Below, piece by piece: positions 1-64,000 of a DNA stretch of 64,000 nucleotides. The translations under genes and the position numbers were made by a program. Position 1 is the first letter of the stretch, and every line of letters starts with the position of its first letter. Location of the stretch: NCBI RefSeq assembly GCF_003201285.1, contig NZ_QICS01000002.1, forward strand, positions 558,001-622,000, read 5' to 3'. A model generated the notes under the pieces. The model saw only the letters and a list, made by a program, of their open reading frames with translations, did not search any database and was not told where the DNA came from. Source of the stretch: Lachnotalea glycerini (GTDB taxonomy: Bacteria > Bacillota > Clostridia > Lachnospirales > Lachnospiraceae).

Positions 1-1
1 A

Positions 2-3000
2 GCTCCGGAAGATGAGCTACAAGACTATTGGAATAAGTATGAGCCACTGCAAAATCAAAGCGATTTGCTTCAAAAACTGCTCGGTCATAAGTCACGCGGT
101 ATTGTGACAGCACATCGCTATGCTTCCGGCGGTATCAGCACTCCTCGCGAATTCTTCTTTGCTATACAAGAGAGTATAAAAGCTGCTCTTATCTCTGCCA
201 ATAAGAAGCGTTCAAGTGATAACATTCTTAAATTAGGCGAAAACACTTTAAAGGAGAATGCAATCGCTTGGATTAAAGAAAATAAGTTTATCATTGAAGA
301 ACTGCTGAAAAAGCCAAAATGGTCAGCGGTCTTCTCGCAATCCACAGCAGATGAAGTGCTGTCTGCATTGCAAAGAAGTGGTGATGTAAGAAATCTAATG
401 AACAACCTTTTCCGCCTTGCTGAAGATGGTATCACAGCATTCTCGTTAGATGCTGAGAGCCTTAAGGCTTGGATTCGTGATGTTATAAAGCAAAATGATA
501 TAAAGATTGTATTTGTTTGGGATGAGTTCAGTGGTTATTTTAAAAATAACAACTCATTGGACGAATTTCAGAATATCGTATCCTTATGTCAAGAAATACC
601 GTTTTATCTTATTGTCGTTACACACCAAACTGGTCATATTATGTCTAACGAAGACCCGTCGTGGAAAGTAGTTAAGCAACGTTTTGACTTTACGGAGATA
701 ACTCTTCCTGACAACATTGCATTTGAACTTATTGGTCATGCCTTTAATGTGAAGCAGTCAGCAAAAGATAGTTGGAACGTGTTAGTAGATGGCGATTTGA
801 ATGAGCAACTTGCCGCTTCAAGAACAGCGGTAATGAAAGCGGCGAAGATTGAAGACCCACAAGTTATGAAAAACATTGTACCGATTCACCCTGTAGCGGC
901 ATTGATACTAAAAAACATTGCTTCTGCATTCCAGTCAAATCAACGTAGTATGTTTGATTTCATCAAGTCATCAAACATGGATGATGTAAAAGCATTTCAA
1001 TGGTTTATTGAAACCACAGGTCCCGAAGATGACCATCCACTGCTCACTGTAGATATGCTGTGGAATTTTTTCTATGAAAATGGTAAAGATTATCTTGCTT
1101 CTGATATACGACTTATTTTAGACACCTTCCCTCAGCAACAAAATTTGAGAGATGATGAGCAAGCTGTATTAAAAGCAGTACTTATCATGCAGGCGATTGA
1201 CCAACGATTGAGTGGAGCTATTGAACTATTTAAGGCTACAGAGCAGAATCTGAGCTATGTGTTTGAGGGTATCTCTTCTGGGTTGGATGTGTCCTGTAAA
1301 AATATAGCGAAGGGACTCAAGGAAAAGGGTATATTGATTACCCAACCAATAAGCGGAGGGCGTAATGTTTATGCTGCTGCGGTACTTGCTGGTGATCAAG
1401 CGAAGATTGACATTCACAAGAAAAATGTGCGTGAAAGTAATACAACGTCAAAACTTGTAACAGAAGGCGGACTTTCTACTGTGCTGTCGCTTTCTCCCGC
1501 TCTTCGTTTGCGTTTTGAATCTGAGCCGAACACAGGGAAAATCACGCCTGTAACAGTTACTGACTTCACACGAACAATCAATATCTTGCGTGATAAATCT
1601 ACAGGCTGGAATTTCCATGCCGTTATTGCCTTCGCAAAAGACGAAACAGAGGCTGCCGGATTCCGCAAGACAATTAAAGAGGCTGTTGCAGATAAGCAAT
1701 ATGAAAAAATTGTGTTTATAGATGCACTCTCAACTCCGCTTGGAATGGAAGCTTTTGAGCAGTATGTGGAATTTTCCGCAATGGCAATGTACTATAATGG
1801 GAACAGCAATAAGACTTCAGGGGAGAACGCAGAAAAAGCTCGCCATGTATTAGACCAAGACTGGAGAAATCGTATTTATAATGGGCAGTTTGTTGTATAT
1901 ACATATGAGAATCAGGAAGGCGAAAAGCTGGGGAACGGGCAAGGGGTAGCGAGTGTACTTCAGACAATTGTGATGTCACGTTTTCAATATACATTTGATT
2001 TTACCAAAGGTTTGAATGAAAACCACTTAAAGCTTACTCAAAGCAGGAACAGTGCAACTTATGGTATTACTGGGGTAACAAAGAGCTCTCCTGTAAATGG
2101 AATTGAAAAATTGGTACTTCCAACACTTTCGCCGGCACCATGGAAGGCAGAAGAATACTGGGAAAATTCCGTTATATCCGCTTTGCCTATCTCAAAAATC
2201 AAAGTTGAGATAGACAAACTTGTTGCGGATGCCTTTAACCGTGATGGGCAGATTTCAATTGACGAAATCTATAACTTTCTCGAGGTTAAGTATGGTTTTG
2301 CACCATGTAATCTGTCTGCGTTTATTACAGGATTCTTGTTGAAAGAATACGGTGGCGAGCCGTATCGTTATAGTGATTCATCCAATGGGCATGAGCCTAT
2401 GACACCAGACAAACTTGCAGAAATGATAGGTAACTATATAGGAAAGACACCGAAGCCAACTTACATTGTAAAGATGACTACTGATGAAAAGGCATTTTAT
2501 GAGCTTACGGAAAAAGCATGGAACATTACTCCAAATTCATGTTCATCCGCCGGACAAGCGGCTTCTGCGGTTGCAGTAAAAATGCGTGGTTTCGGTTTGC
2601 CTGTGTGGGGGCTTGAGGAGATTGATGAGTTAGGCGTTTTTGATGTTGTTCAAAAGTACATCGAGCTTGTTCAAAAAGAAGGCAAAGAGGCACATACAGA
2701 GGCTGTTGGGATTGGGAAAATTGCATCTGCAAAACCTACTCTTGCCGACAATTTGTTAGTATTGCTGACAAGCGATAACTGTCGCAAAGGAATGGAAGAA
2801 TATTTGCGTTCGTTTGAAGGCGGTAAGATTATGGAGCTTGCAAAGGAAATCGGTGCAGAAAACAATGTAATTGCTGACATTCGCAAATTGTTTGGAGTTA
2901 AACATTCGTGCTTATGGGATAAACAGACCGGAGAAGATGAAATCCGTAAACTACTGACGGAATATGGCATAGTAAAGAAAAGCAATACAATCTTAGACAC

Positions 3001-3940
3001 CTCAGCACATTCGCTGTCAGAAGCTTTTAAGGAATGGCGTGAGCGTTTAAAGTTCCTCGGCATCTCCTGTGAGGCACTACGCATAAAGTACCCTTGTCTT
3101 TCAAAGGTATTTGATACGCTTTTGAAAATATATCAACAATCAGATGTGCTACCTGACCAACTGAAAGTTTTTTTATTGGGGTTGACAGAACATAGTGCAG
3201 AAATAAAGGACTTGTTGAACAATGACAAAAGAATTTTTGCTGAAGTGTATGCACCTTACCTTGATAATTTGAGTGACAATGACATCAGCGATGTAAAGGG
3301 AAGTCCGTCAGTAGTAGGTTTGTATGAATTGACAAAAACAGACTGCAATTCAAAGGTTAAAGAAGCTGCAGAGGAATATCGTAAAAGTCAATTAAAAACT
3401 CAGCTTTTTAAGCTCTGGCGGGATAAAACAGGAACAAAAAATCCACATGACTGGTCAGTTCATCATAGAACACCTATATTATGCTGTGTTTCAGAAGCTG
3501 AATTTGGTATTGCGAAAAAGTCATTTGAAACCCTAAACAGGAGTTGGGGGACTGATGCTGAAATCAAAGCGGCGCTTGCATTCTTAGAAACTACGAAACT
3601 CTTTGATGTCTTATCTGATAAAGATAAGTGTAATGCTGCTTTTGTGCGTGGCATTATTGGCGAGTACCACACAATGCTACCAGAGCTGGGAAAAGTGAGA
3701 GATACACTTGAACGCCTGTCGATTGAAGGAGATACCTATGGATGGTACGGGAATCCAACAGTTAAGAATAAAGTAAAGCAACTGGCTGAAGCCGAATATA
3801 ATTCTGGCGGCAGTGATAAAGCTCTCCATAAAATTGATGAAATAGATGATTTACAACAATTAAAGCAGTATCTTAAACGACTTGTTAAGGGAAGTATGGC
3901 AGTAGGAATTGAAATTTTAACAGATGGAGGTGGAAAATAA
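2..3940 (+). CDS. brxC: BREX BrxC/PglY-like P-loop ATPase (5' partial)
   Basis: The reading frame is open from base 2, so the true start and the Walker A loop probably lie left of the window; about 1312 residues are visible. A Walker B-like stretch (IVFVWDEFSGYF) sits near visible residue 170, followed by a sensor-like VVTHQTGH. The rest is long and mostly helical, as in BrxC/PglY ATPases of about 1200-1300 residues. These ATPases are essential in BREX phage defence, where they act with PglZ and BrxL. The stop is separated by one base from the preferred pglZ start, so the genes are co-transcribed. The type 4 assignment comes from gene order (brxC-pglZ-brxL without visible pglX); brxP would have to lie upstream. 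Another large DUF499-like defence ATPase is the main alternative. Confidence 0.75.
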   Translation, partial: APEDELQDYWNKYEPLQNQSDLLQKLLGHKSRGIVTAHRYASGGISTPREFFFAIQESIKAALISANKKRSSDNILKLGENTLKENAIAWIKENKFIIEELLKKPKWSAVFSQSTADEVLSALQRSGDVRNLMNNLFRLAEDGITAFSLDAESLKAWIRDVIKQNDIKIVFVWDEFSGYFKNNNSLDEFQNIVSLCQEIPFYLIVVTHQTGHIMSNEDPSWKVVKQRFDFTEITLPDNIAFELIGHAFNVKQSAKDSWNVLVDGDLNEQLAASRTAVMKAAKIEDPQVMKNIVPIHPVAALILKNIASAFQSNQRSMFDFIKSSNMDDVKAFQWFIETTGPEDDHPLLTVDMLWNFFYENGKDYLASDIRLILDTFPQQQNLRDDEQAVLKAVLIMQAIDQRLSGAIELFKATEQNLSYVFEGISSGLDVSCKNIAKGLKEKGILITQPISGGRNVYAAAVLAGDQAKIDIHKKNVRESNTTSKLVTEGGLSTVLSLSPALRLRFESEPNTGKITPVTVTDFTRTINILRDKSTGWNFHAVIAFAKDETEAAGFRKTIKEAVADKQYEKIVFIDALSTPLGMEAFEQYVEFSAMAMYYNGNSNKTSGENAEKARHVLDQDWRNRIYNGQFVVYTYENQEGEKLGNGQGVASVLQTIVMSRFQYTFDFTKGLNENHLKLTQSRNSATYGITGVTKSSPVNGIEKLVLPTLSPAPWKAEEYWENSVISALPISKIKVEIDKLVADAFNRDGQISIDEIYNFLEVKYGFAPCNLSAFITGFLLKEYGGEPYRYSDSSNGHEPMTPDKLAEMIGNYIGKTPKPTYIVKMTTDEKAFYELTEKAWNITPNSCSSAGQAASAVAVKMRGFGLPVWGLEEIDELGVFDVVQKYIELVQKEGKEAHTEAVGIGKIASAKPTLADNLLVLLTSDNCRKGMEEYLRSFEGGKIMELAKEIGAENNVIADIRKLFGVKHSCLWDKQTGEDEIRKLLTEYGIVKKSNTILDTSAHSLSEAFKEWRERLKFLGISCEALRIKYPCLSKVFDTLLKIYQQSDVLPDQLKVFLLGLTEHSAEIKDLLNNDKRIFAEVYAPYLDNLSDNDISDVKGSPSVVGLYELTKTDCNSKVKEAAEEYRKSQLKTQLFKLWRDKTGTKNPHDWSVHHRTPILCCVSEAEFGIAKKSFETLNRSWGTDAEIKAALAFLETTKLFDVLSDKDKCNAAFVRGIIGEYHTMLPELGKVRDTLERLSIEGDTYGWYGNPTVKNKVKQLAEAEYNSGGSDKALHKIDEIDDLQQLKQYLKRLVKGSMAVGIEILTDGGGK

Positions 3941-3941
3941 G

Positions 3942-6194
3942 ATGCAACTGGAAGCGGTAAACAAATACTTAACTTCATCTGTCAAGACACCGTATTTTTT
4001 GTTTGTAAGCGATGGACAGCTTACTTCTGTCGTTGAGGAATTGTCTATTCTCGGATTTGCTTCTGTCAAAGTAAGTACCTTTTGCAAATATGACAAGTTT
4101 CCGGATACTGACGAGTTATTTGAGCATATCAAAACTGCCGATGTCAATGTAAAGGACAAAAAGCTGCTCATATTAGGGCTTGGTGAGTATTTGGCTTTTA
4201 AAGGAAACATCGAAGCAGCAAGTGTTTTAACGTATCTAAAAGAGATGAATGTCGGCGCAGCAAAGGTTGTATTTGTGTTGCGTGGGCTTGTTACGCAGAT
4301 TGCAGATTTACAGGCAGACCCTCGCTTTGACAGCCGCCGCTTTAGCGTTGTAGACAATGCGGTTTGTGATTTGTCATTTACCCTTGCTTCCCCTTCTGTT
4401 GGACTGTCAGCAGAACAAGGATTTCAAGCTATGCTCTCAAAGCTTGAAGATGGAGTGTGTGGAAATGTCGTTGTCAACACAGCCGTTCAACTTGATAATG
4501 CCCTGTTTACAATACACAGAATTAACAATGCCTATGAAGGTATAAAGTTCACTATTCCCAGTTTTAGACTGCCTCGTTCATGTGGCAGCGACACGCAGTG
4601 GTCTGAGCTGCTTTCGGAACTTAATCAGGAGGATAGCTCTCTTGATAAAATTTTCGATAAATATGATTATAGCGGAAACCTTGAAACGAATTTTTATGCT
4701 CGTATCTCTGGCAGTGATTTTAGAAACTGGTTGTACTTCATAGCAATAAAGCAAAGGGCAACCACATTTGAAAATACCTACCTTCGATTTGTAGCAGAAA
4801 AAACAAGTCGCTTTGAGGATTTTAAAGCAAATGTATTGAATGAAATAATTGATATTCCTCATACAGATAAGCATTTTTCAGAATTCTATGCAGAAAGGAA
4901 AATCCTTGTAGAAAAGTTTCCTGAGCCGGATATTGCGGATTTTGTACTCAATAATCGAAAAGACCCTTCCGAAAGCATCTATAAGCTCACGGATAGTACG
5001 AAAACAGAGCGAGAAGAAATAATTTCATGGGGTGCAAAGAATGGCTTTGTTCCACGAATTTCTGATCAGTATCCTGCGTTAGAAGCGTACCAAAAGCAGT
5101 ATATATTCAATTGTGGCGAATTATCTACTTTATTGACCGACTATTTCGATGCTTATAAACGCCAAAAGGTTTCCAATGCCCTTGAAGAAAATTTTTTAAC
5201 TAAGGTAGATGAACTTGCCATACTTCGTAAATATAATCTGCTTCCCCAAAGGAGCGAGATTATCAATACTTTTGACAAGAATGAAACCTTCCTATTTTGG
5301 ATTGATGCTCTCGGAGTTGAATATCTGGCATATATTTCAGAATTAGCACGCAATCGGGGACTTTCAATTTCCATAAACATTGCTCGTGCTGATTTGCCAA
5401 CTATAACTTCGATAAATCGAAACTTCTTCGATGACTGGACAGGAAAAAAGGAAAAATTGGATACACTTGATGAAATAAAACATAAGAAGGCGGGGGGGTA
5501 TGACTTTACAGACAAACAAATGCCTATCCATCTTGTTAAGGAATTAGACGTAATTGCTGAGGTTATTGACAGAGCAGCCACAGAACTTGCATTACGTCGT
5601 TGTAAGCGTTTCTTGATAGCAAGTGACCATGGAGCTTCCCGGCTTGCCGTTCTTCGCCGTAAAGAAGAAAAATACGATACGGATACCAAGGGCGAGCATT
5701 CAGGACGTTGCTGTAAGTTATTTCAACCATATGATTTACCTTTTGCCACAGAAGAAAGCGGATATATTGTTCTTGCTGATTATGGAAGATTCAAAGGAGG
5801 CCGTGACGCAAATGTTGAGGTTCACGGAGGTGCTTCTCTTGAGGAAGTAGTAGTTCCGATTATTGAGCTTACATTGAAAAAAGCCAATGTAACAGTGAAA
5901 CTTGTGGAGGATGGCGATGGCGTAACAGTAGACTTCCGTACTGGAACGGCTATAACATTGTTTATCAATACTCCACTGAGTGATGTGTCGCTTGTATTGA
6001 ATGGCAAGCGTTATATCGCCTTGCCTACAGATGAGAATCATTATGAGGTCGCTCTGCCTGATACAAAACGTGCTGGTGACTATCCCGCAGATATTTATTC
6101 AGGAGATGATTTAATCGGACAAGTTTTGATTAAGGCACAAGGCAAGAGCGGAAAATCTAATGACGATTTTGATAATTTGTTTGACGTATTTTAG
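3942..6194 (+). CDS. pglZ: BREX PglZ-domain protein
   Basis: This 750-residue protein has the alkaline-phosphatase-superfamily PglZ signature in its C-terminal half: FWIDALGVEYLAY near residue 450 and LIASDHGASRLAVL near 560, which carry the predicted metal-binding aspartates and histidine. PglZ is present in all BREX types and is needed for defence. I chose ATG 3942 because GGAGG at 3926-3930 has normal spacing to it; an in-frame ATG at 3924 would overlap brxC and that Shine-Dalgarno. The C-terminal 150 residues look beta-rich. brxL follows after 13 bases. Confidence 0.88.
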   Translation: MQLEAVNKYLTSSVKTPYFLFVSDGQLTSVVEELSILGFASVKVSTFCKYDKFPDTDELFEHIKTADVNVKDKKLLILGLGEYLAFKGNIEAASVLTYLKEMNVGAAKVVFVLRGLVTQIADLQADPRFDSRRFSVVDNAVCDLSFTLASPSVGLSAEQGFQAMLSKLEDGVCGNVVVNTAVQLDNALFTIHRINNAYEGIKFTIPSFRLPRSCGSDTQWSELLSELNQEDSSLDKIFDKYDYSGNLETNFYARISGSDFRNWLYFIAIKQRATTFENTYLRFVAEKTSRFEDFKANVLNEIIDIPHTDKHFSEFYAERKILVEKFPEPDIADFVLNNRKDPSESIYKLTDSTKTEREEIISWGAKNGFVPRISDQYPALEAYQKQYIFNCGELSTLLTDYFDAYKRQKVSNALEENFLTKVDELAILRKYNLLPQRSEIINTFDKNETFLFWIDALGVEYLAYISELARNRGLSISINIARADLPTITSINRNFFDDWTGKKEKLDTLDEIKHKKAGGYDFTDKQMPIHLVKELDVIAEVIDRAATELALRRCKRFLIASDHGASRLAVLRRKEEKYDTDTKGEHSGRCCKLFQPYDLPFATEESGYIVLADYGRFKGGRDANVEVHGGASLEEVVVPIIELTLKKANVTVKLVEDGDGVTVDFRTGTAITLFINTPLSDVSLVLNGKRYIALPTDENHYEVALPDTKRAGDYPADIYSGDDLIGQVLIKAQGKSGKSNDDFDNLFDVF

Positions 6195-6207
6195 GAGGTG
6201 AATTTTG

Positions 6208-7698
6208 ATGATAGAGAAACTCAGAAATTGTTTTGATGAAATGGTCGTCTATAAAGACCTCAAGAAAAGTAACTTCTTTTCTGCACTGAGTCTGCCCTCT
6301 TTTATGCGTGACTGGCTCTTAAAGAAATTTGAGGACGAGAACGGTCATTTCGATTCTGATGAAGTAGCACATTTTGTGCGTACTTACTTGCCACGCAAGG
6401 ATGACTGGACCTCCATTAAAAACCGAGTGATAATTGAACATGAGCGTGTTAGATTCTTGGCTAAGATTTCTATAGATATTGATATCAAAACAGGAGAAGT
6501 GTCTTTTGCTTTGCCAGACTTCGGACTGTCGAGCAAAGATACAATCATTGAGGATGTAGTTTGGCAAACTTGTAAGGATGATTTGGTGCGCGGTCGTGAA
6601 ACGTGGGGAATGGTTGAAATAGGCTATCGTCCTCCGGACGACTATGATTTAGAGTTTCAAAAAAATAGAGCCAAAGGAGCAAACAGAGGTAAAATCAAGC
6701 TAACGGCTTTTAAAACCTTCTGTCCATATACAATTGATATAGACTACTACAAAGATGCCCGTAGGGAGTTCAGCACATCCCAGTGGATTGATGTCCTGTT
6801 AGGAGCGGTAGACTACAACGCAAGTGGATACCTTGGTGATGAGGAAAAGAAGCTGACAATGCTAACTCGTTTGCTTCCTTTTGTGGAGAAACGTTTAAAC
6901 CTCATAGAACTTGCTCCGAAGGGGACTGGTAAGTCGTATCTTTTTGGTCGTGTTAGCCGTTATGGATGGCTTTCAAGCGGTGGTATTATGAGTCGTGCGA
7001 AAATGTTCTACGACCAAAATAAACGTACAGTTGGTCTGGTGTCAGGGAATGATTTCATAACCCTTGACGAAGTGCAGACCATATCATTTACTGATGTAGA
7101 TGAAATGAGAGCAGCATTAAAAGGCTATCTTGAGTCGGGTATTTTTACAGTTGGCAACTATGAAGGAACTGCTGATGCGGGTGTTATCCTTTGTGGAAAC
7201 ATTAGGAAAGAAACAATGGATGCTGACGGCTATAGTAATATGTTTGAAGAGTTGCCATCTGTGTTCCATGAATCGGCATTAATAGAACGATTCCACGGAT
7301 TTATCAAAGGTTGGAACATACCACGAATGAATGATGACCTAAAGATTTCGGGCTGGGCATTAAATTCGGAGTATTTTTGTTCAATACTTCACGAACTGCG
7401 TGAAGACATGAGCTACCGTGCTATTGTAGATGAGCTTATTGAAGTTCCAGAAGCAGCAGATACACGTGATACAGAAGCTGTTAAGCGTATTGCGACGGCT
7501 TATCTTAAGTTGCTGTTTCCGAATGTGCGTGAACCCGGCGATATTACTGCTCGTGAATTCAAGAGGTATTGCCTTGATAGAGCGCGTAAGATGCGCGATA
7601 CCATAAAATATCAACTTGGTGTTCTTGATGAAGAGTATAGGGGTAAGGATATTCCGGTATTCAGTGTTCGACCCGACCAAGAAGAACAAGAGGTGTAA
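6208..7698 (+). CDS. brxL: BrxL-like AAA+ protein of BREX (short form)
   Basis: The 496-residue protein has Walker A (APKGTGKSYLFG, about residue 238) and Walker B (FITLDEVQT, about 280), then CGNIRKE and a probable arginine-finger segment (ALIERFHGFIKGW), as in BrxL. Type 1 BrxL proteins are usually near 680 residues with a C-terminal Lon-like fold; this one ends about 200 residues after the ATPase core, so that part is reduced or absent. The start is ATG 6208, with AGGAGGTG at 6193-6200; the TTG just before it is less likely. BrxL is reported to be a DNA-binding motor-like protein needed for exclusion. Identity is fairly sure, exact subtype less so. Confidence 0.82.
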   Translation: MIEKLRNCFDEMVVYKDLKKSNFFSALSLPSFMRDWLLKKFEDENGHFDSDEVAHFVRTYLPRKDDWTSIKNRVIIEHERVRFLAKISIDIDIKTGEVSFALPDFGLSSKDTIIEDVVWQTCKDDLVRGRETWGMVEIGYRPPDDYDLEFQKNRAKGANRGKIKLTAFKTFCPYTIDIDYYKDARREFSTSQWIDVLLGAVDYNASGYLGDEEKKLTMLTRLLPFVEKRLNLIELAPKGTGKSYLFGRVSRYGWLSSGGIMSRAKMFYDQNKRTVGLVSGNDFITLDEVQTISFTDVDEMRAALKGYLESGIFTVGNYEGTADAGVILCGNIRKETMDADGYSNMFEELPSVFHESALIERFHGFIKGWNIPRMNDDLKISGWALNSEYFCSILHELREDMSYRAIVDELIEVPEAADTRDTEAVKRIATAYLKLLFPNVREPGDITAREFKRYCLDRARKMRDTIKYQLGVLDEEYRGKDIPVFSVRPDQEEQEV

Positions 7699-7702
7699 TA
7701 TT

Positions 7703-7900
7703 ATGGATAAGAAAAACTGTTATGTTTGCGGAAAAAAAAATTTAAATAAAAATGAAATCGGACTGACCAAGAAGCTGCTTGATAAAAACTCCAAGTATTT
7801 CTATTGTCTTGATTGCCTTGCAGAATATTTGGAAGTGGATACGGAATTTCTGTTAGCAAAGATTGAAGAGTTCAAAGAGCAAGGCTGTATTCTGTTTTAG
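7703..7900 (+). CDS. Small CxxC/CxxC zinc-ribbon-like protein in the BREX operon
   Basis: This 65-residue protein starts at ATG 7703 behind an AGAGGTG site four bases after brxL. Its N-terminal half has CYVCGKKN and FYCLDCLAEYL, two CxxC pairs about 29 residues apart that could bind one zinc, followed by an acidic helical tail. The product lies between BrxL and the cysteine desulfurase and is clearly in their operon. I do not recognise a named family. It may be a small DNA- or protein-binding adaptor, or serve the sulfur step, but that is inference from position. A longer in-frame start at 7616 would lie inside brxL and lacks a good ribosome site. Confidence 0.72.
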   Translation: MDKKNCYVCGKKNLNKNEIGLTKKLLDKNSKYFYCLDCLAEYLEVDTEFLLAKIEEFKEQGCILF

Positions 7901-7912
7901 GGAGGTAAAATT

Positions 7913-9052
7913 GTGATTTATGCTGATAATGCTGCTACAACAAAAATATCCGATGTGGCTTTTGAAAATATGCTTCCATTTTTGAGAGAGGAGTATGGAA
8001 ACGCTTCAAGCCAATATTCGCTTGGAACAAAAGCAAGGCGAGCTATTGTACGGTCCAGACAGCAAGTTGCTGTGGCTATTGGTGCTGATCCATCTGAAAT
8101 CACATTTACCTCCGGTGGGTCGGAGGCGAATAGCTGGGTCTTACGAAGTATTGCGGAAGCTTATTGCAGTGAGGCAGTTCACATTATTACATCATCTATT
8201 GAACATCATTCCGTGCTGAATGCTTGCCATGTACTTGAGCAAAACGGTGTAGAGGTAACATATTTGCCAGTAGACAGCAATGGGTGTGTTTCGGTAAATG
8301 ATGTGAAATTGGCAATAAAGCCGACTACAAAACTTGTATCTATTATGTTTGCCAATAACGAAATTGGAACAATTCAGCCAATAGAGGAAATTGGAAAACT
8401 TCTAAATGAGAAGGGAATTTTATTTCATACTGATGCAGTTCAAACGGTAGGCCATATTCCTATAGATGTGCATGGCCTGCAAATTGATTTTTTGACTGCA
8501 TCTGCCCATAAGTTTAATGGAGCGAAAGGCACTGGGATATTGTATAAGCGGTCGGGTCTGAAATTGCCACCATTAGTATTTGGGGGTGAACAAGAACAAG
8601 GACTTCGAGCCGGAACTGAAAATGTGGCAGGAATAGTTGCATTAGGCTGTGCGCTTGAGGAAAGTGTAGCTAATATTACTGAGATGAGTGAAATGCTATC
8701 CGATTTAGTTCAGATTACCATCAAAAGACTGAAAGAAGCAATTCCTGAAATTTGCATAAATGGCGAAGACACAAAGCGGTTGCCGGGTATTTTGAGTGTA
8801 ACATTTCCTTATGCTTCTGGTGAAGCTATTATGCACTTGCTGGACATGAAGGGAATATGCGTTTCCACGAGTTCTGCTTGTAATTCTGGCAAAGACACAC
8901 CATCGCACGTCTTGCTTGCATTGGGATTGACTGAACAACAAGCGAAATCAACAATTCGCATCTCATACGGAAGGTATAATACAATAGATGAAGCCGAGAA
9001 AATTATTGAAGCGATTTCCAGTGTATACTCGAAAATAGTTGCGAACATCTAA
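7913..9052 (+). CDS. Cysteine desulfurase (IscS/NifS/DndA type)
   Basis: This class V PLP-dependent enzyme removes sulfur from cysteine as a persulfide. The PLP lysine lies in SAHKFNGAKGTG and the catalytic cysteine in STSSACNSGKD; HHSVLNAC, FANNEIGTIQ and RAGTENV are also family motifs. At 379 residues it is full length. It starts with GTG after GGAGGT (7901-7906), 12 bases after the small CxxC gene, and is the last gene before a terminator. No iscU, thiI or nif genes are nearby, so general Fe-S or tRNA roles are less likely than a specialised role in the adjacent BREX-like locus, for example sulfur supply for DNA phosphorothioation as DndA does. That role is inferred. Confidence 0.93.
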   Translation: MIYADNAATTKISDVAFENMLPFLREEYGNASSQYSLGTKARRAIVRSRQQVAVAIGADPSEITFTSGGSEANSWVLRSIAEAYCSEAVHIITSSIEHHSVLNACHVLEQNGVEVTYLPVDSNGCVSVNDVKLAIKPTTKLVSIMFANNEIGTIQPIEEIGKLLNEKGILFHTDAVQTVGHIPIDVHGLQIDFLTASAHKFNGAKGTGILYKRSGLKLPPLVFGGEQEQGLRAGTENVAGIVALGCALEESVANITEMSEMLSDLVQITIKRLKEAIPEICINGEDTKRLPGILSVTFPYASGEAIMHLLDMKGICVSTSSACNSGKDTPSHVLLALGLTEQQAKSTIRISYGRYNTIDEAEKIIEAISSVYSKIVANI

Positions 9053-9106
9053 TGACATACATATTCTGTCCTCGTTTTAATGTCAACAATTCTAATATAA
9101 ATCATA

Positions 9107-9154
9107 AACCACAACTGTCAGCGTGAGATTTCAGCAAACAGTTGTGGTTTTTTA
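9107..9154 (+). terminator. Rho-independent terminator of the BREX/desulfurase operon
   Basis: A perfect 12-bp inverted repeat (AACCACAACTGT at 9107-9118 with ACAGTTGTGGTT at 9138-9149) is followed by a T run. It ends transcription from the desulfurase before the prophage control genes. Confidence 0.9.
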
Positions 9155-9185
9155 TATAAATTTTCCCCAATATCAAAAAAATGAT

Positions 9186-9203
9186 GTCAATTAACAAGTT
9201 GAC
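9186..9203. promoter_or_regulatory. Operator-like palindrome, copy 1 (upstream of XRE gene)
   Basis: GTCAATTAACAAGTTGAC is an 18-bp interrupted palindrome with GTCAA/TTGAC arms, 62 bases before the XRE regulator. The same architecture recurs at 10485 and 10534, on the far side of the XRE-ImmA gene pair. Its right arm TTGAC could serve as a -35 box, but I see no well-spaced -10. It is a probable binding site of the adjacent XRE repressor. Confidence 0.6.
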
Positions 9204-9265
9204 GAATAGATGTTTGTTTTCATGGCAATGCTTACCATATAAAATTCTTTATAGGGAGAACAACT

Positions 9266-9655
9266 ATGAACACAGACCATAGATTAAGATTCGGAAAATA
9301 CGTGGAGACACTTAGAAAAAGTAAAGGAAAATCTCTGCGGGAAACGGCGAAGGCCATAAAAGTATCGCCACAGTTCTATAGTGAGGTGGAGAAAGGGAGA
9401 AGCAGCACCTTTACCTCAGAAAGGCTGAAATCACTGGCTTATTATTTAATGCTGGACGATGAGGAAACCCATACACTTTATGATATGGCGGCAGAATCGC
9501 GGTCATCTAATGATATTACAACACCCCAGGACTGTGCAGATTATATGCTCTGCAATTCTTATGTGATAGAAGCATTGCGGTTGTCGATGGAAACTGGTGC
9601 AGGGGAAAAAGAGTGGCAGGTCCTGCTGAATGAATTAAAGGCAAGGAAAGGGTGA
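9266..9655 (+). CDS. XRE-family helix-turn-helix regulator (prophage repressor-like)
   Basis: This 129-residue protein has an N-terminal HTH_XRE fold: RFGKYVETLRKSKGKSLRE, KAIKVSPQFYSEVEKGR and the following helix, about residues 7-65. The C-terminal half lacks a recognisable sensor. The next gene, after 7 bases, is an ImmA/IrrE metallopeptidase, the arrangement of ICEBs1 ImmR/ImmA and many phages in which the peptidase cleaves the repressor to trigger induction. Palindromic sites flank the pair. The start is ATG 9266 behind AGGGAGAAC. I infer that it is the lysogeny repressor; there is no visible divergent cro-like gene. Confidence 0.85.
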   Translation: MNTDHRLRFGKYVETLRKSKGKSLRETAKAIKVSPQFYSEVEKGRSSTFTSERLKSLAYYLMLDDEETHTLYDMAAESRSSNDITTPQDCADYMLCNSYVIEALRLSMETGAGEKEWQVLLNELKARKG

Positions 9656-9662
9656 ACCGATT

Positions 9663-10454
9663 ATGTACCAGCCAAAGTTAAGGAAAAAAAGAAATGGTGT
9701 TCCTATCATGTGCAATGGTGAGATTGATGCTCATGCAGAAGAATTTTTAAAAGACTATAATCCTTCCGTATTAAAGATCCCACAGCCAGTAAACATGGAG
9801 GAATTTGCAGAATTCTATCTGGATTTGACCTTGGATTATACATACCTTTCCCATTGCGGACTGATTTTAGGCAGGATGGTATTCCAGGATACAGAAAGGG
9901 TTCCAATTTATCTTCCAGAAGAAAAGTGTGCGGATTATCTGTATGCCAAGAGAGGTACCATGCTTATCGACAATACAGTGCTGGAAGACTGGAAGGAGCA
10001 CCGGCTGCGCTCCACGATTGGACATGAATGCGGCCACTGGGTATTTCATTCGGACTTTTATGCATATGCCAAAAGCAGAAATAACCAGAAAAAAATAGTA
10101 GCATCAGGAATCGTAGGATGTAAAAAGTCAGATATTGAGGGTGGATTGGAGATAATCGGGAAGAAACGGCTGGTTACTGATATAGACTGGCTGGAACATC
10201 ATGCGAAATATTTCAGTGCCGCTATATTGATGCCGAAAACACCGTTTATCAATGCAGTATCAGACTTGACTGCCACCCCTTATTTTAATGAATCAGATTT
10301 AGCAGAGAAACTTTCAGGGATATTTCAGGTATCACCTGTTTCTGCCAGTATCCGGTTATCACAGTTGGGATTCACCCAATATGCAGGCAAGAACGCAAAT
10401 ACTCATGATGAAAGACAGCTTAACATATTCCGGCAGATGCCAGGCACTCTGTAA
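9663..10454 (+). CDS. ImmA/IrrE-family metallo-endopeptidase
   Basis: This 263-residue protein has the zinc motif HECGH in STIGHECGHWVFHSDF (about residues 119-134) and a downstream HHAKYFSAAILMP segment typical of ImmA/IrrE peptidases, ending in a helical domain. In the ICEBs1 paradigm ImmA cuts the partner XRE repressor and derepresses the element. The gene overlaps nothing and starts at ATG 9663, just after the XRE stop. It probably controls lysogeny. The stop codon is embedded in a 9-bp hairpin at 10444-10466. Confidence 0.88.
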   Translation: MYQPKLRKKRNGVPIMCNGEIDAHAEEFLKDYNPSVLKIPQPVNMEEFAEFYLDLTLDYTYLSHCGLILGRMVFQDTERVPIYLPEEKCADYLYAKRGTMLIDNTVLEDWKEHRLRSTIGHECGHWVFHSDFYAYAKSRNNQKKIVASGIVGCKKSDIEGGLEIIGKKRLVTDIDWLEHHAKYFSAAILMPKTPFINAVSDLTATPYFNESDLAEKLSGIFQVSPVSASIRLSQLGFTQYAGKNANTHDERQLNIFRQMPGTL

Positions 10455-10466
10455 ATGACAGAGTGC
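10444..10466 (+). other. Hairpin over the immA stop codon
   Basis: GCACTCTGT and ACAGAGTGC form a perfect 9-bp stem with a 5-base loop that includes part of the stop codon. No T run follows, so it may be an mRNA-stabilising hairpin or a weak terminator. Confidence 0.45.
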
Positions 10467-10484
10467 TAATCTTAAAGTGATTGT

Positions 10485-10502
10485 GTCAGGTACATAGTTG
10501 AC
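10485..10502. promoter_or_regulatory. Operator-like palindrome, copy 2
   Basis: GTCAGGTACATAGTTGAC matches the copy at 9186 in length and arms (GTCA...TTGAC). It lies 31 bases after immA and 32 bases before copy 3. The TTGACA formed at 10498-10503 could be a -35 box for the early phage transcript. Confidence 0.55.
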
Positions 10503-10533
10503 ATTTTAAATGGCTTATTTTTTTGTACCATAT

Positions 10534-10551
10534 GTCAACTAACTCATTGAC
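10534..10551. promoter_or_regulatory. Operator-like palindrome, copy 3
   Basis: GTCAACTAACTCATTGAC is the third copy of the 18-bp site, 20 bases before the next gene. Two operators close together upstream of the early genes fit cooperative repression by the XRE protein. Confidence 0.6.
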
Positions 10552-10571
10552 AGGAAAGGAGCTATACCAAG

Positions 10572-10751
10572 ATGAAGGAGAAAATGAACTGCCCTATATG
10601 CCGGAAGCGGGCATTTGATATATGCTCATCTGTAAACGGGGATATATGGGTAGAACTGAAATGTCCCCATTGCAGGAATATCATACAGGTCCGTTACAGG
10701 ATTTGCAGCATTCAGGAAGAAAAAATGAAAGAAGAATTAGTAACATATTAA
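10572..10751 (+). CDS. Small zinc-finger protein (Com-like)
   Basis: This 59-residue protein starts at ATG 10572 behind GGAAAGGAG. Residues CPIC and CPHC are about 25 apart (MNCPICRKRAFDICS and ELKCPHCRNIIQVRY), which resembles small phage Com-type zinc-finger proteins; Mu Com is a translational activator of a methylase. Here it is the first early gene after the putative operators, so it may be a small regulator. Function is not established. Confidence 0.65.
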   Translation: MKEKMNCPICRKRAFDICSSVNGDIWVELKCPHCRNIIQVRYRICSIQEEKMKEELVTY

Positions 10752-10792
10752 AAGAAATCTACCGAGCAAAGGGTCCGCATAAGCGCGACACC

Positions 10793-10841
10793 AAATAGCC
10801 GGAGTAAAGCGGAATACCAGCTTACTCCGGCTATTTTTTTT
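10793..10841 (+). terminator. Strong terminator after the first early gene
   Basis: AAATAGCCGGAGTAA (10793-10807) pairs with TTACTCCGGCTATTT (10822-10836) as a 15-bp stem followed by a run of T. It separates the small zinc-finger gene from the sigma-like gene and may be a site of antitermination control. Confidence 0.88.
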
Positions 10842-10898
10842 GCCTGTTTTTCCATTTCTGCTGCTGCCGCTTTACTCACGGGTAAAGAAAGGAGCAGC

Positions 10899-11309
10899 AT
10901 GAGAATCAATTATGAGTTTTTAACCGGAGAGAGGTTGGAAATAGAAGTGGATGACGATATTGGTGAAGTTATCATCGAAATGGAGAAGATGCAGTCCAGG
11001 AGAAACCGTGCCGAAATGAGACGGCATAATTCTCTGGAATTCATGCAGGAGATCCGTGATGGGTATAGCCCAATGCAGTTTGCTGACAATAGGGCGGATG
11101 TAGAACAAATCATTATTCATTCAGATGAGAAAGAAAGGCTGCACCGGGCCATTCAGAAACTGGATCGTAAGGATTCCATAATTGTTAAGAAATATTATTT
11201 TGAGGATAAGACCATGGCGGAAGTCGGAAAAGAATTAGGCATTACAGCAATGGCCGTATCCAAGAGACTGAAAAAAATCCCGGATAAGATAAAAAAACTA
11301 TTGGATTAG
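10899..11309 (+). CDS. Phage sigma-70-like region 4 protein
   Basis: The C-terminal half of this 136-residue protein reads as a sigma region 4 helix-turn-helix: RAIQKLDRKDSIIVKKYYF, EDKTMAEVGKELGITAMAV, SKRLKKIPDKIKKLL. The N-terminal part is acidic with no region 2, so it is not a complete sigma factor. Such proteins are common early genes in Firmicutes phages and conjugative elements, where they direct or regulate transcription. The start is ATG 10899 after AAAGGAGC. A strong terminator precedes it, so an own promoter is expected, but I cannot place one securely. Confidence 0.75.
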   Translation: MRINYEFLTGERLEIEVDDDIGEVIIEMEKMQSRRNRAEMRRHNSLEFMQEIRDGYSPMQFADNRADVEQIIIHSDEKERLHRAIQKLDRKDSIIVKKYYFEDKTMAEVGKELGITAMAVSKRLKKIPDKIKKLLD

Positions 11310-11383
11310 TTTAAAAGATCACTTTCCCGTGGCTATAAGATAGAGGCTTTGAAAATGTCTCAAAAGGAAAGGAGATTTTTACT

Positions 11384-11530
11384 ATGAGGACAGTACGGAT
11401 TATTGTAAGTGGAGAGGATTGTTCAAAGATTATGGTAACGAATGAGAGAACCAAAAAAGGATTCCTATCGTTCCTTTCAGAAAAAAAGAAGTCATTAGCC
11501 ATGTGCGGAAAGGATAGTAGGAAAAGATGA
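11384..11530 (+). CDS. Small basic protein of unknown function
   Basis: This 48-residue ORF starts at ATG 11384 behind AAAGGAGATT. The product is basic (MRTVRIIVSGEDCSKIM at the start, a lysine/arginine-rich end). The stop overlaps the next start as ATGA, which supports translation coupling and a real gene. No domain recognised. Confidence 0.55.
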   Translation: MRTVRIIVSGEDCSKIMVTNERTKKGFLSFLSEKKKSLAMCGKDSRKR

Positions 11531-11886
11531 AAAAGATTTTTATATGTAGCCCTTTTCGTGGAGCTGTAAAAGGGAACAGCGAAAAAGCTGCAAGATTTTG
11601 CAGAAAGGCATATGAGGAAGGCTGTCTCCCAATTGCTCCGCATCTTATGTTCCCTCAATTTCTGAATGAGGATAGTCTCAAAGAGCGTACAGATGGGATT
11701 TCCATGGGACTGGAACTGATGCAGGAGTGTGATGAAGTCTGGGTATATGGAAAGACAACGGATGGCATGGCGCAGGAAGTGAAGTTTGCCATAGAGCATG
11801 GAATTCCGGTCTGGTTCAAAGAGATACAGGAAGGAGGAATGCCGGATGAAGCTGGTAATGATTGTAACAAAGATAACGGGAAATGA
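11527..11886 (+). CDS. DUF4406/DUF7768-like protein (nucleoside deoxyribosyltransferase fold), copy 1
   Basis: The 119-residue protein begins KKIFICSPFRGAVKGN, continues with AARFCRKAYEEGCLPIAPHL and a VWVYG strand, and resembles small phage proteins related to nucleoside 2-deoxyribosyltransferases (SPFRG loop, then an ECDEVWVYG strand). The C-terminus after residue 100 diverges. The neighbouring gene is a diverged paralog. Enzymes of this fold act on N-glycosidic bonds of nucleosides, but activity here is unproven. The start ATG 11527 is coupled to the upstream stop. Confidence 0.7.
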   Translation: MKKIFICSPFRGAVKGNSEKAARFCRKAYEEGCLPIAPHLMFPQFLNEDSLKERTDGISMGLELMQECDEVWVYGKTTDGMAQEVKFAIEHGIPVWFKEIQEGGMPDEAGNDCNKDNGK

Positions 11887-12229
11887 GGAAAATGACCGGG
11901 CCAGGGCTTTGGAATATTGCCGTTTTGCTGCCCATAAGGGAGCCCTGCCAATCAGTTCTTATTTGAATTTCCATAATATTTTCATGGATGAAATTGGAAC
12001 CGCGGTGGAACATTTGCTGACTTTGAGGCTGGCAAAACAAGTGGACGAAATATGGGTATTTGGAAATGAAAAAGATGAGGAAAAACGCGGTCTGATAGAG
12101 AAAGCCTGCCTGGAATATGGCGACCGGGCAAAATACTTTGATGCAAGAGAAATCGGAGAGGAATTATTGCTGTGTACCATGTTCTCTGAGGAATTAATGG
12201 AACGATTGGAAGAGATGGAGGAATGTTAG
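11846..12229 (+). CDS. DUF4406-like protein, diverged copy 2
   Basis: This 127-residue protein keeps the layout of the preceding gene: KLVMIVTKITGN in place of KKIFICSPFRG, ARALEYCRFAAHKGALPISS, then KQVDEIWVFGNE. The glycine-rich first loop differs, so nucleotide binding may be altered. I chose ATG 11846, which has AAGGAGGA at the right spacing, over the longer in-frame start at 11798. The gene starts inside the previous one in another frame and its stop abuts the next ATG. Confidence 0.68.
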   Translation: MKLVMIVTKITGNEENDRARALEYCRFAAHKGALPISSYLNFHNIFMDEIGTAVEHLLTLRLAKQVDEIWVFGNEKDEEKRGLIEKACLEYGDRAKYFDAREIGEELLLCTMFSEELMERLEEMEEC

Positions 12230-12556
12230 ATGGGCAGTGAATTATTGAAGATGGCGGAAGGATTCTCCATGGTAGCGGAGAGCCTACGGAGCCTTGCCGG
12301 GCAGACAGAGATGGTAAATCCATGTACAGATAGAGCAGAGGATACAATGCAGAAGAAGCAGGCAGATACTGCAAAAGCAGATACTCAGGAAAAGAAAGTG
12401 ACCGTAGAGCAGATTCGGGCAGTATTGGCGGAGAAATCCCAGGACGGAAAGACGGTACAGATTAAAGAACTTCTGAAAAAATATGGTGCTGTGAAGCTGT
12501 CTGCCGTGGAAGAGAAAAACTATTCGGCACTGTTTGCTGATGCGGAGAAATTGTGA
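12230..12556 (+). CDS. Small phage protein of the replication block, function unknown
   Basis: The 108-residue product has an amphipathic N-terminus (ELLKMAEGFSMVAESLRSLAG), a charged alanine/lysine linker and a C-terminal helical part with VTVEQIRAVLAEKSQDGKTV. Similar ORFs are often annotated as rRNA biogenesis protein rrp5 in phages, which I regard as an unsupported name. It lies immediately after the DUF4406 pair and its stop overlaps the DUF2800 start (GTGATG), so it belongs to the replication operon. Confidence 0.6.
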   Translation: MGSELLKMAEGFSMVAESLRSLAGQTEMVNPCTDRAEDTMQKKQADTAKADTQEKKVTVEQIRAVLAEKSQDGKTVQIKELLKKYGAVKLSAVEEKNYSALFADAEKL

Positions 12557-13686
12557 TGGGAAGGCATGCTCTGCTATCCGCATCTTCTTCCAGGCGATGG
12601 CTGAACTGTACTCCGTCTGCACGGCTGGAGCAGCAGTTCCCAGCGGACGAGGGAAGTATTTATGCGGAAGAAGGAACCGCCGCCCATGCCCTGGCAGAAC
12701 ATAAGCTGAAACGTCTGCTTAAGAAGCGTTCCAGGCGTCCGGTATCCGATTATGACTGTGATGAGATGGAAGATTGTACAGCTGAATACGTTTCCTTTGC
12801 CATAGAACAGATTGAAAAGGCGAAACAGTCCTGCAAGGATCCGGTCATTCTCATTGAACAGCATCTGGATTTCTCCCGGTATGTACCAGAAGGGTTTGGT
12901 ACCGGGGATTTAGTGATTGTAGCGGACGGAACTTTGTTCATCGTTGATTTGAAATATGGAAAAGGCATTGCCGTGGAAGCGGAGGAAAATCCGCAGATGA
13001 TGCTGTATGCGTTGGGAGCATTGGAGCTTTTCGATGCCATTTATGATATTGAAGGAGTCAGCCTTACCATTCATCAGCCTCGTTTGGAATCTGTCAGTAC
13101 CTGGGAGATTACGGTGGCTGATTTGAGAAAATGGGCAGAAGAATACCTGATTCCAAGAGCAGCATTGGCAGATAAAGGACAGGGTGAATTTGCCTCCGGT
13201 TCCTGGTGCAGGTTTTGCAAAGCCAGGAATCAGTGCAGGGCCAGGGCGGAGAGCTTCCTGGAACTGGCGAAAATGGAATTTCACCTGCCAGCCCTGCTAT
13301 CCGATGAAGAAATTGCAGAGGTATTGAAAAAAGCGGATGAGCTTGCCAAATGGGCGGCAGATATCTATGCCTATGCCCAGGATGAGGCAATCACCCATGG
13401 CAAACATTGGAATGGGTTCAAGCTGGTGGAGGGCAGGAGCAACCGGAAGTACAGCAGTGAAGAGGAAGCAGCGGAGGCTGCAAAGGCAGCCGGGTATACA
13501 GATATTTATAAACAGGTACTCATTGGTATTACGGAGATGGAAAAGCTGATGGGGAAAAAGAAGTTTGCCCAGATACTTGGAAAATTTGTGTATAAGCCAC
13601 AGGGTAAGATTACACTGGCACCGGAGTCGGACAAAAGACAGCCGGTGGAAACAGCAGCCGCAGAAGCGGATTTTAAGGAGGAGTAA
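12556..13686 (+). CDS. DUF2800 protein, RecB/Cas4-like PD-(D/E)XK nuclease
   Basis: This 376-residue protein begins with RHALLSASSSRRWLNCTPSA, the typical DUF2800 opening, and contains EGTAAHALAEHKL, FGTGDLVIVADGTLFIVDLKYGKG (split here into GTGDLVIVADG and FIVDLKYGKG) and QMMLYALGA, the D...(D)XK...Q pattern of Cas4/RecB-type nucleases. A four-cysteine cluster around SWCRFCKARNQCRARA (about residue 215) could hold an Fe-S cluster as in Cas4. It probably processes DNA ends in phage recombination or replication alongside the DUF2815 protein. The start is ATG 12556; an upstream GTG is possible. Confidence 0.88.
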   Translation: MGRHALLSASSSRRWLNCTPSARLEQQFPADEGSIYAEEGTAAHALAEHKLKRLLKKRSRRPVSDYDCDEMEDCTAEYVSFAIEQIEKAKQSCKDPVILIEQHLDFSRYVPEGFGTGDLVIVADGTLFIVDLKYGKGIAVEAEENPQMMLYALGALELFDAIYDIEGVSLTIHQPRLESVSTWEITVADLRKWAEEYLIPRAALADKGQGEFASGSWCRFCKARNQCRARAESFLELAKMEFHLPALLSDEEIAEVLKKADELAKWAADIYAYAQDEAITHGKHWNGFKLVEGRSNRKYSSEEEAAEAAKAAGYTDIYKQVLIGITEMEKLMGKKKFAQILGKFVYKPQGKITLAPESDKRQPVETAAAEADFKEE

Positions 13687-13691
13687 ACCAT

Positions 13692-14243
13692 ATGAACATT
13701 GAAAATAAAAATGCACCGATCACAAAAGTAATCGTACCTTGCAGATTTTCTTATCTGCATTGCTGGGAGGCGAATGCAGTAGATGGCGGGGAACCGAAAT
13801 ATTCCGTATCAGCCATTATTCCGAAATCGGATATGGAAACCATTGAGAAGATCAAGGCAGCCATTGAACAGGCGAAGAAGGATTCCCTTTCCAAGTGGGG
13901 AGGGAAGATTCCTGCCAATTTGAAACTGCCTTTACGTGACGGTGACATTGACCGTCCGGAGGATGAAGCTTATGCGGACAGCTATTTCTTCAATGCCAAT
14001 TCCAGACAGGCTCCCCAGGTGGTCGATAAGAACGTGCAGCCAATCCTGGACCAGTCCGAGGTGTACTCCGGCTGTTACGGCAGGATTTCCGTCAACTTCT
14101 ATGGATTCAACAATAACGGAAACCGCGGCATTGCCGCAGGGCTTGGGAATATCCAGAAGTTAAAGGACGGAGAGCCTCTTGGCGGCAGAACGAATGCGGA
14201 AGATGACTTTGAAGCTATGGAAGAGGAAGATTTTCTTGGATAA
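13692..14243 (+). CDS. DUF2815 protein, likely ssDNA-binding
   Basis: The 183-residue protein has a beta-rich N-terminus (ITKVIVPCRFSYLHCWEAN), YSVSAIIPKSD and VYSGCYGRISVNFYGFNN, with an acidic C-terminal tail ending EAMEEEDFLG. DUF2815 proteins occur between DUF2800 and DNA polymerase in many Firmicutes phages, and the OB-like strands plus acidic tail resemble single-strand-binding proteins. The start is ATG 13692 after TTAAGGAGGAG. The role in replication is inferred. Confidence 0.85.
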   Translation: MNIENKNAPITKVIVPCRFSYLHCWEANAVDGGEPKYSVSAIIPKSDMETIEKIKAAIEQAKKDSLSKWGGKIPANLKLPLRDGDIDRPEDEAYADSYFFNANSRQAPQVVDKNVQPILDQSEVYSGCYGRISVNFYGFNNNGNRGIAAGLGNIQKLKDGEPLGGRTNAEDDFEAMEEEDFLG

Positions 14244-14303
14244 ATGGTACTGGGTGGATGGAGTATCCGCCCGGTTACATAGGGAGAAGCAGGAAAGGGC
14301 GTG

Positions 14304-16250
14304 ATGCAGATGAAACGGATACTGACTATTGATATAGAGACTTATTCCGATGTGGACTTGATAAAATGCGGAGCTTATGCGTATGCGGACAGCCCTGCTT
14401 TTGAAGTTCTTTTGTTTGCTTATAAATTTGATGACGAAGACACCAGGGTTGTAGATTTGGCTCAGGGGGAGGAGCTGACGGATAAAGTAAAGGAAGCGGT
14501 GTTTGATGCTGCTGTGGTAAAAACTGCATTCAATGCCAATTTTGAGCGGACTTGTCTGAGTAAATATTTTGGCGTCCGTCTGCCGCCGGATTCCTGGCAC
14601 TGCAGTGCGGTTCAGGCGGCACTGCTTGCCCTTCCCCGGTCGTTAGAGGACGTTGGGGCGCTGCTGGGGCTGGAAAGGCAGAAGCTAAAAGAGGGCAGGG
14701 ATTTAATCCGCTATTTCTGCGTTCCCTGCAAGCCAACGAAAAGCAATGAGGACAGAACCAGAAATCTTCCTATCCATGCACCGGAGAAGTGGGAATTATT
14801 CAAAACCTACTGCATCCGGGACGTGGATGTGGAATATGCAATCCGGAAGAAGCTGAAAAACTTCTCCATTCCTGAACGTGAAATGGAACTTTACCGCCTG
14901 GACCAGAAAATCAATGACCGGGGCGTTCTGGTGGACAGGGAACTGGTACGGCAAGCGGTATCCGGGGATTTGCTCCATAAGGAGTTGGTGACGAGTCGGG
15001 CATATGAGTTGACCGGAATGGAAAATCCCAATTCCGTTGCACAGATGAAGGAATGGCTGAATGAGCAGGGAGTGGAGGTGGAAAGCCTGGCGAAAAAGGC
15101 GGTCAGGGAACTGATCCAGGAATCCGAAGGGGAAGTGCAGGAATTGCTGAAACTACGGCTTCTGATGGCAAAGACCTCCGTGAAAAAGTATGAAGCCATC
15201 GAGCGCAGCGTATGTTCAGACGGAAGGGTACATGGGTTATTGCAGTTTTACGGTGCAAACCGTACCGGCCGCTGGGCAGGGCGGCTAGTACAGGTACAGA
15301 ATCTCCCTCAGAACCATCTCCCAGATTTGGAGCTTGCAAGGAAGCTGGTGAAGAATGGGCGGTTTGAGGAAGTGGAGCTCTTATATGAGTCTATACCAAA
15401 TGTGCTATCAGAACTTATCCGCACTGCTTTTATTCCAAAGGAGGGCTGTCGGTATCTGGTAGCGGACTTTTCTGCCATTGAAGCCAGGGTGCTGGCATGG
15501 TTGTCCGGGGAGCAGTGGAGACTGGAGGTGTTTGCCACGCATGGCAAGATTTACGAGGCATCCGCTTCCGCAATGTTTCATATGCCGATGGAGGAGGTTA
15601 AGAAAGGCTCCCGATTGCGTCAGAAAGGGAAAATCTCAGAGCTGGCACTAGGCTACGGAGGAGCCGCAGGCGCGCTAATTTCTATGGGAGCGATGGATAT
15701 GGGAATTAAGGAAGAAGAACTTTCTTCTCTGGTTTCAACCTGGAGAAAAGCCAATCCGCATATCACGCAATTCTGGTGGGATGTGGATAAGGCTGCGATC
15801 CAGGCAGTCACCGAGAAAAAGAGGACACAGGCAGGAAGGATTATGTTTGAATACCACAGCGGTATTCTTTTGATTATTCTTCCTTCGGGCAGGAAGCTGT
15901 CCTATGTGAAACCAAGAATGGAGATGAACCAGTTTGACCGGAGAGGACTGACCTATGAGGGAATCGGCGGGAACAAGAAATGGTGCCGGATAGAAACCTA
16001 TGGACCGAAGCTGGTTGAGAACATCGTACAGGGGACAGCCAGAGATTTATTGGCGGAAGCCATGCTGAGGGTAGACAAAGCAGGATATGCAATTGTCATG
16101 CACTGTCATGATGAGATTATAGCAGAAGTGCCAGAAGGAGAAGGTTCTGTGGAGGAACTGTGCAGGCTTATGGCAGTGCCGCCTGTATGGGCAGATGGTC
16201 TACCACTCCGGGCGGACGGTTATGAGTGCAGTTTTTATAAAAAAGATTGA
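14304..16250 (+). CDS. Phage family A DNA polymerase with 3'-5' exonuclease domain
   Basis: This 648-residue polymerase lacks a 5' nuclease domain. The N-terminal exonuclease keeps the DxE motif (ILTIDIETYSD). Motif A is VADFSAIEARVLAWLSG (about residue 385), motif B is RLRQKGKISELALGYGG and motif C is VMHCHDEIIAEVPEG (about 598). It probably replicates the phage genome together with the VapE-type primase/helicase downstream. The start could be GTG 14301, ATG 14304 or ATG 14310; 14304 is a compromise behind GGAAAGGG. Length and order match similar phage polymerases. Confidence 0.95.
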   Translation: MQMKRILTIDIETYSDVDLIKCGAYAYADSPAFEVLLFAYKFDDEDTRVVDLAQGEELTDKVKEAVFDAAVVKTAFNANFERTCLSKYFGVRLPPDSWHCSAVQAALLALPRSLEDVGALLGLERQKLKEGRDLIRYFCVPCKPTKSNEDRTRNLPIHAPEKWELFKTYCIRDVDVEYAIRKKLKNFSIPEREMELYRLDQKINDRGVLVDRELVRQAVSGDLLHKELVTSRAYELTGMENPNSVAQMKEWLNEQGVEVESLAKKAVRELIQESEGEVQELLKLRLLMAKTSVKKYEAIERSVCSDGRVHGLLQFYGANRTGRWAGRLVQVQNLPQNHLPDLELARKLVKNGRFEEVELLYESIPNVLSELIRTAFIPKEGCRYLVADFSAIEARVLAWLSGEQWRLEVFATHGKIYEASASAMFHMPMEEVKKGSRLRQKGKISELALGYGGAAGALISMGAMDMGIKEEELSSLVSTWRKANPHITQFWWDVDKAAIQAVTEKKRTQAGRIMFEYHSGILLIILPSGRKLSYVKPRMEMNQFDRRGLTYEGIGGNKKWCRIETYGPKLVENIVQGTARDLLAEAMLRVDKAGYAIVMHCHDEIIAEVPEGEGSVEELCRLMAVPPVWADGLPLRADGYECSFYKKD

Positions 16251-16263
16251 GGAGGCTGGGAAA

Positions 16264-18645
16264 ATGAAGTTGTATGTCTCAGTGGGGAATTCCAGGAAAG
16301 ACAAAAAGTGGAATGGCATGGAGATGGAACTGGAGGAATTCAGGAAACGGATTGCCGCAACTATCCGAACCTCGGAAACAGTAGAGCAGTATAGGAAACT
16401 GTCCAAGGCAAGGCAGGACGATATCAAAGATGTGGGCGGTTTTGTGCTTGGGAAGCTGAAAGGCGGCCGGAGGAAGAAGGATTGTGTGGTGTTACGTTCC
16501 GGGCTGACTTTAGATATGGATTATGCTACAGAAGATATTGCAGACCAGCTTGAACTGTTCCATGATTTTCACTGTTACTTATATTCCACACATAAACATG
16601 CCCAGGAGAAACCAAGGCTCCGGCTGGTGATTCCGCTGTCCAGGAATGTCACGCCGGATGAGTATCAGGCAGTCGCAAGAAAAGTGGCTGAAGAAATTGG
16701 TATGGAGTTATTTGATGATACCACCTATGAACCTTCCCGGCTGATGTACTGGCCAAGCACTTCCTCAGATGGAGAATTCATATTCCGGGAGATTGAAGGT
16801 GAGATTCTGAATCCGGATACTGTCCTGCAGAAATATGAGAACTGGCATGATTCTTCCCAGTGGCCGGTGAGCAGCCGACAGCAGATTATTGTACAGCGGG
16901 ATATGAAGAAGCAGGCGGACCCTCTTACTAAGGAGGGAACCATCGGGGCATTCTGCCGGGCGTATTCCATTGAAGATGCCATCGAAGCCTTTCTTTCCGA
17001 CACCTACACCGCAAGCCAGATACCGGGAAGGTATGACTACATTCCGGCAGATTCCCAGGCGGGGGTTGTAATCTATGATGGAAAGTTCGCCTATTCCCAT
17101 CATGCTACGGACTCGGCCTGCGGTCAGCTTATGAATGCCTTTGACATGGTCCGTATCCATAAATTCGGGGAACTGGATAAAAAGGCAGATGAAGATACGG
17201 AGAGCAGTAAGCTGCCGTCCTTCAAGGCTATGAGCGAGTTCACCGTATCAGATGACAAGGTAAAACTGGAACTACTGGAAGAAAAAGAACAGGCAGTAAA
17301 AAGAGAGTTTGCTGCGGAAAAAGATTGGAGGCTGGGACTGGAATACAACCGCCAGGGAGTGCTTGTCAACAACCTGAAAAATCTCCTGCTGATTTTGAAC
17401 CATGATGAAAATCTGAAATCCATCGTGTTTAACCAGTTTAGTGACGGGATGGAGATTAAAGGGGAGGTGCCTTGGGAGCATCCGGGGAAGTTCTGGAGGG
17501 ATGCGGATGATTCCCAGCTTATTTCCTATGTAGATTTAAACTATGGGAATTTCTCTGCCAGAAACTATGACATTGCTGTGACGAAGGTAGTAGATGACCG
17601 TTCCTATCATCCGGTCAGGGAATTCTTAAACTCTTTGCCGGAATGGGATAAAATACCCAGGTCAGATACCCTCTTAGTGGATTACCTGGGTGCGGTGGAT
17701 AATGCCTATGTACGTGCGGTGACCAGAAAGACATTATGCGGTGCGATAGCCAGAGTGATGAGTCCAGGATATAAATTTGACACCATGCTGGTACTGAACG
17801 GTCCGCAGGGGAAAGGAAAGTCCACGCTGATTGCGAAACTGAGCGGGGAGTGGTTCAATGACTCTTTGCTATTAAATGACACCAGAGATAAGACCGCTGC
17901 GGAAAAACTGCAGGGCTATTGGATTCTGGAAATCGGGGAGCTGGCTGGTCTGAAAAAAACGGAGATTGAAACACTTCGTGGGTTCCTTTCCAGGCAGATT
18001 GACATTTACCGTGCCTCCTTTGGACGCAGGGCAACGCCGCATCCAAGGCAGTGTATCTTTATCGGAACTACGAATGCGGAGAACGGGTATCTTCGGGATA
18101 CCGCAGGTAACCGGAGGTTCTGGCCGGTGAAAACACCCGGTGATGCAGCGAAGTCATCCTGGGAACTGACCGAGGAGGACGTCCACCAGATTTGGGCTGA
18201 GGCATTGTCATATTACAAAGCAGGGGAATCATTGTGCCTAGATAAGGTGGTGGAACAGATGGCAATCCGGGAGCAGCAGATTGCCATGGAGGTTGACGAG
18301 CGGGAAGGCATTGTGAAGGAATACCTGGAAAAGCTGCTGCCGGAGAACTGGGAGAGCATGGAACTTTATGACCGCCGGAATTATGTGAATGGTTCTGAGT
18401 TCGGAGAACAGCGGGAAAGAGGTGTGAAAAAGCGGGAGCGTGTTTGCAATATGGAAATATGGTGCGAGTGCTTTGGTAAAGAACGCTCGAACCTTAAACG
18501 GCAGGATGCTAATGAGATTACGGCGATTATGGCAAATATAGATGGATGGAGAAAATCGGACGCAAAAATCCGGTTTCCGATTTATGGAGTAGTCAGAGGG
18601 TATTGCCGGGAGGAAAATGTTACGGCAGCAAAAGGCAACAATTAG
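16264..18645 (+). CDS. VapE/VirE-type phage primase-helicase
   Basis: This 793-residue protein starts at ATG 16264 behind GGAGG at 16251-16255. The N-terminal third has a primase/polymerase-like part (VLRSGLTLDMDYATEDI, then RLRLVIPLSRNVTP, PSRLMYWP). The C-terminal half is a VirE/D5-type superfamily 3 ATPase with Walker A LNGPQGKGKSTLIAKL (about residue 512), Walker B ILEIGELAGLKK and the GTTNAENGYLRD sensor region. It probably initiates phage replication. Its coding end already contains one of the GGCAACA repeats that continue downstream, which is typical of phage origins near initiator genes. Confidence 0.9.
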   Translation: MKLYVSVGNSRKDKKWNGMEMELEEFRKRIAATIRTSETVEQYRKLSKARQDDIKDVGGFVLGKLKGGRRKKDCVVLRSGLTLDMDYATEDIADQLELFHDFHCYLYSTHKHAQEKPRLRLVIPLSRNVTPDEYQAVARKVAEEIGMELFDDTTYEPSRLMYWPSTSSDGEFIFREIEGEILNPDTVLQKYENWHDSSQWPVSSRQQIIVQRDMKKQADPLTKEGTIGAFCRAYSIEDAIEAFLSDTYTASQIPGRYDYIPADSQAGVVIYDGKFAYSHHATDSACGQLMNAFDMVRIHKFGELDKKADEDTESSKLPSFKAMSEFTVSDDKVKLELLEEKEQAVKREFAAEKDWRLGLEYNRQGVLVNNLKNLLLILNHDENLKSIVFNQFSDGMEIKGEVPWEHPGKFWRDADDSQLISYVDLNYGNFSARNYDIAVTKVVDDRSYHPVREFLNSLPEWDKIPRSDTLLVDYLGAVDNAYVRAVTRKTLCGAIARVMSPGYKFDTMLVLNGPQGKGKSTLIAKLSGEWFNDSLLLNDTRDKTAAEKLQGYWILEIGELAGLKKTEIETLRGFLSRQIDIYRASFGRRATPHPRQCIFIGTTNAENGYLRDTAGNRRFWPVKTPGDAAKSSWELTEEDVHQIWAEALSYYKAGESLCLDKVVEQMAIREQQIAMEVDEREGIVKEYLEKLLPENWESMELYDRRNYVNGSEFGEQRERGVKKRERVCNMEIWCECFGKERSNLKRQDANEITAIMANIDGWRKSDAKIRFPIYGVVRGYCREENVTAAKGNN

Positions 18646-18770
18646 CCGGGTGGGCAACAAAGAAAACAGTTGCTGTTGCCAGGAATGTTGCCATAAATGA
18701 ATCAAATGGGCAACAGGTGTAAAGTAAGTAATGATAAGCGTTAGCGGATTTATGTTGCTGTTGTTGCTGA
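18634..18770. repeat. GGCAACA iteron cluster, candidate replication origin
   Basis: Five copies of the heptamer GGCAACA or its complement TGTTGCC lie in 82 bases (18634, 18653, 18674, 18686, 18709), followed by two TGTTGCT variants near 18753-18770. The copies are in both orientations. They begin in the last codons of the VapE-type initiator and fill the intergenic space after it. This fits initiator-binding iterons of a phage origin, but an A/T-rich unwinding element is only weakly seen to the right. Confidence 0.5.
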
Positions 18771-18894
18771 TACCACCTTATATTTATGAAATAATAAAAG
18801 GATAAGGGAAAACGTGTGCAAATGCGTGTTTATGTTATATACGTGCATGAACAGCAAATCGGCAGCAGAACATTTGGAAGGGAGGCTTAAAAGT

Positions 18895-19178
18895 ATGGCA
18901 GAAGAAAGACAGATAGAGATGATGTTGCAACGGCAGGTAAAAAGCGTGGCGGCAGGGCTGTGAAATTCACCTCCCCGGGTTTGGATGGGGTGCCGGACCG
19001 TATGGTGCTGATGCCGGGAGGGAGATGTGCTTTTGTAGAGCTGAAGGCTCCCGGAAAAAAGCTGCGTCCTCTGCAGGAGAAAAGGAGAACACAACTGGAA
19101 GCCCTGGGTTTTCTGGTTTACTGCATAGATAGAGCTGAGATGATTGGAGGTGTACTGGATGAAATACAATCCACATGA
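18895..19178 (+). pseudogene. VRR-NUC nuclease gene with a one-base frameshift
   Basis: The N-terminal piece (MAEERQIEMMLQRQVKSV...) starts at ATG 18895 behind GGGAGGC and hits TGA at 18961. The rest of a VRR-NUC domain continues in another frame: GGRAVKFTSPGLDGVPDR, MVLMPGGRCAFVELKAPGKK and a C-terminal GFLVYCID. Adding one G in the GTGGCGG stretch near 18946-18950 restores one continuous protein of about 95 residues, matching the compact VRR-NUC proteins of phages, which are Holliday-junction/replication-repair nucleases. A GTG start at 18960 would give only the catalytic part. It may be a real disruption or a sequencing error. Confidence 0.8.
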
Positions 19179-20526
19179 ATATCAGGATTATGCAAAGGAA
19201 TTCATCATCGGGCATCCGGTGAGCCTGCTTCTTTTAGACATGGGGTTAGGGAAAACTGTGGTCACACTGACCGCCCTTTGGGAGCTGCTGTTGGATTACT
19301 TTGAAGTCAGGCGGGTTCTCGTGATCGCACCTTTACGTGTGGCACGGGATACCTGGCCGGGGGAGTATGAGAAGTGGGATCACTTGAATGAATTGATGCT
19401 TTCTCCCATTCTAGGTTCGGAGAAAGAGAGGAAAGCGGCATTAAACCGGAAGGCGAATGTGTATGTGATCAACCGGGAGAACGTTGAGTGGCTGGTAGGG
19501 CAGGGCAACTGGGATTTTGACATGATTATCATTGATGAACTGTCCTCTTTCAAATCCCACAAGGCAAAGCGGTTTAAGGCTCTTAGGAAAGTAAGGGCGA
19601 AGGCACACCGGATTGTGGGCCTGACCGGAACTCCTGCACCAAACGGTCTGATTGACCTTTGGGCGGAAATCGGAATTCTTGACTTGGGGCAGAGACTTGG
19701 ACGGTTTATCGGGGCGTACCGGGAGCGGTTCTTCCAGCCGGATAAGCGGAGCCGGGATATGGTGTATTCCTATAAGCCAAAAGATGGAGCAGAGGAACAA
19801 ATCTATGGGTTGATTTCCGACATCACAATCAGCATGAAGGCGGTGGACTATCTGGAAATGCCGGAATGTATTTATAACCGGGTGGAGGTGAGCCTGAGTG
19901 AGAAAGAGTATGACCTGTACCGGAAACTGGAAAAGGAGATGCTTCTTCCTTTTGAAGGCGGGGATGTGGATGCGGTCAATGCGGCGGGGCTTTCTAACAA
20001 ATTGTTACAGATGGCAAACGGAGCAGTCTATGATGAGAACGGGGACGTGCGACATATCCATGACCGAAAGCTGGACGTTCTGGAAGATTTACTGGAAGCG
20101 GCAAATGGAAAGCCGGTGCTGGCAGCTTACTGGTATAAACATGATAGGCAGCGGATACAGGAGCGGTTCCAGGCGGTGGAACTGGATACTTCGGAGGATT
20201 TTAAAAAGTGGAACAAGGGTGAGATACCACTTGCCATGATCCATCCGGCATCTGCCGGGCATGGGCTGAACCTGCAGGCAGGAGGTTCTACGCTGATCTG
20301 GTTCGGACTGACCTGGTCGTTGGAACTGTATCAGCAGATGAATGCCAGACTTTGGAGACAGGGACAAAAAGAAACGGTGGTGATTCATCATCTGATAGCG
20401 AAAGGTACCATGGATGAGCAGGTGTTTGCTTCTTTAGAGCGAAAGAATACTGGGCAGTCCGCACTGGTGGATGCGGTAAAGGTAAGGATTGGAGGTATCC
20501 GGGATGGATGTGGAAAGAATCTTTAA
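19159..20526 (+). CDS. SNF2/DEAD-box-type phage helicase
   Basis: The 455-residue protein has motif I LLLLDMGLGKTVVTL (about residue 26), motif Ia VLVIAPLRVARDTWPGEY, motif II IIIDELSSFK (DEL variant of DEAH, about residue 123), motif III GLTGTPAPNGLIDLWA, and C-terminal motifs HPASAGHGLNLQAGGS and QMNARLWRQGQ. This is the SNF2-like helicase usual in Firmicutes phages beside VRR-NUC. ATG 19159 follows GGAGGTG and overlaps the end of the VRR-NUC frame. It probably remodels or unwinds DNA in replication or recombination. Confidence 0.93.
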   Translation: MKYNPHEYQDYAKEFIIGHPVSLLLLDMGLGKTVVTLTALWELLLDYFEVRRVLVIAPLRVARDTWPGEYEKWDHLNELMLSPILGSEKERKAALNRKANVYVINRENVEWLVGQGNWDFDMIIIDELSSFKSHKAKRFKALRKVRAKAHRIVGLTGTPAPNGLIDLWAEIGILDLGQRLGRFIGAYRERFFQPDKRSRDMVYSYKPKDGAEEQIYGLISDITISMKAVDYLEMPECIYNRVEVSLSEKEYDLYRKLEKEMLLPFEGGDVDAVNAAGLSNKLLQMANGAVYDENGDVRHIHDRKLDVLEDLLEAANGKPVLAAYWYKHDRQRIQERFQAVELDTSEDFKKWNKGEIPLAMIHPASAGHGLNLQAGGSTLIWFGLTWSLELYQQMNARLWRQGQKETVVIHHLIAKGTMDEQVFASLERKNTGQSALVDAVKVRIGGIRDGCGKNL

Positions 20527-20989
20527 AGAATACCGGGAATGGAAACATAGCCTGGCCTTGTTAGAATTTGAGCTGGGCAGATTCCAGGGAATTCCATATG
20601 AGGACGTTATCGAGAGCCTGTGTTTTTCAAAACTACAGGGAGAGCGTGTACAGACCAGCGGTACTTCTGATAAAACAGGAATGACCGCCATGGTTTACAG
20701 GCAGGTAAAGGAAAGGCTGGATGATGAGTGGTTCGATTTTTTGCTGAGACGCTATAAACAGATAAAGGAAGAAATGGATTTCCTGGAATATGCTATTCGC
20801 CAACTGAGCGGGCGTCTGCCTGAGATTATATGGGATATGATTATAGAACAGGCAAGCTGGCAGGAGCTAATGATAAAATACAATGTCAGCCATGCCATGG
20901 TTGGAAAGTACAGGAAGAAAGCCGTGGAGGAACTGAAACGGATTTATGAACTGCGGGGGCGGCAGACAGATTCCTATTTGTTAAGCTGA
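20504..20989 (+). CDS. Late transcription regulator (RinA/ArpU-like, sigma-4-like HTH)
   Basis: The 161-residue protein is helical with a central coiled-coil-prone part and a C-terminal helix-turn-helix (IIEQASWQELMIKYNVSHAM, then GKYRKKAVEELKR). Proteins of this kind sit between the replication and packaging genes and activate late transcription. ATG 20504 follows GGAGGT at 20491-20496 and overlaps the helicase end. A good promoter and a hairpin leader follow immediately, which fits an activator of the late operon. Confidence 0.75.
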   Translation: MDVERIFKEYREWKHSLALLEFELGRFQGIPYEDVIESLCFSKLQGERVQTSGTSDKTGMTAMVYRQVKERLDDEWFDFLLRRYKQIKEEMDFLEYAIRQLSGRLPEIIWDMIIEQASWQELMIKYNVSHAMVGKYRKKAVEELKRIYELRGRQTDSYLLS

Positions 20990-21020
20990 ATGGGTAGACT
21001 AAGTGTAGACAATGAGTTGA

Positions 21021-21050
21021 TTGAAAGTTTACCGGATCCTGTGCTATGAT
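21021..21050 (+). promoter_or_regulatory. Probable late promoter
   Basis: TTGAAA (21021-21026) is separated by 18 bases from TATGAT (21045-21050). It lies 31 bases after the late-regulator gene and before HNH, the first packaging-side gene. Confidence 0.55.
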
Positions 21051-21072
21051 TAAGCTGCGAAGAAATGTAAAG

Positions 21073-21105
21073 AGTCTTGTGGATTTAATTCCATGAGGCT
21101 TTTTT
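21073..21105 (+). terminator. Hairpin with T run in the late leader
   Basis: AGTCTTGTGGA pairs with TCCATGAGGCT (three G-U pairs), followed by TTTTTT. It lies about 20 bases downstream of the predicted promoter -10 box and upstream of HNH, so it may be an attenuator bypassed during late transcription. Confidence 0.55.
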
Positions 21106-21172
21106 CATGCCTTTGCACTGGCAGGGACTTATCCTTTCACCCTGCCGCTACATACGGAAGGAGTGAATTCAG

Positions 21173-21526
21173 ATGCCGAGAAAGCCAAAGAAGCCCTGCC
21201 GATATCCGGGATGCCCGAATCTAACAGAGTCAGCCTATTGTGAAGAACACAGCTATCTGTATCAGACAGAGCGTGCCGGAGCATCAGAGAGAGGTTATAA
21301 CGGACGATGGCGGAAAGCCAGGCGCAGGTATCTGAAAGAACACCCGCTGTGTGTCCGGTGCCGGGAACGTGGGAAGCTGGTGAAAGCCACCGTAGTGGAC
21401 CATATTATTCCGCACCGTGGAAATGAAGAATTGTTCTGGGCTGAGTCCAACTGGCAGGCACTATGTAAGAATTGCCATGACAGAAAGACGATGACGGAAG
21501 ACCGTTATCAGGAATACAAATACTGA
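21173..21526 (+). CDS. HNH endonuclease
   Basis: This 117-residue protein has zinc ligands CRYPGCPNL and CEEH at the N-terminus and the HNH core VVDHIIPHRGNEELFW ... NWQALCKNCHDRKT. HNH proteins next to terminase genes assist genome packaging and specific cutting in HK97-like phages. Here the terminase lies about 5.7 kb away because methyltransferases and a minus-strand cargo block intervene. The start is ATG 21173 behind AAGGAGTG. Confidence 0.9.
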   Translation: MPRKPKKPCRYPGCPNLTESAYCEEHSYLYQTERAGASERGYNGRWRKARRRYLKEHPLCVRCRERGKLVKATVVDHIIPHRGNEELFWAESNWQALCKNCHDRKTMTEDRYQEYKY

Positions 21527-21656
21527 CAGAGAGAAGCCTTGGAAATTTCCAGGGCTTTTCCCTGTTCTGGTAAATGTTCTCTGATAAGTATAAGACTTTT
21601 GGATATTGCTGCAATACCCAATGCAGTGATTTCAATTTCATTGGAGTCATCCATTT

Positions 21657-21893
21657 TTAATTTTTGTTCTCGTAAGAAAGGGATGGCTCGCAAACCATTG
21701 CTGGGGTGATGCGGATGCAATTCTCCTCGTAAGAGACTTCGATCGTGTCCCCGATGTGGAAACCAAGAGCTTCCAGCCATTTCCCTTCCATAGAGATTTT
21801 GGGTGTCTCGATATAGGAGCCGGTTCTACCCCAGACGTTACTGCTTTGCCTGGTGCGGAAAGAACAAAGGATTTTCAGTTTTTTTGTTTTCAT
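21657..21893 (-). CDS. SymE-like type I toxin family protein
   Basis: On the minus strand, 78 residues with the SymE-like core: IETPKISMEGKWLEALGF, HIGDTIEVSYEENCIRITPA, preceded by a basic RTRQSSNVWGRTGSY segment. SymE of E. coli has an AbrB-like fold, is SOS-induced and is silenced by an antisense RNA. An antisense RNA here cannot be seen by eye. AAAGGAGGTAG lies correctly upstream on the minus strand. With the RelE/Phd pair it forms a minus-strand cargo block in an otherwise + oriented phage. Confidence 0.72.
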   Translation of the reverse strand: MKTKKLKILCSFRTRQSSNVWGRTGSYIETPKISMEGKWLEALGFHIGDTIEVSYEENCIRITPAMVCEPSLSYENKN

Positions 21894-22022
21894 AAGCGTC
21901 TACCTCCTTTTATTTGGTAGTGCCATATTAAATCTGATTGCTGATATTATCCAGTAAATTCTAAGGCATAAGATCCACAAAAAGTATTGTGGAAATTGTG
22001 AGTTTTGTGACAGTAAAACATG

Positions 22023-22049
22023 AAAAAGCACCCTGACTGGCAGGATGCT
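22023..22049 (-). terminator. Terminator of the minus-strand toxin-antitoxin operon
   Basis: On the minus strand AGCATCCTG pairs with CAGGGTGCT and is followed by TTTTT, just after the RelE-like stop codon. Confidence 0.8.
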
Positions 22050-22051
22050 TA

Positions 22052-22381
22052 CTATAGATCGTGTTTTGTTCTGCGATGAGAAGCTTCTTGATATACCTGA
22101 TTATCGGCTCTAACGGACACAACGATAATTGTCATCACACTATTTCGCTCTTCTATAGAGTAAACAACACGGATTCCGATTCCACGGAATTTAATTTTAA
22201 AAAGTCCAGCCAGATTTGAGCCATCTTTGTTGCCAAGAGGCTTTCCGTATCCTCCCTGATAAATAGAAACTGGGTTCTGGCTGACCTTTTGGATTCCCTT
22301 GGCAACTTGGGGACGGACAGAATTATCCAATTTTTTCATATCATTCAGTGCTTCGGGAAGGAAGTTAATTTCATAGTTCAT
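22052..22381 (-). CDS. RelE/ParE-family toxin
   Basis: This 109-residue protein begins NYEINFLPEALNDMKKLDN and continues with FKIKFRGIGIRVVYSIEE and MTIIVVSVRADNQVYQEASH, the RelE/ParE fold with a basic strand and a C-terminal arginine/histidine region. RelE-type toxins cut mRNA at the ribosome, whereas ParE-type toxins poison gyrase; I cannot decide between them. It overlaps the antitoxin gene by four bases, the usual arrangement with antitoxin first. Confidence 0.88.
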   Translation of the reverse strand: MNYEINFLPEALNDMKKLDNSVRPQVAKGIQKVSQNPVSIYQGGYGKPLGNKDGSNLAGLFKIKFRGIGIRVVYSIEERNSVMTIIVVSVRADNQVYQEASHRRTKHDL

Positions 22382-22701
22382 TCGATTTCTACATCCTCCG
22401 CTTCGTTAAGTTCGGTCTCGGAAATTCCAAGGTCAACCATTGCATCGTTAAAAGTTACTGTGCGTTCCATGTCGCCATTAGCAATACGCTGCTGTGCAAG
22501 AAGCAGAAGCTGATAGTCTTCTTCAATCTCAGCCAGGCGTTCATATTCCTCTGGTGAAAGAATCACGGCAGAAGGAGCATTGTTTTTTAGTACAACAAGC
22601 TGGCGTTCCGTGCGCAGTCTGTCAAAGATTTTGGAAGCCTGCCCTTTGTTAAATTGAGTGATAGAAATGAGACTGTTTAATACATCGGTAGTGATAGCCA
22701 T
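22378..22701 (-). CDS. Phd/YefM-family antitoxin
   Basis: The 107-residue protein has the Phd/YefM pattern SLISITQFNKGQASKIFDRL, VVLKNNAPSAVILSPEEYERL and an acidic C-terminal tail that would wrap the toxin. It binds DNA through its N-terminus and represses its operon. A strong promoter (22734-22762) and the palindrome TACTATTAGTA (22727-22737) lie just upstream on the minus strand, consistent with autoregulation. Confidence 0.9.
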   Translation of the reverse strand: MAITTDVLNSLISITQFNKGQASKIFDRLRTERQLVVLKNNAPSAVILSPEEYERLAEIEEDYQLLLLAQQRIANGDMERTVTFNDAMVDLGISETELNEAEDVEIE

Positions 22702-22726
22702 TTACCATTCCTCCTTTCTCTATGCT

Positions 22727-22762
22727 TACTATTAGTATATGCGGAAAAACAATTATTATCAA
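22727..22762 (-). promoter_or_regulatory. Promoter and operator of the toxin-antitoxin operon
   Basis: On the minus strand TTGATA (22762-22757) and TATACT (22739-22734) are spaced by exactly 17 bases. The perfect palindrome TACTATTAGTA (22727-22737) overlaps the -10 box and is a likely Phd/YefM operator. Confidence 0.8.
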
Positions 22763-23058
22763 CAAAATATTAGAAAATTTATAGATAAATTATAATTACT
22801 TTTGATTGTAATAATTTTTAAGGGAAAGGGGAGCCCGAATCTCCAGAACCCCGTCCCCTGGAAACCGCCGCCCCCTAAGGCGTGAATTTTCGCAGAAACC
22901 GTCAGGGGGGATAGGATAATAGGTGCCTTATTGTACATAAACATATGATTTCCGCTGAATTGCTTGGAGGGGATTTTGCCAAAAAGTACCGGAAATCCAT
23001 GTTTTGAAGCCGAGAAAAGTAGAAATCACTATGCATTTCCCGGTTTTTCTGTAAGGAG
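22763..23058. other. Non-coding stretch with a GC-rich core (possible packaging site)
   Basis: No credible gene is seen between the antitoxin promoter and the gene at 23071. Its central part (about 22825-22915) is unusually rich in C and G runs, for example CCCCGTCCCC, CCGCCGCCCCCTAAGG and GTCAGGGGGG, with short inverted C4/G4 blocks, inside AT-rich surroundings. Together with HNH nearby this could be a phage cos/packaging site or the scar of the cargo insertion. A strong Shine-Dalgarno (AAGGAGGTG) for the next gene lies at the right end. Confidence 0.35.
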
Positions 23059-23070
23059 GTGCGAAAGGAA

Positions 23071-23520
23071 ATGACAGAGGTGCAGGAAACCAGAATCCGG
23101 GAACTGAGACTGAAAGGTTTAGGCTACCGGAGGATTGCCACGGAGGCAGGGTTGTCCCGTGACATTGTCCGAAATTACTGCAGGAGCAAAGGAATGGCTG
23201 GATACGCCACAGCTTTGGAAAAGAATGTATCGGAACAGATTTCCAAGGGCAAAGCCTGTTTGTACTGTGGAAAGGAAATAAAACAGCCGGCTACCGGGCG
23301 TCCTAAGAAGTTCTGTTCGGAAACCTGCAGGAGAATATGGTGGAGGATCCACCCGGAGGTTTCCGAGCAGAAGGATACCGCATTATACACGATGACCTGT
23401 GCGCACTGTGGTAAGGTATTTGTTTCCTATGGGAACCAAAAACGGAAATACTGCGGTCACAACTGCTACATCAAAGACAGGTTCTGGAGGGGAGAAGAGA
23501 ATGGAGTTTCGGAGAATTAA
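23071..23520 (+). CDS. HTH and zinc-finger phage protein, possible regulator
   Basis: The 149-residue protein has an N-terminal helix-turn-helix resembling transposase/sigma-4 types (RIRELRLKGLGYRRIATEAG, LSRDIVRNYCRS) and two zinc-binding segments: CLYCGKEI...KKFCSETCRRIWW and CAHCGKVFVSY...KYCGHNC. Such proteins are found upstream of phage methyltransferase and terminase genes. The start is ATG 23071 with AGGAGGTG at 23052-23059. It overlaps the methyltransferase start by 20 bases. DNA binding is likely; its target is unknown. Confidence 0.7.
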   Translation: MTEVQETRIRELRLKGLGYRRIATEAGLSRDIVRNYCRSKGMAGYATALEKNVSEQISKGKACLYCGKEIKQPATGRPKKFCSETCRRIWWRIHPEVSEQKDTALYTMTCAHCGKVFVSYGNQKRKYCGHNCYIKDRFWRGEENGVSEN

Positions 23521-24757
23521 AATCAAAGAACTGGTAGCTGCTTCCTACAATCCGAGGAAGAAGCTGAAGCCGGGGGATATGGAATATGAGAAAATCAAAC
23601 GCTCCATTCAGGAGTTTGGGTATGTCGAGCCGGTCATTGTCAATTCTGACCTGACCATCATTGGCGGTCATCAACGGGTTACAGTTTTATCCGATTTGGG
23701 GTATGAGGAAATTGACTGTATCGTGGTGGAGATTGACAAGACCAAGGAGAAAGCACTTAATATTGCCTTGAATAAAATTACGGGTGAATGGAATAAGGAA
23801 CTGCTGGCTGAGTTGATCAGGGATTTGCAGGAATCCGATTTCGATGTGGCGTTCACCGGATTTGAGCCGCCGGAGATTGAACAGCTTTTTAATACGGTCC
23901 ATGACAAAAATATAACCGAAGATGACTTTGATGTGGATGCGGAGCTGCAGAAACCGGCAGTGGCAAAGCAGGGAGATGTGTGGCTGCTTGGCAGGCACCG
24001 GCTGGTATGCGGTGATTCCACTCTGCCGGAAACCTATGATTTGCTAATGACGGGGAAGAAGGCAAACCTGGTAGTGACCGATCCTCCATACAATGTAAAT
24101 TATGAGGGAACCGCAGGCAGCATTCAAAATGACCACATGGAGGATGAAAAGTTTTACCAGTTCCTCTTTGCTGCTTTTGTAAATATGGAAGCGAGTATGG
24201 AGCAGGACGCATCTATCTATGTATTTCATGCCGACACGGAAGGATTAAATTTCCGCAGCGCATTCAAGGCAACAGGATTTTACCTGTCAGGTACCTGCAT
24301 CTGGAAAAAGCAGAGCTTGGTCCTTGGAAGGAGCCCTTACCAGTGGCAGCACGAGCCGGTTCTGTTTGGATGGAAAAAGGGCGGGAAACATAACTGGTAT
24401 TCCGACCGGAAGCAGACCACTATATGGGAGTTTGACCGGCCGAAGCAGTCCAAGGATCACCCGACCATGAAACCGGTGGGACTTATGGCATATCCAATCC
24501 AGAATTCCTGCATGAGCAACTGTATCGTTCTGGATCCCTTTGGAGGTTCCGGTTCTACGCTTATTGCCTGTGAACAGACCAACCGCATCTGCTATATGGC
24601 AGAACTGGATGAGAAGTTCGTGGACGTAATTGTCAACCGATATGTGGAGCAGGCCGATTCCGCGGAGAAGGTCTTTGTCATCCGCAGCGGACAGAAAATA
24701 AAATATGAGGAATTAAAAAGGGAAGGTGGAGCTGATGAAGCAGTTGACCTTCCTTGA
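23501..24757 (+). CDS. ParB-domain/DNA methyltransferase fusion (amino-MTase)
   Basis: This 418-residue protein has an N-terminal ParB/Srx-like domain (LVAASYNPRKKL, SIQEFGYVEPVIV, IIGGHQRVTVL; residues 5-90) and a C-terminal N6-adenine/N4-cytosine methyltransferase with catalytic DPPYNV (about residue 192) and SAM-binding DPFGGSGSTLIACE (about 345). These fusions are common in Clostridia phages and modify phage DNA to evade host restriction, or mark packaging sites. I chose ATG 23501 behind GGAGGGGAG over the longer in-frame start. It directly precedes the C5 methyltransferase. Confidence 0.93.
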   Translation: MEFRRIKIKELVAASYNPRKKLKPGDMEYEKIKRSIQEFGYVEPVIVNSDLTIIGGHQRVTVLSDLGYEEIDCIVVEIDKTKEKALNIALNKITGEWNKELLAELIRDLQESDFDVAFTGFEPPEIEQLFNTVHDKNITEDDFDVDAELQKPAVAKQGDVWLLGRHRLVCGDSTLPETYDLLMTGKKANLVVTDPPYNVNYEGTAGSIQNDHMEDEKFYQFLFAAFVNMEASMEQDASIYVFHADTEGLNFRSAFKATGFYLSGTCIWKKQSLVLGRSPYQWQHEPVLFGWKKGGKHNWYSDRKQTTIWEFDRPKQSKDHPTMKPVGLMAYPIQNSCMSNCIVLDPFGGSGSTLIACEQTNRICYMAELDEKFVDVIVNRYVEQADSAEKVFVIRSGQKIKYEELKREGGADEAVDLP

Positions 24758-26051
24758 TTTATGCTCCGGCATTGGCGGATTCCGGCTTGGGCTGGAAAAT
24801 GCAGGACATAAATGTATCGGTTACTGTGAGTATGACAAATATGCCAGGGCTTCCTATGAAGCCATGTACGACACAAAGGGAGAGTGGTTTGCAGATGATA
24901 TCACAAAGCTTAAACCGGAGAATGTGCCTTACGCAGATATCTGGTGCTTCGGATTCCCATGCCAGGACATCTCCGTTGCCGGGAAACAGCGGGGACTGCG
25001 TGGAAAGAGAAGTGGAATCTATTACAACATCATTGACCTTGTCAAAGGCAAAGAAGAAAGTGGTAAACCCACATACTTACTTGTTGAGAACGTTAAGAAC
25101 CTGCTCTCAGTTAATGGAGGATTCGATTTTGCCGCCGTTTTGTCTGAAATGGATGAAGCAGGGTATGACACGAAATGGCAGGTGCTTAACTCCAAGGATT
25201 TCGGAGTCCCGCAGAACCGGGAGCGGGTGTTCCTTATCGCAAATCTTAGAAGCAGAGGCAGACGGGAAATATTATCTGTCACTGGAGAAGACGGCAGAAC
25301 TCTTGAACAGATTATAGGCGGTATGCAGGGATACCGGGTTTATGATCCGGCTGGGGTGTCGGTTACCCTTGGAGCTAATGGCGGAGGAATGGGAGCAAAG
25401 ACGGGGCTGTATTTCATTGATCAGTGCAGCAGCCCCAAGGTTACAGAAGTGGCAAGATGTATCCAGGCCAGATATAACGCAGGTATTATCAACTATCCTG
25501 CCAGTAATTCCGGTGTGATGGAAGTCCATGCGGTTCTGACACCGGAAAGGATAGAGAAGCGGCAGAATGGCAGGCGGATGAAAGAGGACGGTGAGCCGAT
25601 GTTTACGCTGACAGGCCAAGACCGGCACGGTGTCTACCTATGTAAAAAATCAATGCAGGAGGATAAAGTAGAAATTCCTATCCGGAATGGAACAAAGCAG
25701 GGATATGACATTGCCCATCCTGGTGATGGAATCTGTCTGGCATATCCAAAAAGTGCAACCCGGAGAGGGCGTGTGGGTAAAGGGTGTTCCCAGACATTGG
25801 ACACGGGCTGCCAGATGGGAGCCGTCTTAAAATGCGGACGTATCCGCAGACTGACTCCACGTGAGTGTTTCCGGCTGCAGGGATTTCCGGATACATTGTA
25901 TGAGAGGGCGGCAGCAGTCAATTCCGAATCTCAGCTTTACAAGCAGGCAGGGAATGCGGTGACCGCCACGGTGGCTTATGCGGTGGCCATGGCACTGCCG
26001 GAATCCCGTGAAGTGGTTGATAACTGTGGTTTCAGGGAGGTTGAAAAATAA
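24735..26051 (+). CDS. C5-cytosine DNA methyltransferase (Dcm-like)
   Basis: The 438-residue protein has motif I FLDLCSGIGGFRLGLE, catalytic motif IV GFPCQDISVAG (about residue 73), motif VI LLVENVKNLL, motif VIII-like QNRERVFLIAN and motif X QAGNAVTATVAYAVA. A long target-recognition region lies at about 190-350. The start is ATG 24735, overlapping the preceding methyltransferase. No cognate restriction enzyme is adjacent, so this is an orphan methyltransferase, probably protecting phage DNA. Confidence 0.95.
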   Translation: MKQLTFLDLCSGIGGFRLGLENAGHKCIGYCEYDKYARASYEAMYDTKGEWFADDITKLKPENVPYADIWCFGFPCQDISVAGKQRGLRGKRSGIYYNIIDLVKGKEESGKPTYLLVENVKNLLSVNGGFDFAAVLSEMDEAGYDTKWQVLNSKDFGVPQNRERVFLIANLRSRGRREILSVTGEDGRTLEQIIGGMQGYRVYDPAGVSVTLGANGGGMGAKTGLYFIDQCSSPKVTEVARCIQARYNAGIINYPASNSGVMEVHAVLTPERIEKRQNGRRMKEDGEPMFTLTGQDRHGVYLCKKSMQEDKVEIPIRNGTKQGYDIAHPGDGICLAYPKSATRRGRVGKGCSQTLDTGCQMGAVLKCGRIRRLTPRECFRLQGFPDTLYERAAAVNSESQLYKQAGNAVTATVAYAVAMALPESREVVDNCGFREVEK

Positions 26052-26133
26052 TCTGGAAAGATGGAGAATTGCATTGACTTTACACCCGTTTAGAGTGATT
26101 TATGTAGTACCAAAAAAACGGAGGTAAAGGCTT

Positions 26134-27039
26134 ATGAAGAAAATTATAACAACTACGGAAAACAGGAAAGACATTGTCAAGGCAATATGCGAAATCACAG
26201 GGGAGAGTTCCCAGTACCTGGGTGTCCCAAGCTGCGGATACGAGATTGGCAAATGCATTGTGAACCGGACTGGCGAGGTGGAACTCCCGGACGGGGATGA
26301 GAAACTGGAGGAAATGATTCTTGCTGGTCTGATGGAAAGAGGACTGGTGGAAAGGGAAGAGGAGATGGAGGGTTTGGAGATTAAGATTCCTATGGGAGAG
26401 CATACGGGACTGAGTTTGAAGAACCTGGTCTTCATGATCCACAGCAAACAGTACCTTTTGAACAAAGCCGTTGGGAGAAAAGCTTTCCAGGTAAATGATG
26501 AGTTCCTTGTAAAACTGCAGGGGACAGAGCCGGAGGGCAGAGGAGAATTCCTGGAACTACTCCATTCCTGTAAAGGGAATGAGCGGAACAAAGGCTTTTA
26601 TTTTACAGAGGACGAGATTGTGTTTGAGGCATTTCCATTTTCTGAAAATGGGGAGGACACGGGAGCTTATGCAAAACTGGCATCGAGTATGTGTGCGGCC
26701 GCTTTAGACAGCAAGCGGGTGAATCCGGCAGAAACCATTGCAGAGAACGAGAAGTATTATATGCGCATCTGGCTTTTACGACTGAACCTTGGCGGGGCAG
26801 AGGGGAAAAAGATACGCCAGGTGATGCTTGCCAATTTAAAAGGGCATTCTGCTTTCCGCACTCCGGAGGAAATTGAAAGGGCAAAGGTACGAAGCCGCCA
26901 GAGGGCTGAAGCCCGGAAACAGACGGAGCAGGAGGTTTTAGGGCAGGCAGAAGCTGAGAGAGATGCCCTGATGAATGATTCGGTAAACCAACTGTTTTCA
27001 GAAGAAAACGGAATTACAGAGGAGAAGGAAGAACCTTAG
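26134..27039 (+). CDS. Phage/ICE 'virulence-related' protein of unknown function
   Basis: This 301-residue protein begins KKIITTTENRKDIVKAICEI and has YLGVPSCGYEIGKCIVNRTG and LKNLVFMIHSKQYLLNKAVG segments. It ends in a charged coiled-coil tail. Proteins of this type recur in Clostridia phages and conjugative elements and are often labelled virulence-related without functional evidence. It has its own ribosome site (CGGAGGTAAAGG) and follows the methyltransferases, so it may be part of the DNA-modification block. I do not assign a function. Confidence 0.6.
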   Translation: MKKIITTTENRKDIVKAICEITGESSQYLGVPSCGYEIGKCIVNRTGEVELPDGDEKLEEMILAGLMERGLVEREEEMEGLEIKIPMGEHTGLSLKNLVFMIHSKQYLLNKAVGRKAFQVNDEFLVKLQGTEPEGRGEFLELLHSCKGNERNKGFYFTEDEIVFEAFPFSENGEDTGAYAKLASSMCAAALDSKRVNPAETIAENEKYYMRIWLLRLNLGGAEGKKIRQVMLANLKGHSAFRTPEEIERAKVRSRQRAEARKQTEQEVLGQAEAERDALMNDSVNQLFSEENGITEEKEEP

Positions 27040-27042
27040 GAA

Positions 27043-27156
27043 GTGGCTAAAATACATGGTTTCCCGCCTTATTACTGGATTCTGGCGAGGGCTTATATAA
27101 AATATGGATTTGATGACTTTATATTAAAACAAGCTTTGGAGAAAAGCTGTCCATAA
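27043..27156 (+). CDS. Small 37-residue ORF before terminase
   Basis: A GTG-initiated frame gives an aromatic-rich peptide (VAKIHGFPPYYWILARAYIK, then YGFDDFILKQALEKSCP). It starts three bases after the previous stop and has a weak purine-rich site upstream. Composition is protein-like, but coding status is uncertain. Confidence 0.4.
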   Translation: MAKIHGFPPYYWILARAYIKYGFDDFILKQALEKSCP

Positions 27157-27237
27157 AAATAAACTGATGAGTCAAGGAATTAGAGCTTCTTCTGAGGCTC
27201 TTTTCTTTTGCCGGAAAACAGAGGGGAGGTGGAGCAG

Positions 27238-27717
27238 ATGGCACAGAGCGGCAGAAAACCAAAGCCTACGGCGGTAAAAGTCCTGGAAGGGAATCCGGGA
27301 AAGCGGAGTTTAAACACGCAGGAGCCAAAACCGGAGAAGAAGGCTCCACGCTGTCCGGTCTGGCTGGAGGAGGAAGCGAAAAAGGAATGGAAGCGTATGG
27401 CAAAGCAGATGGAGCAGCTTGGCATCCTCACTGAGATTGATATGGCGGCTTTTGCCGGGTACTGTCAGGCATATGCCCGGTGGAAAGAGGCAGAGGAATT
27501 TATTACGCAGCATGGAACCATCGTAAAGACACCTTCCGGTTATTGGCAGCAGGTGCCCCAGGTTTCCATTGCCCAGACCTATCTAAAAATCATGAACCGT
27601 TTCTGTGAGCAGTTTGGACTTACCCCCTCCTCCAGAAGCCGCATTGTGGCTGAGAATGGGGAGGATAAGGAAAGCGATGCCATGGAACTGCTCCTGTATA
27701 AAGGCGGTGGCCGGTAA
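27238..27717 (+). CDS. Terminase small subunit (P27 family)
   Basis: This 159-residue protein has the P27-type N-terminus AQSGRKPKPTAVKVLEGNPG and helical parts CPVWLEEEAKKEWKRMAKQM and GILTEIDMAAFAGYCQAYAR. The small subunit recognises phage DNA for packaging. The ATG at 27238 follows GGGGAGGTGG. Its stop overlaps the start of the large subunit (TAATG), which supports coupling. Confidence 0.93.
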   Translation: MAQSGRKPKPTAVKVLEGNPGKRSLNTQEPKPEKKAPRCPVWLEEEAKKEWKRMAKQMEQLGILTEIDMAAFAGYCQAYARWKEAEEFITQHGTIVKTPSGYWQQVPQVSIAQTYLKIMNRFCEQFGLTPSSRSRIVAENGEDKESDAMELLLYKGGGR

Positions 27718-29267
27718 TGTTTGATGAGGCAAAAGCGGAACATGCGGTCAACTTTATCAACTGTCTGAAGCATACCAAAGGCCGGTGGAGGGGAGTTCCC
27801 TTTGAACTACTGCCTTGGCAGGATACCATTATCCGGGAGGTGTTCGGTACAATTAAGGATAATGGCTACCGTCAATACAACACCGCTTATGTGGAGATTC
27901 CGAAGAAGAACGGAAAGTCGGAACTGGCGGCTGCTGTTGCTCTTTATATGACCTGCGGGGACGGGGAATGGGGTGCGGAGGTTTATGGCTGTGCCTCTGA
28001 CCGGCAGCAGGCGTCCATTGTGTTTGATGTAGCGGTGGATATGGTGGATCAGTGTCCGGCATTAAAAAAACGTATTAAGCCGGTCATGTCGGTAAAGCGG
28101 CTGGTATATAAGCCGACCAACAGTTTTTACCAGGTGCTTTCCGCAGAAGCCTATACGAAACACGGTCTGAATGTCCATGCGGTTATTTTTGATGAATTAC
28201 ATGCGCAGCCGAACCGGGAACTGTTTGATGTCATGACGAAGGGATCCGGTGATGCCAGAACACAGCCGTTGTTTTTTCTGATTACAACGGCAGGAAATGA
28301 CCGGAACTCGGTGTGTTTTGAACAGCACCAGAAGGCAGAGGACATTATACTTGGGAGAAAGATAGACCCTGCGTTTTATCCTGTGATTTACGGGGCGAAG
28401 GATAACGCGGATTGGTCATCGGAGAAAGTCTGGTACCAGTCGAACCCATCCCTGGGATACACCATTGATATAGAAAAAGTCAGAAACGCTTATCTGAGCG
28501 CTAAAGATAATCCGGCGGAGGAGAACATTTTCCGGCAGCTCCGTCTGAATCAGTGGGTGAAACAGTCTACCCGGTGGATGCAGATGGAGAAGTGGGATGC
28601 CTGTGATTTTGCAGTTGATGAAGTCGAATTGATTGGCAGGGAATGTTACGGCGGATTGGATTTATCCAGCTCCACTGACATTACAGCATTTGTCCTGATA
28701 TTTCCTCCGAGGACAGAAGAAGAAAAATACATTATTCTGCCGTATTTCTGGATACCGGAGGAGAACATGCGGCTGCGTGTTCGCCGGGACCATGTGCCTT
28801 ATGATGTGTGGGAGCAGCAGGGATTCTTGAAAACCACGGAGGGGAATGTGATTCATTATGGATTTATTGAAAGATTCATAGATGACTTGGGTAAGAAGTT
28901 TCATATTAAAGAGATCGCCTTTGACCGCTGGGGAGCGGTACAGATGGTACAGAATCTGGAAGGGCTGGGATTCACAGTGATTCCATTCGGGCAGGGTTTC
29001 AAGGATATGTCACCGCCCAGCAAGGAACTGATGAAGCTGACACTGGAGAAGAAACTGGCTCATGGCGGACATCCGGTTTTGCGTTGGATGATGGATAACA
29101 TCTTTATCCGTCAGGACCCGGCAGGGAATATTAAGCCGGATAAGGAGAAGTCCACGGAAAAGATTGACGGTGCGGTGGCGGCGATTATGGCTTTGGACCG
29201 TTCTATAAGGAATGGTGGAAATAGTAGCGGTAGTGTTTATGATGATAGGGGGATTTTAGTCTTTTGA
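27717..29267 (+). CDS. Terminase large subunit
   Basis: The 516-residue protein has a degenerate Walker A-like EIPKKNGKSELAAAVALYM (about residue 60), Walker B-type VHAVIFDELHAQPNRELFD, coupling motif LFFLITTAGND, and nuclease-domain aspartates in YGGLDLSSSTDITAF and in FDRWGAV and KIDGAVA. It powers DNA packaging and cuts the genome, as in HK97-type phages. It is full length. An AT-rich foreign gene separates it from portal. Confidence 0.96.
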   Translation: MFDEAKAEHAVNFINCLKHTKGRWRGVPFELLPWQDTIIREVFGTIKDNGYRQYNTAYVEIPKKNGKSELAAAVALYMTCGDGEWGAEVYGCASDRQQASIVFDVAVDMVDQCPALKKRIKPVMSVKRLVYKPTNSFYQVLSAEAYTKHGLNVHAVIFDELHAQPNRELFDVMTKGSGDARTQPLFFLITTAGNDRNSVCFEQHQKAEDIILGRKIDPAFYPVIYGAKDNADWSSEKVWYQSNPSLGYTIDIEKVRNAYLSAKDNPAEENIFRQLRLNQWVKQSTRWMQMEKWDACDFAVDEVELIGRECYGGLDLSSSTDITAFVLIFPPRTEEEKYIILPYFWIPEENMRLRVRRDHVPYDVWEQQGFLKTTEGNVIHYGFIERFIDDLGKKFHIKEIAFDRWGAVQMVQNLEGLGFTVIPFGQGFKDMSPPSKELMKLTLEKKLAHGGHPVLRWMMDNIFIRQDPAGNIKPDKEKSTEKIDGAVAAIMALDRSIRNGGNSSGSVYDDRGILVF

Positions 29268-29330
29268 AATCATTGTTTAGCGAGGAAAGATATGCTAGAA
29301 TTATTTTATCTATCTTTGAGGAGGCAAGTC

Positions 29331-30245
29331 ATGGAAGAGAAGGAAATAATTTTAGCAAAAATATGTGCAATATTAGATAAACCATATTTTATAATAAAAG
29401 AGAATGGTGAGTTTAAGAAATATTTAAAGTGTTGTGGCTTAGGAAAATTATATGATGACAATGCAGATTATTTAGAGCCATATTGGTATAATGGAACTTG
29501 GCAAAATCCAAGAGAAGAATATAATATTTTCATCGGCTTGGACAATATTTTTACTGAACTTTTAAAAAGTAATGAGACGAAGAAATTATCATTACTTATT
29601 GTGGAATTAGGAAATAATATTAATCCATATATCACGTCCAGATATTATGAAGACGATAGATGTAAGAAGTATGTGGATAAATTAATTAATCTTTATCAGT
29701 TACTGGGATTCGAATTAGTAAAAGAAACAGATTATTTTGATGTAATACCGTGGAGTGGAAATACAGAAAAGATAGCCGATGTTTATGGATTAGAGCAGTG
29801 GCTACTTAATAATTATCCGGAAATTTACGATTCATATGAAGGATCGATTGATGCTTTTGTAAGTGGGAATTTTGGAACTTGCATAGAGGCTTGCCGAACT
29901 ACATTAACAGGTCTATTCTCAAAATATAAAGGTCCAGACTCCTTTGCCAAATGGTTTAGAGGAACAGCAGATATAGCTGGGGAATATGATGGTTCAAATA
30001 TGCAAGATATAAAAAATCATCTTGATGCATTAGGTAAAAGAGAATTGTCTGAATTTTTTGAAGAAAATATATCTGGTAGTTACAAGAAAACACGAGCAAT
30101 CTATAGTATCTATTCAATGCTATCAGATTATGGAACTCATAGGCAAGAAGGAACAGAGGAAACACCATCTAAGGAAGATGCACTTATGATGTTAAGAATG
30201 ACAGAGGATATTATGATTTGGATTTTTCAAAAAAGAGATAGTTGA
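29331..30245 (+). CDS. Unknown AT-rich cargo protein, possible Abi/HEPN-like defence gene
   Basis: The 304-residue protein starts at ATG 29331 behind GAGGAGG. It is much more AT-rich than the terminase and portal genes on either side. The N-terminal part resembles no known domain. The C-terminal third has DAFVSGNFGTCIEACRTTLT followed by YSMLSDYGTHRQEGTEETPS and KEDALMMLRMTEDIMIWIF, which recalls the C-terminal domain of abortive-infection proteins (a helix with counted residues, then SxxGxH-like turn). Phage genes for head assembly are not expected to be split here, so this is a moron. A role in excluding other phages is inference. Confidence 0.6.
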   Translation: MEEKEIILAKICAILDKPYFIIKENGEFKKYLKCCGLGKLYDDNADYLEPYWYNGTWQNPREEYNIFIGLDNIFTELLKSNETKKLSLLIVELGNNINPYITSRYYEDDRCKKYVDKLINLYQLLGFELVKETDYFDVIPWSGNTEKIADVYGLEQWLLNNYPEIYDSYEGSIDAFVSGNFGTCIEACRTTLTGLFSKYKGPDSFAKWFRGTADIAGEYDGSNMQDIKNHLDALGKRELSEFFEENISGSYKKTRAIYSIYSMLSDYGTHRQEGTEETPSKEDALMMLRMTEDIMIWIFQKRDS

Positions 30246-30285
30246 AATGCAGGACAATAAGTAAAGCAAAAAAATATATCATTAG

Positions 30286-30309
30286 GCGCTTCTTCGGAGG
30301 TGCTTTTTT
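30286..30309 (+). terminator. Hairpin with T run before portal
   Basis: GCGCTTC and GAGGTGC form a stem with G-U pairs around a TTCG loop, followed by six T. It lies between the AT-rich cargo gene and portal and would limit read-through from either. Confidence 0.6.
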
Positions 30310-30335
30310 CATGCCTATTTTTAGGAGGAAAGCAG

Positions 30336-31601
30336 ATGGGAATCAGAAGTTTATTGGGAATGCGGGGATCAAGGGATAAGCCAAGGAACTCTTATGCAGG
30401 TTCTGCCTTATCCTTTTTATTTGGAAGAAGTACCAGCGGCAAGCCAGTAAATGAGCGGACAGCAATGCAGACAACAGCAGTGTATTCCTGTGTAAGGATT
30501 CTGGCAGAGGCGGTGGCTTCACTTCCGCTACACATCTATCAATATACGGACAAGGGGAAGGAGCGGGTGGCTGACCATCCGCTTTATCCTATTCTGCATG
30601 ATGAGACGAATGAGGAAATGACTTCATTTGTGTTCCGTGAAACACTGATGAGCCATCTGTTGATTTGGGGAAATGCTTATGCACAGATTATCCGGGATGG
30701 CGCAGGACGGGTGCTTGGATTATATCCGCTCCTGCCTAACAAGATGCAGGTAGACAGGGCAGATAATGGGGAGATTATTTATATTTATTCCAGAGATTCG
30801 GAAGAAAATCCGAACTTTAGCACTTACGGACAGATTTATCTTCGGCGGCAGGATGTTCTGCATATCCCGGGGCTTGGTTTTGATGGCCTTGTGGGGTATT
30901 CGCCCATTGCCATGGCGAAGAATGCTGTGGGCATGACACAGGCCTGTGAAGAGTACGGAGCAAGTTTCTTTGCCAACGGAGCAAATCCCGGCGGCGTATT
31001 GGAGCATCCCGGAGTGTTAAAAGACCCCGGAAAGGTGCGGGAAAGCTGGAATGCGGTCTACCGTGGCACCAATAATGCCCATAAGATTGCGGTGCTGGAG
31101 GAAGGGATGAAATACCAGCAGATTGGTATCCCACCGGAGGAAGCACAGTTTCTGGAAACCAGGAAGTTTCAGATTAACGAGATTGCCCGGCTATACCGGA
31201 TTCCGCCCCACATGGTAGGGGATTTGGAAAAGTCAAGCTTTTCCAACATAGAGCAGCAGTCTTTGGAATTCGTAAAGTATACCCTGAACCCATGGGTAAT
31301 CCGCTGGGAACAGTCCTTGCAGAAGGCATTATTACTTCCGGAGGAGAAGAAGGAATACTTCATTAAATTAAATGTGGACGGATTGCTCCGTGGGGATTAT
31401 CAAAGCCGGATGACCGGTTATGCCACAGCAAGGCAGAACGGCTGGATGTCCGCCAACGATATCCGGGAACTGGAGGATTTAAACCCGATACCGGAGGAAG
31501 AAGGGGGAAACCTCTATCTCATAAATGGGAATATGACAAAGTTAAAGGATGCCGGGCTGTTTGCCGGAAACGGCACAGAAAAAGAAGAGGAACCAACTTA
31601 G
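30336..31601 (+). CDS. Phage portal protein (HK97 family)
   Basis: The 421-residue protein contains VYSCVRILAEAVASLPLHIY, the EMTSFVFRETLMSHLLIWGN helix, YARIPPHMVG-like YRIPPHMVGDLEKSSFSNIE and LNPWVIRWEQSLQKALL, all hallmarks of HK97-type portals. It forms the dodecameric DNA channel at the capsid vertex. ATG 30336 follows TTAGGAGGAAAG. Its end overlaps the upstream arm of a hairpin that extends to 31634. Confidence 0.96.
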   Translation: MGIRSLLGMRGSRDKPRNSYAGSALSFLFGRSTSGKPVNERTAMQTTAVYSCVRILAEAVASLPLHIYQYTDKGKERVADHPLYPILHDETNEEMTSFVFRETLMSHLLIWGNAYAQIIRDGAGRVLGLYPLLPNKMQVDRADNGEIIYIYSRDSEENPNFSTYGQIYLRRQDVLHIPGLGFDGLVGYSPIAMAKNAVGMTQACEEYGASFFANGANPGGVLEHPGVLKDPGKVRESWNAVYRGTNNAHKIAVLEEGMKYQQIGIPPEEAQFLETRKFQINEIARLYRIPPHMVGDLEKSSFSNIEQQSLEFVKYTLNPWVIRWEQSLQKALLLPEEKKEYFIKLNVDGLLRGDYQSRMTGYATARQNGWMSANDIRELEDLNPIPEEEGGNLYLINGNMTKLKDAGLFAGNGTEKEEEPT

Positions 31602-31658
31602 CGGTATGAGGCTGCTGGGGCAGGTTCCTTTTTGTGTGTAAGAAAGTGAGGAATACAG

Positions 31659-32369
31659 GTGAAACGGAAGTTTTGGAACTGGGTGAAGAATGAGGACGAA
31701 GGAGGAAGGACGCTGTACCTGGACGGGGAAATTTCAGACGAAACCTGGTATGGCGATGAAGTGACACCGGAACTGTTCCGCAGAGAACTGGAATCCGGTA
31801 ACGGTGATATTACGGTTTGGATTAATTCTCCGGGTGGAGATGTGTTTGCAGCAGCACAGATTTACAACATGCTGATGGACTACAAGGGAAATGTGACCGT
31901 GAAGGTGGATGCCCTGGCGGCATCGGCAGCCTCTGTCATTGCGATGGCAGGAACTACGGTACAGATGTCCCCGGTTGCCATGATGATGATCCACAACCCC
32001 ATGACGGTTGCCATCGGGGATTCGGAGGAGATGAAGAAAGCCGGAGCCATGCTGGACGAGGTAAAGGAAAGTATTATGAACGCCTATGAAATCAAGACAG
32101 GGCTGAACCGGGCAAAGATTTCCCATCTGATGGATGCAGAGAGCTGGTTCAATGCCAGGAAGGCGGTGGAACTTGGATTTGCGGATGAGATTATAGAGGA
32201 CAAAAGCGGAAACAGGGAGAAAGAAAATGGGCTGGAACTGGAAGGAATGATGTTTTCCAGGGCGGCGGTTGCCAATTCCCTTTTAGATAAGTTAATCCCG
32301 AAGAAGCCGGAAAAGAAGGGAATTCCGGCGGAGCAGTTACAAAAGCGTTTGAATCTATTAAGCCATTGA
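31659..32369 (+). CDS. ClpP-like prohead protease
   Basis: This 236-residue protein has the ClpP/S14 fold: ITVWINSPGGDVFAAAQIYN (oxyanion region), catalytic Ser in ALAASAASVIAMAGT (about residue 95) and His in MMMIHNPMTVAIG (about 115). It processes the capsid precursor during head assembly. It uses a GTG start 17 bases upstream of KRKFWNWV-coding sequence, behind a weak GTGAGGAA site. Position between portal and capsid is standard. Confidence 0.92.
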   Translation: MKRKFWNWVKNEDEGGRTLYLDGEISDETWYGDEVTPELFRRELESGNGDITVWINSPGGDVFAAAQIYNMLMDYKGNVTVKVDALAASAASVIAMAGTTVQMSPVAMMMIHNPMTVAIGDSEEMKKAGAMLDEVKESIMNAYEIKTGLNRAKISHLMDAESWFNARKAVELGFADEIIEDKSGNREKENGLELEGMMFSRAAVANSLLDKLIPKKPEKKGIPAEQLQKRLNLLSH

Positions 32370-32385
32370 GCAGGAGGAAGAATCC

Positions 32386-33594
32386 ATGAAACAGATTTTA
32401 GAATTAAGGGAAAAAAGAGCAAAGGCATGGGAAGCGGCGAAGAAACTTCTGGATGAAAAGCGTGGGGAAGACGGCTGCCTTAGTACGGAGGATACTGCCA
32501 CGTATGAAAAAATGGAGGCAGATGTGGTGAACCTGGGCAAAGAGATTGAGCGTCTGGAACGCCAGGCTGCCATTGATCTTGAACTGTCAAAGCCAACCAG
32601 TACACCGATTACCAACAAACCAAACGGGAATCCATCCGGTGAAGAAAAGACGGGTAGAGCAGGCATGGAATACCGCAGGGAGTTCTGGAACGCCATGCGA
32701 AAGAAGAACTACTACGATGTGAATAATGCACTGCAGATTGGTACGGACTCCGAGGGCGGATATTTAGTGCCGGATGAGTTTGAGCAGACGCTGGTGCAGG
32801 GACTGGAGGAAGAAAACGTGTTTCGTACTCTGGCAACCATAATCCAGACTTCCAGCGGTGACCGGAAAATTCCGGTGGTGGCTACCAAGGGAGAGGCTTC
32901 ATGGGTAGATGAGGAAGGACAGATTCCGGAATCTGATGATTCTTTTGGACAGGTATCCATTGCGGCTTATAAGGTGGCAACCATGATTAAAGTCTCTGAC
33001 GAGCTGTTGGGAGACAGTGTGTTTAATATGGAAGCTTATATCTCCAATGAGTTTTCAAGAAGAATCGGTGCGAAAGAGGAAGAAGCATTCCTTGTGGGTG
33101 ATGGTAAGGGGAAACCTACTGGAATTTTCAATTCCAACGGCGGAGCTTCTGAGGGTGTGACCACAGCCACGGCAAACATTACTTTTGATGATGTGATGGA
33201 TCTGTTCTATTCTGTGAAAAGCCCGTACCGTAAGAAATCGACTTTTGTGATGAACGATTCCACGGTAAAGGCACTCCGTAAGCTGAAGGACAATAACGGC
33301 ACCTATATCTGGCAGCCTTCCGTGCAGGCAGGACAGCCGGATACAGTTTTAAACCGTCCCGTAGTGACATCTGCTTACGCACCGGCCATTGCGGCAGGGG
33401 GAAAAGTCATTGCTTTTGGTGATTTCAAGTATTACTGGATTGCCGACAGACAGGGGCGTTCCTTTAAACGTCTGAATGAGTTATTCGCAGCCAACGGCCA
33501 GGTTGGCTTCCTTGGAAGCCAGAGAGTGGACGGTAAGCTGATTCTGCCGGAAGCGGTGAAAGTGCTAGCCATGAAGGCAGCAAGCGGTGCCTGA
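32386..33594 (+). CDS. Major capsid protein (HK97 fold)
   Basis: The 402-residue protein has an N-terminal coiled-coil delta domain (about residues 1-60) and mature part from about 105 with TDSEGGYLVPDEFEQTLVQG, IPVVATKGEASWVDEEGQIP, FLVGDGKGKPTGIFNSNGG and a C-terminal FGDFKYYWIADRQG. The prohead protease probably removes the delta domain. ATG 32386 follows AGGAGGAAG. This assigns the phage to HK97-like siphoviruses. Confidence 0.97.
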   Translation: MKQILELREKRAKAWEAAKKLLDEKRGEDGCLSTEDTATYEKMEADVVNLGKEIERLERQAAIDLELSKPTSTPITNKPNGNPSGEEKTGRAGMEYRREFWNAMRKKNYYDVNNALQIGTDSEGGYLVPDEFEQTLVQGLEEENVFRTLATIIQTSSGDRKIPVVATKGEASWVDEEGQIPESDDSFGQVSIAAYKVATMIKVSDELLGDSVFNMEAYISNEFSRRIGAKEEEAFLVGDGKGKPTGIFNSNGGASEGVTTATANITFDDVMDLFYSVKSPYRKKSTFVMNDSTVKALRKLKDNNGTYIWQPSVQAGQPDTVLNRPVVTSAYAPAIAAGGKVIAFGDFKYYWIADRQGRSFKRLNELFAANGQVGFLGSQRVDGKLILPEAVKVLAMKAASGA

Positions 33595-33654
33595 ATCAAT
33601 TTTTAGGATTTGCTTTAGCGGGCAGGTCTTTTTTTATGTGGAAAGGAGGCATCT

Positions 33655-33930
33655 ATGGTAGTTACATTGGAAGAAATCAAGGAATATGTGCGGATTGACA
33701 GCATCGGTGAGGACGATTTTCTGCTGGGCTTGTGTGCCACATCAGAAAGTCTGTGCAGTGACATTTTACACCGGACGTTTGATAAGATGGAGGAAGTGCC
33801 GGATACGGTGAAGACAGCAGTGCTGTATGGCATTTCCTACTTGTACGAGAACCGGGAGCAGGCGGATTTCAAAGATTTGACATTGATGCTGAAGTGCCTG
33901 CTGTTCGGGCAGAGGGATGAGGTGTTCTGA
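33655..33930 (+). CDS. Head-tail connector (gp6-like)
   Basis: The 91-residue protein has the gp6-like helical pattern LEEIKEYVRIDSIGEDDFLL, ESLCSDILHRTFDK and TAVLYGISYLYENREQADF, typical of HK97/SPP1 gp15-type adaptor proteins that bind below portal. Stop and start overlap with the next gene (TGATG). Confidence 0.88.
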   Translation: MVVTLEEIKEYVRIDSIGEDDFLLGLCATSESLCSDILHRTFDKMEEVPDTVKTAVLYGISYLYENREQADFKDLTLMLKCLLFGQRDEVF

Positions 33931-34262
33931 TGAAGATCGGACAGTGGCGGGAGCGTATCCTTATCCAGAAAAATAATATCACGAAGGATAAGACCGGAAA
34001 CCAGAAGAACGTATGGGTAGATTTCTATTCCTGCCACGCTTATGTGAATAACCTGTCTGGCCGGGAATACTGGGAGGCGGCACAGGTAAACCAGGAGGCT
34101 TCCCTTTATTTTATTGTTCGGTACTGCAGGGAACTGGAATCCATGGACAGCACCTTATACCGGATTGTGTTCAAGGGGGAAGTCTACAATATCACCTTCG
34201 TGGATTTCATGCAGTACCAGAAGAAAACCATCAAGCTGCGGGCAGAGAAAGTGAAGAGGTAG
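33930..34262 (+). CDS. Head closure / head-tail adaptor protein
   Basis: This 110-residue protein has the SPP1 gp16-like order: MKIGQWRERILIQKNN, NVWVDFYSCHAYVNNLSG, REYWEAAQVNQEASLYFIVR and YRIVFKGEVYNITFVDF. It seals the filled head and links to the tail. ATG overlaps the preceding stop. Confidence 0.88.
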   Translation: MKIGQWRERILIQKNNITKDKTGNQKNVWVDFYSCHAYVNNLSGREYWEAAQVNQEASLYFIVRYCRELESMDSTLYRIVFKGEVYNITFVDFMQYQKKTIKLRAEKVKR

Positions 34263-34265
34263 GGT

Positions 34266-34649
34266 ATGGCAGAACGAAGGGTGAGCGTGGATCAGATGGC
34301 AGATGCCATCGCTCAGTCCATGGCGGAGTTTGCGGATTTATCTAATGAAGTAATGAAGGAGTGTGTCACAGAAACCAGTAAGTCTGTGAAGAAAGAAATA
34401 CAGGAAAATGCCCCGGTGCGTACCGGAAAGTACAAGAAAAGCTGGGCGGCGAAGAAGGTGAAGGAGAATGCTAATTCCCTCACCATGGTGGTACACAGCC
34501 GTGACCGGTATCAGATATCACATCTTCTGGAACATGGACATGCGAAACGGGGAGGCGGACGGGTGGCTGCCATTCCACATATTGCTCAGGCGGAACAGAG
34601 AGGAGCAGAAGAACTGGTTTCCAGAATCGAAAGGGGGCTTTCGGGATGA
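34266..34649 (+). CDS. HK97 gp10-like tail component
   Basis: The 127-residue protein shows KSVKKEIQENAPVRTGKYKK and HLLEHGHAKRGGGRVAAIPH, the NAPVRTGxYxxS and LExGHAxRxGG motifs of HK97 gp10 family proteins. It acts in head-tail joining. The next gene starts four bases before its stop. Confidence 0.92.
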   Translation: MAERRVSVDQMADAIAQSMAEFADLSNEVMKECVTETSKSVKKEIQENAPVRTGKYKKSWAAKKVKENANSLTMVVHSRDRYQISHLLEHGHAKRGGGRVAAIPHIAQAEQRGAEELVSRIERGLSG

Positions 34650-34963
34650 ACCATGAACAGGTAGTGGCAATGGCAGAGGAAACAGGACTGCCCTTTGCCT
34701 ATGACCATTTTGTAGAAGGACAGTCCCCGGAGCCGCCCTTTTTAGTCTTTCTTTATCCGAGTGCCAATAATTTTGCGGCGGACGGGATCGCTTATTTCAA
34801 AGTGAACCGACTGCATTTGGAACTGTATACCGATGAGAAATCCATAGAACTGGAAGAAAAGGTAGAGGCTGTGCTTACCAGGCATGGCATTTTTTATGGT
34901 AAAAGCGAAGTATGGATTGATTCAGAAAATCTGTACGAGGTATTATATGAAATGGAGGTTTAG
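34646..34963 (+). CDS. Tail completion / terminator-like protein
   Basis: The 105-residue protein has an alpha-beta pattern with FAYDHFVEGQSPEPPFLVFL and RLHLELYTDEKSIELEEKVE, similar to small tail-terminator proteins that sit directly before the major tail protein. Family assignment comes mainly from position and fold pattern. Confidence 0.75.
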   Translation: MNHEQVVAMAEETGLPFAYDHFVEGQSPEPPFLVFLYPSANNFAADGIAYFKVNRLHLELYTDEKSIELEEKVEAVLTRHGIFYGKSEVWIDSENLYEVLYEMEV

Positions 34964-34966
34964 TAA

Positions 34967-35626
34967 GTGGGAAATAAAGTGAAGTTCAATCTGTGCAATG
35001 CCCATTATGCACCGATTAAGTCAGGAGAAAATGGGGAGAGTACCTTTGGGACTCCGGCGGCACTTCCGGGAGCGGTGTCCATCAGCCTGGATCCCAATGG
35101 AGAGCCGGAATCCTTTTATGCGGATGGCATTGAGTATTACATTATCAATAACAACATGGGTTATGACGGGGATTTAGAGCTTGCTATGATTCCGGAGTCC
35201 TTCCGCACGGACATTTTGAAGGAAGAAACAGATGCTAACAAGGTGCTGGTAGAAAACTGCAATTCGGAGACAGGCAGCTTTTCCCTGCTCTTTGAGTTTG
35301 ATGGGGACGTGAAGAAAATCCGCCATGTGCTATATAATTGTTCTGCATCCAGACCGAAAATTGAGTCTAAGACAAATGAGGAATCCAAGGAAGTGCAGAC
35401 AGAAACGCTGACCATTAAAGCAAGACCATTGGCAAGCGGTTATGTGAAGGCAAAGACTGGAGATTCCACTACTCAGGCTGTATACGATAAGTGGTATGAG
35501 GCGGTGTATATGCCCGCCAGTTCTCCAGCAGTTGAAGCGGCGCAGGCATCTGCTCTTTCAGCGCAGACTATAAGTAGGACAGCGGCCGCAACAGCAGAGA
35601 AAGAATCAGATACGAAAAAATCATAG
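34967..35626 (+). CDS. Major tail (tube) protein, phi13 type
   Basis: This 219-residue protein begins GNKVKFNLCNAHYAPIKSG and has SISLDPNGEPESFYADGIEY and YDGDLELAMIPESFRTDIL, as in phi13-type major tail proteins. Its last ~40 residues are alanine- and serine-rich. GTG start, with GGAGG at 34953-34957. It polymerises into the tail tube. Confidence 0.92.
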   Translation: MGNKVKFNLCNAHYAPIKSGENGESTFGTPAALPGAVSISLDPNGEPESFYADGIEYYIINNNMGYDGDLELAMIPESFRTDILKEETDANKVLVENCNSETGSFSLLFEFDGDVKKIRHVLYNCSASRPKIESKTNEESKEVQTETLTIKARPLASGYVKAKTGDSTTQAVYDKWYEAVYMPASSPAVEAAQASALSAQTISRTAAATAEKESDTKKS

Positions 35627-35641
35627 GAGGCAGAAAAGGAC

Positions 35642-36019
35642 ATGAGCATTATCAGGACGATTGAGATTGACGGAAAGGATGTTTTATTTAAGGCGTCAGC
35701 GGCAATTCCACGGATTTACCGTTTGAAGTTCCAGAGGGATATTTATAAGGATTTACGGGCGTTGGAACAGAGCGTGAATGGCTCGGAAGAAGGGGAGTCA
35801 GGGCTTGACCTGTTTTCCTTGGAGATGTTTGAAAATATTGCGTTTGTGATGGCGAAACATGCAGAGGATTCCATTCCTGACACGCCGGAGGAATGGCTGG
35901 ATGGATTTAATACATTTTCCATTTACCAGGTGCTTCCGAAGCTCATTGAGTTGTGGGGATTGAATGTGCAGACAGATGTGGAGGCTAAAAAAAACTTCGC
36001 CCAACAGAGCGTGAAATGA
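35642..36019 (+). CDS. Tail assembly chaperone, short form (G)
   Basis: The 125-residue protein starts at ATG 35642 after GGAGGCAG. It begins SIIRTIEIDGKDVLFKASAA and has IPRIYRLKFQRDIYKDLR, the typical opening of tail assembly chaperones that bind the tape measure protein. Near its end it passes through AAAAAAAAC (35987-35995); ribosomes slipping back one base there make the longer GT form. Confidence 0.9.
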   Translation: MSIIRTIEIDGKDVLFKASAAIPRIYRLKFQRDIYKDLRALEQSVNGSEEGESGLDLFSLEMFENIAFVMAKHAEDSIPDTPEEWLDGFNTFSIYQVLPKLIELWGLNVQTDVEAKKNFAQQSVK

Positions 36020-36180
36020 CAACGCCGCTGTTCCTCCTGCGGTGTGTGCAGCTGGGGCTTTCTATGCAGGATTTGGAACTGCTTTCCATTGGACTGATTA
36101 ATGACATGTATGCGGAGAGCAGGAATGATGAATGCAAGTATGCCCAGCTGGCAACTCAGGAGGATATGAATAAGTTCTGA
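35642..36180 (+). CDS. Tail assembly chaperone GT fusion made by -1 ribosomal frameshifting
   Basis: The zero frame reads GCT AAA AAA AAC TTC; the slippery heptamer A AAA AAC (35989-35995) allows a -1 shift. The -1 frame then stays open to TGA 36178-36180 and encodes KLRPTEREMTTPLFLLRCVQ, LGLSMQDLELLSIGLINDMY and a tail QLATQEDMNKF, which matches the T part of G/GT chaperones. The product has about 179 residues. The T part has no own ribosome site. In lambda-like phages the G:GT ratio is needed for tail assembly. Confidence 0.85.
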
Positions 36181-36186
36181 TTATCG

Positions 36187-36228
36187 TTGATAGGGTGGTC
36201 GATTCCTGCTATACTGGTAGCAGGAATC
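36187..36228 (+). promoter_or_regulatory. Promoter with overlapping palindrome before AbiH
   Basis: TTGATA (36187-36192) and TATACT (36210-36215) have a 17-base spacer, a near-consensus sigma-A promoter. A perfect 11-bp inverted repeat (GATTCCTGCTA, 36201-36211, with TAGCAGGAATC, 36218-36228) covers the -10 box and could be an operator. It gives the AbiH cargo its own transcription from within the tail operon. Confidence 0.72.
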
Positions 36229-36305
36229 GGCTGATAGATTCAATGAAAAACAGGAACATATTGGTGGGTTTACTAATCGGAACTTAATTATTTGGGAGCC
36301 ATAGA

Positions 36306-37328
36306 ATGAAAATATTAACAATAATAGGAAATGGTTTTGATTTGGGACACGATCTTCCTACCCAATTTGATAATTTCATAAAATCAAATTATAACATTTT
36401 TAGTCAAAAATACGGTGCTTTTCGTAATGAAAATAATAATTGGAAAGATGTCGAAAGTCAATATAAACAACTGCTATGTAAAATTATGCGAGATAGAAAA
36501 GGGATTGATATTACTGAAGAAATAGATAATATCATTCAAGGTTATGGATTTAACGAATACGGGGAAGTAGATTATTATAATTACACTTCAGAAGCATTTA
36601 TGGAAGAATATGAAAAAATAATTTCTTTTATCAATTTATTAAATCAGTTTGAACAGGATTTTTTAGAATATTTGAAAGCTAATTGTTGTGATGAGCAGCT
36701 GAAAGCCAAAGTTATTTATAACAAAATTGAAGAAATATTATCCGCTTCAACCAAAATAATAAATTTCAATTATACAAATGCGGTTGAGGTTATTTATGGC
36801 ATCAAAGATATAGTGCATATTCACGGAAATATTGATAATTCAATAGCGATAGGGTGTGGAACTTTAGATGAGGTGAAAGAATCTATGGTTGATGATAAGT
36901 ATCCAACAATCGAAAACTTTGGGATGAATAAGCATGGATTTGCTGAAATGATGGCTTATTATGAAGAGGATATGGAAGGCAATCTAGTTGAAAGTCATTT
37001 TATAAAAAGATTTTTTGATGAAGTATCTTCGGTAATAGAAGAAAATGAGGTACGTATTTTTACGCTTTTAGATGAAAAAAGCAAAGATTCTTTAGCATTG
37101 CGTAAACAAATAATTAAAGATTTGCCAAAAGAACACTATGACAAAGTTTATATTATAGGTCATTCGCTGGGCGAGGCAGATCATGCTGTGTTAGAGGTAA
37201 TTAATAAAGATGCAATAGTTAATTGCTTTTATCATACGGATAAAGATTATGAACACATGAAAAATACGTTAGGAACAATGAACTTTAATTTTGAATTGTT
37301 ATCAGATATAGATTTGTATAAAAAATAA
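36306..37328 (+). CDS. AbiH-family abortive-infection protein
   Basis: This 340-residue protein opens with ILTIIGNGFDLGHDLPTQF, the hallmark of AbiH, and keeps IINFNYTNAVEVIYG (about residue 150), IVHIHGNIDNSIAIG (about 170) and VYIIGHSLGEADHAVL (about 280), all characteristic of the family. AbiH of Lactococcus aborts phage infection; the biochemical mechanism is not known to me. The gene is strongly AT-rich compared with tail genes on both sides. It has its own promoter and is followed by an EEP-fold protein 46 bases downstream, probably co-transcribed. Confidence 0.9.
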   Translation: MKILTIIGNGFDLGHDLPTQFDNFIKSNYNIFSQKYGAFRNENNNWKDVESQYKQLLCKIMRDRKGIDITEEIDNIIQGYGFNEYGEVDYYNYTSEAFMEEYEKIISFINLLNQFEQDFLEYLKANCCDEQLKAKVIYNKIEEILSASTKIINFNYTNAVEVIYGIKDIVHIHGNIDNSIAIGCGTLDEVKESMVDDKYPTIENFGMNKHGFAEMMAYYEEDMEGNLVESHFIKRFFDEVSSVIEENEVRIFTLLDEKSKDSLALRKQIIKDLPKEHYDKVYIIGHSLGEADHAVLEVINKDAIVNCFYHTDKDYEHMKNTLGTMNFNFELLSDIDLYKK

Positions 37329-37374
37329 TAAAAATATAATGTAACAATGAATTTGTACTTTGTGAGGTGAGAAA

Positions 37375-38232
37375 ATGCCAGTATCCTCGTCACTTAAAAT
37401 TATGGAATGGAATTTACATTTTCAGTCTAAAAAAGCGGAAATTGCTGATTTCGTTAAGGATAGAGTAAAAAGCCAAGATGTGGCAATATTTACGGAGATT
37501 GTTAAGTCCGCTTCTGTATTGGCGTTAATGAATGAACTAAATGAATTTAACTTTTATGAATCATGTAATACAGAGGGAAATCAAATTATTATTGCCGTCA
37601 GAAGAAATATTAAGGTTTCGCGCGTAATAAGCAAAATTCCAAATGTTGCAATATATAATGCACCGAATTTATTACACGTGGAAATAATGATTGACGGAAT
37701 AAAATATCAGATTATAGGAGTCCGTATCCGTATAGATGACGGTTCAGAGGATGACTATAGAGATAGAAATAAGCAATTTGAATATTTGGTAAATTATCTC
37801 AGCGATCTGGAAAATATAATAGTTTCAGGCGATTTCAATAATTCATATATTAGAGGAGATTTGAGCGAAAACTATAGCAATGTCAAAAAGCTGTATGAGA
37901 AAAATTATAAAGGAGAACTACTTTGTACAAGGTTTTTCAATTATCATATGATGAAAGAAATGTTAGGAGAAAATGTAAACGTATTTACGCCAGAGGATAA
38001 GTATTCGTGGGGATTAAAATATAAGGATGGTGAATTTGATTACGGATATATACGAAATGACCATTTGATTGCTTCAAAGACTATCATCGTGGAAAAGTAT
38101 GATTATGACTGGAATTTTGTATGTGAAAACGAAGACACTTACAAAGTTATGAAATTACGGAAAGACGGTATTATGGAAGTTGCAGCGGGATATCCAGACC
38201 ATGCGGTTTTATATGTGGAAATAAGAATATAA
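37375..38232 (+). CDS. Endonuclease/exonuclease/phosphatase (EEP) family protein, AbiH neighbour
   Basis: The 285-residue protein has the EEP/DNase I-like order: KIMEWNLHFQ (N), IFTEIVKS (catalytic E), VSGDFNNSYIRGD (D-x-N, about residue 151), DYGYIRNDHLIA and a final GYPDHAVLYVEIRI (D-H pair). These are the metal and catalytic residues of EEP nucleases and phosphatases. Substrate is unknown; DNA, RNA or a nucleotide phosphate are possible. ATG 37375 follows GTGAGGTGAG. AT content matches AbiH, so the two genes probably arrived together and may form one defence module. That pairing is inference. Confidence 0.82.
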   Translation: MPVSSSLKIMEWNLHFQSKKAEIADFVKDRVKSQDVAIFTEIVKSASVLALMNELNEFNFYESCNTEGNQIIIAVRRNIKVSRVISKIPNVAIYNAPNLLHVEIMIDGIKYQIIGVRIRIDDGSEDDYRDRNKQFEYLVNYLSDLENIIVSGDFNNSYIRGDLSENYSNVKKLYEKNYKGELLCTRFFNYHMMKEMLGENVNVFTPEDKYSWGLKYKDGEFDYGYIRNDHLIASKTIIVEKYDYDWNFVCENEDTYKVMKLRKDGIMEVAAGYPDHAVLYVEIRI

Positions 38233-38294
38233 CTTCAAGTAAGTCAGTTAGGCAAGCTGGCACTAACTTGTTATTCGTTCAGGAGGCAGCAGGA

Positions 38295-38717
38295 ATGATT
38301 GATATAAGGGATATGAATTACGAATCCAATATGGAAGAAATGAGCACCTTCATAAACAATCCGTTGTTCGCCGAGTTATGCCAGCATTTGGAGAACGAGT
38401 ACAAGGTGCTTTGCAAGATAGAATATAGCAAAGATGTCTGGCTGCGCGGATGGAACATAAAGTTCAAAAAAGCAGGAAAATCATTATGCACGGTCTACCC
38501 GAAGGAAAATTATTTTACTGTGCTGGTGGTGGTTGGCAATAAAGAAAAGGAGTCGGTGGAAAATCTGCTGCCGCAAATGTCCGGGGAGATTCGAGAAATA
38601 TATGCTAAAACAAAAGAAGGGAATGGACAGAGATGGCTGATGATAGATTTGGAGACATCCGGGGCAGTATACAACGATGTGTTAAAGCTCATCAGTATCC
38701 GCAGACAAAGTAAGTAA
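38295..38717 (+). CDS. DUF3788 family protein
   Basis: This 140-residue protein has EYKVLCKIEYSKDVWLRGWN and KFKKAGKSLCTVYPKENYFT, consistent with DUF3788, and a C-terminal RWLMIDLETSGAVYNDVLKL. The family is common in Firmicutes with no known function. ATG 38295 follows CAGGAGGCAG. Base composition is closer to the phage than the AbiH pair is. It is followed by an MmcQ/YjbR gene, so both may be a second cargo block. Confidence 0.7.
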   Translation: MIDIRDMNYESNMEEMSTFINNPLFAELCQHLENEYKVLCKIEYSKDVWLRGWNIKFKKAGKSLCTVYPKENYFTVLVVVGNKEKESVENLLPQMSGEIREIYAKTKEGNGQRWLMIDLETSGAVYNDVLKLISIRRQSK

Positions 38718-38743
38718 ATTCCGCTTTCCAGGAGGTGGCGTCT

Positions 38744-39079
38744 ATGACTGAGCGAAAGGAAGTTTTAGATTACGGCATGACTTTGCCGGCTGTATACACG
38801 GATGCACCGTTCCATGATGATAACTGGGTGCTTCTCCGTTTTAGGAAGAACAAAAAGGCATTTGCATGGACTTATGAGAAAGATGGTACAATGAGGGTAA
38901 ATGTGAAAGTAGATCCGCAGTGGCGGGATTTCTGGAGGAATGCTTACCCGTCTGTTTTGCCGGGGTATCATCAAAATAAAGACCATTGGAACACTGTCAT
39001 TCTGGACGGGACGATTCCGGATCAAGAGATAAAGCGGATGATTGCGGAAAGTTATGACCTTATCGCAAAGCAAAAATAG
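38744..39079 (+). CDS. MmcQ/YjbR family protein
   Basis: The 111-residue protein shows YGMTLPAVYTDAPFHDDNWV, AFAWTYEKDGTMRVNVKVDP and YPSVLPGYHQNKDHWNTVIL, the MmcQ/YjbR (CyaY-like fold) pattern with the conserved GYHxNKxHWNTV segment. Function is unknown, although DNA binding has been proposed. ATG 38744 follows AGGAGGTGG. It is an unusual gene inside a phage tail operon. Confidence 0.85.
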   Translation: MTERKEVLDYGMTLPAVYTDAPFHDDNWVLLRFRKNKKAFAWTYEKDGTMRVNVKVDPQWRDFWRNAYPSVLPGYHQNKDHWNTVILDGTIPDQEIKRMIAESYDLIAKQK

Positions 39080-39155
39080 TATATCTAATCATAGTTGAAG
39101 AAGGATTACATAGATACCTGTCGCAATGATGGGTGTCTTTTTCAATACATTTGTT

Positions 39156-39177
39156 GAGCCTAAGAGGCTCTTTTTTT
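39156..39177 (+). terminator. Terminator before the tape measure gene
   Basis: GAGCC and GGCTC form a short stem with a TAAGA loop followed by seven T. It closes the cargo block before the tape-measure gene. Confidence 0.75.
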
Positions 39178-39203
39178 CTGCTCTAAAATAGAGGAGGTAT
39201 CGC

Positions 39204-42047
39204 ATGGCCAACCGCATACAGGGTATCACGGTGGAAATCGGTGGCGATACCACCAAGCTAACCACCGCATTAAAAGGTGTGAATTCGGAAATCCGAAACA
39301 CCCAATCCCAGTTAAAGGATGTGGAGAAGCTCTTGAAGCTGGATCCGCATAATTCAGAGCTTCTGGCGCAGAAGCAGCGGCTTCTGACAGATGCCATCGG
39401 GGAGACAAAAGACAAGCTGGAAGCGTTGAAGTCTGCCCAGCAGCAGGTACAGCAGCAGTTTGAGCGAGGCGAGATTACCAAAGACCAGTACGATACCCTG
39501 CAGCGGGAAATCATCGAAACCGAACAGAATTTAAAAGACCTGGAAAAGCAGGCAAAGGAAACGAATACCTCCCTGTCAGGATTTACACAGGCAGCAGAGA
39601 AAATTGGGAAGTTCGGTGATGTGGCTACTTCCGCCGGAAAGAAGATGCTCCCAGTTACCGCAGCCATTACTGCGGCCGGCGGGGCATCTGCCAAGATGGG
39701 GATGGATTTTGAGGATGCCATGGCGAAAGTGAATACCATTGCGGATACCACAGAGGTGCCCTTATCGGAACTGGAAAAGGCGATTCTTGACCTGTCCAAT
39801 CAGACAGGAATTAGTTCCACGGAGATTGCCGGTAATGTCTATGATGCTATTTCTGCGGGACAGAAGACCGGAGATGCGGTCAACTTCGTTTCCAATTCGA
39901 CTAAACTGGCAAGGGCTGGTTTTGCGGATGCGGGAAGTGCCCTGGATGTCCTGACTACCATCATGAATGCCTATGGTTTGGAGGCATCTGAAGTGAACCA
40001 TGTATCCGATGTGCTGATTCAGACACAGAACCTTGGTAAGACCACAGTTGGGGAGTTGTCCTCTTCCATGGGAAAAATTATTCCTACTGCGAAAGCTAAT
40101 GGTGTGGCATTGGAACAGGTGGCGGCAGGGTATGCGATTATGACATCCAATGGTGTGGCAACCGCAGAATCCACTACCTACATGAACTCCATGCTGAACG
40201 AGCTTGGAAAATCCGGCACGAAGGTGTCGGACACCTTAAAAGAGAAAACAGGAAAGTCCTTTTTGGAACTGATGCAGGAAGGAGCCAGCCTTTCCGATGT
40301 ACTGCAGATTATTTCTGACAGTGCAAAGGAGCAGGGACTGGCTTTTGGTGATTTATGGGGCAGTGCAGAAGCAGGAAAAGCCGGATTGATTCTGCTTGGG
40401 GACAGTGCGGCAGCCTTTAATGGAACCTTGGAACAGATGCAGAATTCTACCGGGGCAACGGAGACAGCTTTCGGGAAACTGAACACCAACTCCTATACTA
40501 TCCAGAAGGCATTAAACCAGTTAAAGAACACATCCATTGAACTGGGTTCTGCCATTATGAGTGTACTGTCTCCGATCATTATGGCACTGGCGGAGAAAAT
40601 TCAGGCATTTACTACATGGTTTTCCGGGCTGTCAGATGGTACCAAAAAGATGATTGTAATCATTGCAGGTATTGTGGCGGCTGTCGGTCCGGTACTGATT
40701 ATCATAGGTAAGATTGCCACTGGAATCAGTGCGGTGATGAGTCTGGCTGGCATGATAGCACCTGCCATTTCTGCTTTGATTCCGGTCATTGCCAGTGTGG
40801 GTGTACCAATCCTGGCTATTATTGCTGTGATAGTGGCAGTAATTGCCATTGGCAAGTTATTGATTGCTCACTGGGATGAAATCAAGGCTGCGTGCATCAG
40901 TATCTGGAATGCAATAAAGGAGTTCTTTACTGGGCTGTGGGAGAATATTCAGCAGACAGCCAGTGCAGCCTGGACAGCGATTTCCCAGTTCTTCTCCACC
41001 ATCTGGACGGGAATCACCACAGTGGCACAGACCATCTGGAATGGGATTGCCACATTTTTCTCCGCTTTGTGGGAAGGTATCAAGAACCTGTTCCAGACCG
41101 TGTTGACGGTAATTTCAACCATTGTCACTACCTACTTTAACATTTATAAGACTATCATCACCACAGTGCTGACAGCAATCCAGACCATTTTCACTACAGT
41201 TTGGAATGCCATCAAGGCAGTGGTCACAACAGTGGTTACGGCGGTGCAGACATTCCTTATTACGACATGGACTACGATTCAGACAGTTATTACCACCGTT
41301 CTGAATGCGATTCAGAACATCGTTTCTTCGGCATGGATTGGTATTAAAAATGTAATAACCACGGTCATGAGTACGGTACAGAATGTGGTAAGCACAGCCT
41401 GGAATGCTGTGAAGAATACGGTATCTACGGTGCTGAATGCCATCAAAACCGCTGTTACAAATATTTTCAATAACATCGTAAACGGCATCAGCAGTTCCAT
41501 GAGCAATGTATACAATGCCGTAAAAAATGGGTTTGAGAAAGCGGCCGGGTATATCAAGGGACTTGCTTCCAGTGCCTGGAACTGGGGCGTGGATATTGTC
41601 AATGGAATCGCAGACGGTATCCGTAATGCCGTTGGAAATGTGGTGGATGCGGTCAAGAGCATAGCGGACAAGATTGCGGCATTCCTCCATTTTTCCGTAC
41701 CGGACGAAGGACCGCTTACGGAATATGAATCCTGGATGCCGGACTTCATGGCGGGGTTAGCAAAGGGCATTGAAAAGAGCCGGGGGTTAGTGGAAAACGC
41801 CGTGAAAGGCGTGGCTTCCGATATGGTGGTCAGCCCACAGGTACGTACTGCAGATATGATGGCACAGCAGGCGGCATCTACTAATTCTATCAGTCACTTG
41901 CTTTCCGGCATTAAGGATTCGGTAAGCGGAATCACTATGGGCGGTGCGGGAACCATCTGTATCCCGGTGTACATTGGCGGTACTTTGCTGGATGAAGTGG
42001 TGGTCAATGCACAGAACAGGCAGAATCTCAGATCAGGAGGGCGGTAA
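39204..42047 (+). CDS. Tail tape measure protein
   Basis: The 947-residue protein has an N-terminal coiled-coil part (LKGVNSEIRNTQSQLKDVEK and following, residues 20-130), a TMP region with MGMDFEDAMAKVNTIADTTE, a hydrophobic stretch of several membrane-type segments (about residues 490-560), then a repetitive W/I/T-rich region (about 575-760) with recurring WNAIK/VVTTV units, and a C-terminal SVPDEGPLTEYESWMPDFM. Length sets the tail length; at about 0.15 nm per residue this suggests roughly 140 nm, an estimate only. ATG follows GAGGAGGTAT. Confidence 0.95.
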   Translation: MANRIQGITVEIGGDTTKLTTALKGVNSEIRNTQSQLKDVEKLLKLDPHNSELLAQKQRLLTDAIGETKDKLEALKSAQQQVQQQFERGEITKDQYDTLQREIIETEQNLKDLEKQAKETNTSLSGFTQAAEKIGKFGDVATSAGKKMLPVTAAITAAGGASAKMGMDFEDAMAKVNTIADTTEVPLSELEKAILDLSNQTGISSTEIAGNVYDAISAGQKTGDAVNFVSNSTKLARAGFADAGSALDVLTTIMNAYGLEASEVNHVSDVLIQTQNLGKTTVGELSSSMGKIIPTAKANGVALEQVAAGYAIMTSNGVATAESTTYMNSMLNELGKSGTKVSDTLKEKTGKSFLELMQEGASLSDVLQIISDSAKEQGLAFGDLWGSAEAGKAGLILLGDSAAAFNGTLEQMQNSTGATETAFGKLNTNSYTIQKALNQLKNTSIELGSAIMSVLSPIIMALAEKIQAFTTWFSGLSDGTKKMIVIIAGIVAAVGPVLIIIGKIATGISAVMSLAGMIAPAISALIPVIASVGVPILAIIAVIVAVIAIGKLLIAHWDEIKAACISIWNAIKEFFTGLWENIQQTASAAWTAISQFFSTIWTGITTVAQTIWNGIATFFSALWEGIKNLFQTVLTVISTIVTTYFNIYKTIITTVLTAIQTIFTTVWNAIKAVVTTVVTAVQTFLITTWTTIQTVITTVLNAIQNIVSSAWIGIKNVITTVMSTVQNVVSTAWNAVKNTVSTVLNAIKTAVTNIFNNIVNGISSSMSNVYNAVKNGFEKAAGYIKGLASSAWNWGVDIVNGIADGIRNAVGNVVDAVKSIADKIAAFLHFSVPDEGPLTEYESWMPDFMAGLAKGIEKSRGLVENAVKGVASDMVVSPQVRTADMMAQQAASTNSISHLLSGIKDSVSGITMGGAGTICIPVYIGGTLLDEVVVNAQNRQNLRSGGR

Positions 42048-42049
42048 AT

Positions 42050-42412
42050 ATGGCATTCGTTCAATATCTGACCTTTGACAGTGTGCCGCTTCCCATGCCG
42101 GATTCCTATGAAGTGGAACTGTCCGATGTGGAGGCGGATACCGGAGGGGAAACAGAAGCCGGAACTACGCAGAGAGATGTGGTGAGGAGCGGGGTGGTGA
42201 CCATTCCGGTTTCCTTTTCCTTAAGTCCCAAGTGGGTAAAGGTCACAGCGGAGTTTCGCAGGAAGACTAAGATAACCGTGGAGTATTTTGACACAGAAAC
42301 ACTGGATATCCGTAAGACAGAGATGTATATAGAGGGTTATAAAGCAAGCCTGGTGAAAGACACCTCCTACAAAGGCTTATGGACGGTATCTTTTACATTG
42401 CGGGAATTCTAA
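42050..42412 (+). CDS. Tail protein after tape measure (Dit-like position)
   Basis: This 120-residue beta-rich protein has TFDSVPLPMPDSYEVELSDV, RDVVRSGVVTIPVSFSLSPK and a C-terminal YKGLWTVSFTLREF. It follows the tape measure directly, in the place of distal tail or baseplate-hub proteins. Exact family is not recognised; structural role is likely. Confidence 0.7.
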   Translation: MAFVQYLTFDSVPLPMPDSYEVELSDVEADTGGETEAGTTQRDVVRSGVVTIPVSFSLSPKWVKVTAEFRRKTKITVEYFDTETLDIRKTEMYIEGYKASLVKDTSYKGLWTVSFTLREF

Positions 42413-42428
42413 GGAAGGTGGTGTTTTC

Positions 42429-44246
42429 ATGTATCCGGCAAGCAAAGCCTTTTTACAAACGGTGCAGGAGAACACCCGGAAGTTCTGCTGGACTGGGAAA
42501 ATTACCACAAAAGCAGGCATGGAATATACCTTTATCAATGAGGACATTGTCAAAGGTTCCGGTTATATTACCAGCCAATGCTGCGGAAGTACGGAGATAG
42601 AAATTGGAACGGTGTATGCAGCGGAACTGGGAATCACGCTGCTTTCCGGGATTGACCGCTATATTTTGGAGGGTGCCGAAATCAGAATGAGTTTTCACCT
42701 GGAAGTGTCCGATGGTGTGTACGAGGAAATCCCTATGGGAATCTTTGAAATCAGTGAAGCAAACCGCACCATACGCTGTCTGGAAATCAAGGCATATGAT
42801 TATATGCTTCGGTTTGAAAAAAGCTTCAATGGGTTTGAAACGGCAGGAAATGCCTATGCGTTCCTGGCTTTGTGCTGTAAAGCATGTAACGTGGAACTAG
42901 CGCACACCCAGGCAGAGATAGAAGCCATGCCCAATGGCTCAGAGCTGCTGTCAGTTTATACGGATAATGACATTGAAACATACCGGGATGTGCTGTTCTA
43001 TGTGGGACAGGTGCTTGGCGGGTTTTTCTGCATCAACCGGGAAGGAAAGCTGGAGCTTCGCAAATATGGGAATCAGCCTGTGATGACAGTATCTGACAGG
43101 CAACGGTTTTCCAGCAGCTTCTCTGATTTTATTACTCGGTATACCGCAATTAGTTCCACGAATATCAAGACACAGATTTCCGAGTATTACGCATTAAAGG
43201 CGGACGATGGTTTAACTATGAACCTTGGCGTGAATCCCCTTTTGCAGTTTGGATTGGAAGAAACAAGAAAAACATTGCTGGAAAATATACTTACAGATTT
43301 GTCTATTATCCGTTATGTTCCTTTTGATTCGAATACCATCGGCAATCCGGCATTGGATTTGGGAGATGTTCTGGTGTTCTCCGGCGGTCATGCAGATGAA
43401 AATCAGTTAGCCTGCGTCACCGGATATCAGGTAAAAATCAACGGAAAACACTCCCTGAAATGCGTAGGGAAGAACCCAAGACTGGCGCAGGCAAAGTCTA
43501 AGAATGACAAGAACATTTCCGGACTGCTGAACCAGATTGTGGCAGGGAAGATAGGAATCCATACCTTTACCAATGCTTCGAAATATGTGGTGAATGATAC
43601 AGATGTGAAGATTATCAGCATTGAGTTTGCGGCGGCAGAGGAAACCCATGTGCAGTTCTTTGCCATTGTACTGGTGGAAGTAACAGCGGATATGAAGGAG
43701 CAGACGGGAACGGCAGCAGGAACCATAGTGGTTCCTATTTCATCGCAGGACGAAGATGGAAAGGAAATCACACAAGATATTTCTGTAAATGTAGAACTGC
43801 CGGTCACGTTTTCAGCAGACGGGAAGGCAGCAGTATTTGTGAAGTACGAATTCAACGATGAGGAAATTCTGACTCATTATCCGGTAGAGAACTGGGGCAG
43901 CGGTAAGCATGTACTGCCGTTGTACTACCCAATCGAAAATCTGATTCCGAACTTCACAAATACGTTCAATGTGTATCTGAGAATGGAAGGCGGAAGCGGA
44001 ACCATAGAAACGGGAGGCTGCATCGCTTCCATCAGCGGACAGGGCATGGCGGCGGCTCTGGCCTGGGACGGAAAGATTACGATAGAGGAAACCATTTCTG
44101 CATTCCAACTTGGAGCAGGGTTTTTGGTCAAAGATTTTACAGAGTCCATCGGCATAGAGACTATGGTATTGGTGCAGAGGCAGATGGCTGACAGTATGGG
44201 CAGGATTTCCATTGGCGCATTTGGCTTACCAGTGGATACCAGTTAA
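42429..44246 (+). CDS. Tail-associated/baseplate protein
   Basis: The 605-residue protein begins YPASKAFLQTVQENTRKFCW and contains EIGTVYAAELGITLLSGIDR, MGIFEISEANRTIRCLEIKA and GGFFCINREGKLELRKYG, as in tail-associated (Tal/hub-like) proteins of Firmicutes siphophages. C-terminal 200 residues are beta-rich and may touch host surface. ATG 42429 follows AAGGAAGGTGG. No peptidase motif is evident. Confidence 0.78.
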   Translation: MYPASKAFLQTVQENTRKFCWTGKITTKAGMEYTFINEDIVKGSGYITSQCCGSTEIEIGTVYAAELGITLLSGIDRYILEGAEIRMSFHLEVSDGVYEEIPMGIFEISEANRTIRCLEIKAYDYMLRFEKSFNGFETAGNAYAFLALCCKACNVELAHTQAEIEAMPNGSELLSVYTDNDIETYRDVLFYVGQVLGGFFCINREGKLELRKYGNQPVMTVSDRQRFSSSFSDFITRYTAISSTNIKTQISEYYALKADDGLTMNLGVNPLLQFGLEETRKTLLENILTDLSIIRYVPFDSNTIGNPALDLGDVLVFSGGHADENQLACVTGYQVKINGKHSLKCVGKNPRLAQAKSKNDKNISGLLNQIVAGKIGIHTFTNASKYVVNDTDVKIISIEFAAAEETHVQFFAIVLVEVTADMKEQTGTAAGTIVVPISSQDEDGKEITQDISVNVELPVTFSADGKAAVFVKYEFNDEEILTHYPVENWGSGKHVLPLYYPIENLIPNFTNTFNVYLRMEGGSGTIETGGCIASISGQGMAAALAWDGKITIEETISAFQLGAGFLVKDFTESIGIETMVLVQRQMADSMGRISIGAFGLPVDTS

Positions 44247-44256
44247 GGAGGTTGTA

Positions 44257-45648
44257 ATGAAGTTAAAAGGGACGATGTCATTGGAACTTACGGATGTAAA
44301 TACCGGGGAAGTGAAAACAGTGAAAGAGGAAAACATGATTACCAATGCCGTGAATCACATCTTTGGTTTGAATCCGCTGGGGGTTTTTTATGAGGCAGCA
44401 GTCAGCATTGACGGGATTGAATGGAATAAAGGGTTACTTCCCATCTGTCCGAACATGATTGGAGGGATCCTGCTATTCTCCAAAGCACTGGACGAGAATG
44501 CAGATAATATCTATTCCTCTTCGAATAACCTGCCAGTTGCCTATGCTTCCAACAATGTGAATTCTACGGCAAATGTGGCAAGGGGAAGTTTGAATCTGAC
44601 GGAGAGTAAGACACTGGAGAATGGCTACAAGTTCGTATGGGAATTCACACCAAGCCAAGGGAATGGTACGATTGCAGCGGCAGCATTGACCAGTGCACAG
44701 GGCGGGACAAATGCCTATGGGAACCTGGTAGATGACAGCAACACCTTTTTGCAGTTAAAGAGTGTGGATATCGGCAGTCTGTCCAATGAAAAGCAGTTGG
44801 TGCTATTTGAAACTGTGGAAGTGGATTTTGAGAATGATCTGCTTTACTCGATTACTTATCAGGATTCTGCTGTGCGGATACGTAAAGTCCTTGTTCCCAT
44901 TTTCAGCATCGGACTGAATGAGAAACTGGATGATACAACTTTTACGGTATTGGAGGATCAAGTAATCCAGACCACTACCTTTCGCTTATTAGGAAAGTAT
45001 ACACTCTATGGAGAATTTTTAGATGGTGCTGATGGTTACTGGTACGGATTTTCCAATGAGGGAAATTCCTCCGGCAATGCTGCCATGGTGTGGGTAAAAA
45101 TCTCAAAGACTGATTATTCCATAACGGAGGGTGAATGGGTACTTTCCAATGCATTGCTTATAGATGTGGGAAACCGGGATGAGAGCGGTTCTTACCCGGA
45201 GCGGGTTTTGAAATGCTGTATGCGGAAGGGATATCTGTATGTTATGGCAAATAATAAAGAAGGTGTATATAAGATCAATACGGCGAATTCTTCTGATGTA
45301 ACATTGATTAATTTAGGGTTCACTTCAAAATGGAAACCGCTTTGTGGCACAGGAACCTGCGAGGTTTATATGATCCTGATTGGTGATTTGATTATCGGAG
45401 GGGATTTCCAGATTACGATTGATGACAAGGTTATCCAAACTCAGGGGAGCGCAAGGCTCAATGATGCGGCAACGCCGCTATTCCAGTACAAAAACTTCCT
45501 GCTGGGCTGGGGTGGAAGCTACGGTTCCGAATACCGGACCATGTACCTGCTGACACCTTATCTGGCATCTATTAATAATCTGTCTTCGGCAGTGGTGAAG
45601 ACAGTAGATAAAACCATGAAGATAACATACACACTGACACAGGAATGA
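44257..45648 (+). CDS. Tail fibre/receptor-binding-like protein
   Basis: The 463-residue product begins KLKGTMSLELTDVNTGEVKT and has EENMITNAVNHIFGLNPLG, then beta-rich sequence with many aromatic and asparagine residues. Such proteins at the end of the tail module often form baseplate upper parts or fibres. ATG 44257 follows TAAGGAGGTTG, and the reading frame overlaps nothing if this start is used. Host-receptor role is inferred from position. Confidence 0.7.
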   Translation: MKLKGTMSLELTDVNTGEVKTVKEENMITNAVNHIFGLNPLGVFYEAAVSIDGIEWNKGLLPICPNMIGGILLFSKALDENADNIYSSSNNLPVAYASNNVNSTANVARGSLNLTESKTLENGYKFVWEFTPSQGNGTIAAAALTSAQGGTNAYGNLVDDSNTFLQLKSVDIGSLSNEKQLVLFETVEVDFENDLLYSITYQDSAVRIRKVLVPIFSIGLNEKLDDTTFTVLEDQVIQTTTFRLLGKYTLYGEFLDGADGYWYGFSNEGNSSGNAAMVWVKISKTDYSITEGEWVLSNALLIDVGNRDESGSYPERVLKCCMRKGYLYVMANNKEGVYKINTANSSDVTLINLGFTSKWKPLCGTGTCEVYMILIGDLIIGGDFQITIDDKVIQTQGSARLNDAATPLFQYKNFLLGWGGSYGSEYRTMYLLTPYLASINNLSSAVVKTVDKTMKITYTLTQE

Positions 45649-45672
45649 GGATATTCCAAATCACAGTAGCTG

Positions 45673-45696
45673 GGCAGCTTTCGGGCTGTCTTTTTT
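45673..45696 (+). terminator. Terminator between tail and lysis genes
   Basis: GGCAGC and GCTGTC pair (one G-U) with a TTTCGG loop followed by six T, located 25 bases after the tail fibre stop. Confidence 0.65.
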
Positions 45697-45725
45697 GTGC
45701 AGAAAAATAAAAGGAGGGCAGCACG

Positions 45726-46139
45726 ATGAAGGATGTTGCAAACACGATGCAGTATGTTTTTGCCGCCATGGGCGGTTCACTTGGAGCAGTACTGGGCGGT
45801 TTTGACGGGTTTTTGTATGCACTGATTGTTTTTGTTGTAGTGGATTATATGACCGGAGTGATGGTTGGGATTTTAAATAAGGAACTTTCCAGTCAGATTG
45901 GTTTCCGTGGGATTTTCAAGAAGGTGGTGATTTTTTCACTGGTGGCGGTAGCACATATCATTGACACTTATGTGATTCAGAACGGAAGCGTCCTGCGGAC
46001 AACCATGATTTTCTTCTATCTGTCTAATGAGGGGATTTCTATTCTGGAAAATGCCGCTTTGATTGGGCTTCCCATTCCAAAGAAGATAAGGGATGTCCTG
46101 GAGCAGTTAAAGGAGAATGAAAATCATGAAGATAAATAG
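45726..46139 (+). CDS. Phage holin (toxin secretion/lysis holin family)
   Basis: This 137-residue membrane protein has hydrophobic segments FAAMGGSLGAVLGGFDGFLY, ALIVFVVVDYMTGVMVGIL, VVIFSLVAVAHIIDTYVI and TMIFFYLSNEGISILENAAL, then a charged tail. The VDYMTGV segment is typical of Holin_4-type proteins. It forms holes that release the endolysin encoded next. ATG follows AAGGAGGGCAG. Confidence 0.93.
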   Translation: MKDVANTMQYVFAAMGGSLGAVLGGFDGFLYALIVFVVVDYMTGVMVGILNKELSSQIGFRGIFKKVVIFSLVAVAHIIDTYVIQNGSVLRTTMIFFYLSNEGISILENAALIGLPIPKKIRDVLEQLKENENHEDK

Positions 46140-47619
46140 GAGTTATGTGTCATCTAATAACACTTACAACGTAAATAATCCGCAGTATATCGTAATCCAC
46201 AATACTGACAACTTCCGTGCCGGAGCGGATGCCTTAGCTCATGCCAAAGCACAGTTTAATAGGAACTTAAGCACCTCTGTCCATTATTATACGGATGATA
46301 ACGACACGGTATACCAGACAACTGCTCATGACCATGGATGCTGGCATGTAGGGGTAAATTATGGCGGGCGGCTGTTTGGACCCGTGAACAACAAGAATAG
46401 TATCGGTGTGGAAATGTGTGTGCAGGCAGGGTATGACTTCAATAAGGCGTTTGCAAATACTGTGGCATTTGTTTGTCAGTTGATGGAAGAAACCGGGATT
46501 CCAGATGAACGGGTATTACAGCACTATGATGTGTGTGCCAAGAACTGCCCGTCACAAATCCGGGGAAAGGGTATGTGGGAGGAGTTCAAGCGGCAGATTC
46601 AAAGCGGTGGTTCTGGTGATAATGAGGCTAAATCTTCCTATTCAAATATCATGGGAAACACTATTGCAGCCGCAGAGCAGATGCAGGAGTATATTAAACA
46701 GAAAAATCTGCAGGCGACACGGTCCGTTCTGGAGATGATTCCGCTGTATTTGTCAGAAGGAGCAGAGGAAGGTGTCCGGGGAGACATTGCCTTTGCACAA
46801 TCATGCCTAGAGACAGGTGATTTTGGTTTTACGCAGTCAGCGGTGACTTTGGAGCAGAACAACTTCGCTGGAATGGGTGTGGTGCAGAATGGAATGAAAG
46901 GGCTGTCCTTTGACACACCACAACTTGGTATCCGTTGCCAGATTCAGCATTTGAAAGCTTATGCGTGTACAGACGCTTTGGTAAACAAAAATATCGATCC
47001 ACGGTTTCAATATGTGACAAGAGGCTCTGCACCTTATGTGGAATGGCTGGGTATCCAGGAGAATCCACAGGGCAAGGGATGGGCGGCAGGAGCCGGATAT
47101 GGCAGTAAGATTCTTTCTATTTTGAAGAACATTATCGAGGAAAGCGGCAGTGCAGTACCGGCAAGCGGTGCAGACCAGCGCATCAACCCGTTATCCGGTT
47201 ATGTGAACGTGTTTTATAAAGGAAAAGACGGACTGAATATGCGAACTGCTCCCTGTATGGGGAACAACGTGAGCCAGGTCGTATATGATGGTATTTATAC
47301 CGTTGTGGGTATCAGTGCAGATGGAAAGTGGTATAAGCTGAAATCGGGTCATTTTATCACGACAGGGAAAGATTATGTGCAGTTTATGGAAAGTTTACCT
47401 GCAATGTCTTCTTATATGATAAAGGTCACTATTCCGGATTTGAATATCCGAAAAGGCCCTGGAACCAATTATGCTAAAACGGGTAGATTCACGGGGACTG
47501 GTGTGTTTACTATCGTGGAAGAGTCAGGCGGGCAGGGAGCAACGAAGTGGGGACTTCTAAAGCCCTACCAGAAGAACCGGGATGGGTGGATTTCTCTGGA
47601 CTATGTTACACGGATTTAG
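46126..47619 (+). CDS. Endolysin: amidase, glucosaminidase and SH3 domains
   Basis: The 497-residue enzyme starts at ATG 46126, 10 bases after AAAGGAG; an in-frame ATG at 46117 is too close to it. Residues 1-150 are an N-acetylmuramoyl-L-alanine amidase (IVIHNTDNFRAGADALAHA, SVHYYTDD, HDHGCWHVG, LQHYDVCAKNCP, with zinc ligands). Residues about 185-345 are a glucosaminidase-like domain (IAFAQSCLETGDFGF, QNNFAGMGV, GIRCQIQHLKAYA). Two SH3b repeats (GLNMRTAPCMGNNVSQVV and DLNIRKGPGTNYAKTGRFTG) form the C-terminus and bind the cell wall. It degrades host peptidoglycan at lysis. Confidence 0.94.
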   Translation: MKINRSYVSSNNTYNVNNPQYIVIHNTDNFRAGADALAHAKAQFNRNLSTSVHYYTDDNDTVYQTTAHDHGCWHVGVNYGGRLFGPVNNKNSIGVEMCVQAGYDFNKAFANTVAFVCQLMEETGIPDERVLQHYDVCAKNCPSQIRGKGMWEEFKRQIQSGGSGDNEAKSSYSNIMGNTIAAAEQMQEYIKQKNLQATRSVLEMIPLYLSEGAEEGVRGDIAFAQSCLETGDFGFTQSAVTLEQNNFAGMGVVQNGMKGLSFDTPQLGIRCQIQHLKAYACTDALVNKNIDPRFQYVTRGSAPYVEWLGIQENPQGKGWAAGAGYGSKILSILKNIIEESGSAVPASGADQRINPLSGYVNVFYKGKDGLNMRTAPCMGNNVSQVVYDGIYTVVGISADGKWYKLKSGHFITTGKDYVQFMESLPAMSSYMIKVTIPDLNIRKGPGTNYAKTGRFTGTGVFTIVEESGGQGATKWGLLKPYQKNRDGWISLDYVTRI

Positions 47620-47704
47620 GTACCAGCAGATCTGCGGTGAGATTGGAATAAATGAGATGGAAACTGGAGATTTGCTTGACTTTATGAGCGTTCAGAGGGA
47701 TTAA
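47603..47704 (+). CDS. Small ORF overlapping the endolysin end
   Basis: An ATG in another frame gives 33 residues ending GINEMETGDLLDFMSVQRD. A related word (GGAGAATTGCATTGACTTTA at 26063-26082) occurs after the C5 methyltransferase, so a conserved tiny ORF or a shared non-coding element is possible. Weak support. Confidence 0.3.
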   Translation: MLHGFRYQQICGEIGINEMETGDLLDFMSVQRD

Positions 47705-47731
47705 TAGACTATCAAAACTAAAGGAGTTCTT

Positions 47732-47866
47732 ATGATTATGGTGGTTGCTAAAAAACAGACTTTAATTGAGCATGTTTCAAATAGAAAGACTATCAAGATG
47801 AGAAGGAGGGGAACGCATGAGAATCAGAAAAGTTGCAATTTATGCAAGGGTATCAACAGAACATGA
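47732..47866 (+). CDS. Small basic ORF overlapping the integrase start
   Basis: ATG 47732 behind AAAGGAGTTC opens a 44-residue frame (IMVVAKKQTLIEHVSNRKTI, then a basic stretch) that runs 50 bases into the recombinase gene in another frame. The good ribosome site favours translation, perhaps coupled to the integrase. No function assigned. Confidence 0.4.
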   Translation: MIMVVAKKQTLIEHVSNRKTIKMRRRGTHENQKSCNLCKGINRT

Positions 47867-49529
47867 AGCACAATTGTCAGCACTGGAAAATCAGGTACAG
47901 TATTATGATAATCTGCTTAACACGCATCCTGACTGGATACTTTATAAATATTATATTGACGAAGGGATAACTGGAACCTCTATCAAGAAAAGAAAGCACT
48001 TTTTAGAAATGATGGAGGATGCTAAAAAGGGAAGGTTTGATTTAATCGTAACAAGAGAAGTTTCCAGATTTGCCCGTAACACCGTAGATACACTTCAGCA
48101 GACCAGACTATTAAAGAGGATGGGAGTTGAAGTGTATTTTACTGAGGACGGAATTTGGACACTCAATGATGAGGATGGAGAATTGCGGCTTACAATTATG
48201 GCGACTCTTGCACAGAATGAGTCAAAGAAAACCTCTACCCGTGTAAAGGCTGGACAAATGGTATCCTTTCAGAATGGTGTCATTTACGGTAATGGAAATG
48301 TGATGGGTTATGACAAGATTGGGAAGGAGTATGTTATCGATGAAGTCCAAGCTAAAGTAGTCCGAAAAATTTATAATATGTACCTTGCAGGAGAGGGATA
48401 TCAGAAAATCAAAAAGCAGTTGGAATATGACCATGATTTGACAGCAATGGGAAAGAGTATTTGGAGCTTTTCAGCAATTAGCAGCATTCTGAAAAATAGG
48501 CTCTACTGTGGGCAATTGGAGTATCGCAAGGAATATGTACCGGATTATTTGGAACAGAAAAGAGCACCAAATAATGGAGAAGTTGAAAAGGTTATTGTGG
48601 AGGGAAGGCATCAGCCGATTATTTCAAAAGAAGAATTTGAACGGGTACAGAAAATTATGGAGCAGAAAAGTCCCATGATTAAGCGATATCATAAGAATAA
48701 AGGGGTATATTCCAATGACCTATGGAGAAGAAAGCTTCGATGTAAATGCGGTCATTCTTTTTTAAAAACCAAGTGGCACGTAAAAAAAGAGATTACTACT
48801 TATGCCTATAAATGTTATTCACAAAATGCCACCGGAACCGTATCAGCAAGGAAAAAGAGGGGATTAAGCATTGAAGGAATCTGCCCGATACCGATGGTAC
48901 AGGATTGGAAGCTCTTTACGATGGCACAATCGGTTTTTCACGCAGTCTTTGATTGCAAGGAGGATACAATCCAGACAGCAGAAGAAAAATTGGGAAATGG
49001 TATTGTGGATACGGAAAAAGTAGATATACTTAAGGACAAAGTAGATACGGAAGAAAGGCTGAAAAGGGAACGGGATCGCTACAATGTGCTTTTGGAAATG
49101 CGGATGAATAACGAAATTCCCAAGGAAGTCTTTTATGCAAAGCGTGAGGAAGTAGAAAGCAAGATAGCCGAATTGGAACGATTGCTTATCCAGTATGGGG
49201 ATATCAAAGAGGCTACAGCAGAGGATGTGGCGGATAAGCTGAAAAACTTAACCCAGGTGCTGGAACAGGGATTAGAGCTTGAAAATGGTGAATTTCCTGA
49301 AAATGCTATTAACAAATATGTCTATGGGGTAAAGGTTTATGAAGAGCACTTTGAATGGATTCTTAATTTACAGGTCGGAGCGGAAGAGGAGGCTGATCAT
49401 GTCGATACACCGGTTTATTTCAAGACTATCACGGTGACCCCGGATGACCAGAGGCGGTGGTTTAAAGCGCATCCGGCATGGTCTAAATCTAACAAGTACG
49501 AGGATTTGAAAGTAAAGATTTATATTTAA
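47817..49529 (+). CDS. Large serine recombinase (phage integrase)
   Basis: The 570-residue protein has a resolvase domain at residues 1-150 (VAIYARVSTEHEAQLSALEN with catalytic Ser, EGITGTSIKKRKHFLEMMED, REVSRFARNTVDTLQQTRLL), a recombinase domain (ILKNRLYCGQLEYRKEYVPD) and a zinc ribbon (KLRCKCGHSFLKTKWHVKK), then a coiled-coil region. Large serine recombinases integrate phages at short att sites. ATG follows AAGGAGGGG. It is the last prophage gene, so one att site should lie between 49530 and about 49690. Confidence 0.95.
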   Translation: MRIRKVAIYARVSTEHEAQLSALENQVQYYDNLLNTHPDWILYKYYIDEGITGTSIKKRKHFLEMMEDAKKGRFDLIVTREVSRFARNTVDTLQQTRLLKRMGVEVYFTEDGIWTLNDEDGELRLTIMATLAQNESKKTSTRVKAGQMVSFQNGVIYGNGNVMGYDKIGKEYVIDEVQAKVVRKIYNMYLAGEGYQKIKKQLEYDHDLTAMGKSIWSFSAISSILKNRLYCGQLEYRKEYVPDYLEQKRAPNNGEVEKVIVEGRHQPIISKEEFERVQKIMEQKSPMIKRYHKNKGVYSNDLWRRKLRCKCGHSFLKTKWHVKKEITTYAYKCYSQNATGTVSARKKRGLSIEGICPIPMVQDWKLFTMAQSVFHAVFDCKEDTIQTAEEKLGNGIVDTEKVDILKDKVDTEERLKRERDRYNVLLEMRMNNEIPKEVFYAKREEVESKIAELERLLIQYGDIKEATAEDVADKLKNLTQVLEQGLELENGEFPENAINKYVYGVKVYEEHFEWILNLQVGAEEEADHVDTPVYFKTITVTPDDQRRWFKAHPAWSKSNKYEDLKVKIYI

Positions 49530-49694
49530 GAGAAATGCAGAGTTGGGGATTGTCAGAAATGGCAGTTCCTTTATTTTATTATGCATTTTTAAAAATTGGA
49601 GTTCTTGGCAGATAAATTTCACCCATTTGCCCAAATAGGTGGGGTAAAATTCCATTACCCCGGGGTAATTAGTCCACTCCCAAACACCACCGCA
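49530..49694. other. Intergenic stretch after integrase, probable attR zone
   Basis: No gene is credible. It includes the 16-bp palindrome ATTACCCCGGGGTAAT (49654-49669) and a half-site-like GGTGGGGTAAAA (49639-49650), both in the region expected for att. Composition changes from phage-like to AT-rich around here. The exact crossover is unknown. Confidence 0.4.
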
Positions 49695-49817
49695 CAGGCG
49701 GCATTGAATAATAAATAAGAGGGGACATTTGCCAAGAGATTGGCGTAGGTTTCTCTAAAATAAATAAGGAAACCCTTATATTAGCTGGAAAGTTGATATG
49801 AGGGTTTCGCTATTTTT
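49695..49817 (+). ncRNA. Structured RNA element with terminator, copy A
   Basis: This 123-base element matches copy B at 52866-52981 in about 70% of positions by eye. It folds as an outer stem, an inner hairpin GCCAA/TTGGC (49731-49745), and a terminator hairpin AAACCC/GGGTTT with a conserved loop TAGCTGGAAAGTTG and a T run. Differences between the copies keep pairs: C-G to T-A and A-T to G-C in the inner stem, A-T to C-G in the terminator stem. This suggests selection on RNA structure. No family recognised. Confidence 0.55.
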
Positions 49818-50343
49818 GTCCTTTTAGTTAGTTCTTGTGGTCGCATTTCTAATTCTCCGTATAATACAATTACATTCAATGTTTTCTACTTTTATCTCAC
49901 TTCGCCTCATTCCAGAACAGCGTGATATACCTTGTAATATTGTCCTAAGTCCTGTGTACCTGTGTCCTCAATTGCAAAACAAAATGTCCGATTGGTCGGG
50001 AAAGTGGTGGAAAAAGTTAAAAATAAATATAGAGATTCTTGGTGTACAAAAGAATCAAAATTCGGCTTTCAAATTCATTTAACGACTTTCAAATTCAGCT
50101 TAAAAATACATTTAAGGGAAATTTCAAGATCACTTACAAAATGTGAAATTCGTTTACAAAACGGGAAGGTCGGATTACATTTCAACCTCCAATTAAAAAA
50201 ACTGTCCATTCACGCTTTCAAATAGTCTATTCACGTTTTTTTCTGTAAATTAATGGTATATAATGATATATTTTAGCTATAAGCTATTCATGTTGTAGCT
50301 TTGAAAATAACTGTAAATATTTTATTAAGAAGGGTGGAGTTAA
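49818..50343. other. AT-rich non-coding stretch with degenerate repeats
   Basis: I see no credible gene; short ORFs here lack ribosome sites and protein-like composition. At 50060-50240 the word CTTTCAAATTCA occurs twice 21 bases apart (50068 and 50089), and weaker TTTACAAA/ATTCACG-type variants follow at roughly 20-base steps. This could be a set of transposase or initiator binding sites. A -10-like TATAAT lies at 50259-50264 for the gene at 50344, without a clear -35. Confidence 0.4.
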
Positions 50344-51925
50344 ATGAGAAAGAGTAAATTTGTAACAAAGATTTTAACATTAGCACTTTTGATAACTTTA
50401 TCAAGTAGTATGCTAGTTAACGCGGCATCAGCTTCTAGTTCTGAAGAGGAAAGTACAGCGGTAACTAATAACGAAATACTAAATGAAAAACAGCCATTCT
50501 GAAGAATTAGAACCAGAAGATATTTCATCTTTAGAAGCAAATGTGATGGACCGTGAATACACTGGTGGTGAATTTTCGGTTTCAGACGCGACTATAGCAG
50601 CTTTATCTGGTGAAGAAGCTAATGTTGATGTATTATATAGCACTGAAGCTAATGTTGATGTACTATATAGTACTGAAGCAAATGAAGCGGACGTATCTAG
50701 TGATGAACTAGAAACATCATCTAATACGGAGCCTAATAAAGCTTATATTGTAACGAATGATACTATCGTCAATGAGACAATTGGGGTTGCGGGAGAAATG
50801 AGATGGTACGCGTTCGTACTCAATGAAAAGAGTAAGGTAACAATTAATCTTCAAATGGTTGAAGCATTAGATGCTGATTTGTATCTATATTCGCTTAATA
50901 AAGAAACATATCAATTAGAATTAATAGACGGTAGTGCTACAGAAGGAGTGGGTGTTACTGAATACTATAATAATACCTTAGAAACAGGTACCTATTTTTT
51001 TGCAGTAGGTGGGTATGAAGGTACTGGAAATTTTGCTTTTGCTTACTACCAGAGTACTGCAGATGTAGCCAATGAGCCAAATGATACCATAGCTACGGCA
51101 ACAAACGTTTCATTTGATACAAATGTTTCGGGTGTTATTGATAATCCAAGCGATGCAGATTTTTATACATTTACAGTAACAAATCCTATAGTTTTGAGTT
51201 ATTCAATTTCTACATCAGATAATTATAAATTGGTATATGCAACACCATCTGGAACGAGTGCTGTAGCTTATCCTATAGATGGTTTGCTACACCTTATGCC
51301 TGGTACATACTATTTTGGCGTATATAGTCCAAATGGAAACTATTCAGCAACAAGCACTTATACAGTGAATTTTAAAAAGGTAACCGAACTGGCTAATGAT
51401 AGTTCTGCAAATTTTTTAGGTGTAAGTGCAAAAGCAGGAATCGTGTTCCAATCCAATTCAACAGGCTCTAAATGTTATGTAAATGGAAATCCGATTGATA
51501 TAAATTACTCTTATATTAATAAACTTTCTAATTCAGCTGGATCACAGTCATATGATATATCATTGGAAGATAGAGATGATGTTGTGGTTTATTTGAAGGA
51601 TGTATATTATGAAAAGCCTTCAGCTGTATACTATTTAAAGTCTACAAGACCAAATATAAAGATTGAAAGTAAACCAGTTTTAAAGTTAACCTTTTATTCT
51701 TCATCAGATTTTTATAAAATACACTGTGTATGCTCAGGGGATTATAAAGAAAATACTTTATGGAAGGATATGAAGTATGTAACAGTGTTAATTGATCCGG
51801 ATACAGGAAAATTAGTGGATATTAGTGATTTTAATTATTTTTATGACTTTGCACCAGTAGGTTCAAATTCCATAACGACTACGAACTCATATACAATGAA
51901 ATTCAATTATGAAATGACAGAATAA
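50344..51925 (+). pseudogene. Secreted PPC-like protein, split by a frameshift in an A tract
   Basis: ATG 50344 behind GGTGGAG opens a clear signal peptide (RKSKFVTKILTLALLITLSS, cleavage near VNAASA) but the frame stops at 50500. The remainder (to 51925) continues in the next frame from about 50490: SEELEPEDISSLEANVM onward. Removing one A from GAAAAAC (near 50484-50490) joins them into one protein of about 526 residues. Two 10-residue repeats EANVDVLYST follow. A beta-sandwich resembling a bacterial pre-peptidase C-terminal (PPC) domain spans about the first third of the large part (YIVTNDTIVNETIGVAG, MRWYAFVLNEKSKVTIN, GTYFFAVGGYEGTGNFAF). The alternative start at 50483 would give a 480-residue cytosolic form. 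Confidence 0.72.
50615..50674 (+). repeat. Two 30-bp tandem repeats inside the secreted protein gene
   Basis: Two near-identical 30-base units encode EANVDVLYST twice, followed by a partial third (EANEA). Only a few silent changes separate them, so duplication is recent or copy number varies. Confidence 0.8.
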
Positions 51926-51962
51926 TAGTTTTAGCAATATAATAAAGTTAAGGAGGATATTT

Positions 51963-52736
51963 ATGAAAGTTCAAGCAAATGGTGCAACATCTACTTTAAT
52001 TTGGAACCAATTTTCGCAAAATGTCGAAAATAACAAGCAGGAAGTTTGGAAACAAGAGGACTTGGATGGAAATCCAGTACAGGTTACTATTACTAAAGAA
52101 GGATTAGATAGTTTAAGAAATAGTGTTGACGAGATTGAAGGCGAGCAAACTTATGAAGATTTTGACAAAATGAAAGATATTTGGTCTAAATTGGAAATAA
52201 ACTTATATGCAAAATATAATAACGAGATGATATCCTCACATAGTAAATCAAAGAGTCAATCTGATGATGGCAGCATAAAAAGTAATATCTATAACTCTGT
52301 TTATAATAGCTTAGACTACTATGGAAACAAGTATGATGAAATTGTAAAAGGGTATGAAAATGGTACCAGAGAAATCTGGGTTACTGATCAAAATAGTGAA
52401 TTAGGCTATCGTAAACTAACAAAAGAAGAAGATTTGGATGCTCTAGATAAAGTGTATGAAAGAAATGCAGAATTTCAAGCAACAAGTGCCCTATTAGAGC
52501 CAATAGCAAAAAAAGCCAAAATTTATACTATGCAACAATTAGCAGATGTTCGTGGATATAAAATGAGTAAGGCAGATACTGTTGAAGAGGAACCGATTGA
52601 AAATCTTTATGAACGAATGATGGAAAGCAGAAATGCTTTTAAAATTGGGTACTCCGCGTTTTCTACACAAGATAAAGTACAACAAAATATCTCTGCACTC
52701 GTTAATCAAATATTCAGCAGTCATTTTACTAATTAA
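51963..52736 (+). CDS. Unknown cytosolic 257-residue protein
   Basis: This charged, mostly helical protein begins KVQANGATSTLIWNQFSQNV and contains LDSLRNSVDEIEGEQTYEDF and TSALLEPIAKKAKIYTMQQL. No signal peptide, membrane segment or known motif is visible. ATG follows AAGGAGGATATTT, 37 bases after the secreted protein gene, so they are probably one operon. Structured RNA copy B with a terminator follows. I do not assign a function. Confidence 0.65.
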   Translation: MKVQANGATSTLIWNQFSQNVENNKQEVWKQEDLDGNPVQVTITKEGLDSLRNSVDEIEGEQTYEDFDKMKDIWSKLEINLYAKYNNEMISSHSKSKSQSDDGSIKSNIYNSVYNSLDYYGNKYDEIVKGYENGTREIWVTDQNSELGYRKLTKEEDLDALDKVYERNAEFQATSALLEPIAKKAKIYTMQQLADVRGYKMSKADTVEEEPIENLYERMMESRNAFKIGYSAFSTQDKVQQNISALVNQIFSSHFTN

Positions 52737-52865
52737 TGTAATTATTGAAAAATATTAGATATTACAAAGATTTTATTTAGGATATAGTCTATATAATGAT
52801 ATAGTATTAATGAAACATATAAATTAAATTTTAAATTCATTGCTCACCACTGAACCACAGCAGCT
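52737..52865. other. AT-rich spacer before structured RNA copy B
   Basis: Only A/T-rich sequence with short repeats (TATAGTCTATATAATGATATAGT) is seen; no gene. Confidence 0.4.
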
Positions 52866-52981
52866 CAGGCGGCACTTAACAATAAATAAGATGAAACATT
52901 CGTTGAGTATTCGACGTAGTTTTCATTAAGAATAATTAGGAACCCCTTATATTGACTAGAAAGTTGATATATGGGGTTTTT
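52866..52981 (+). ncRNA. Structured RNA element with terminator, copy B
   Basis: This 116-base element is the partner of copy A (49695-49817). It has an outer stem ATGAAA/TTTCAT, an inner hairpin CGTTGA/TCGACG and a terminator AACCCC/GGGGTT with loop TTGACTAGAAAGTTG and TTTTT. It could be the terminator and 3' element of the upstream operon, or a small RNA. The conserved large terminator loop is unusual for a plain terminator. Confidence 0.55.
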
Positions 52982-52988
52982 CAGTTGA

Positions 52989-53132
52989 GATAATAGTCAA
53001 GTAGAGGAAGAAGAGTTTCAATTGCTTTATGAAATAGGCAACAAGAAAGACGATAAACAACGTTTTTGTTTTGGAAATGATGATGATATAAAAAGGGTTA
53101 CCTATAGAATTTATTATGAATGGGCGGAATAA
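52989..53132 (+). pseudogene. Decayed coding fragment, 47 residues
   Basis: A protein-like frame (EEEEFQLLYEIGNKKDDKQR, then FGNDDDIKRVTYRIYYEWAE) lacks a start codon and is preceded by TGA. It looks like the C-terminal remnant of a lost gene. Confidence 0.4.
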
Positions 53133-53222
53133 TGCACAAAAGTATTAATGGAACTAATTGTAGTTCATACACTTATTTGGCAAACGTCAATCCATCCGCT
53201 TGACGATAAATTTAACGCCGCA

Positions 53223-53580
53223 TTATGAGCGGCGTGGTTTCCTGCATTCCTTTGGAATACTATTTGACCATGGCATCAAGTAATCCAGTTTAGCGGGATC
53301 AATATTTCCTTTTTGATTACAGTGTTTTGGCAACTCTGTGAGTATGTATTTGAAGTAGTTGTATGGATGAAGATTATTCAGCTTGGCAGTTTCAATAATG
53401 CTGTATACTAATGTACTGCCATTGGCTCCTTTTGCGGTGTTATGAAACATCCAGTTTTTCTTGCCTAGACAAAATGTTCGAATAGAATGCTATGAAGCTG
53501 AATTATCGATAGGGACATCCACATCTGTCAGAAAAACTCTTAAATACGATTCGTAAGTCTTGCAACAGGTATTCATTCAC
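53223..53580 (-). pseudogene. IS66-family transposase remnant
   Basis: Minus-strand C-terminus of an IS66 transposase: VPIDNSAS, stop, HSIRTFCLGKKNWMFHNTAK, GANGSTLVYSIIETAKLNN, LHPYNYFKYILTELPKH. The stop codon falls where DNNxAE-R(A)IRPF would normally continue, and the upstream part is missing after about 53580. The family's C-terminal PW motif appears as LMPWSNSIPKECR. A hairpin CGCCGC/GCGGCG at 53216-53234 lies at the 3' end. The element is inactive. Confidence 0.85.
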
Positions 53581-53623
53581 AATAAACAACCTTATATAAT
53601 CTTAAATTTTAATACAAATAAAT

Positions 53624-54076
53624 TTACTCTAAAAACTCAATTACCTTATCTAGAAAAACCTCGCCATCCAAATGCTCGATTTCATGGCAAAAACATTTTG
53701 CCATTTCTCTTTCACCAGTTAAAATGATTTCCTCTCCATTTTCATCAAGTGCTTGAACCGTGACCGACTGTGGGCGAATCGTTTTTCCAAAGCGCCCCGG
53801 ATAACTCAGACACCCTTCGATACATTCCTGGACACCGCTACTCCCAATAATTTTAGGGTTCACTAGTTTTAAATGCTTATCATCAAAGTCGATTACTACA
53901 AGCCGACGCAAGACCCCCACTTGATTAGCCGCTAATGCTGCACCATTAGGAGTTATGTGAAGTGTATCCATCATATCTTCCAAAAGACTACGGATATGAT
54001 CATCCACGACAGTAACCTCCTTGCATCTTTTTGTTAGTATTTCATCACCATCAAAACGAATCTCACGAATTGCCAT
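53624..54076 (-). CDS. def: Peptide deformylase
   Basis: This 150-residue metalloenzyme removes the formyl group from new proteins. Motifs: NGAALAANQVG (variant of GxGxAAxQ), EGCLSYPG with the cysteine ligand, and CHEIEHLDG (HExxH). The start is at 54076 on the minus strand behind GGAGGG; a longer in-frame version is not needed. It overlaps the XRE gene by 14 bases, so both are one operon. A second housekeeping def elsewhere in the genome is likely, making this a spare copy. Confidence 0.92.
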   Translation of the reverse strand: MAIREIRFDGDEILTKRCKEVTVVDDHIRSLLEDMMDTLHITPNGAALAANQVGVLRRLVVIDFDDKHLKLVNPKIIGSSGVQECIEGCLSYPGRFGKTIRPQSVTVQALDENGEEIILTGEREMAKCFCHEIEHLDGEVFLDKVIEFLE

Positions 54077-54311
54077 TATGATCCCTCCTGCTTCTTTCGG
54101 AACGTGATTTTTTAGTGCTTTCTTCAAATAAAAAAACTTCTTCAATTGCACATCCAAACGCCTGAGCAATGTCATATGCAATCCAGATAGATGGCTCAAA
54201 CTTCTCTGTCTCAATGGCATTGACAGCCTGTCTAGATGTGCCTATTAGCTCACCCAATTGCTCCTGTGTCAGCCCTTTTTGCTCTCGCAGTTCCTTAATA
54301 CGATTTTTCAT
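54063..54311 (-). CDS. Small XRE regulator (YgzD-like)
   Basis: This 82-residue protein is an HTH_XRE domain: RIKELREQKGLTQEQLGELI, GTSRQAVNAIETEKFEPSIW, IAYDIAQAFGCAIEEVFLFE. Such small regulators are common in Firmicutes. It is translated ahead of peptide deformylase on the minus strand with overlap, so it may regulate that operon. Confidence 0.85.
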   Translation of the reverse strand: MKNRIKELREQKGLTQEQLGELIGTSRQAVNAIETEKFEPSIWIAYDIAQAFGCAIEEVFLFEESTKKSRSERSRRDHNGNS

Positions 54312-54815
54312 AAGTCCATTTTTCTCCTTGTGCTACGCATAAAGTAATGTTAACCTTACTTTTATTTTATCAGCAGTCGCTGCAAGTGTCAAGTTAACAT
54401 TACATTTTGTTAATGGCTAGTAAAGGTTTCTACATTCCTAGCACTTGCCAAATATACAAAGGCGCAGTCAAGGTAAACACAAGACATTCGAATAAATTGC
54501 CGGAGCCAGCCATTCAAATGTTGTTATCGGTATGGTTGATACAGGGGGAGATATTACACATCCTGATAGGGTCAGTAATTTTTTTGGTTAAAAAAACTTA
54601 GTACTCCAAAAAAATTGCAAAAAGCACTAAAGTGGAATATATGTATATATTTGCGAAATATCAGTAACTATGCCTATTATAAACTAGTAGAATGCACTAA
54701 AATATGATATGATAGGATTAATAATGAAGATTGTAATATAATAAAATTTTAACTATATATGAATGATATAAGAATTGCATATTTAAAGGCGAGATAGATT
54801 TGGAGGTATATTTTT
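54312..54815. other. AT-rich intergenic region between the XRE/def pair and the kinase operon
   Basis: I see no credible gene; the 62-codon ORF starting at 54407 lacks a ribosome site and conserved motifs. GCACTAAA occurs twice (54630 and 54693) and a TATGAT -10-like box lies near 54706, so promoter and operator sites for the kinase operon are likely here. A ribosome site GGAGG lies at 54802-54806. Confidence 0.35.
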
Positions 54816-56609
54816 TTGAAGATGCGAACTAAGATACTATTATTTTGCTTGGGAAGTACGTTGTGTGCGTTAATTATACAAACAATCCTTTTTAAAGATG
54901 CCTCCTCTAAGTTGATTTACAACCAAGCAAAAGAGGAAAGCAATCATTCTTTACAATATATGCAAAATGAAATTTATACTTTTATAAAATCAATGGAAAG
55001 CCGTTTAATCAATATATATAGCGAAGAAGAATTTGAACAGAGTCTGAAAAGTAAAATGTCAATTAATGACCTTAGGCAAGATAATCATCGTTTAGCCTAT
55101 GATTTTGTGACGAAGAACTTTGAGACTTCTAAGGGCGTTGTAGCGCTCTATATTTATAATATTAATAATGAGATAATTAGTACCTATCGGCGAGCGGTTA
55201 CACCGAAACATAATTATCCCACGGACATTTATGAGGATATAGAGCAATATAATTCGCAGAAAGTTTTGGATTATATTTCTTCAGATGATACCACTATGTT
55301 GATATCCAGTTATTATAATCGATATCGTGAAACAGATATGATACGTTTTGTGTTAAAAATATATGATAATACCAATTTAAATAGTAAAATAGGTTATATC
55401 GTATGTGATGTTGACAGTAAGGTATTAAAGAATATTATGGTGAAATACTGTGATCAGAAAGAAATGTTTATGTGGCTGCAACCAATGGGAGACAGACAAA
55501 TTCTTTCGGTTGGTACACTAGAAGATTTTGATCAAAATTATTACGAAAGCAATATCGAGCAGATTCAAGCAGGTGAGATGAAAGATAAAACAGATCTTGT
55601 AGAAGGACAGCATGTTCTTTTTTTAGTAGAGCAGGATAAATATAATCTGAGTGCTTATTCTATGATGCCTCAAGATCTGCTAAAACAGAATCAAAAAGTT
55701 TTAACACAGAACTTAATCGTAATTGGATTTACAATGAGCATTTTAATTACATTGTCCTCAATTTTGTTTTCTGGGGGATTAACAAAACGATTAGAGTTAT
55801 TAACACAGACAATTGCAAAAATTAAATTAGGCAATACACATCAAAGAGTAGAAGACAGTAAGAATGATGAAATTGGGAAACTTGGACATGACTTCAATGA
55901 GATGTTAGACAAGATAGAATACTTTATTGGTCATGAATATGAAACTAAGCTGTTACTCAATAAGGCAGAGTATAAAACGCTACAGTCACAGATTAATCCT
56001 CATTTTTTGTATAACACATTGGATACGATGAGTAGCATTGCCAGTATACAAAATTGCGCTGTTGTAAGTAATTTGTGTCAATCTCTTTCTAATATTTTTA
56101 GGTATAGTTTGGATATGAAGCATTCGTACTCCACTGTGGCAAAGGAATTTATACATTTGAAAAATTACATTTATGTTATGAATGTAAGAATGGTGGATGA
56201 AGTGGAATATCGATTTGACATTAGCGATGAAGTTCTACAGGATTCCATACCTCGTATTTCAATACAGCCGTTAGTAGAAAATGCTTTGAATCATGGTTTG
56301 AGGAATAAACGCGGTATTAAGAAAATCGAAGTAAATGCACTTGAACTAGACGGAAAGCTTCAAATAACTGTGAAGGACAATGGAGTAGGAATGGATGCAG
56401 AGGAAATGAATGCAAAACTGGCTAAAAATAGTAAAGATGCGGTGGAAAGCGGAAGTTCAATTGGTTTATATAACATAAATGCAAGAATGAAAATGCTTTA
56501 TGGAGAAGAATATGGACTGCATATTGAAAGTGACATACATCATGGAACTAGTGTTTATTTGACCATCCCTAGAGTAAAAGTTGAAGAGGTGGAAACATGG
56601 CAAAAATAA
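54816..56609 (+). CDS. Sensor histidine kinase (YesM/LytS type)
   Basis: The 597-residue kinase has a first membrane segment at about 5-25, an extracellular sensor of about 270 residues, a second segment (LIVIGFTMSILITLSSILF, about 297-317), HAMP, and a His_kinase domain with QINPHFLYNTLDTMSS (phospho-His about residue 395). HATPase N and G boxes are VENALNHGL, DNGVGMDAEEM and GSSIGLYNINARM. YesM-type kinases pair with AraC-type regulators and usually sense sugars. TTG 54816 has better spacing to GGAGG than ATG 54822. The stop overlaps the regulator gene by 13 bases. Confidence 0.94.
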   Translation: MKMRTKILLFCLGSTLCALIIQTILFKDASSKLIYNQAKEESNHSLQYMQNEIYTFIKSMESRLINIYSEEEFEQSLKSKMSINDLRQDNHRLAYDFVTKNFETSKGVVALYIYNINNEIISTYRRAVTPKHNYPTDIYEDIEQYNSQKVLDYISSDDTTMLISSYYNRYRETDMIRFVLKIYDNTNLNSKIGYIVCDVDSKVLKNIMVKYCDQKEMFMWLQPMGDRQILSVGTLEDFDQNYYESNIEQIQAGEMKDKTDLVEGQHVLFLVEQDKYNLSAYSMMPQDLLKQNQKVLTQNLIVIGFTMSILITLSSILFSGGLTKRLELLTQTIAKIKLGNTHQRVEDSKNDEIGKLGHDFNEMLDKIEYFIGHEYETKLLLNKAEYKTLQSQINPHFLYNTLDTMSSIASIQNCAVVSNLCQSLSNIFRYSLDMKHSYSTVAKEFIHLKNYIYVMNVRMVDEVEYRFDISDEVLQDSIPRISIQPLVENALNHGLRNKRGIKKIEVNALELDGKLQITVKDNGVGMDAEEMNAKLAKNSKDAVESGSSIGLYNINARMKMLYGEEYGLHIESDIHHGTSVYLTIPRVKVEEVETWQK

Positions 56610-58222
56610 TATATAAAGTATTGATTGCAGATGATGAATATTGGACTAGAGAAAAATTGAGAACCATGATTGATTGGAAACAATACAATATTGAATTTTT
56701 AGAGCCTGCAGTAGATGGAGAGGATGTTTTAAGGAAAGTAAAAGAAAATACACCAGATATTTTAATTACAGACATTAATATGCCTTTTATGAATGGTGTA
56801 GATTTGATTAAAATTTTAAAGGAAGAGTATACAGATATTATAATTTTTGTAATTAGTGGTTATGATAATTTTGATTATGTAAAATCAACTTTGCTAGCTG
56901 GAGCAATAAATTATTTATTAAAACCAGTTACAAAAATAGACTTAGTAAATTCACTTTCTAAGGCATTAGAAATAATAAGTAATAAAAGGCAGAAAGAGAA
57001 AAAGCAGGAAGAACAAAAAAATGAAATATTAAAAGCATCTTCCTTTATTCAAGACCGTGAATTAAGTCTGCTTGTAGAAAAAGAAGAGACAGCGTATTCG
57101 CCAACAATTATGATGAATAGTAAAATAGATTTTGCTGGTTGTAGTTTAATATTAATTAAAATTCATAATCTTAAGGAATTGATGATGCAGTATCATTATG
57201 ACATGAATCAGCTATCTTATTCCATAAAAAAGAAAATAAAGGATGTAACTAGATATGAGAATTTACTTATTTTCAATCATATCTTTCGTTCCAATGAATT
57301 TATAATTATCACGGAGCTTGAAGAGTCAAAATTGAGGATCATGGCGAACCAAATACTAAATTATTTTAAGGTATACCAAGAGACATTAATCAGTATTGTA
57401 ATTAGTGAACATTCGTATTCAATTGAGAGTATTCATACTGCTTATATAGAGACTATAACGATGCTGATGACACGTAAGTATATGAAAAATAGTGTCATGA
57501 TTTTATGTGAGAAAGATAATTCTTCTATAAAAAGCGATGTAAACAACCAAATGTCAGAAGAACTAGAAAACAAATTAAAGAATTTGTTAAGGACTAGAAA
57601 TCAATCAGCAGTAAAGAAACTCATATTTGAAACAGTTGGGTTAAGATATTGTGATATCAACGGATGGAGTTTTTTGGAAGTAAAGCAGACGGTCAAACGT
57701 GTATGCAATGTATTTGTTGATTACATTTCCGAAGAAAAGTCCCCCAGAAAGATAATCGATATGGAAAATATGATTGACTTAGCAATTAAAACGGTAGAAA
57801 ATTTGGTGGTAGAAAATTTATGTGAAGTACTAGAAGAGATGATTGATACGATAACAGATTTGAAGGTAGAAGCGGAAATCGGTTCTATTCGAAGCGTAGT
57901 TAAATTGTGCGTAAAGTATATCGACAATAACTTTTTTGAAGAATTGACACTAACCTCATTAGCAAATAAATTTAATGTTGAAAGTTCATATTTTTCAAAA
58001 ATATTCAGGCAGGAAATTGGTAGTAATTTAATGTTATATATTGCTCAAAAGCGTATTGATAAAGCAAAAGAATATATGATTGATTCTAAAATTAATTTAA
58101 CAGAAATTGCATTTATAGTAGGATATGATGATTATACTTATTTTAACCGTGTATTTCGCAAAATGACAGGAGTAAGCCCTAGAGAATATAGGAATAAACT
58201 CAAGAAGTGTCAGGAGGATTAA
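56597..58222 (+). CDS. AraC-family response regulator (YesN type)
   Basis: The 541-residue regulator has an N-terminal REC domain (VLIADDEYWTREKLRTMIDW, phospho-Asp in ILITDINMPFMNGVDL at about residue 57, GYDNFDYVKSTLLAGAINYL) and a C-terminal AraC HTH (LTSLANKFNVESSYFSKIFR, AFIVGYDDYTYFNRVFRKMT). The middle part resembles the variable region of YesN proteins. It forms a pair with the upstream kinase and probably activates transporter and glycosidase genes. Confidence 0.95.
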   Translation: MAKIIYKVLIADDEYWTREKLRTMIDWKQYNIEFLEPAVDGEDVLRKVKENTPDILITDINMPFMNGVDLIKILKEEYTDIIIFVISGYDNFDYVKSTLLAGAINYLLKPVTKIDLVNSLSKALEIISNKRQKEKKQEEQKNEILKASSFIQDRELSLLVEKEETAYSPTIMMNSKIDFAGCSLILIKIHNLKELMMQYHYDMNQLSYSIKKKIKDVTRYENLLIFNHIFRSNEFIIITELEESKLRIMANQILNYFKVYQETLISIVISEHSYSIESIHTAYIETITMLMTRKYMKNSVMILCEKDNSSIKSDVNNQMSEELENKLKNLLRTRNQSAVKKLIFETVGLRYCDINGWSFLEVKQTVKRVCNVFVDYISEEKSPRKIIDMENMIDLAIKTVENLVVENLCEVLEEMIDTITDLKVEAEIGSIRSVVKLCVKYIDNNFFEELTLTSLANKFNVESSYFSKIFRQEIGSNLMLYIAQKRIDKAKEYMIDSKINLTEIAFIVGYDDYTYFNRVFRKMTGVSPREYRNKLKKCQED

Positions 58223-58224
58223 TA

Positions 58225-59511
58225 TTGAAAAAATTAGCAAACTGGATTGTTGCTATATTATTCATTATATGTATGTTCTGTATTATGCGTTATTTACAAA
58301 ATCAAAATCTAACAAGTGTGGAAAGCGAGACAAATGAAGATGTTATTACGATAACAGTCCTAGCTGGTCAATCAAGTTCAGATGCAGGAATCGAAGATAT
58401 GATTGATGAGGCTTTGGCTGAAAAATTTCCCAATGTACAATTGGAATGGGAATGTGTGGATTGGGGAGAAAAATTTGATACTCAAATGCAAGTACGAATT
58501 GCGGCTGGTGATATACCTGATATAATGGTTGGAAAAGCTCAGGATATAGAAACTTATGCAGCAGAAGGCAATCTGGCACCAATTTCTACAAATTGTACAA
58601 AAAGAATAAAGGAGGAAGCATTACAGTCAGTAAAAAAAGATGGAGTAGTATACGGTCTTCCGTACAATGTACTCTATCAGGGAGTAATCTATAATAAAAA
58701 TATTTTTGAGCATTATGGCTTAAAACCTCCAACGACCAGAAAAGAGCTTGAAGATATTGAATTAATATTAGAGAAAAATCAAACAACGCCTTTTGCAGCC
58801 CATTTTTGGGAAAGCTGGATGGTTGGTAATATGACAATGCAATTTTTTATGAACGATATTTTTAGAGATAGACCAAACTGGGGAGATCTATTTCGAACAG
58901 GAGAAGAATCGTTTTTTAATAACAATCAAATGAAAGATTGCCTATTGCAAAATCAAAACATTTTAGCTCATTCATGGGACGATGCTATGATGATTGATCA
59001 ATATGAATGTGATCAGCGTTTTTTTGAAGGAGAGGCAGCAATGTACTTGACTGGATCATGGTCATTGCAATTGATTAATCAATATAATGAGAATCTAAAT
59101 CAGGAGTATGGAATATTTCCCTACCCTAATCAAAAAGGTAATTCAAATTTACTACGAGAGACAAATATGACTTTTATGAAAAGTAGTACTACACAATACG
59201 ATGATTTAATTGACCAGATATTGGAAGAATTAGTTACAAATGAAGAGCTGATTCAAGATATACTGGATTTTACGCAAGCATTTTCAACGATTAAGGGTAT
59301 TGAATCAAAATATCAAAGATGCATTGAAGAGGATGTTAATTGGTATGAACAAAATAATCAAGTGATGGATGTGTCGACAGGTAACAAAGAGTTGATATGG
59401 TCATTTCAAAACGATTTGGCAGTGAAACAGCAGGAGTGGCTGCAGGGCAAGATAGCATTAGAGGATGTGCTTCATTATGCAGATGATCAACGAATGGAAA
59501 GTAGTCAATAG
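58225..59511 (+). CDS. Membrane-anchored solute-binding protein paralog (possible sensor partner)
   Basis: This 428-residue protein uses TTG 58225 behind GGAGG (58213-58217). It has an N-terminal membrane segment (LANWIVAILFIICMFCIMRY) without a good lipobox, then a solute-binding protein fold closely related to the next gene (VLAGQSSSDAGIEDMIDEAL, EWECVDWGEKFDTQM, PDIMVGKAQDIETYAAEG). It follows the regulator after two bases, before a strong terminator, so it is transcribed with kinase and regulator rather than with the permeases. It may present ligand to the kinase; inference. Confidence 0.9.
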   Translation: MKKLANWIVAILFIICMFCIMRYLQNQNLTSVESETNEDVITITVLAGQSSSDAGIEDMIDEALAEKFPNVQLEWECVDWGEKFDTQMQVRIAAGDIPDIMVGKAQDIETYAAEGNLAPISTNCTKRIKEEALQSVKKDGVVYGLPYNVLYQGVIYNKNIFEHYGLKPPTTRKELEDIELILEKNQTTPFAAHFWESWMVGNMTMQFFMNDIFRDRPNWGDLFRTGEESFFNNNQMKDCLLQNQNILAHSWDDAMMIDQYECDQRFFEGEAAMYLTGSWSLQLINQYNENLNQEYGIFPYPNQKGNSNLLRETNMTFMKSSTTQYDDLIDQILEELVTNEELIQDILDFTQAFSTIKGIESKYQRCIEEDVNWYEQNNQVMDVSTGNKELIWSFQNDLAVKQQEWLQGKIALEDVLHYADDQRMESSQ

Positions 59512-59547
59512 AAAGGCTAAAAAATAGGTAAGACCTCTTATATTCAA

Positions 59548-59586
59548 AGCAGTTGTACTATCTCTAAATAGTACAACTGCTTTTTT
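59548..59586 (+). terminator. Terminator of the kinase-regulator-binding protein operon
   Basis: GCAGTTGTACTAT and ATAGTACAACTGC form a perfect 13-bp stem followed by a run of T. Confidence 0.92.
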
Positions 59587-59670
59587 CTAAATAATCCTAT
59601 TTACAAATCCAATTGAGAGATAAAATTAGAGTATCTATAAAACATTTATGAAAAAGAGAGGGTAAAATCT

Positions 59671-60999
59671 ATGAAAAAGAAAAAAATTTTCAGCTTGCTA
59701 TTAGTAGCAACAATGACTTCATCGATGTTGTCAGCATGTTCTTCCAATTCCCCAAATACCACCGATGATTCAACTGTAGAAACGACAGAAACATCAGAAT
59801 CAACAGAAGTTACAACAAAATCTCCGGATGAATTAGTTACGCTTACTGTATTAGCAGGACAATCTTCAACGGATGCTGGTATTGAGGACATGATTGATGT
59901 GGCATTAGCAGAAAAATATCCTAATATTAAGTTGAATTGGGAATGTGTTGACTGGGGAAATGATTTCCAACCAAAGATGCAGCAATATATGCAATCAGGA
60001 TTACCAGATATTATGATTGGTAAAGCACAGGATATAAGAACATATGCCCCCCAAGGTATTCTCGGAGAAATTGATAGCACCTATACTAGCAGAGTATTAG
60101 ATGCGGCAAATCAAAGTGCTGCATATAATGATAATGTGTATGGTGTTGTATTTAATGCGTTGTACCAAGGCGTTTATTATAACAAGGATATGTTTAAGGA
60201 AAATAATTGGACGATTCCTAAAACATTGGATGAATTGCAAGTGATTATAGATGATTGTAATGCAAAAGGAATTGTACCATTTGCCAGCCACATGGTTGAT
60301 ACTTGGTCAATTGGTAATGTAACCATGCAGTTTGCAATGAATGATGTATTTAACAAGGAACCTACATGGGGTGATAAATTCAGAGCAAATGAAGTATCAT
60401 TTTCCACTAGCAAAGAATATCAACAGGCATACCAATATAATAAGTTAATATTTGATAATACGTTTCCTGATACCTTTTCAACAGAGCAGACAGATTGTGA
60501 CGCTAAGATGGTATTAGGTGAGGCGGCGATGAAGGTATCTGGCTCATGGTCAATACAAAACTTTTTAGATATTAATGAGGATTTTGATTTCGGAATTTTT
60601 CCTTTCCCGAATCAAACGGGAGATTCAAAGCTAATCTTTGAACCAAACCTTACAATCATGACAAGTGCGGCAAGTAAGAACCAAGATGCTATTAATTGTG
60701 TTTTAGACTTATTAACAGGTGATAAAGATTTGGCAACAGAGATTTATGACTATACAAGGACAGCATCAATGTTAAAGGATGTAACACCTACTTTTATCAA
60801 TCCAAGTCAAGAAGATATTGATAAATATGCATCAGATGGAATGATTGTAGATGTAACAATAGGTAATAATCAGCTTACTTGGGGTGGATTCCAGGAAGAA
60901 AATGCAAAAGATATTGCAGCATGGTTACAAGGTGATATAACATTTGAGGAAGCATTGAAGTGTTCGGACGACAGAGTAGCAGCAAGTATTGTTAATTAA
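59671..60999 (+). CDS. ABC transporter sugar-binding lipoprotein
   Basis: This 442-residue protein has a lipoprotein signal peptide with lipobox LSAC (KKKKIFSLLLVATMTSSM before it) and a linker rich in Thr/Ser/Glu. The mature part is an extracellular solute-binding protein family 1 fold: VLAGQSSTDAGIEDMIDVAL, WECVDWGNDFQPKM, PDIMIGKAQDIRTYAPQG and MKVSGSWSIQNFLDI. It is the binding component of the permeases downstream. Gene order and the glycosidase suggest an alpha-galactoside as ligand. Confidence 0.94.
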   Translation: MKKKKIFSLLLVATMTSSMLSACSSNSPNTTDDSTVETTETSESTEVTTKSPDELVTLTVLAGQSSTDAGIEDMIDVALAEKYPNIKLNWECVDWGNDFQPKMQQYMQSGLPDIMIGKAQDIRTYAPQGILGEIDSTYTSRVLDAANQSAAYNDNVYGVVFNALYQGVYYNKDMFKENNWTIPKTLDELQVIIDDCNAKGIVPFASHMVDTWSIGNVTMQFAMNDVFNKEPTWGDKFRANEVSFSTSKEYQQAYQYNKLIFDNTFPDTFSTEQTDCDAKMVLGEAAMKVSGSWSIQNFLDINEDFDFGIFPFPNQTGDSKLIFEPNLTIMTSAASKNQDAINCVLDLLTGDKDLATEIYDYTRTASMLKDVTPTFINPSQEDIDKYASDGMIVDVTIGNNQLTWGGFQEENAKDIAAWLQGDITFEEALKCSDDRVAASIVN

Positions 61000-61015
61000 G
61001 AATCGTTTTTATTTT

Positions 61016-61048
61016 AATGGGGTTGCAAGACAATTTGGCAGCCTCATT
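61016..61048 (+). terminator. Partial terminator hairpin between binding protein and permeases
   Basis: AATGGGGTTGC and GCAGCCTCATT pair with G-U pairs, with no long T run. Such hairpins lower permease expression relative to the binding protein. Confidence 0.5.
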
Positions 61049-61105
61049 ATATAAACTGAAAATAAGAATAAAAGGTTCAAGCCTTTCATATGAGGAGACG
61101 ATAAA

Positions 61106-61996
61106 ATGAGCAAACAAAACAAGACAAATTATAATAAAAATATGTTTAGGCAGTACCTTTTATTAGTATTACCTGGATTCATTATATTTACAATAGGACT
61201 AATTATTCCTATGTTTATGGCTATAAGATATTCATTTACAAGCTGGAATGGTATGACACAGGATAAGCCATTTGTAGGCTTACAAAATTACATCAGCCTA
61301 ATGAGAGATTCTGAATTTATAGATGCTTGGTGGTTTACTCTGCGGTTTACTTTTTTTAATACTATCATTCAAAATGTATTAGCATTATTATTTGCAGTTG
61401 CACTTGATCGGGGGATTAAAGCACAAAAACTGTATCGAACAGCTTTTTTTATTCCATGTTTAATTAGTTCCGTAATTGTAGGATTTGTTTGGCTTCGTAT
61501 GTTTTCTAATGTTCTTCCGGCGATCAATGATTTGTTTGGAACCCATATTAACTTTTTATTATTTGGAGATGGAAGTACCGTGCTGTCAGGACTTTTAATT
61601 GCAAATAACTGGCAGTGGATGGGATACTGGATGTTGATTTATCTTGCTGGGCTGCAATCAATTCCAGCAGAACTATATGAAGCAGCAAAAGTTGATGGAG
61701 CAGGTGCAATTCGTTGTTTTTCTAATATTACTTTGCCTATGCTGGCACCAGCAATTACGATATGCGTGGTAGGCATTACAACAGGATCGTTAAAAGTATA
61801 CGATTTATTGGTATCTTCTACAAAGGGAGGACCAGGAAGAGCTTCCACTTCAATTATATTCAAAACCTATTCAACAGCGATTAGTGGACGTAAATATGGC
61901 TATGGTTCAGCAATGTCAGTGACATTAGTTTTGGTTCTTTTAATAGTTGCGCTCGTACAAGTAAAGGGATTGAAAAATAAGGAGGTGCAAGCATAG
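61106..61996 (+). CDS. ABC sugar permease, MsmF/UgpA-like
   Basis: This 296-residue membrane protein has about six hydrophobic segments, among them LLLVLPGFIIFTIGLIIPMF and MSVTLVLVLLIVALVQVKGL, and the EAA-loop LYEAAKVDGAGAIRCFSNIT. It forms the first permease subunit. GAGGAG lies upstream; the stop overlaps the next start. Confidence 0.94.
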   Translation: MSKQNKTNYNKNMFRQYLLLVLPGFIIFTIGLIIPMFMAIRYSFTSWNGMTQDKPFVGLQNYISLMRDSEFIDAWWFTLRFTFFNTIIQNVLALLFAVALDRGIKAQKLYRTAFFIPCLISSVIVGFVWLRMFSNVLPAINDLFGTHINFLLFGDGSTVLSGLLIANNWQWMGYWMLIYLAGLQSIPAELYEAAKVDGAGAIRCFSNITLPMLAPAITICVVGITTGSLKVYDLLVSSTKGGPGRASTSIIFKTYSTAISGRKYGYGSAMSVTLVLVLLIVALVQVKGLKNKEVQA

Positions 61997-62865
61997 TGGC
62001 ATTCAATAATAAGAAAGATAAAGATCAAATATCAAAGCAGCCATATACGATGGCGACATTGCTTGTTCAGTTAGTTATGACAATTATGGCAATACTGTTT
62101 ATAATACCAATAGTTATTGTTATCAATTATTCTTTTAAAACTAAAAAGGAATTATATTTAAGTAATCCACTGTCATTACCACAAAGTTTTAATTTAGAAA
62201 ATTATAAAAAAGCATTTGATAAATTAAATATGGTAACTACTTTTACCAATACATTTTTATATACTTTACTTAGTGTTGTAATATTAGCTGTTTTGTGTGG
62301 AACAACGGCTTGGGCAATTGCTAGATGTAAACATAAAATTTTCAAATTTTTTTATGTCTATTTTATTATAGGTATTTTAATTCCTTATCAAGCATTATTT
62401 TTACCAATTTACATTATAGGATTCAAACTTCATTTGACAAATACAAGATTTGGAATTATCTTTATGTATATTGCTACTGCAATTTCTTTTGGCGTATTTT
62501 TGATGACAAGTTTTATGTCAACAGTACCAATTAATCTTGAGGAAGCAGCTAGAATTGATGGGTGTTCGATCATTCGAACCTATTTTTCAATCGTACTTCC
62601 AATGTTGAAACCGGCGATGGCAACATTAATTATTATGCAAGCATTTCAAATCTGGAACGATTATCTGCTAGCAAGTTTATTTGTAAGTAAAAAACAATTA
62701 AAAACGCTTACTGTGGCAATTCAATCTTTGTTTTCAGCACAATCAAGTGATTATTCAACTGCGATGGCTGCTATTATTATATCGGTACTTCCGATCGCTC
62801 TATTATTTATAAGTTTACAGAAGTATTTTATAAAAGGAATGACGGTAGGTGCGGTGAAAGGTTGA
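61996..62865 (+). CDS. ABC sugar permease, MsmG/UgpE-like
   Basis: The 289-residue protein has six hydrophobic segments and the EAA motif EEAARIDGCSIIRTYFSIVL. It uses a GTG start overlapping the stop of the first permease (TAGTG) with GGAGGTG at 61981-61987. No ATPase gene is in the window; MsmK-type ATPases are often encoded elsewhere and shared. Confidence 0.94.
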   Translation: MAFNNKKDKDQISKQPYTMATLLVQLVMTIMAILFIIPIVIVINYSFKTKKELYLSNPLSLPQSFNLENYKKAFDKLNMVTTFTNTFLYTLLSVVILAVLCGTTAWAIARCKHKIFKFFYVYFIIGILIPYQALFLPIYIIGFKLHLTNTRFGIIFMYIATAISFGVFLMTSFMSTVPINLEEAARIDGCSIIRTYFSIVLPMLKPAMATLIIMQAFQIWNDYLLASLFVSKKQLKTLTVAIQSLFSAQSSDYSTAMAAIIISVLPIALLFISLQKYFIKGMTVGAVKG

Positions 62866-62908
62866 TGAATGGAGAAAAACATAACAAAATGATTTTTAGG
62901 TAGTTATA

Positions 62909-62922
62909 ATACCGTGCGGTAT
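62909..62922. promoter_or_regulatory. Short palindrome before the glycosidase gene
   Basis: ATACCGTGCGGTAT is a perfect 6+2+6 palindrome 13 bases before the glycosidase start codon and next to the ribosome site; it may be an operator or an mRNA hairpin. Confidence 0.35.
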
Positions 62923-62935
62923 ATTGGAGGTAAAA

Positions 62936-64000
62936 ATGAAAGTTATATTATTGAACGAATACCTTTTTGGAGATATGAAGGTTATGTATTTTATTGACAA
63001 TGAAACAAAAAATGTTGAGTTGATGCTCGTCCCGATTGACACACAGATTGTTAATTGGGATGAGAAGAAGCAAAGTGTGGATTCCCTAGTACAGTTAAAA
63101 ATTGTTGGTGACACTTATCTTGGCGGTTATGCCGGTGGTGTAACGATGCGGCAAGGTGAGTCTACTACACTGTTAAAATATAAAGAGCAAAAATTTAATT
63201 CAATGGAAGAGAAAGATCAAATTATTACTACCTTAAAAGATGATAGAGGCTATGAAGTAAAACATTATCTTACCTGGTATAAAAATAGTAAAAGTTTGAA
63301 TACCTTTACTAAATTTTATAATAAAAGTAGTGATATTGTGACATTGGAAATGATTTCAAGTTTTTCAATTGGAGGTATTACTCCGTTTACGACAGGAGAT
63401 GCTTATCATACATTAAAAGCATATAGATTGCGTAGTGTATGGAGTATGGAAGGACGGTTGGAAACAAACACGATTGAAGACTTTCAATTAGAACCTTCTT
63501 GGGGAGGACATGCGGTTCGTTCGGAGCGATTTGGCCAGGTCGGTTCTATGGCAGTGAATCATTATTTTCCATATCTTGCAATTGAAGATACCCAAAACGA
63601 TATATTTTGGGGAGTTCAGTTAGCGCACAATGCTTCCTGGCAAATGGAACTATATAGAAAGGATGATGGATTATCCATTTCTGGAGGTTTGGCAGATAGG
63701 GAATTTGGTCATTGGATCAAGCAAATAGCTGTGGGAGAGCAATTCATAACACCTAATGCCATTCTTTCCGTGTGTAAAGGTGGTGGTATTGATAAAATAT
63801 CGCAAAGACTAACATCAGAAGGAAATCGATTATTCGATAACGAAGTAGATCGTGAGAGTAGTTTACCGATTATTTTTAATGAATATTGTACAACATGGGG
63901 TTGCCCTTCTCATGATAATATAATGGGGATTTTAAATGCAATTAAAGGCAAAGGATTTGAATATTTTGTAATTGATTGTGGATGGTATAAAGAAGCAGGA
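62936..64000 (+). CDS. GH36-like alpha-galactosidase (3' partial)
   Basis: From ATG 62936 behind TTGGAGGTAA the frame runs to the window end (355 codons). The N-terminal beta-sandwich (LVQLKIVGDTYLGGYAGGVT) is followed by SIGGITPFTTGDAYHTLKAY, LEPSWGGHAVRSERFGQVG and the barrel entry PIIFNEYCTTWGCPSHDNIM, ALKGKGFEY-like NAIKGKGFEYFVIDCGWYK. This is the order in GH36 alpha-galactosidases, and the nucleophile aspartate would lie further downstream. It hydrolyses alpha-galactosides such as raffinose or melibiose after import. Other GH36/GH31-like specificity cannot be excluded. Confidence 0.85.
   Translation, partial: MKVILLNEYLFGDMKVMYFIDNETKNVELMLVPIDTQIVNWDEKKQSVDSLVQLKIVGDTYLGGYAGGVTMRQGESTTLLKYKEQKFNSMEEKDQIITTLKDDRGYEVKHYLTWYKNSKSLNTFTKFYNKSSDIVTLEMISSFSIGGITPFTTGDAYHTLKAYRLRSVWSMEGRLETNTIEDFQLEPSWGGHAVRSERFGQVGSMAVNHYFPYLAIEDTQNDIFWGVQLAHNASWQMELYRKDDGLSISGGLADREFGHWIKQIAVGEQFITPNAILSVCKGGGIDKISQRLTSEGNRLFDNEVDRESSLPIIFNEYCTTWGCPSHDNIMGILNAIKGKGFEYFVIDCGWYKEAG

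Follow-up and report, generated by a model that had tools for sequence, protein, structure and literature searches.

The occurrence of an AbiH gene and an EEP-type gene inside the tail operon of a siphophage-type prophage of Lachnotalea glycerini raises the question of whether the two constitute a two-gene defence system, as the first-pass annotation had proposed, or whether they are separate items of a larger cargo. Within the window (the whole stretch of 64,000 nucleotides that was analysed), the evidence favours the second answer: the locus is probably a four-gene moron accommodated in a cargo slot common to related phages, with AbiH defending alone and the EEP protein carried as a separate passenger, and positions 36187-38232 would represent the 5' half of that cassette. 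The features of the locus are as follows.

35642..36019, + strand: tail assembly chaperone (phrog_709, 5.9e-39), upstream border of the slot
36019..36180, + strand: second chaperone frame (phrog_3033, 2.7e-19; family listed without function)
36187..36215, + strand: promoter-like site of the cassette, TTGATA-17-TATACT with TG before the -10 box (extended -10), 10/12 consensus matches
36196..36233, + strand: inverted repeat centred on the -10 box, arms 36200-36211 and 36218-36229
36306..37328, + strand: AbiH, 340 aa, predicted SIR2 fold (PF14253, 3.6e-28)
37375..38232, + strand: EEP-type (TDP2-like) protein of 285 aa, divergent, with its catalytic motifs intact (relatives, residues, Foldseek)
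38268..38717, + strand: DUF3788 protein, third cargo gene (PF12663, 3.9e-31)
38735..39079, + strand: YjbR/MmcQ-like protein, fourth cargo gene (PF04237, 1.5e-29)
39112..39138, + strand: first terminator-like hairpin at the cassette end, resembling the sequence found at this position in relatives
39156..39170, + strand: second terminator-like hairpin, GAGCC..GGCTC then T7 (hairpin scan)
39204..42047, + strand: tail tape measure protein (phrog_1272, 1.3e-162), downstream border of the slot

The AbiH-EEP-DUF3788-YjbR operon is best read as a four-gene moron, extending over 36187-39170 with all reading frames open and on the + strand, between two genes that adjoin each other in relatives (no cargo is present here in 11 of 56 independent loci). 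The AbiH and EEP genes differ in composition from their surroundings, with GC contents of 28.3% and 32.3%, respectively, against 45-49% in the chaperone, major tail and tape measure genes, whereas DUF3788 (41.8%) and YjbR (44.9%) are little different from the neighbouring genes. A promoter and a terminator of its own are recognised in the cassette by consensus matches only, and the same frame is found in relatives. The first-pass annotation had placed two AT-rich genes between tail chaperones and tape measure and had read them as apparent cargo under their own promoter, which is borne out by the GC figures, the phrog flanks and the promoter-like site; it missed, however, the DUF3788 and YjbR genes and the hairpins at the end. 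No function is assigned to phrog_709, and the gene is called a chaperone presumptively, from its position; the second chaperone frame is probably reached by frameshift. For DUF3788, an in-frame ATG at 38295, preceded by GGAGG, appears the likelier start.

Cargo had been called unexpected at this location in the first-pass annotation, a view that comparison with related phages overturns. Relatives were selected by their closeness to the phage of the window (the top-ranking 80 out of 253 hits to the chaperone, together with 68 tape-measure loci), and both border genes were present in 93 of the 145 fetched loci, 70 of them distinct, with gaps of 177-4925 bp. Reduction to 56 independent loci, the phage of the window included, left 44 with cargo, 11 empty and 1 between these states. 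The cargo has a mean GC of 34% versus 51% for the tape measure gene and is the lower of the two in 44/44 loci; it includes KAP, Schlafen/AlbA, RhuM, YhcG, Mom, AbiL-like and AbiJ-like genes, with 72 Pfam families among 75 representative ORFs, which were called mechanically and some of which, especially on the minus strand, could be spurious (the alignment A2 used here served as a container for family scans and is not a true alignment). PADLOC models were matched at 1e-5 or better by 7 of 10 hand-picked large cargo proteins. The site between chaperone and tape measure is, in short, a cargo hotspot at which the cargo differs from phage to phage and much of it is defence-like, in keeping with a prophage defence hotspot. 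Position in this slot alone offers a means of collecting candidate defence genes; 7 of the 20 large cargo proteins that were scanned directly gave no Pfam match. No description of the slot was found in the open-access literature searched, and the portions of PMC11364771 (Tai) and PMC11514479 that were available contain neither such a site nor an AbiH-EEP pair; in the available part of PMC11318856, 15 Clostridium clostridioforme prophages are reported to lack classical morons such as toxins but to carry restriction-modification genes.

Elements of the slot's frame recur around differing cargo. At the 5' end, the first-pass annotation correctly reported a promoter close to consensus and a perfect inverted repeat overlapping it, with 10/12 consensus matches in the former and 12/12 complementary positions between the arms of the latter. 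The repeat would form 17 pairs as RNA (z = -6.3), and a search of the rest of the window that allowed up to 4 or 7 substitutions found no second copy of it. Counts of promoter-like sites (18 vs 14.4 in shuffles) and terminator-like sites (3 vs 2.0) across the scanned 3.7 kb are not above chance, and the cassette promoter lies at the same place as the -10-like boxes of related loci. A -10-like box is central in an inverted repeat in 17 of the 44 independent cargo loci, 27 having failed this test. An inverted repeat alone is unspecific, as 9/51 chaperone control windows also beat 20/20 shuffles (which keep base composition only), but its combination with a central TATNNT is absent from the controls (0/51 and 0/51). 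At the 3' end, a terminator stands in the last 130 bp before the tape measure gene in 40/44 independent cargo loci, compared with 0/55, 1/44 and 1/56 in controls, and also in 4 of the 11 empty loci.

The arms of the inverted repeat covary among relatives according to a permutation test from which the kinship of the loci was not removed. The first version used 21 loci hand-picked from 28 with a central -10 box, omitting the near-duplicates L053, L060, L142 and L120 as well as L085, L073 and L138, the last without good reason; a repeat with loci chosen by rule (17/44, L138 not among them) gave the same result. Covarying arms are more readily explained by an RNA hairpin or a cruciform than by a single fixed operator, and a DNA-binding repressor with which the arms co-evolve is a possible cause. 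The promoter inside the repeat would express the cargo from the silent prophage, and the two terminators would stop this transcription before it reaches the tape measure gene. A bolder proposal, for which the odds are rather poor, is that the slot with its palindromic promoter is standard in the tail operons of these siphophages and acts as a built-in switch between lysis and lysogeny: in the lysogen the promoter would drive the cargo, whereas in the lytic cycle the repeat would be transcribed in full by late transcription from upstream and fold into a strong RNA hairpin, or the palindrome would be bound by a phage protein; either way, silencing or uncoupling of the defence cargo would spare the phage itself, while late transcription passes the terminators. 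A fixed frame of palindromic promoter, variable cargo and terminators makes it possible to test by reporters how temperate phages keep defence genes in a late operon without self-harm.

Within the four-gene moron, AbiH is the member that most likely defends the lysogen. Its identification and its placement in an abortive-infection family, both made in the first-pass annotation, are upheld by a PF14253 score of 99.8 bits against a curated cut-off of 30.9 and by the PADLOC AbiH model (9.8e-13). Residues G8-D12 (GNGFD), W46, E50, N155, Y156, H173, G174, G183, G285 and D292 are invariant in 36/36 aligned sequences, so that the motif series GNGFD, W-E, NY, HG and G-D is complete, and the sequence is otherwise divergent: identity is 17-26% to 27 of the 28 others in one alignment, and the closest relatives found are L189 (53%) and L187 (39%, the remaining member of that alignment). 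No match at 0.01 was obtained among 50,697 phage records, and sequence searches against solved structures returned nothing meaningful for either AbiH or the EEP protein.

The fold of AbiH is well supported by a structure model (pLDDT 87.9) that aligns with SPARSA (Z 12.4, rmsd 3.5, 203 aligned) and ThsA (Z 12.0, rmsd 3.4, 200 aligned), the VIA matches shown being sirtuins and SIR2-type defence complexes with Z up to 12.4. Foldseek placed Sir2-HerA, KomBC and Sir2 at ranks 1, 2 and 13; its best E value was only 0.041, however, and ranks 4-12 were mostly methyltransferases, which counts against the SIR2 reading. A profile alignment with a SIR2-like protein (probability 79%) sets FNYT onto TNYD and HIHG onto KIHG; the model thus has the Rossmann fold and the alignment the catalytic Asn followed by His that characterise the SIR2 superfamily. 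A Sir2 enzyme was predicted for AbiH in 2012, according to the available text of PMC3506569, and the accessible part of PMC12322248 records that AbiH of S. thermophilus inhibited Vansinderenvirus and lists its mode of action as unknown in 2025. A shared SIR2 fold does not in itself demonstrate NADase activity, and no report of NAD+ cleavage by AbiH was found in the open-access literature. On the predicted structure, AbiH is most likely a lone SIR2-fold, NAD+-consuming effector, which in the prophage state would be expressed, sense another phage, consume NAD+ through N155 and H173, abort the infection and thereby protect the lysogen by itself. Confirmation of AbiH as a SIR2-type NADase would provide a mechanism for a gene described in print in 1996 (a reference in the consulted part of PMC12322248).

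The EEP protein is divergent. It gave no Pfam match at 0.1 and was not picked up by PF03372 in the scan of its own genome at 0.01, the NCBIfam ExoIII/EEP models matched weakly (0.013 and 0.018) and PADLOC not at all. The 285-aa reading frame is nevertheless best taken as an EEP protein because a relative with 32% identity (L006) passes the PF03372 cut-off (1.8e-7), the residues are conserved and Foldseek points to TDP2. E41, R117, D153, N155, D229, D275 and H276 are identical in 10/10 aligned members, its own sequence included, and N13 in 9/10, so that the catalytic E, D-x-N and D-H residues (E41, D153, N155, D275, H276) are in place. The structure model, built from only two sequences, is poor (pLDDT 50.1) and supports the fold weakly; 249 Foldseek matches at <=0.001 were obtained with it, the best being TDP2 (4.5e-10), a match taken as support for the fold and not for the substrate. 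The earlier reading as an EEP-type protein with intact catalytic residues is thereby upheld for a divergent member, with the fold itself predicted at low confidence. It is most likely a separate passenger, a TDP2-like, ExoIII-fold, metal-dependent phosphodiesterase that would act on phage nucleic acid or nucleic-acid-protein ends independently of AbiH.

Could the EEP protein instead do the main work, as a nuclease or as a phosphodiesterase of protein-DNA ends that attacks incoming phage DNA, while AbiH next to it is silent? The residues conserved in 10/10 members speak for it, as do the surroundings of its relatives, which read from sequence as mobile islands with SIR2-like, AlbA-like and transposon-like genes, and a common three-gene cassette around the EEP gene in L265 and L258. 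The protein lacks, however, any PADLOC match and has weak NCBIfam matches only, it is rare (7/299 genomes of the family), and the published activity is that of AbiH (PMC12322248, in the part available), which makes this alternative unlikely. In viral contigs, close relatives were confined to the phage of the window when the window protein, the L006 protein and a mixed alignment served as queries; the subfamily alignment added one distant relative (L265, 30% identical), and one phage record gave a 24% match in a different gene context.

That AbiH and EEP act as one system, with AbiH as sensor of infection or source of a product and EEP as executor, or with EEP restraining or reversing AbiH, is more doubtful still. 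The genes are adjacent on the same strand with a gap of 46 bp, both are AT-rich and they share one promoter-like site. A faint parallel is offered by G413, where ~0.4 kb separates an EEP relative from a downstream 1517-aa protein whose N-terminus is SIR2-like and which has an AbiH profile match. The co-occurrence survey that the first-pass annotation had called for, however, found no second such neighbourhood. Among 46 further genomes that contain AbiH matches (above the cut-off in 44), PF03372 matches lay on other contigs or at least ~64 kb away, as compared by eye, and since PF03372 misses the EEP gene of the window, divergent EEPs may be missed in this comparison. The EEP profile, which covers fetched loci only, gave no match next to AbiH in 29 further loci from the family (those of 40 other matches with a locus to inspect; flanks up to 1.5 kb, shorter at contig ends, some contigs being as small as 3 kb in G018 and 9 kb in G122), in L187 (5 kb) or in 49 other viral AbiH loci (up to 4 kb). 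Conversely, no AbiH occurred in the 10 loci holding 11 EEP relatives, which have other neighbours (a weak, stop-containing match, L007 in G129, was omitted, and L040 of the 11 is nearly the protein in L261). The closest AbiH relatives, L189 and L187, have no EEP gene adjoining, AbiH was active in S. thermophilus (PMC12322248, available part), and no AbiH-EEP pair was found described in the open-access literature searched. The recurrent AbiH-EEP module was accordingly rejected after these four kinds of neighbourhood test; joint acquisition of the two genes, given their spacing, strand and similarly low GC, is possible.

Equally improbable is a passive, horizontally acquired or decaying insert that benefits neither phage nor host, a reading which the foreign composition and the restriction of AbiH and EEP at this slot to the phage of the window among the loci examined would allow but against which stand the four open reading frames, the intact catalytic residues of AbiH and EEP, the promoter- and terminator-like sites and a slot filled in 44/56 independent loci, often with defence-type genes.

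The moron with a self-sufficient AbiH can be set beside several known systems. With abiH of L. lactis S94, the subject of a recent test in S. thermophilus, the AbiH gene shares the Pfam family (PF14253, well above cut-off), the AbiH motifs and a mobile-element setting, but it resides in a four-gene cassette of a prophage tail operon and is known from sequence. With ThsA, SPARSA, Sir2-HerA and KomBC, it shares a predicted fold (Z 11-12) as well as an NY-motif Asn and a His-Gly motif that align with a SIR2-like protein; ThsA, SPARSA and KomBC are taken here to carry SIR2 domains. Unlike the SIR2 defence proteins, it has no known sensor partner adjoining, and the sequence link is weak. The EEP protein resembles TDP2, a 5'-tyrosyl-DNA phosphodiesterase, in predicted fold, albeit through a low-confidence model, and its EWN, TE, GDFN and PDH motifs presumably correspond to the TDP2 set, yet it is 12-16% identical to the listed TDP2 chains and is missed by the Pfam EEP models.

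As in phage morons such as HK97 gp15, which is presumed to lie beside the tape measure gene, the cassette combines a promoter and terminator with foreign composition and insertion between two conserved phage genes; it differs in holding four genes where a moron usually has one, and in a -10 box centred in a covarying inverted repeat that is common to loci with unrelated cargo. A fixed site with varying cargo, comprising known and candidate defence genes, likewise recalls the antiviral hotspots of P2/P4, Vibrio and Bacillus phages, as portrayed in the accessible part of PMC9122126. Whereas the Vibrio and Bacillus sites described there (Rousset 2022) lie beside repressor or regulator and integrase genes, the present site is located inside a late tail operon, between chaperone and tape measure.

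The late operon of a prophage lies on the + strand of the window, and a 43,684-base IMG/VR contig, which would span approximately 9053-52736 of the window assuming collinearity, encodes EEP (TDP2/ExoIII-type fold family), AbiH, chaperone, and tape-measure proteins identical to those of the window. The gene for the major tail protein (phrog_88) is followed by two ORFs, phrog_709 and phrog_3033, which carry no function in PHROGs and are presumed from their position to be the tail chaperone frames; the tape measure gene (phrog_1272) follows 3 kb further on, and a four-gene cassette with its promoter-like site lies in between:

36187-36215, + strand: promoter-like TTGATA-17-TATACT with extended -10
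36306-37328, + strand: AbiH
37375-38232, + strand: EEP-type ORF of 285 aa
38268-38717, + strand: DUF3788
38735-39079, + strand: YjbR

As the first-pass annotation had proposed, AbiH and the EEP ORF are alike in AT-rich composition (28.3 and 32.3% GC, versus 45-49% in the flanking phage genes); DUF3788 and YjbR are higher at 41.8 and 44.9%, and the cassette may therefore represent two acquisitions. On sequence criteria, the cassette qualifies as a moron in the sense defined in PMC4378225. A further AT-rich ORF (29292-30245, 317 aa, 31.0% GC), for which Pfam, PADLOC, PHROGs, and NCBIfam gave nothing significant, lies directly upstream of an ORF at 30300 that is taken as the portal gene, and is perhaps a second moron.

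The occupied position itself had been regarded as one where cargo is not expected, a view overturned by a survey of viral contigs encoding proteins related to the chaperone (the 80 best of 253) or to the N-terminus of the tape measure protein (68 loci). Both border genes were present in 93 of the 145 loci examined, 70 of these being distinct in sequence. Measured from where the first chaperone frame ends to where the tape measure gene begins, and so with ~160 bases of the second frame included, the gap ranged from 177 to 4925 bases. After clustering (90% identity, 70% length coverage), 56 independent loci remained, with the phage of the window among them; 44 carried cargo (at least 560 bases), 11 were empty (<300 bases), and one fell in between. 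Over the 44 loci, cargo averages 34% GC and the beginning of the tape measure gene 51%, and in none of them was the cargo the GC-richer of the two. Mechanical calling of cargo ORFs (at least 85 aa) gave 91, reduced to 75 representatives that include the window's own four; 72 Pfam families are found across these, and the 25 listed include KAP NTPase, Schlafen/AlbA, RhuM, YhcG nuclease, Mom, HNH, DUF1016, and MerR, among others. Pfam matches were obtained for 13 of 20 large cargo proteins scanned directly, and PADLOC models (including AbiLi, mREase_IV, and several PDC models) were matched at <=1e-5 by 7 of 10 large cargo proteins picked by the analyst; AbiJ_NTD4 was found in one locus, L049. The site thus qualifies as a prophage defence hotspot under the criteria set out in Rousset 2022 (PMC9122126). 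A Mom-like gene, ~80% identical between loci, repeatedly stands last in the slot after differing first genes:

L138:4110-4934, L149:4139-4945, L089:1506-2270, and relatives: Mom-like last cargo gene

In the window, the claim of a near-consensus promoter overlapped by a perfect inverted repeat was borne out: within the 3.7 kb scanned, TTGATA-17-TATACT alone reaches 10 of 12 consensus matches on the + strand, and a repeat of 12-nt arms and a 6-nt spacer lies over its -10. Folded as RNA, this repeat reaches -30.8 kcal/mol (z = -6.3; 0/200 shuffles equally stable), and two terminator-like hairpins stand at the 3' end of the cassette. Across the same 3.7 kb, the numbers of promoter-like sites (18 versus a shuffle mean of 14.4) and terminator-like sites (3 versus 2.0) are near those of shuffled sequence, so that the case for both elements stands on their position and on related loci rather than on scores. 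In 40 of the 44 independent cargo loci and 4 of the 11 empty ones, an intrinsic terminator falls within the 130 bases that precede the tape measure gene, compared with 0/55 inside the tape measure gene, 1/44 inside cargo, and 1/56 inside the chaperone. Of 51 cargo-bearing sequences, 28 carry an inverted repeat centred on TATNNT directly after the stop codon of the chaperone, and 24 of these also beat 20/20 composition-preserving shuffles, a combination absent from cargo (0/51) and chaperone (0/51) controls; the repeat by itself beats shuffles in 30/51 behind the stop codon, 2/51 in cargo, and 9/51 in the chaperone. A rule-based test using 40 shuffles per locus is passed by 17 of the 44 independent loci, and in these 17 the arm sequences vary by locus yet remain complementary: the two arms of one locus match at 11.5 of 14 positions versus 8.4 for between-locus swaps, and 0/20,000 permutations that ignore kinship reached the observed value (an earlier hand-picked set, n=21, gave 10.9 versus 7.9). 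For example, the pair beside the outer AGCC/GGCT is A-T in L105, G-C in L045, and T-A in L117. Since transcription is expected to start downstream of the left arm, the full hairpin would form only in read-through RNA from the upstream late genes; on this basis, a more speculative and less probable reading is that the palindromic promoter drives the cargo in the lysogen, and the read-through hairpin or a bound phage protein silences or uncouples it in the lytic cycle. Two empty slots (L080, L133) have a terminator-like hairpin between the chaperone and tape measure genes despite the absence of cargo, so late transcription must cross it there, or else the tape measure gene is transcribed from a separate promoter.

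With respect to the cargo of the window, AbiH is most economically read as a solitary effector, presumably NAD+-consuming, on the combined grounds of fold matches, motif alignment, an earlier prediction, and activity in Streptococcus thermophilus. Its AlphaFold2 model is confident (mean pLDDT 87.9, pTM 0.82), and GNGFD, W46, E50, N155-Y156, H173-G174, G183, G285, and D292 are common to all 36 aligned sequences. Foldseek against solved structures gave no match at 0.001, with E. coli Sir2-HerA at rank 1 (E 0.041, probability 0.80), KomBC at rank 2, a Sir2 at rank 13, and mostly methyltransferases in between. Re-examination of this list with VIA-align 2 placed SPARSA (Z 12.4, rmsd 3.5, 203 aligned) and ThsA (Z 12.0, 3.4, 200 aligned) ahead of sirtuins and KomBC, where SPARSA, ThsA, and KomBC are taken to contain SIR2 domains; by their titles the 50 matches listed are sirtuins or SIR2-type defence complexes, with 8yhx_H titled HerA and 9dpi_C a SerRS-SIRT2 complex. 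In a profile comparison with a SIR2-like N-terminus encoded in L257, a genome stretch with an EEP relative, FNYT falls on TNYD and HIHG on KIHG (probability 79%). AbiH was termed a predicted Sir2 superfamily enzyme in 2012 (PMC3506569), and a 2025 study lists its mode of action as unknown while reporting inhibition of Vansinderenvirus in S. thermophilus (PMC12322248). Two AbiH genes per locus occur in the viral contigs L191 and L214 (adjacent) and L196 (opposite strands), which are possible AbiH pairs.

A functional link between AbiH and EEP is possible as a one-off, and the two-gene defence module originally suggested is not supported as a recurrent system, because neither gene has the other near it elsewhere in the genomes and loci searched. 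AbiH exceeds the cut-off in 33/299 genomes of the family and 14/398 of the phylum, and PF03372 is likewise matched in 40 of the 47 AbiH-matching genomes searched for it (two being below the AbiH cut-off); by eye, in all 46 besides the window's own, the two are on separate contigs or at least ~64 kb apart, the smallest distance (~64 kb) being that in G775. The EEP profile matched nothing near 29 further AbiH loci from the family (flanks of 1.5 kb, less where a contig ended), in the 5 kb of L187, or in a further 49 AbiH loci from viral contigs (flanks up to 4 kb); another AbiH relative (L189, 53%) is preceded by two recombinase-like genes and no EEP gene. Conversely, no AbiH was found around 11 EEP relatives (10 loci), the AbiH profile giving 0 matches among their neighbours, L258, L261, L264, and L265 included. 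Across the slot survey, AbiH or EEP profiles at 1e-3 were matched in only two of the 145 loci, both the window's own phage.

The EEP family, with motifs EWN, TE, R-I, GDFN, DH, and PDH, is matched in 7/299 genomes of the host's family and 5/392 of the order, the window's genome counted; a relative in L006 passes PF03372 and two others fall just below cut-off. A poor two-sequence model (pLDDT 50.1) nevertheless retrieved TDP2 in Foldseek (4.5e-10, probability 1.0), as well as inositol phosphatases and an EEP protein from Bacteroides. The surroundings of the relatives, with neighbour gene names read from sequence, look like mobile islands: a 246-aa relative in G413 lies ~0.4 kb upstream of the 1517-aa protein with the SIR2-like N-terminus, G178 has one near an AlbA-like protein, and G118 has two within one stretch. 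The G413 stretch (L257:2248-7942) resembles an integrative element. At L258:6135-8031 and L265:1-1895, a 169-171 aa ORF, the EEP gene, and a 163-164 aa ORF stand in that order beside transposase-like or serine-recombinase-like genes, and at L264:13149-14522 the first ORF and the EEP domain are joined in a single gene; this three-gene cassette is itself a candidate system.

Among known systems, the HK97 moron gp15 adjoins the tape measure gene, and the cargo genes with matches are mostly of types known already. Defence morons within late operons are likewise known, for instance Tab between terminase genes, as described in PMC10884400. No description of a chaperone-to-tape-measure slot with a covarying palindromic promoter was found in the open-access literature searched, and it is this slot and promoter architecture that deserves follow-up.
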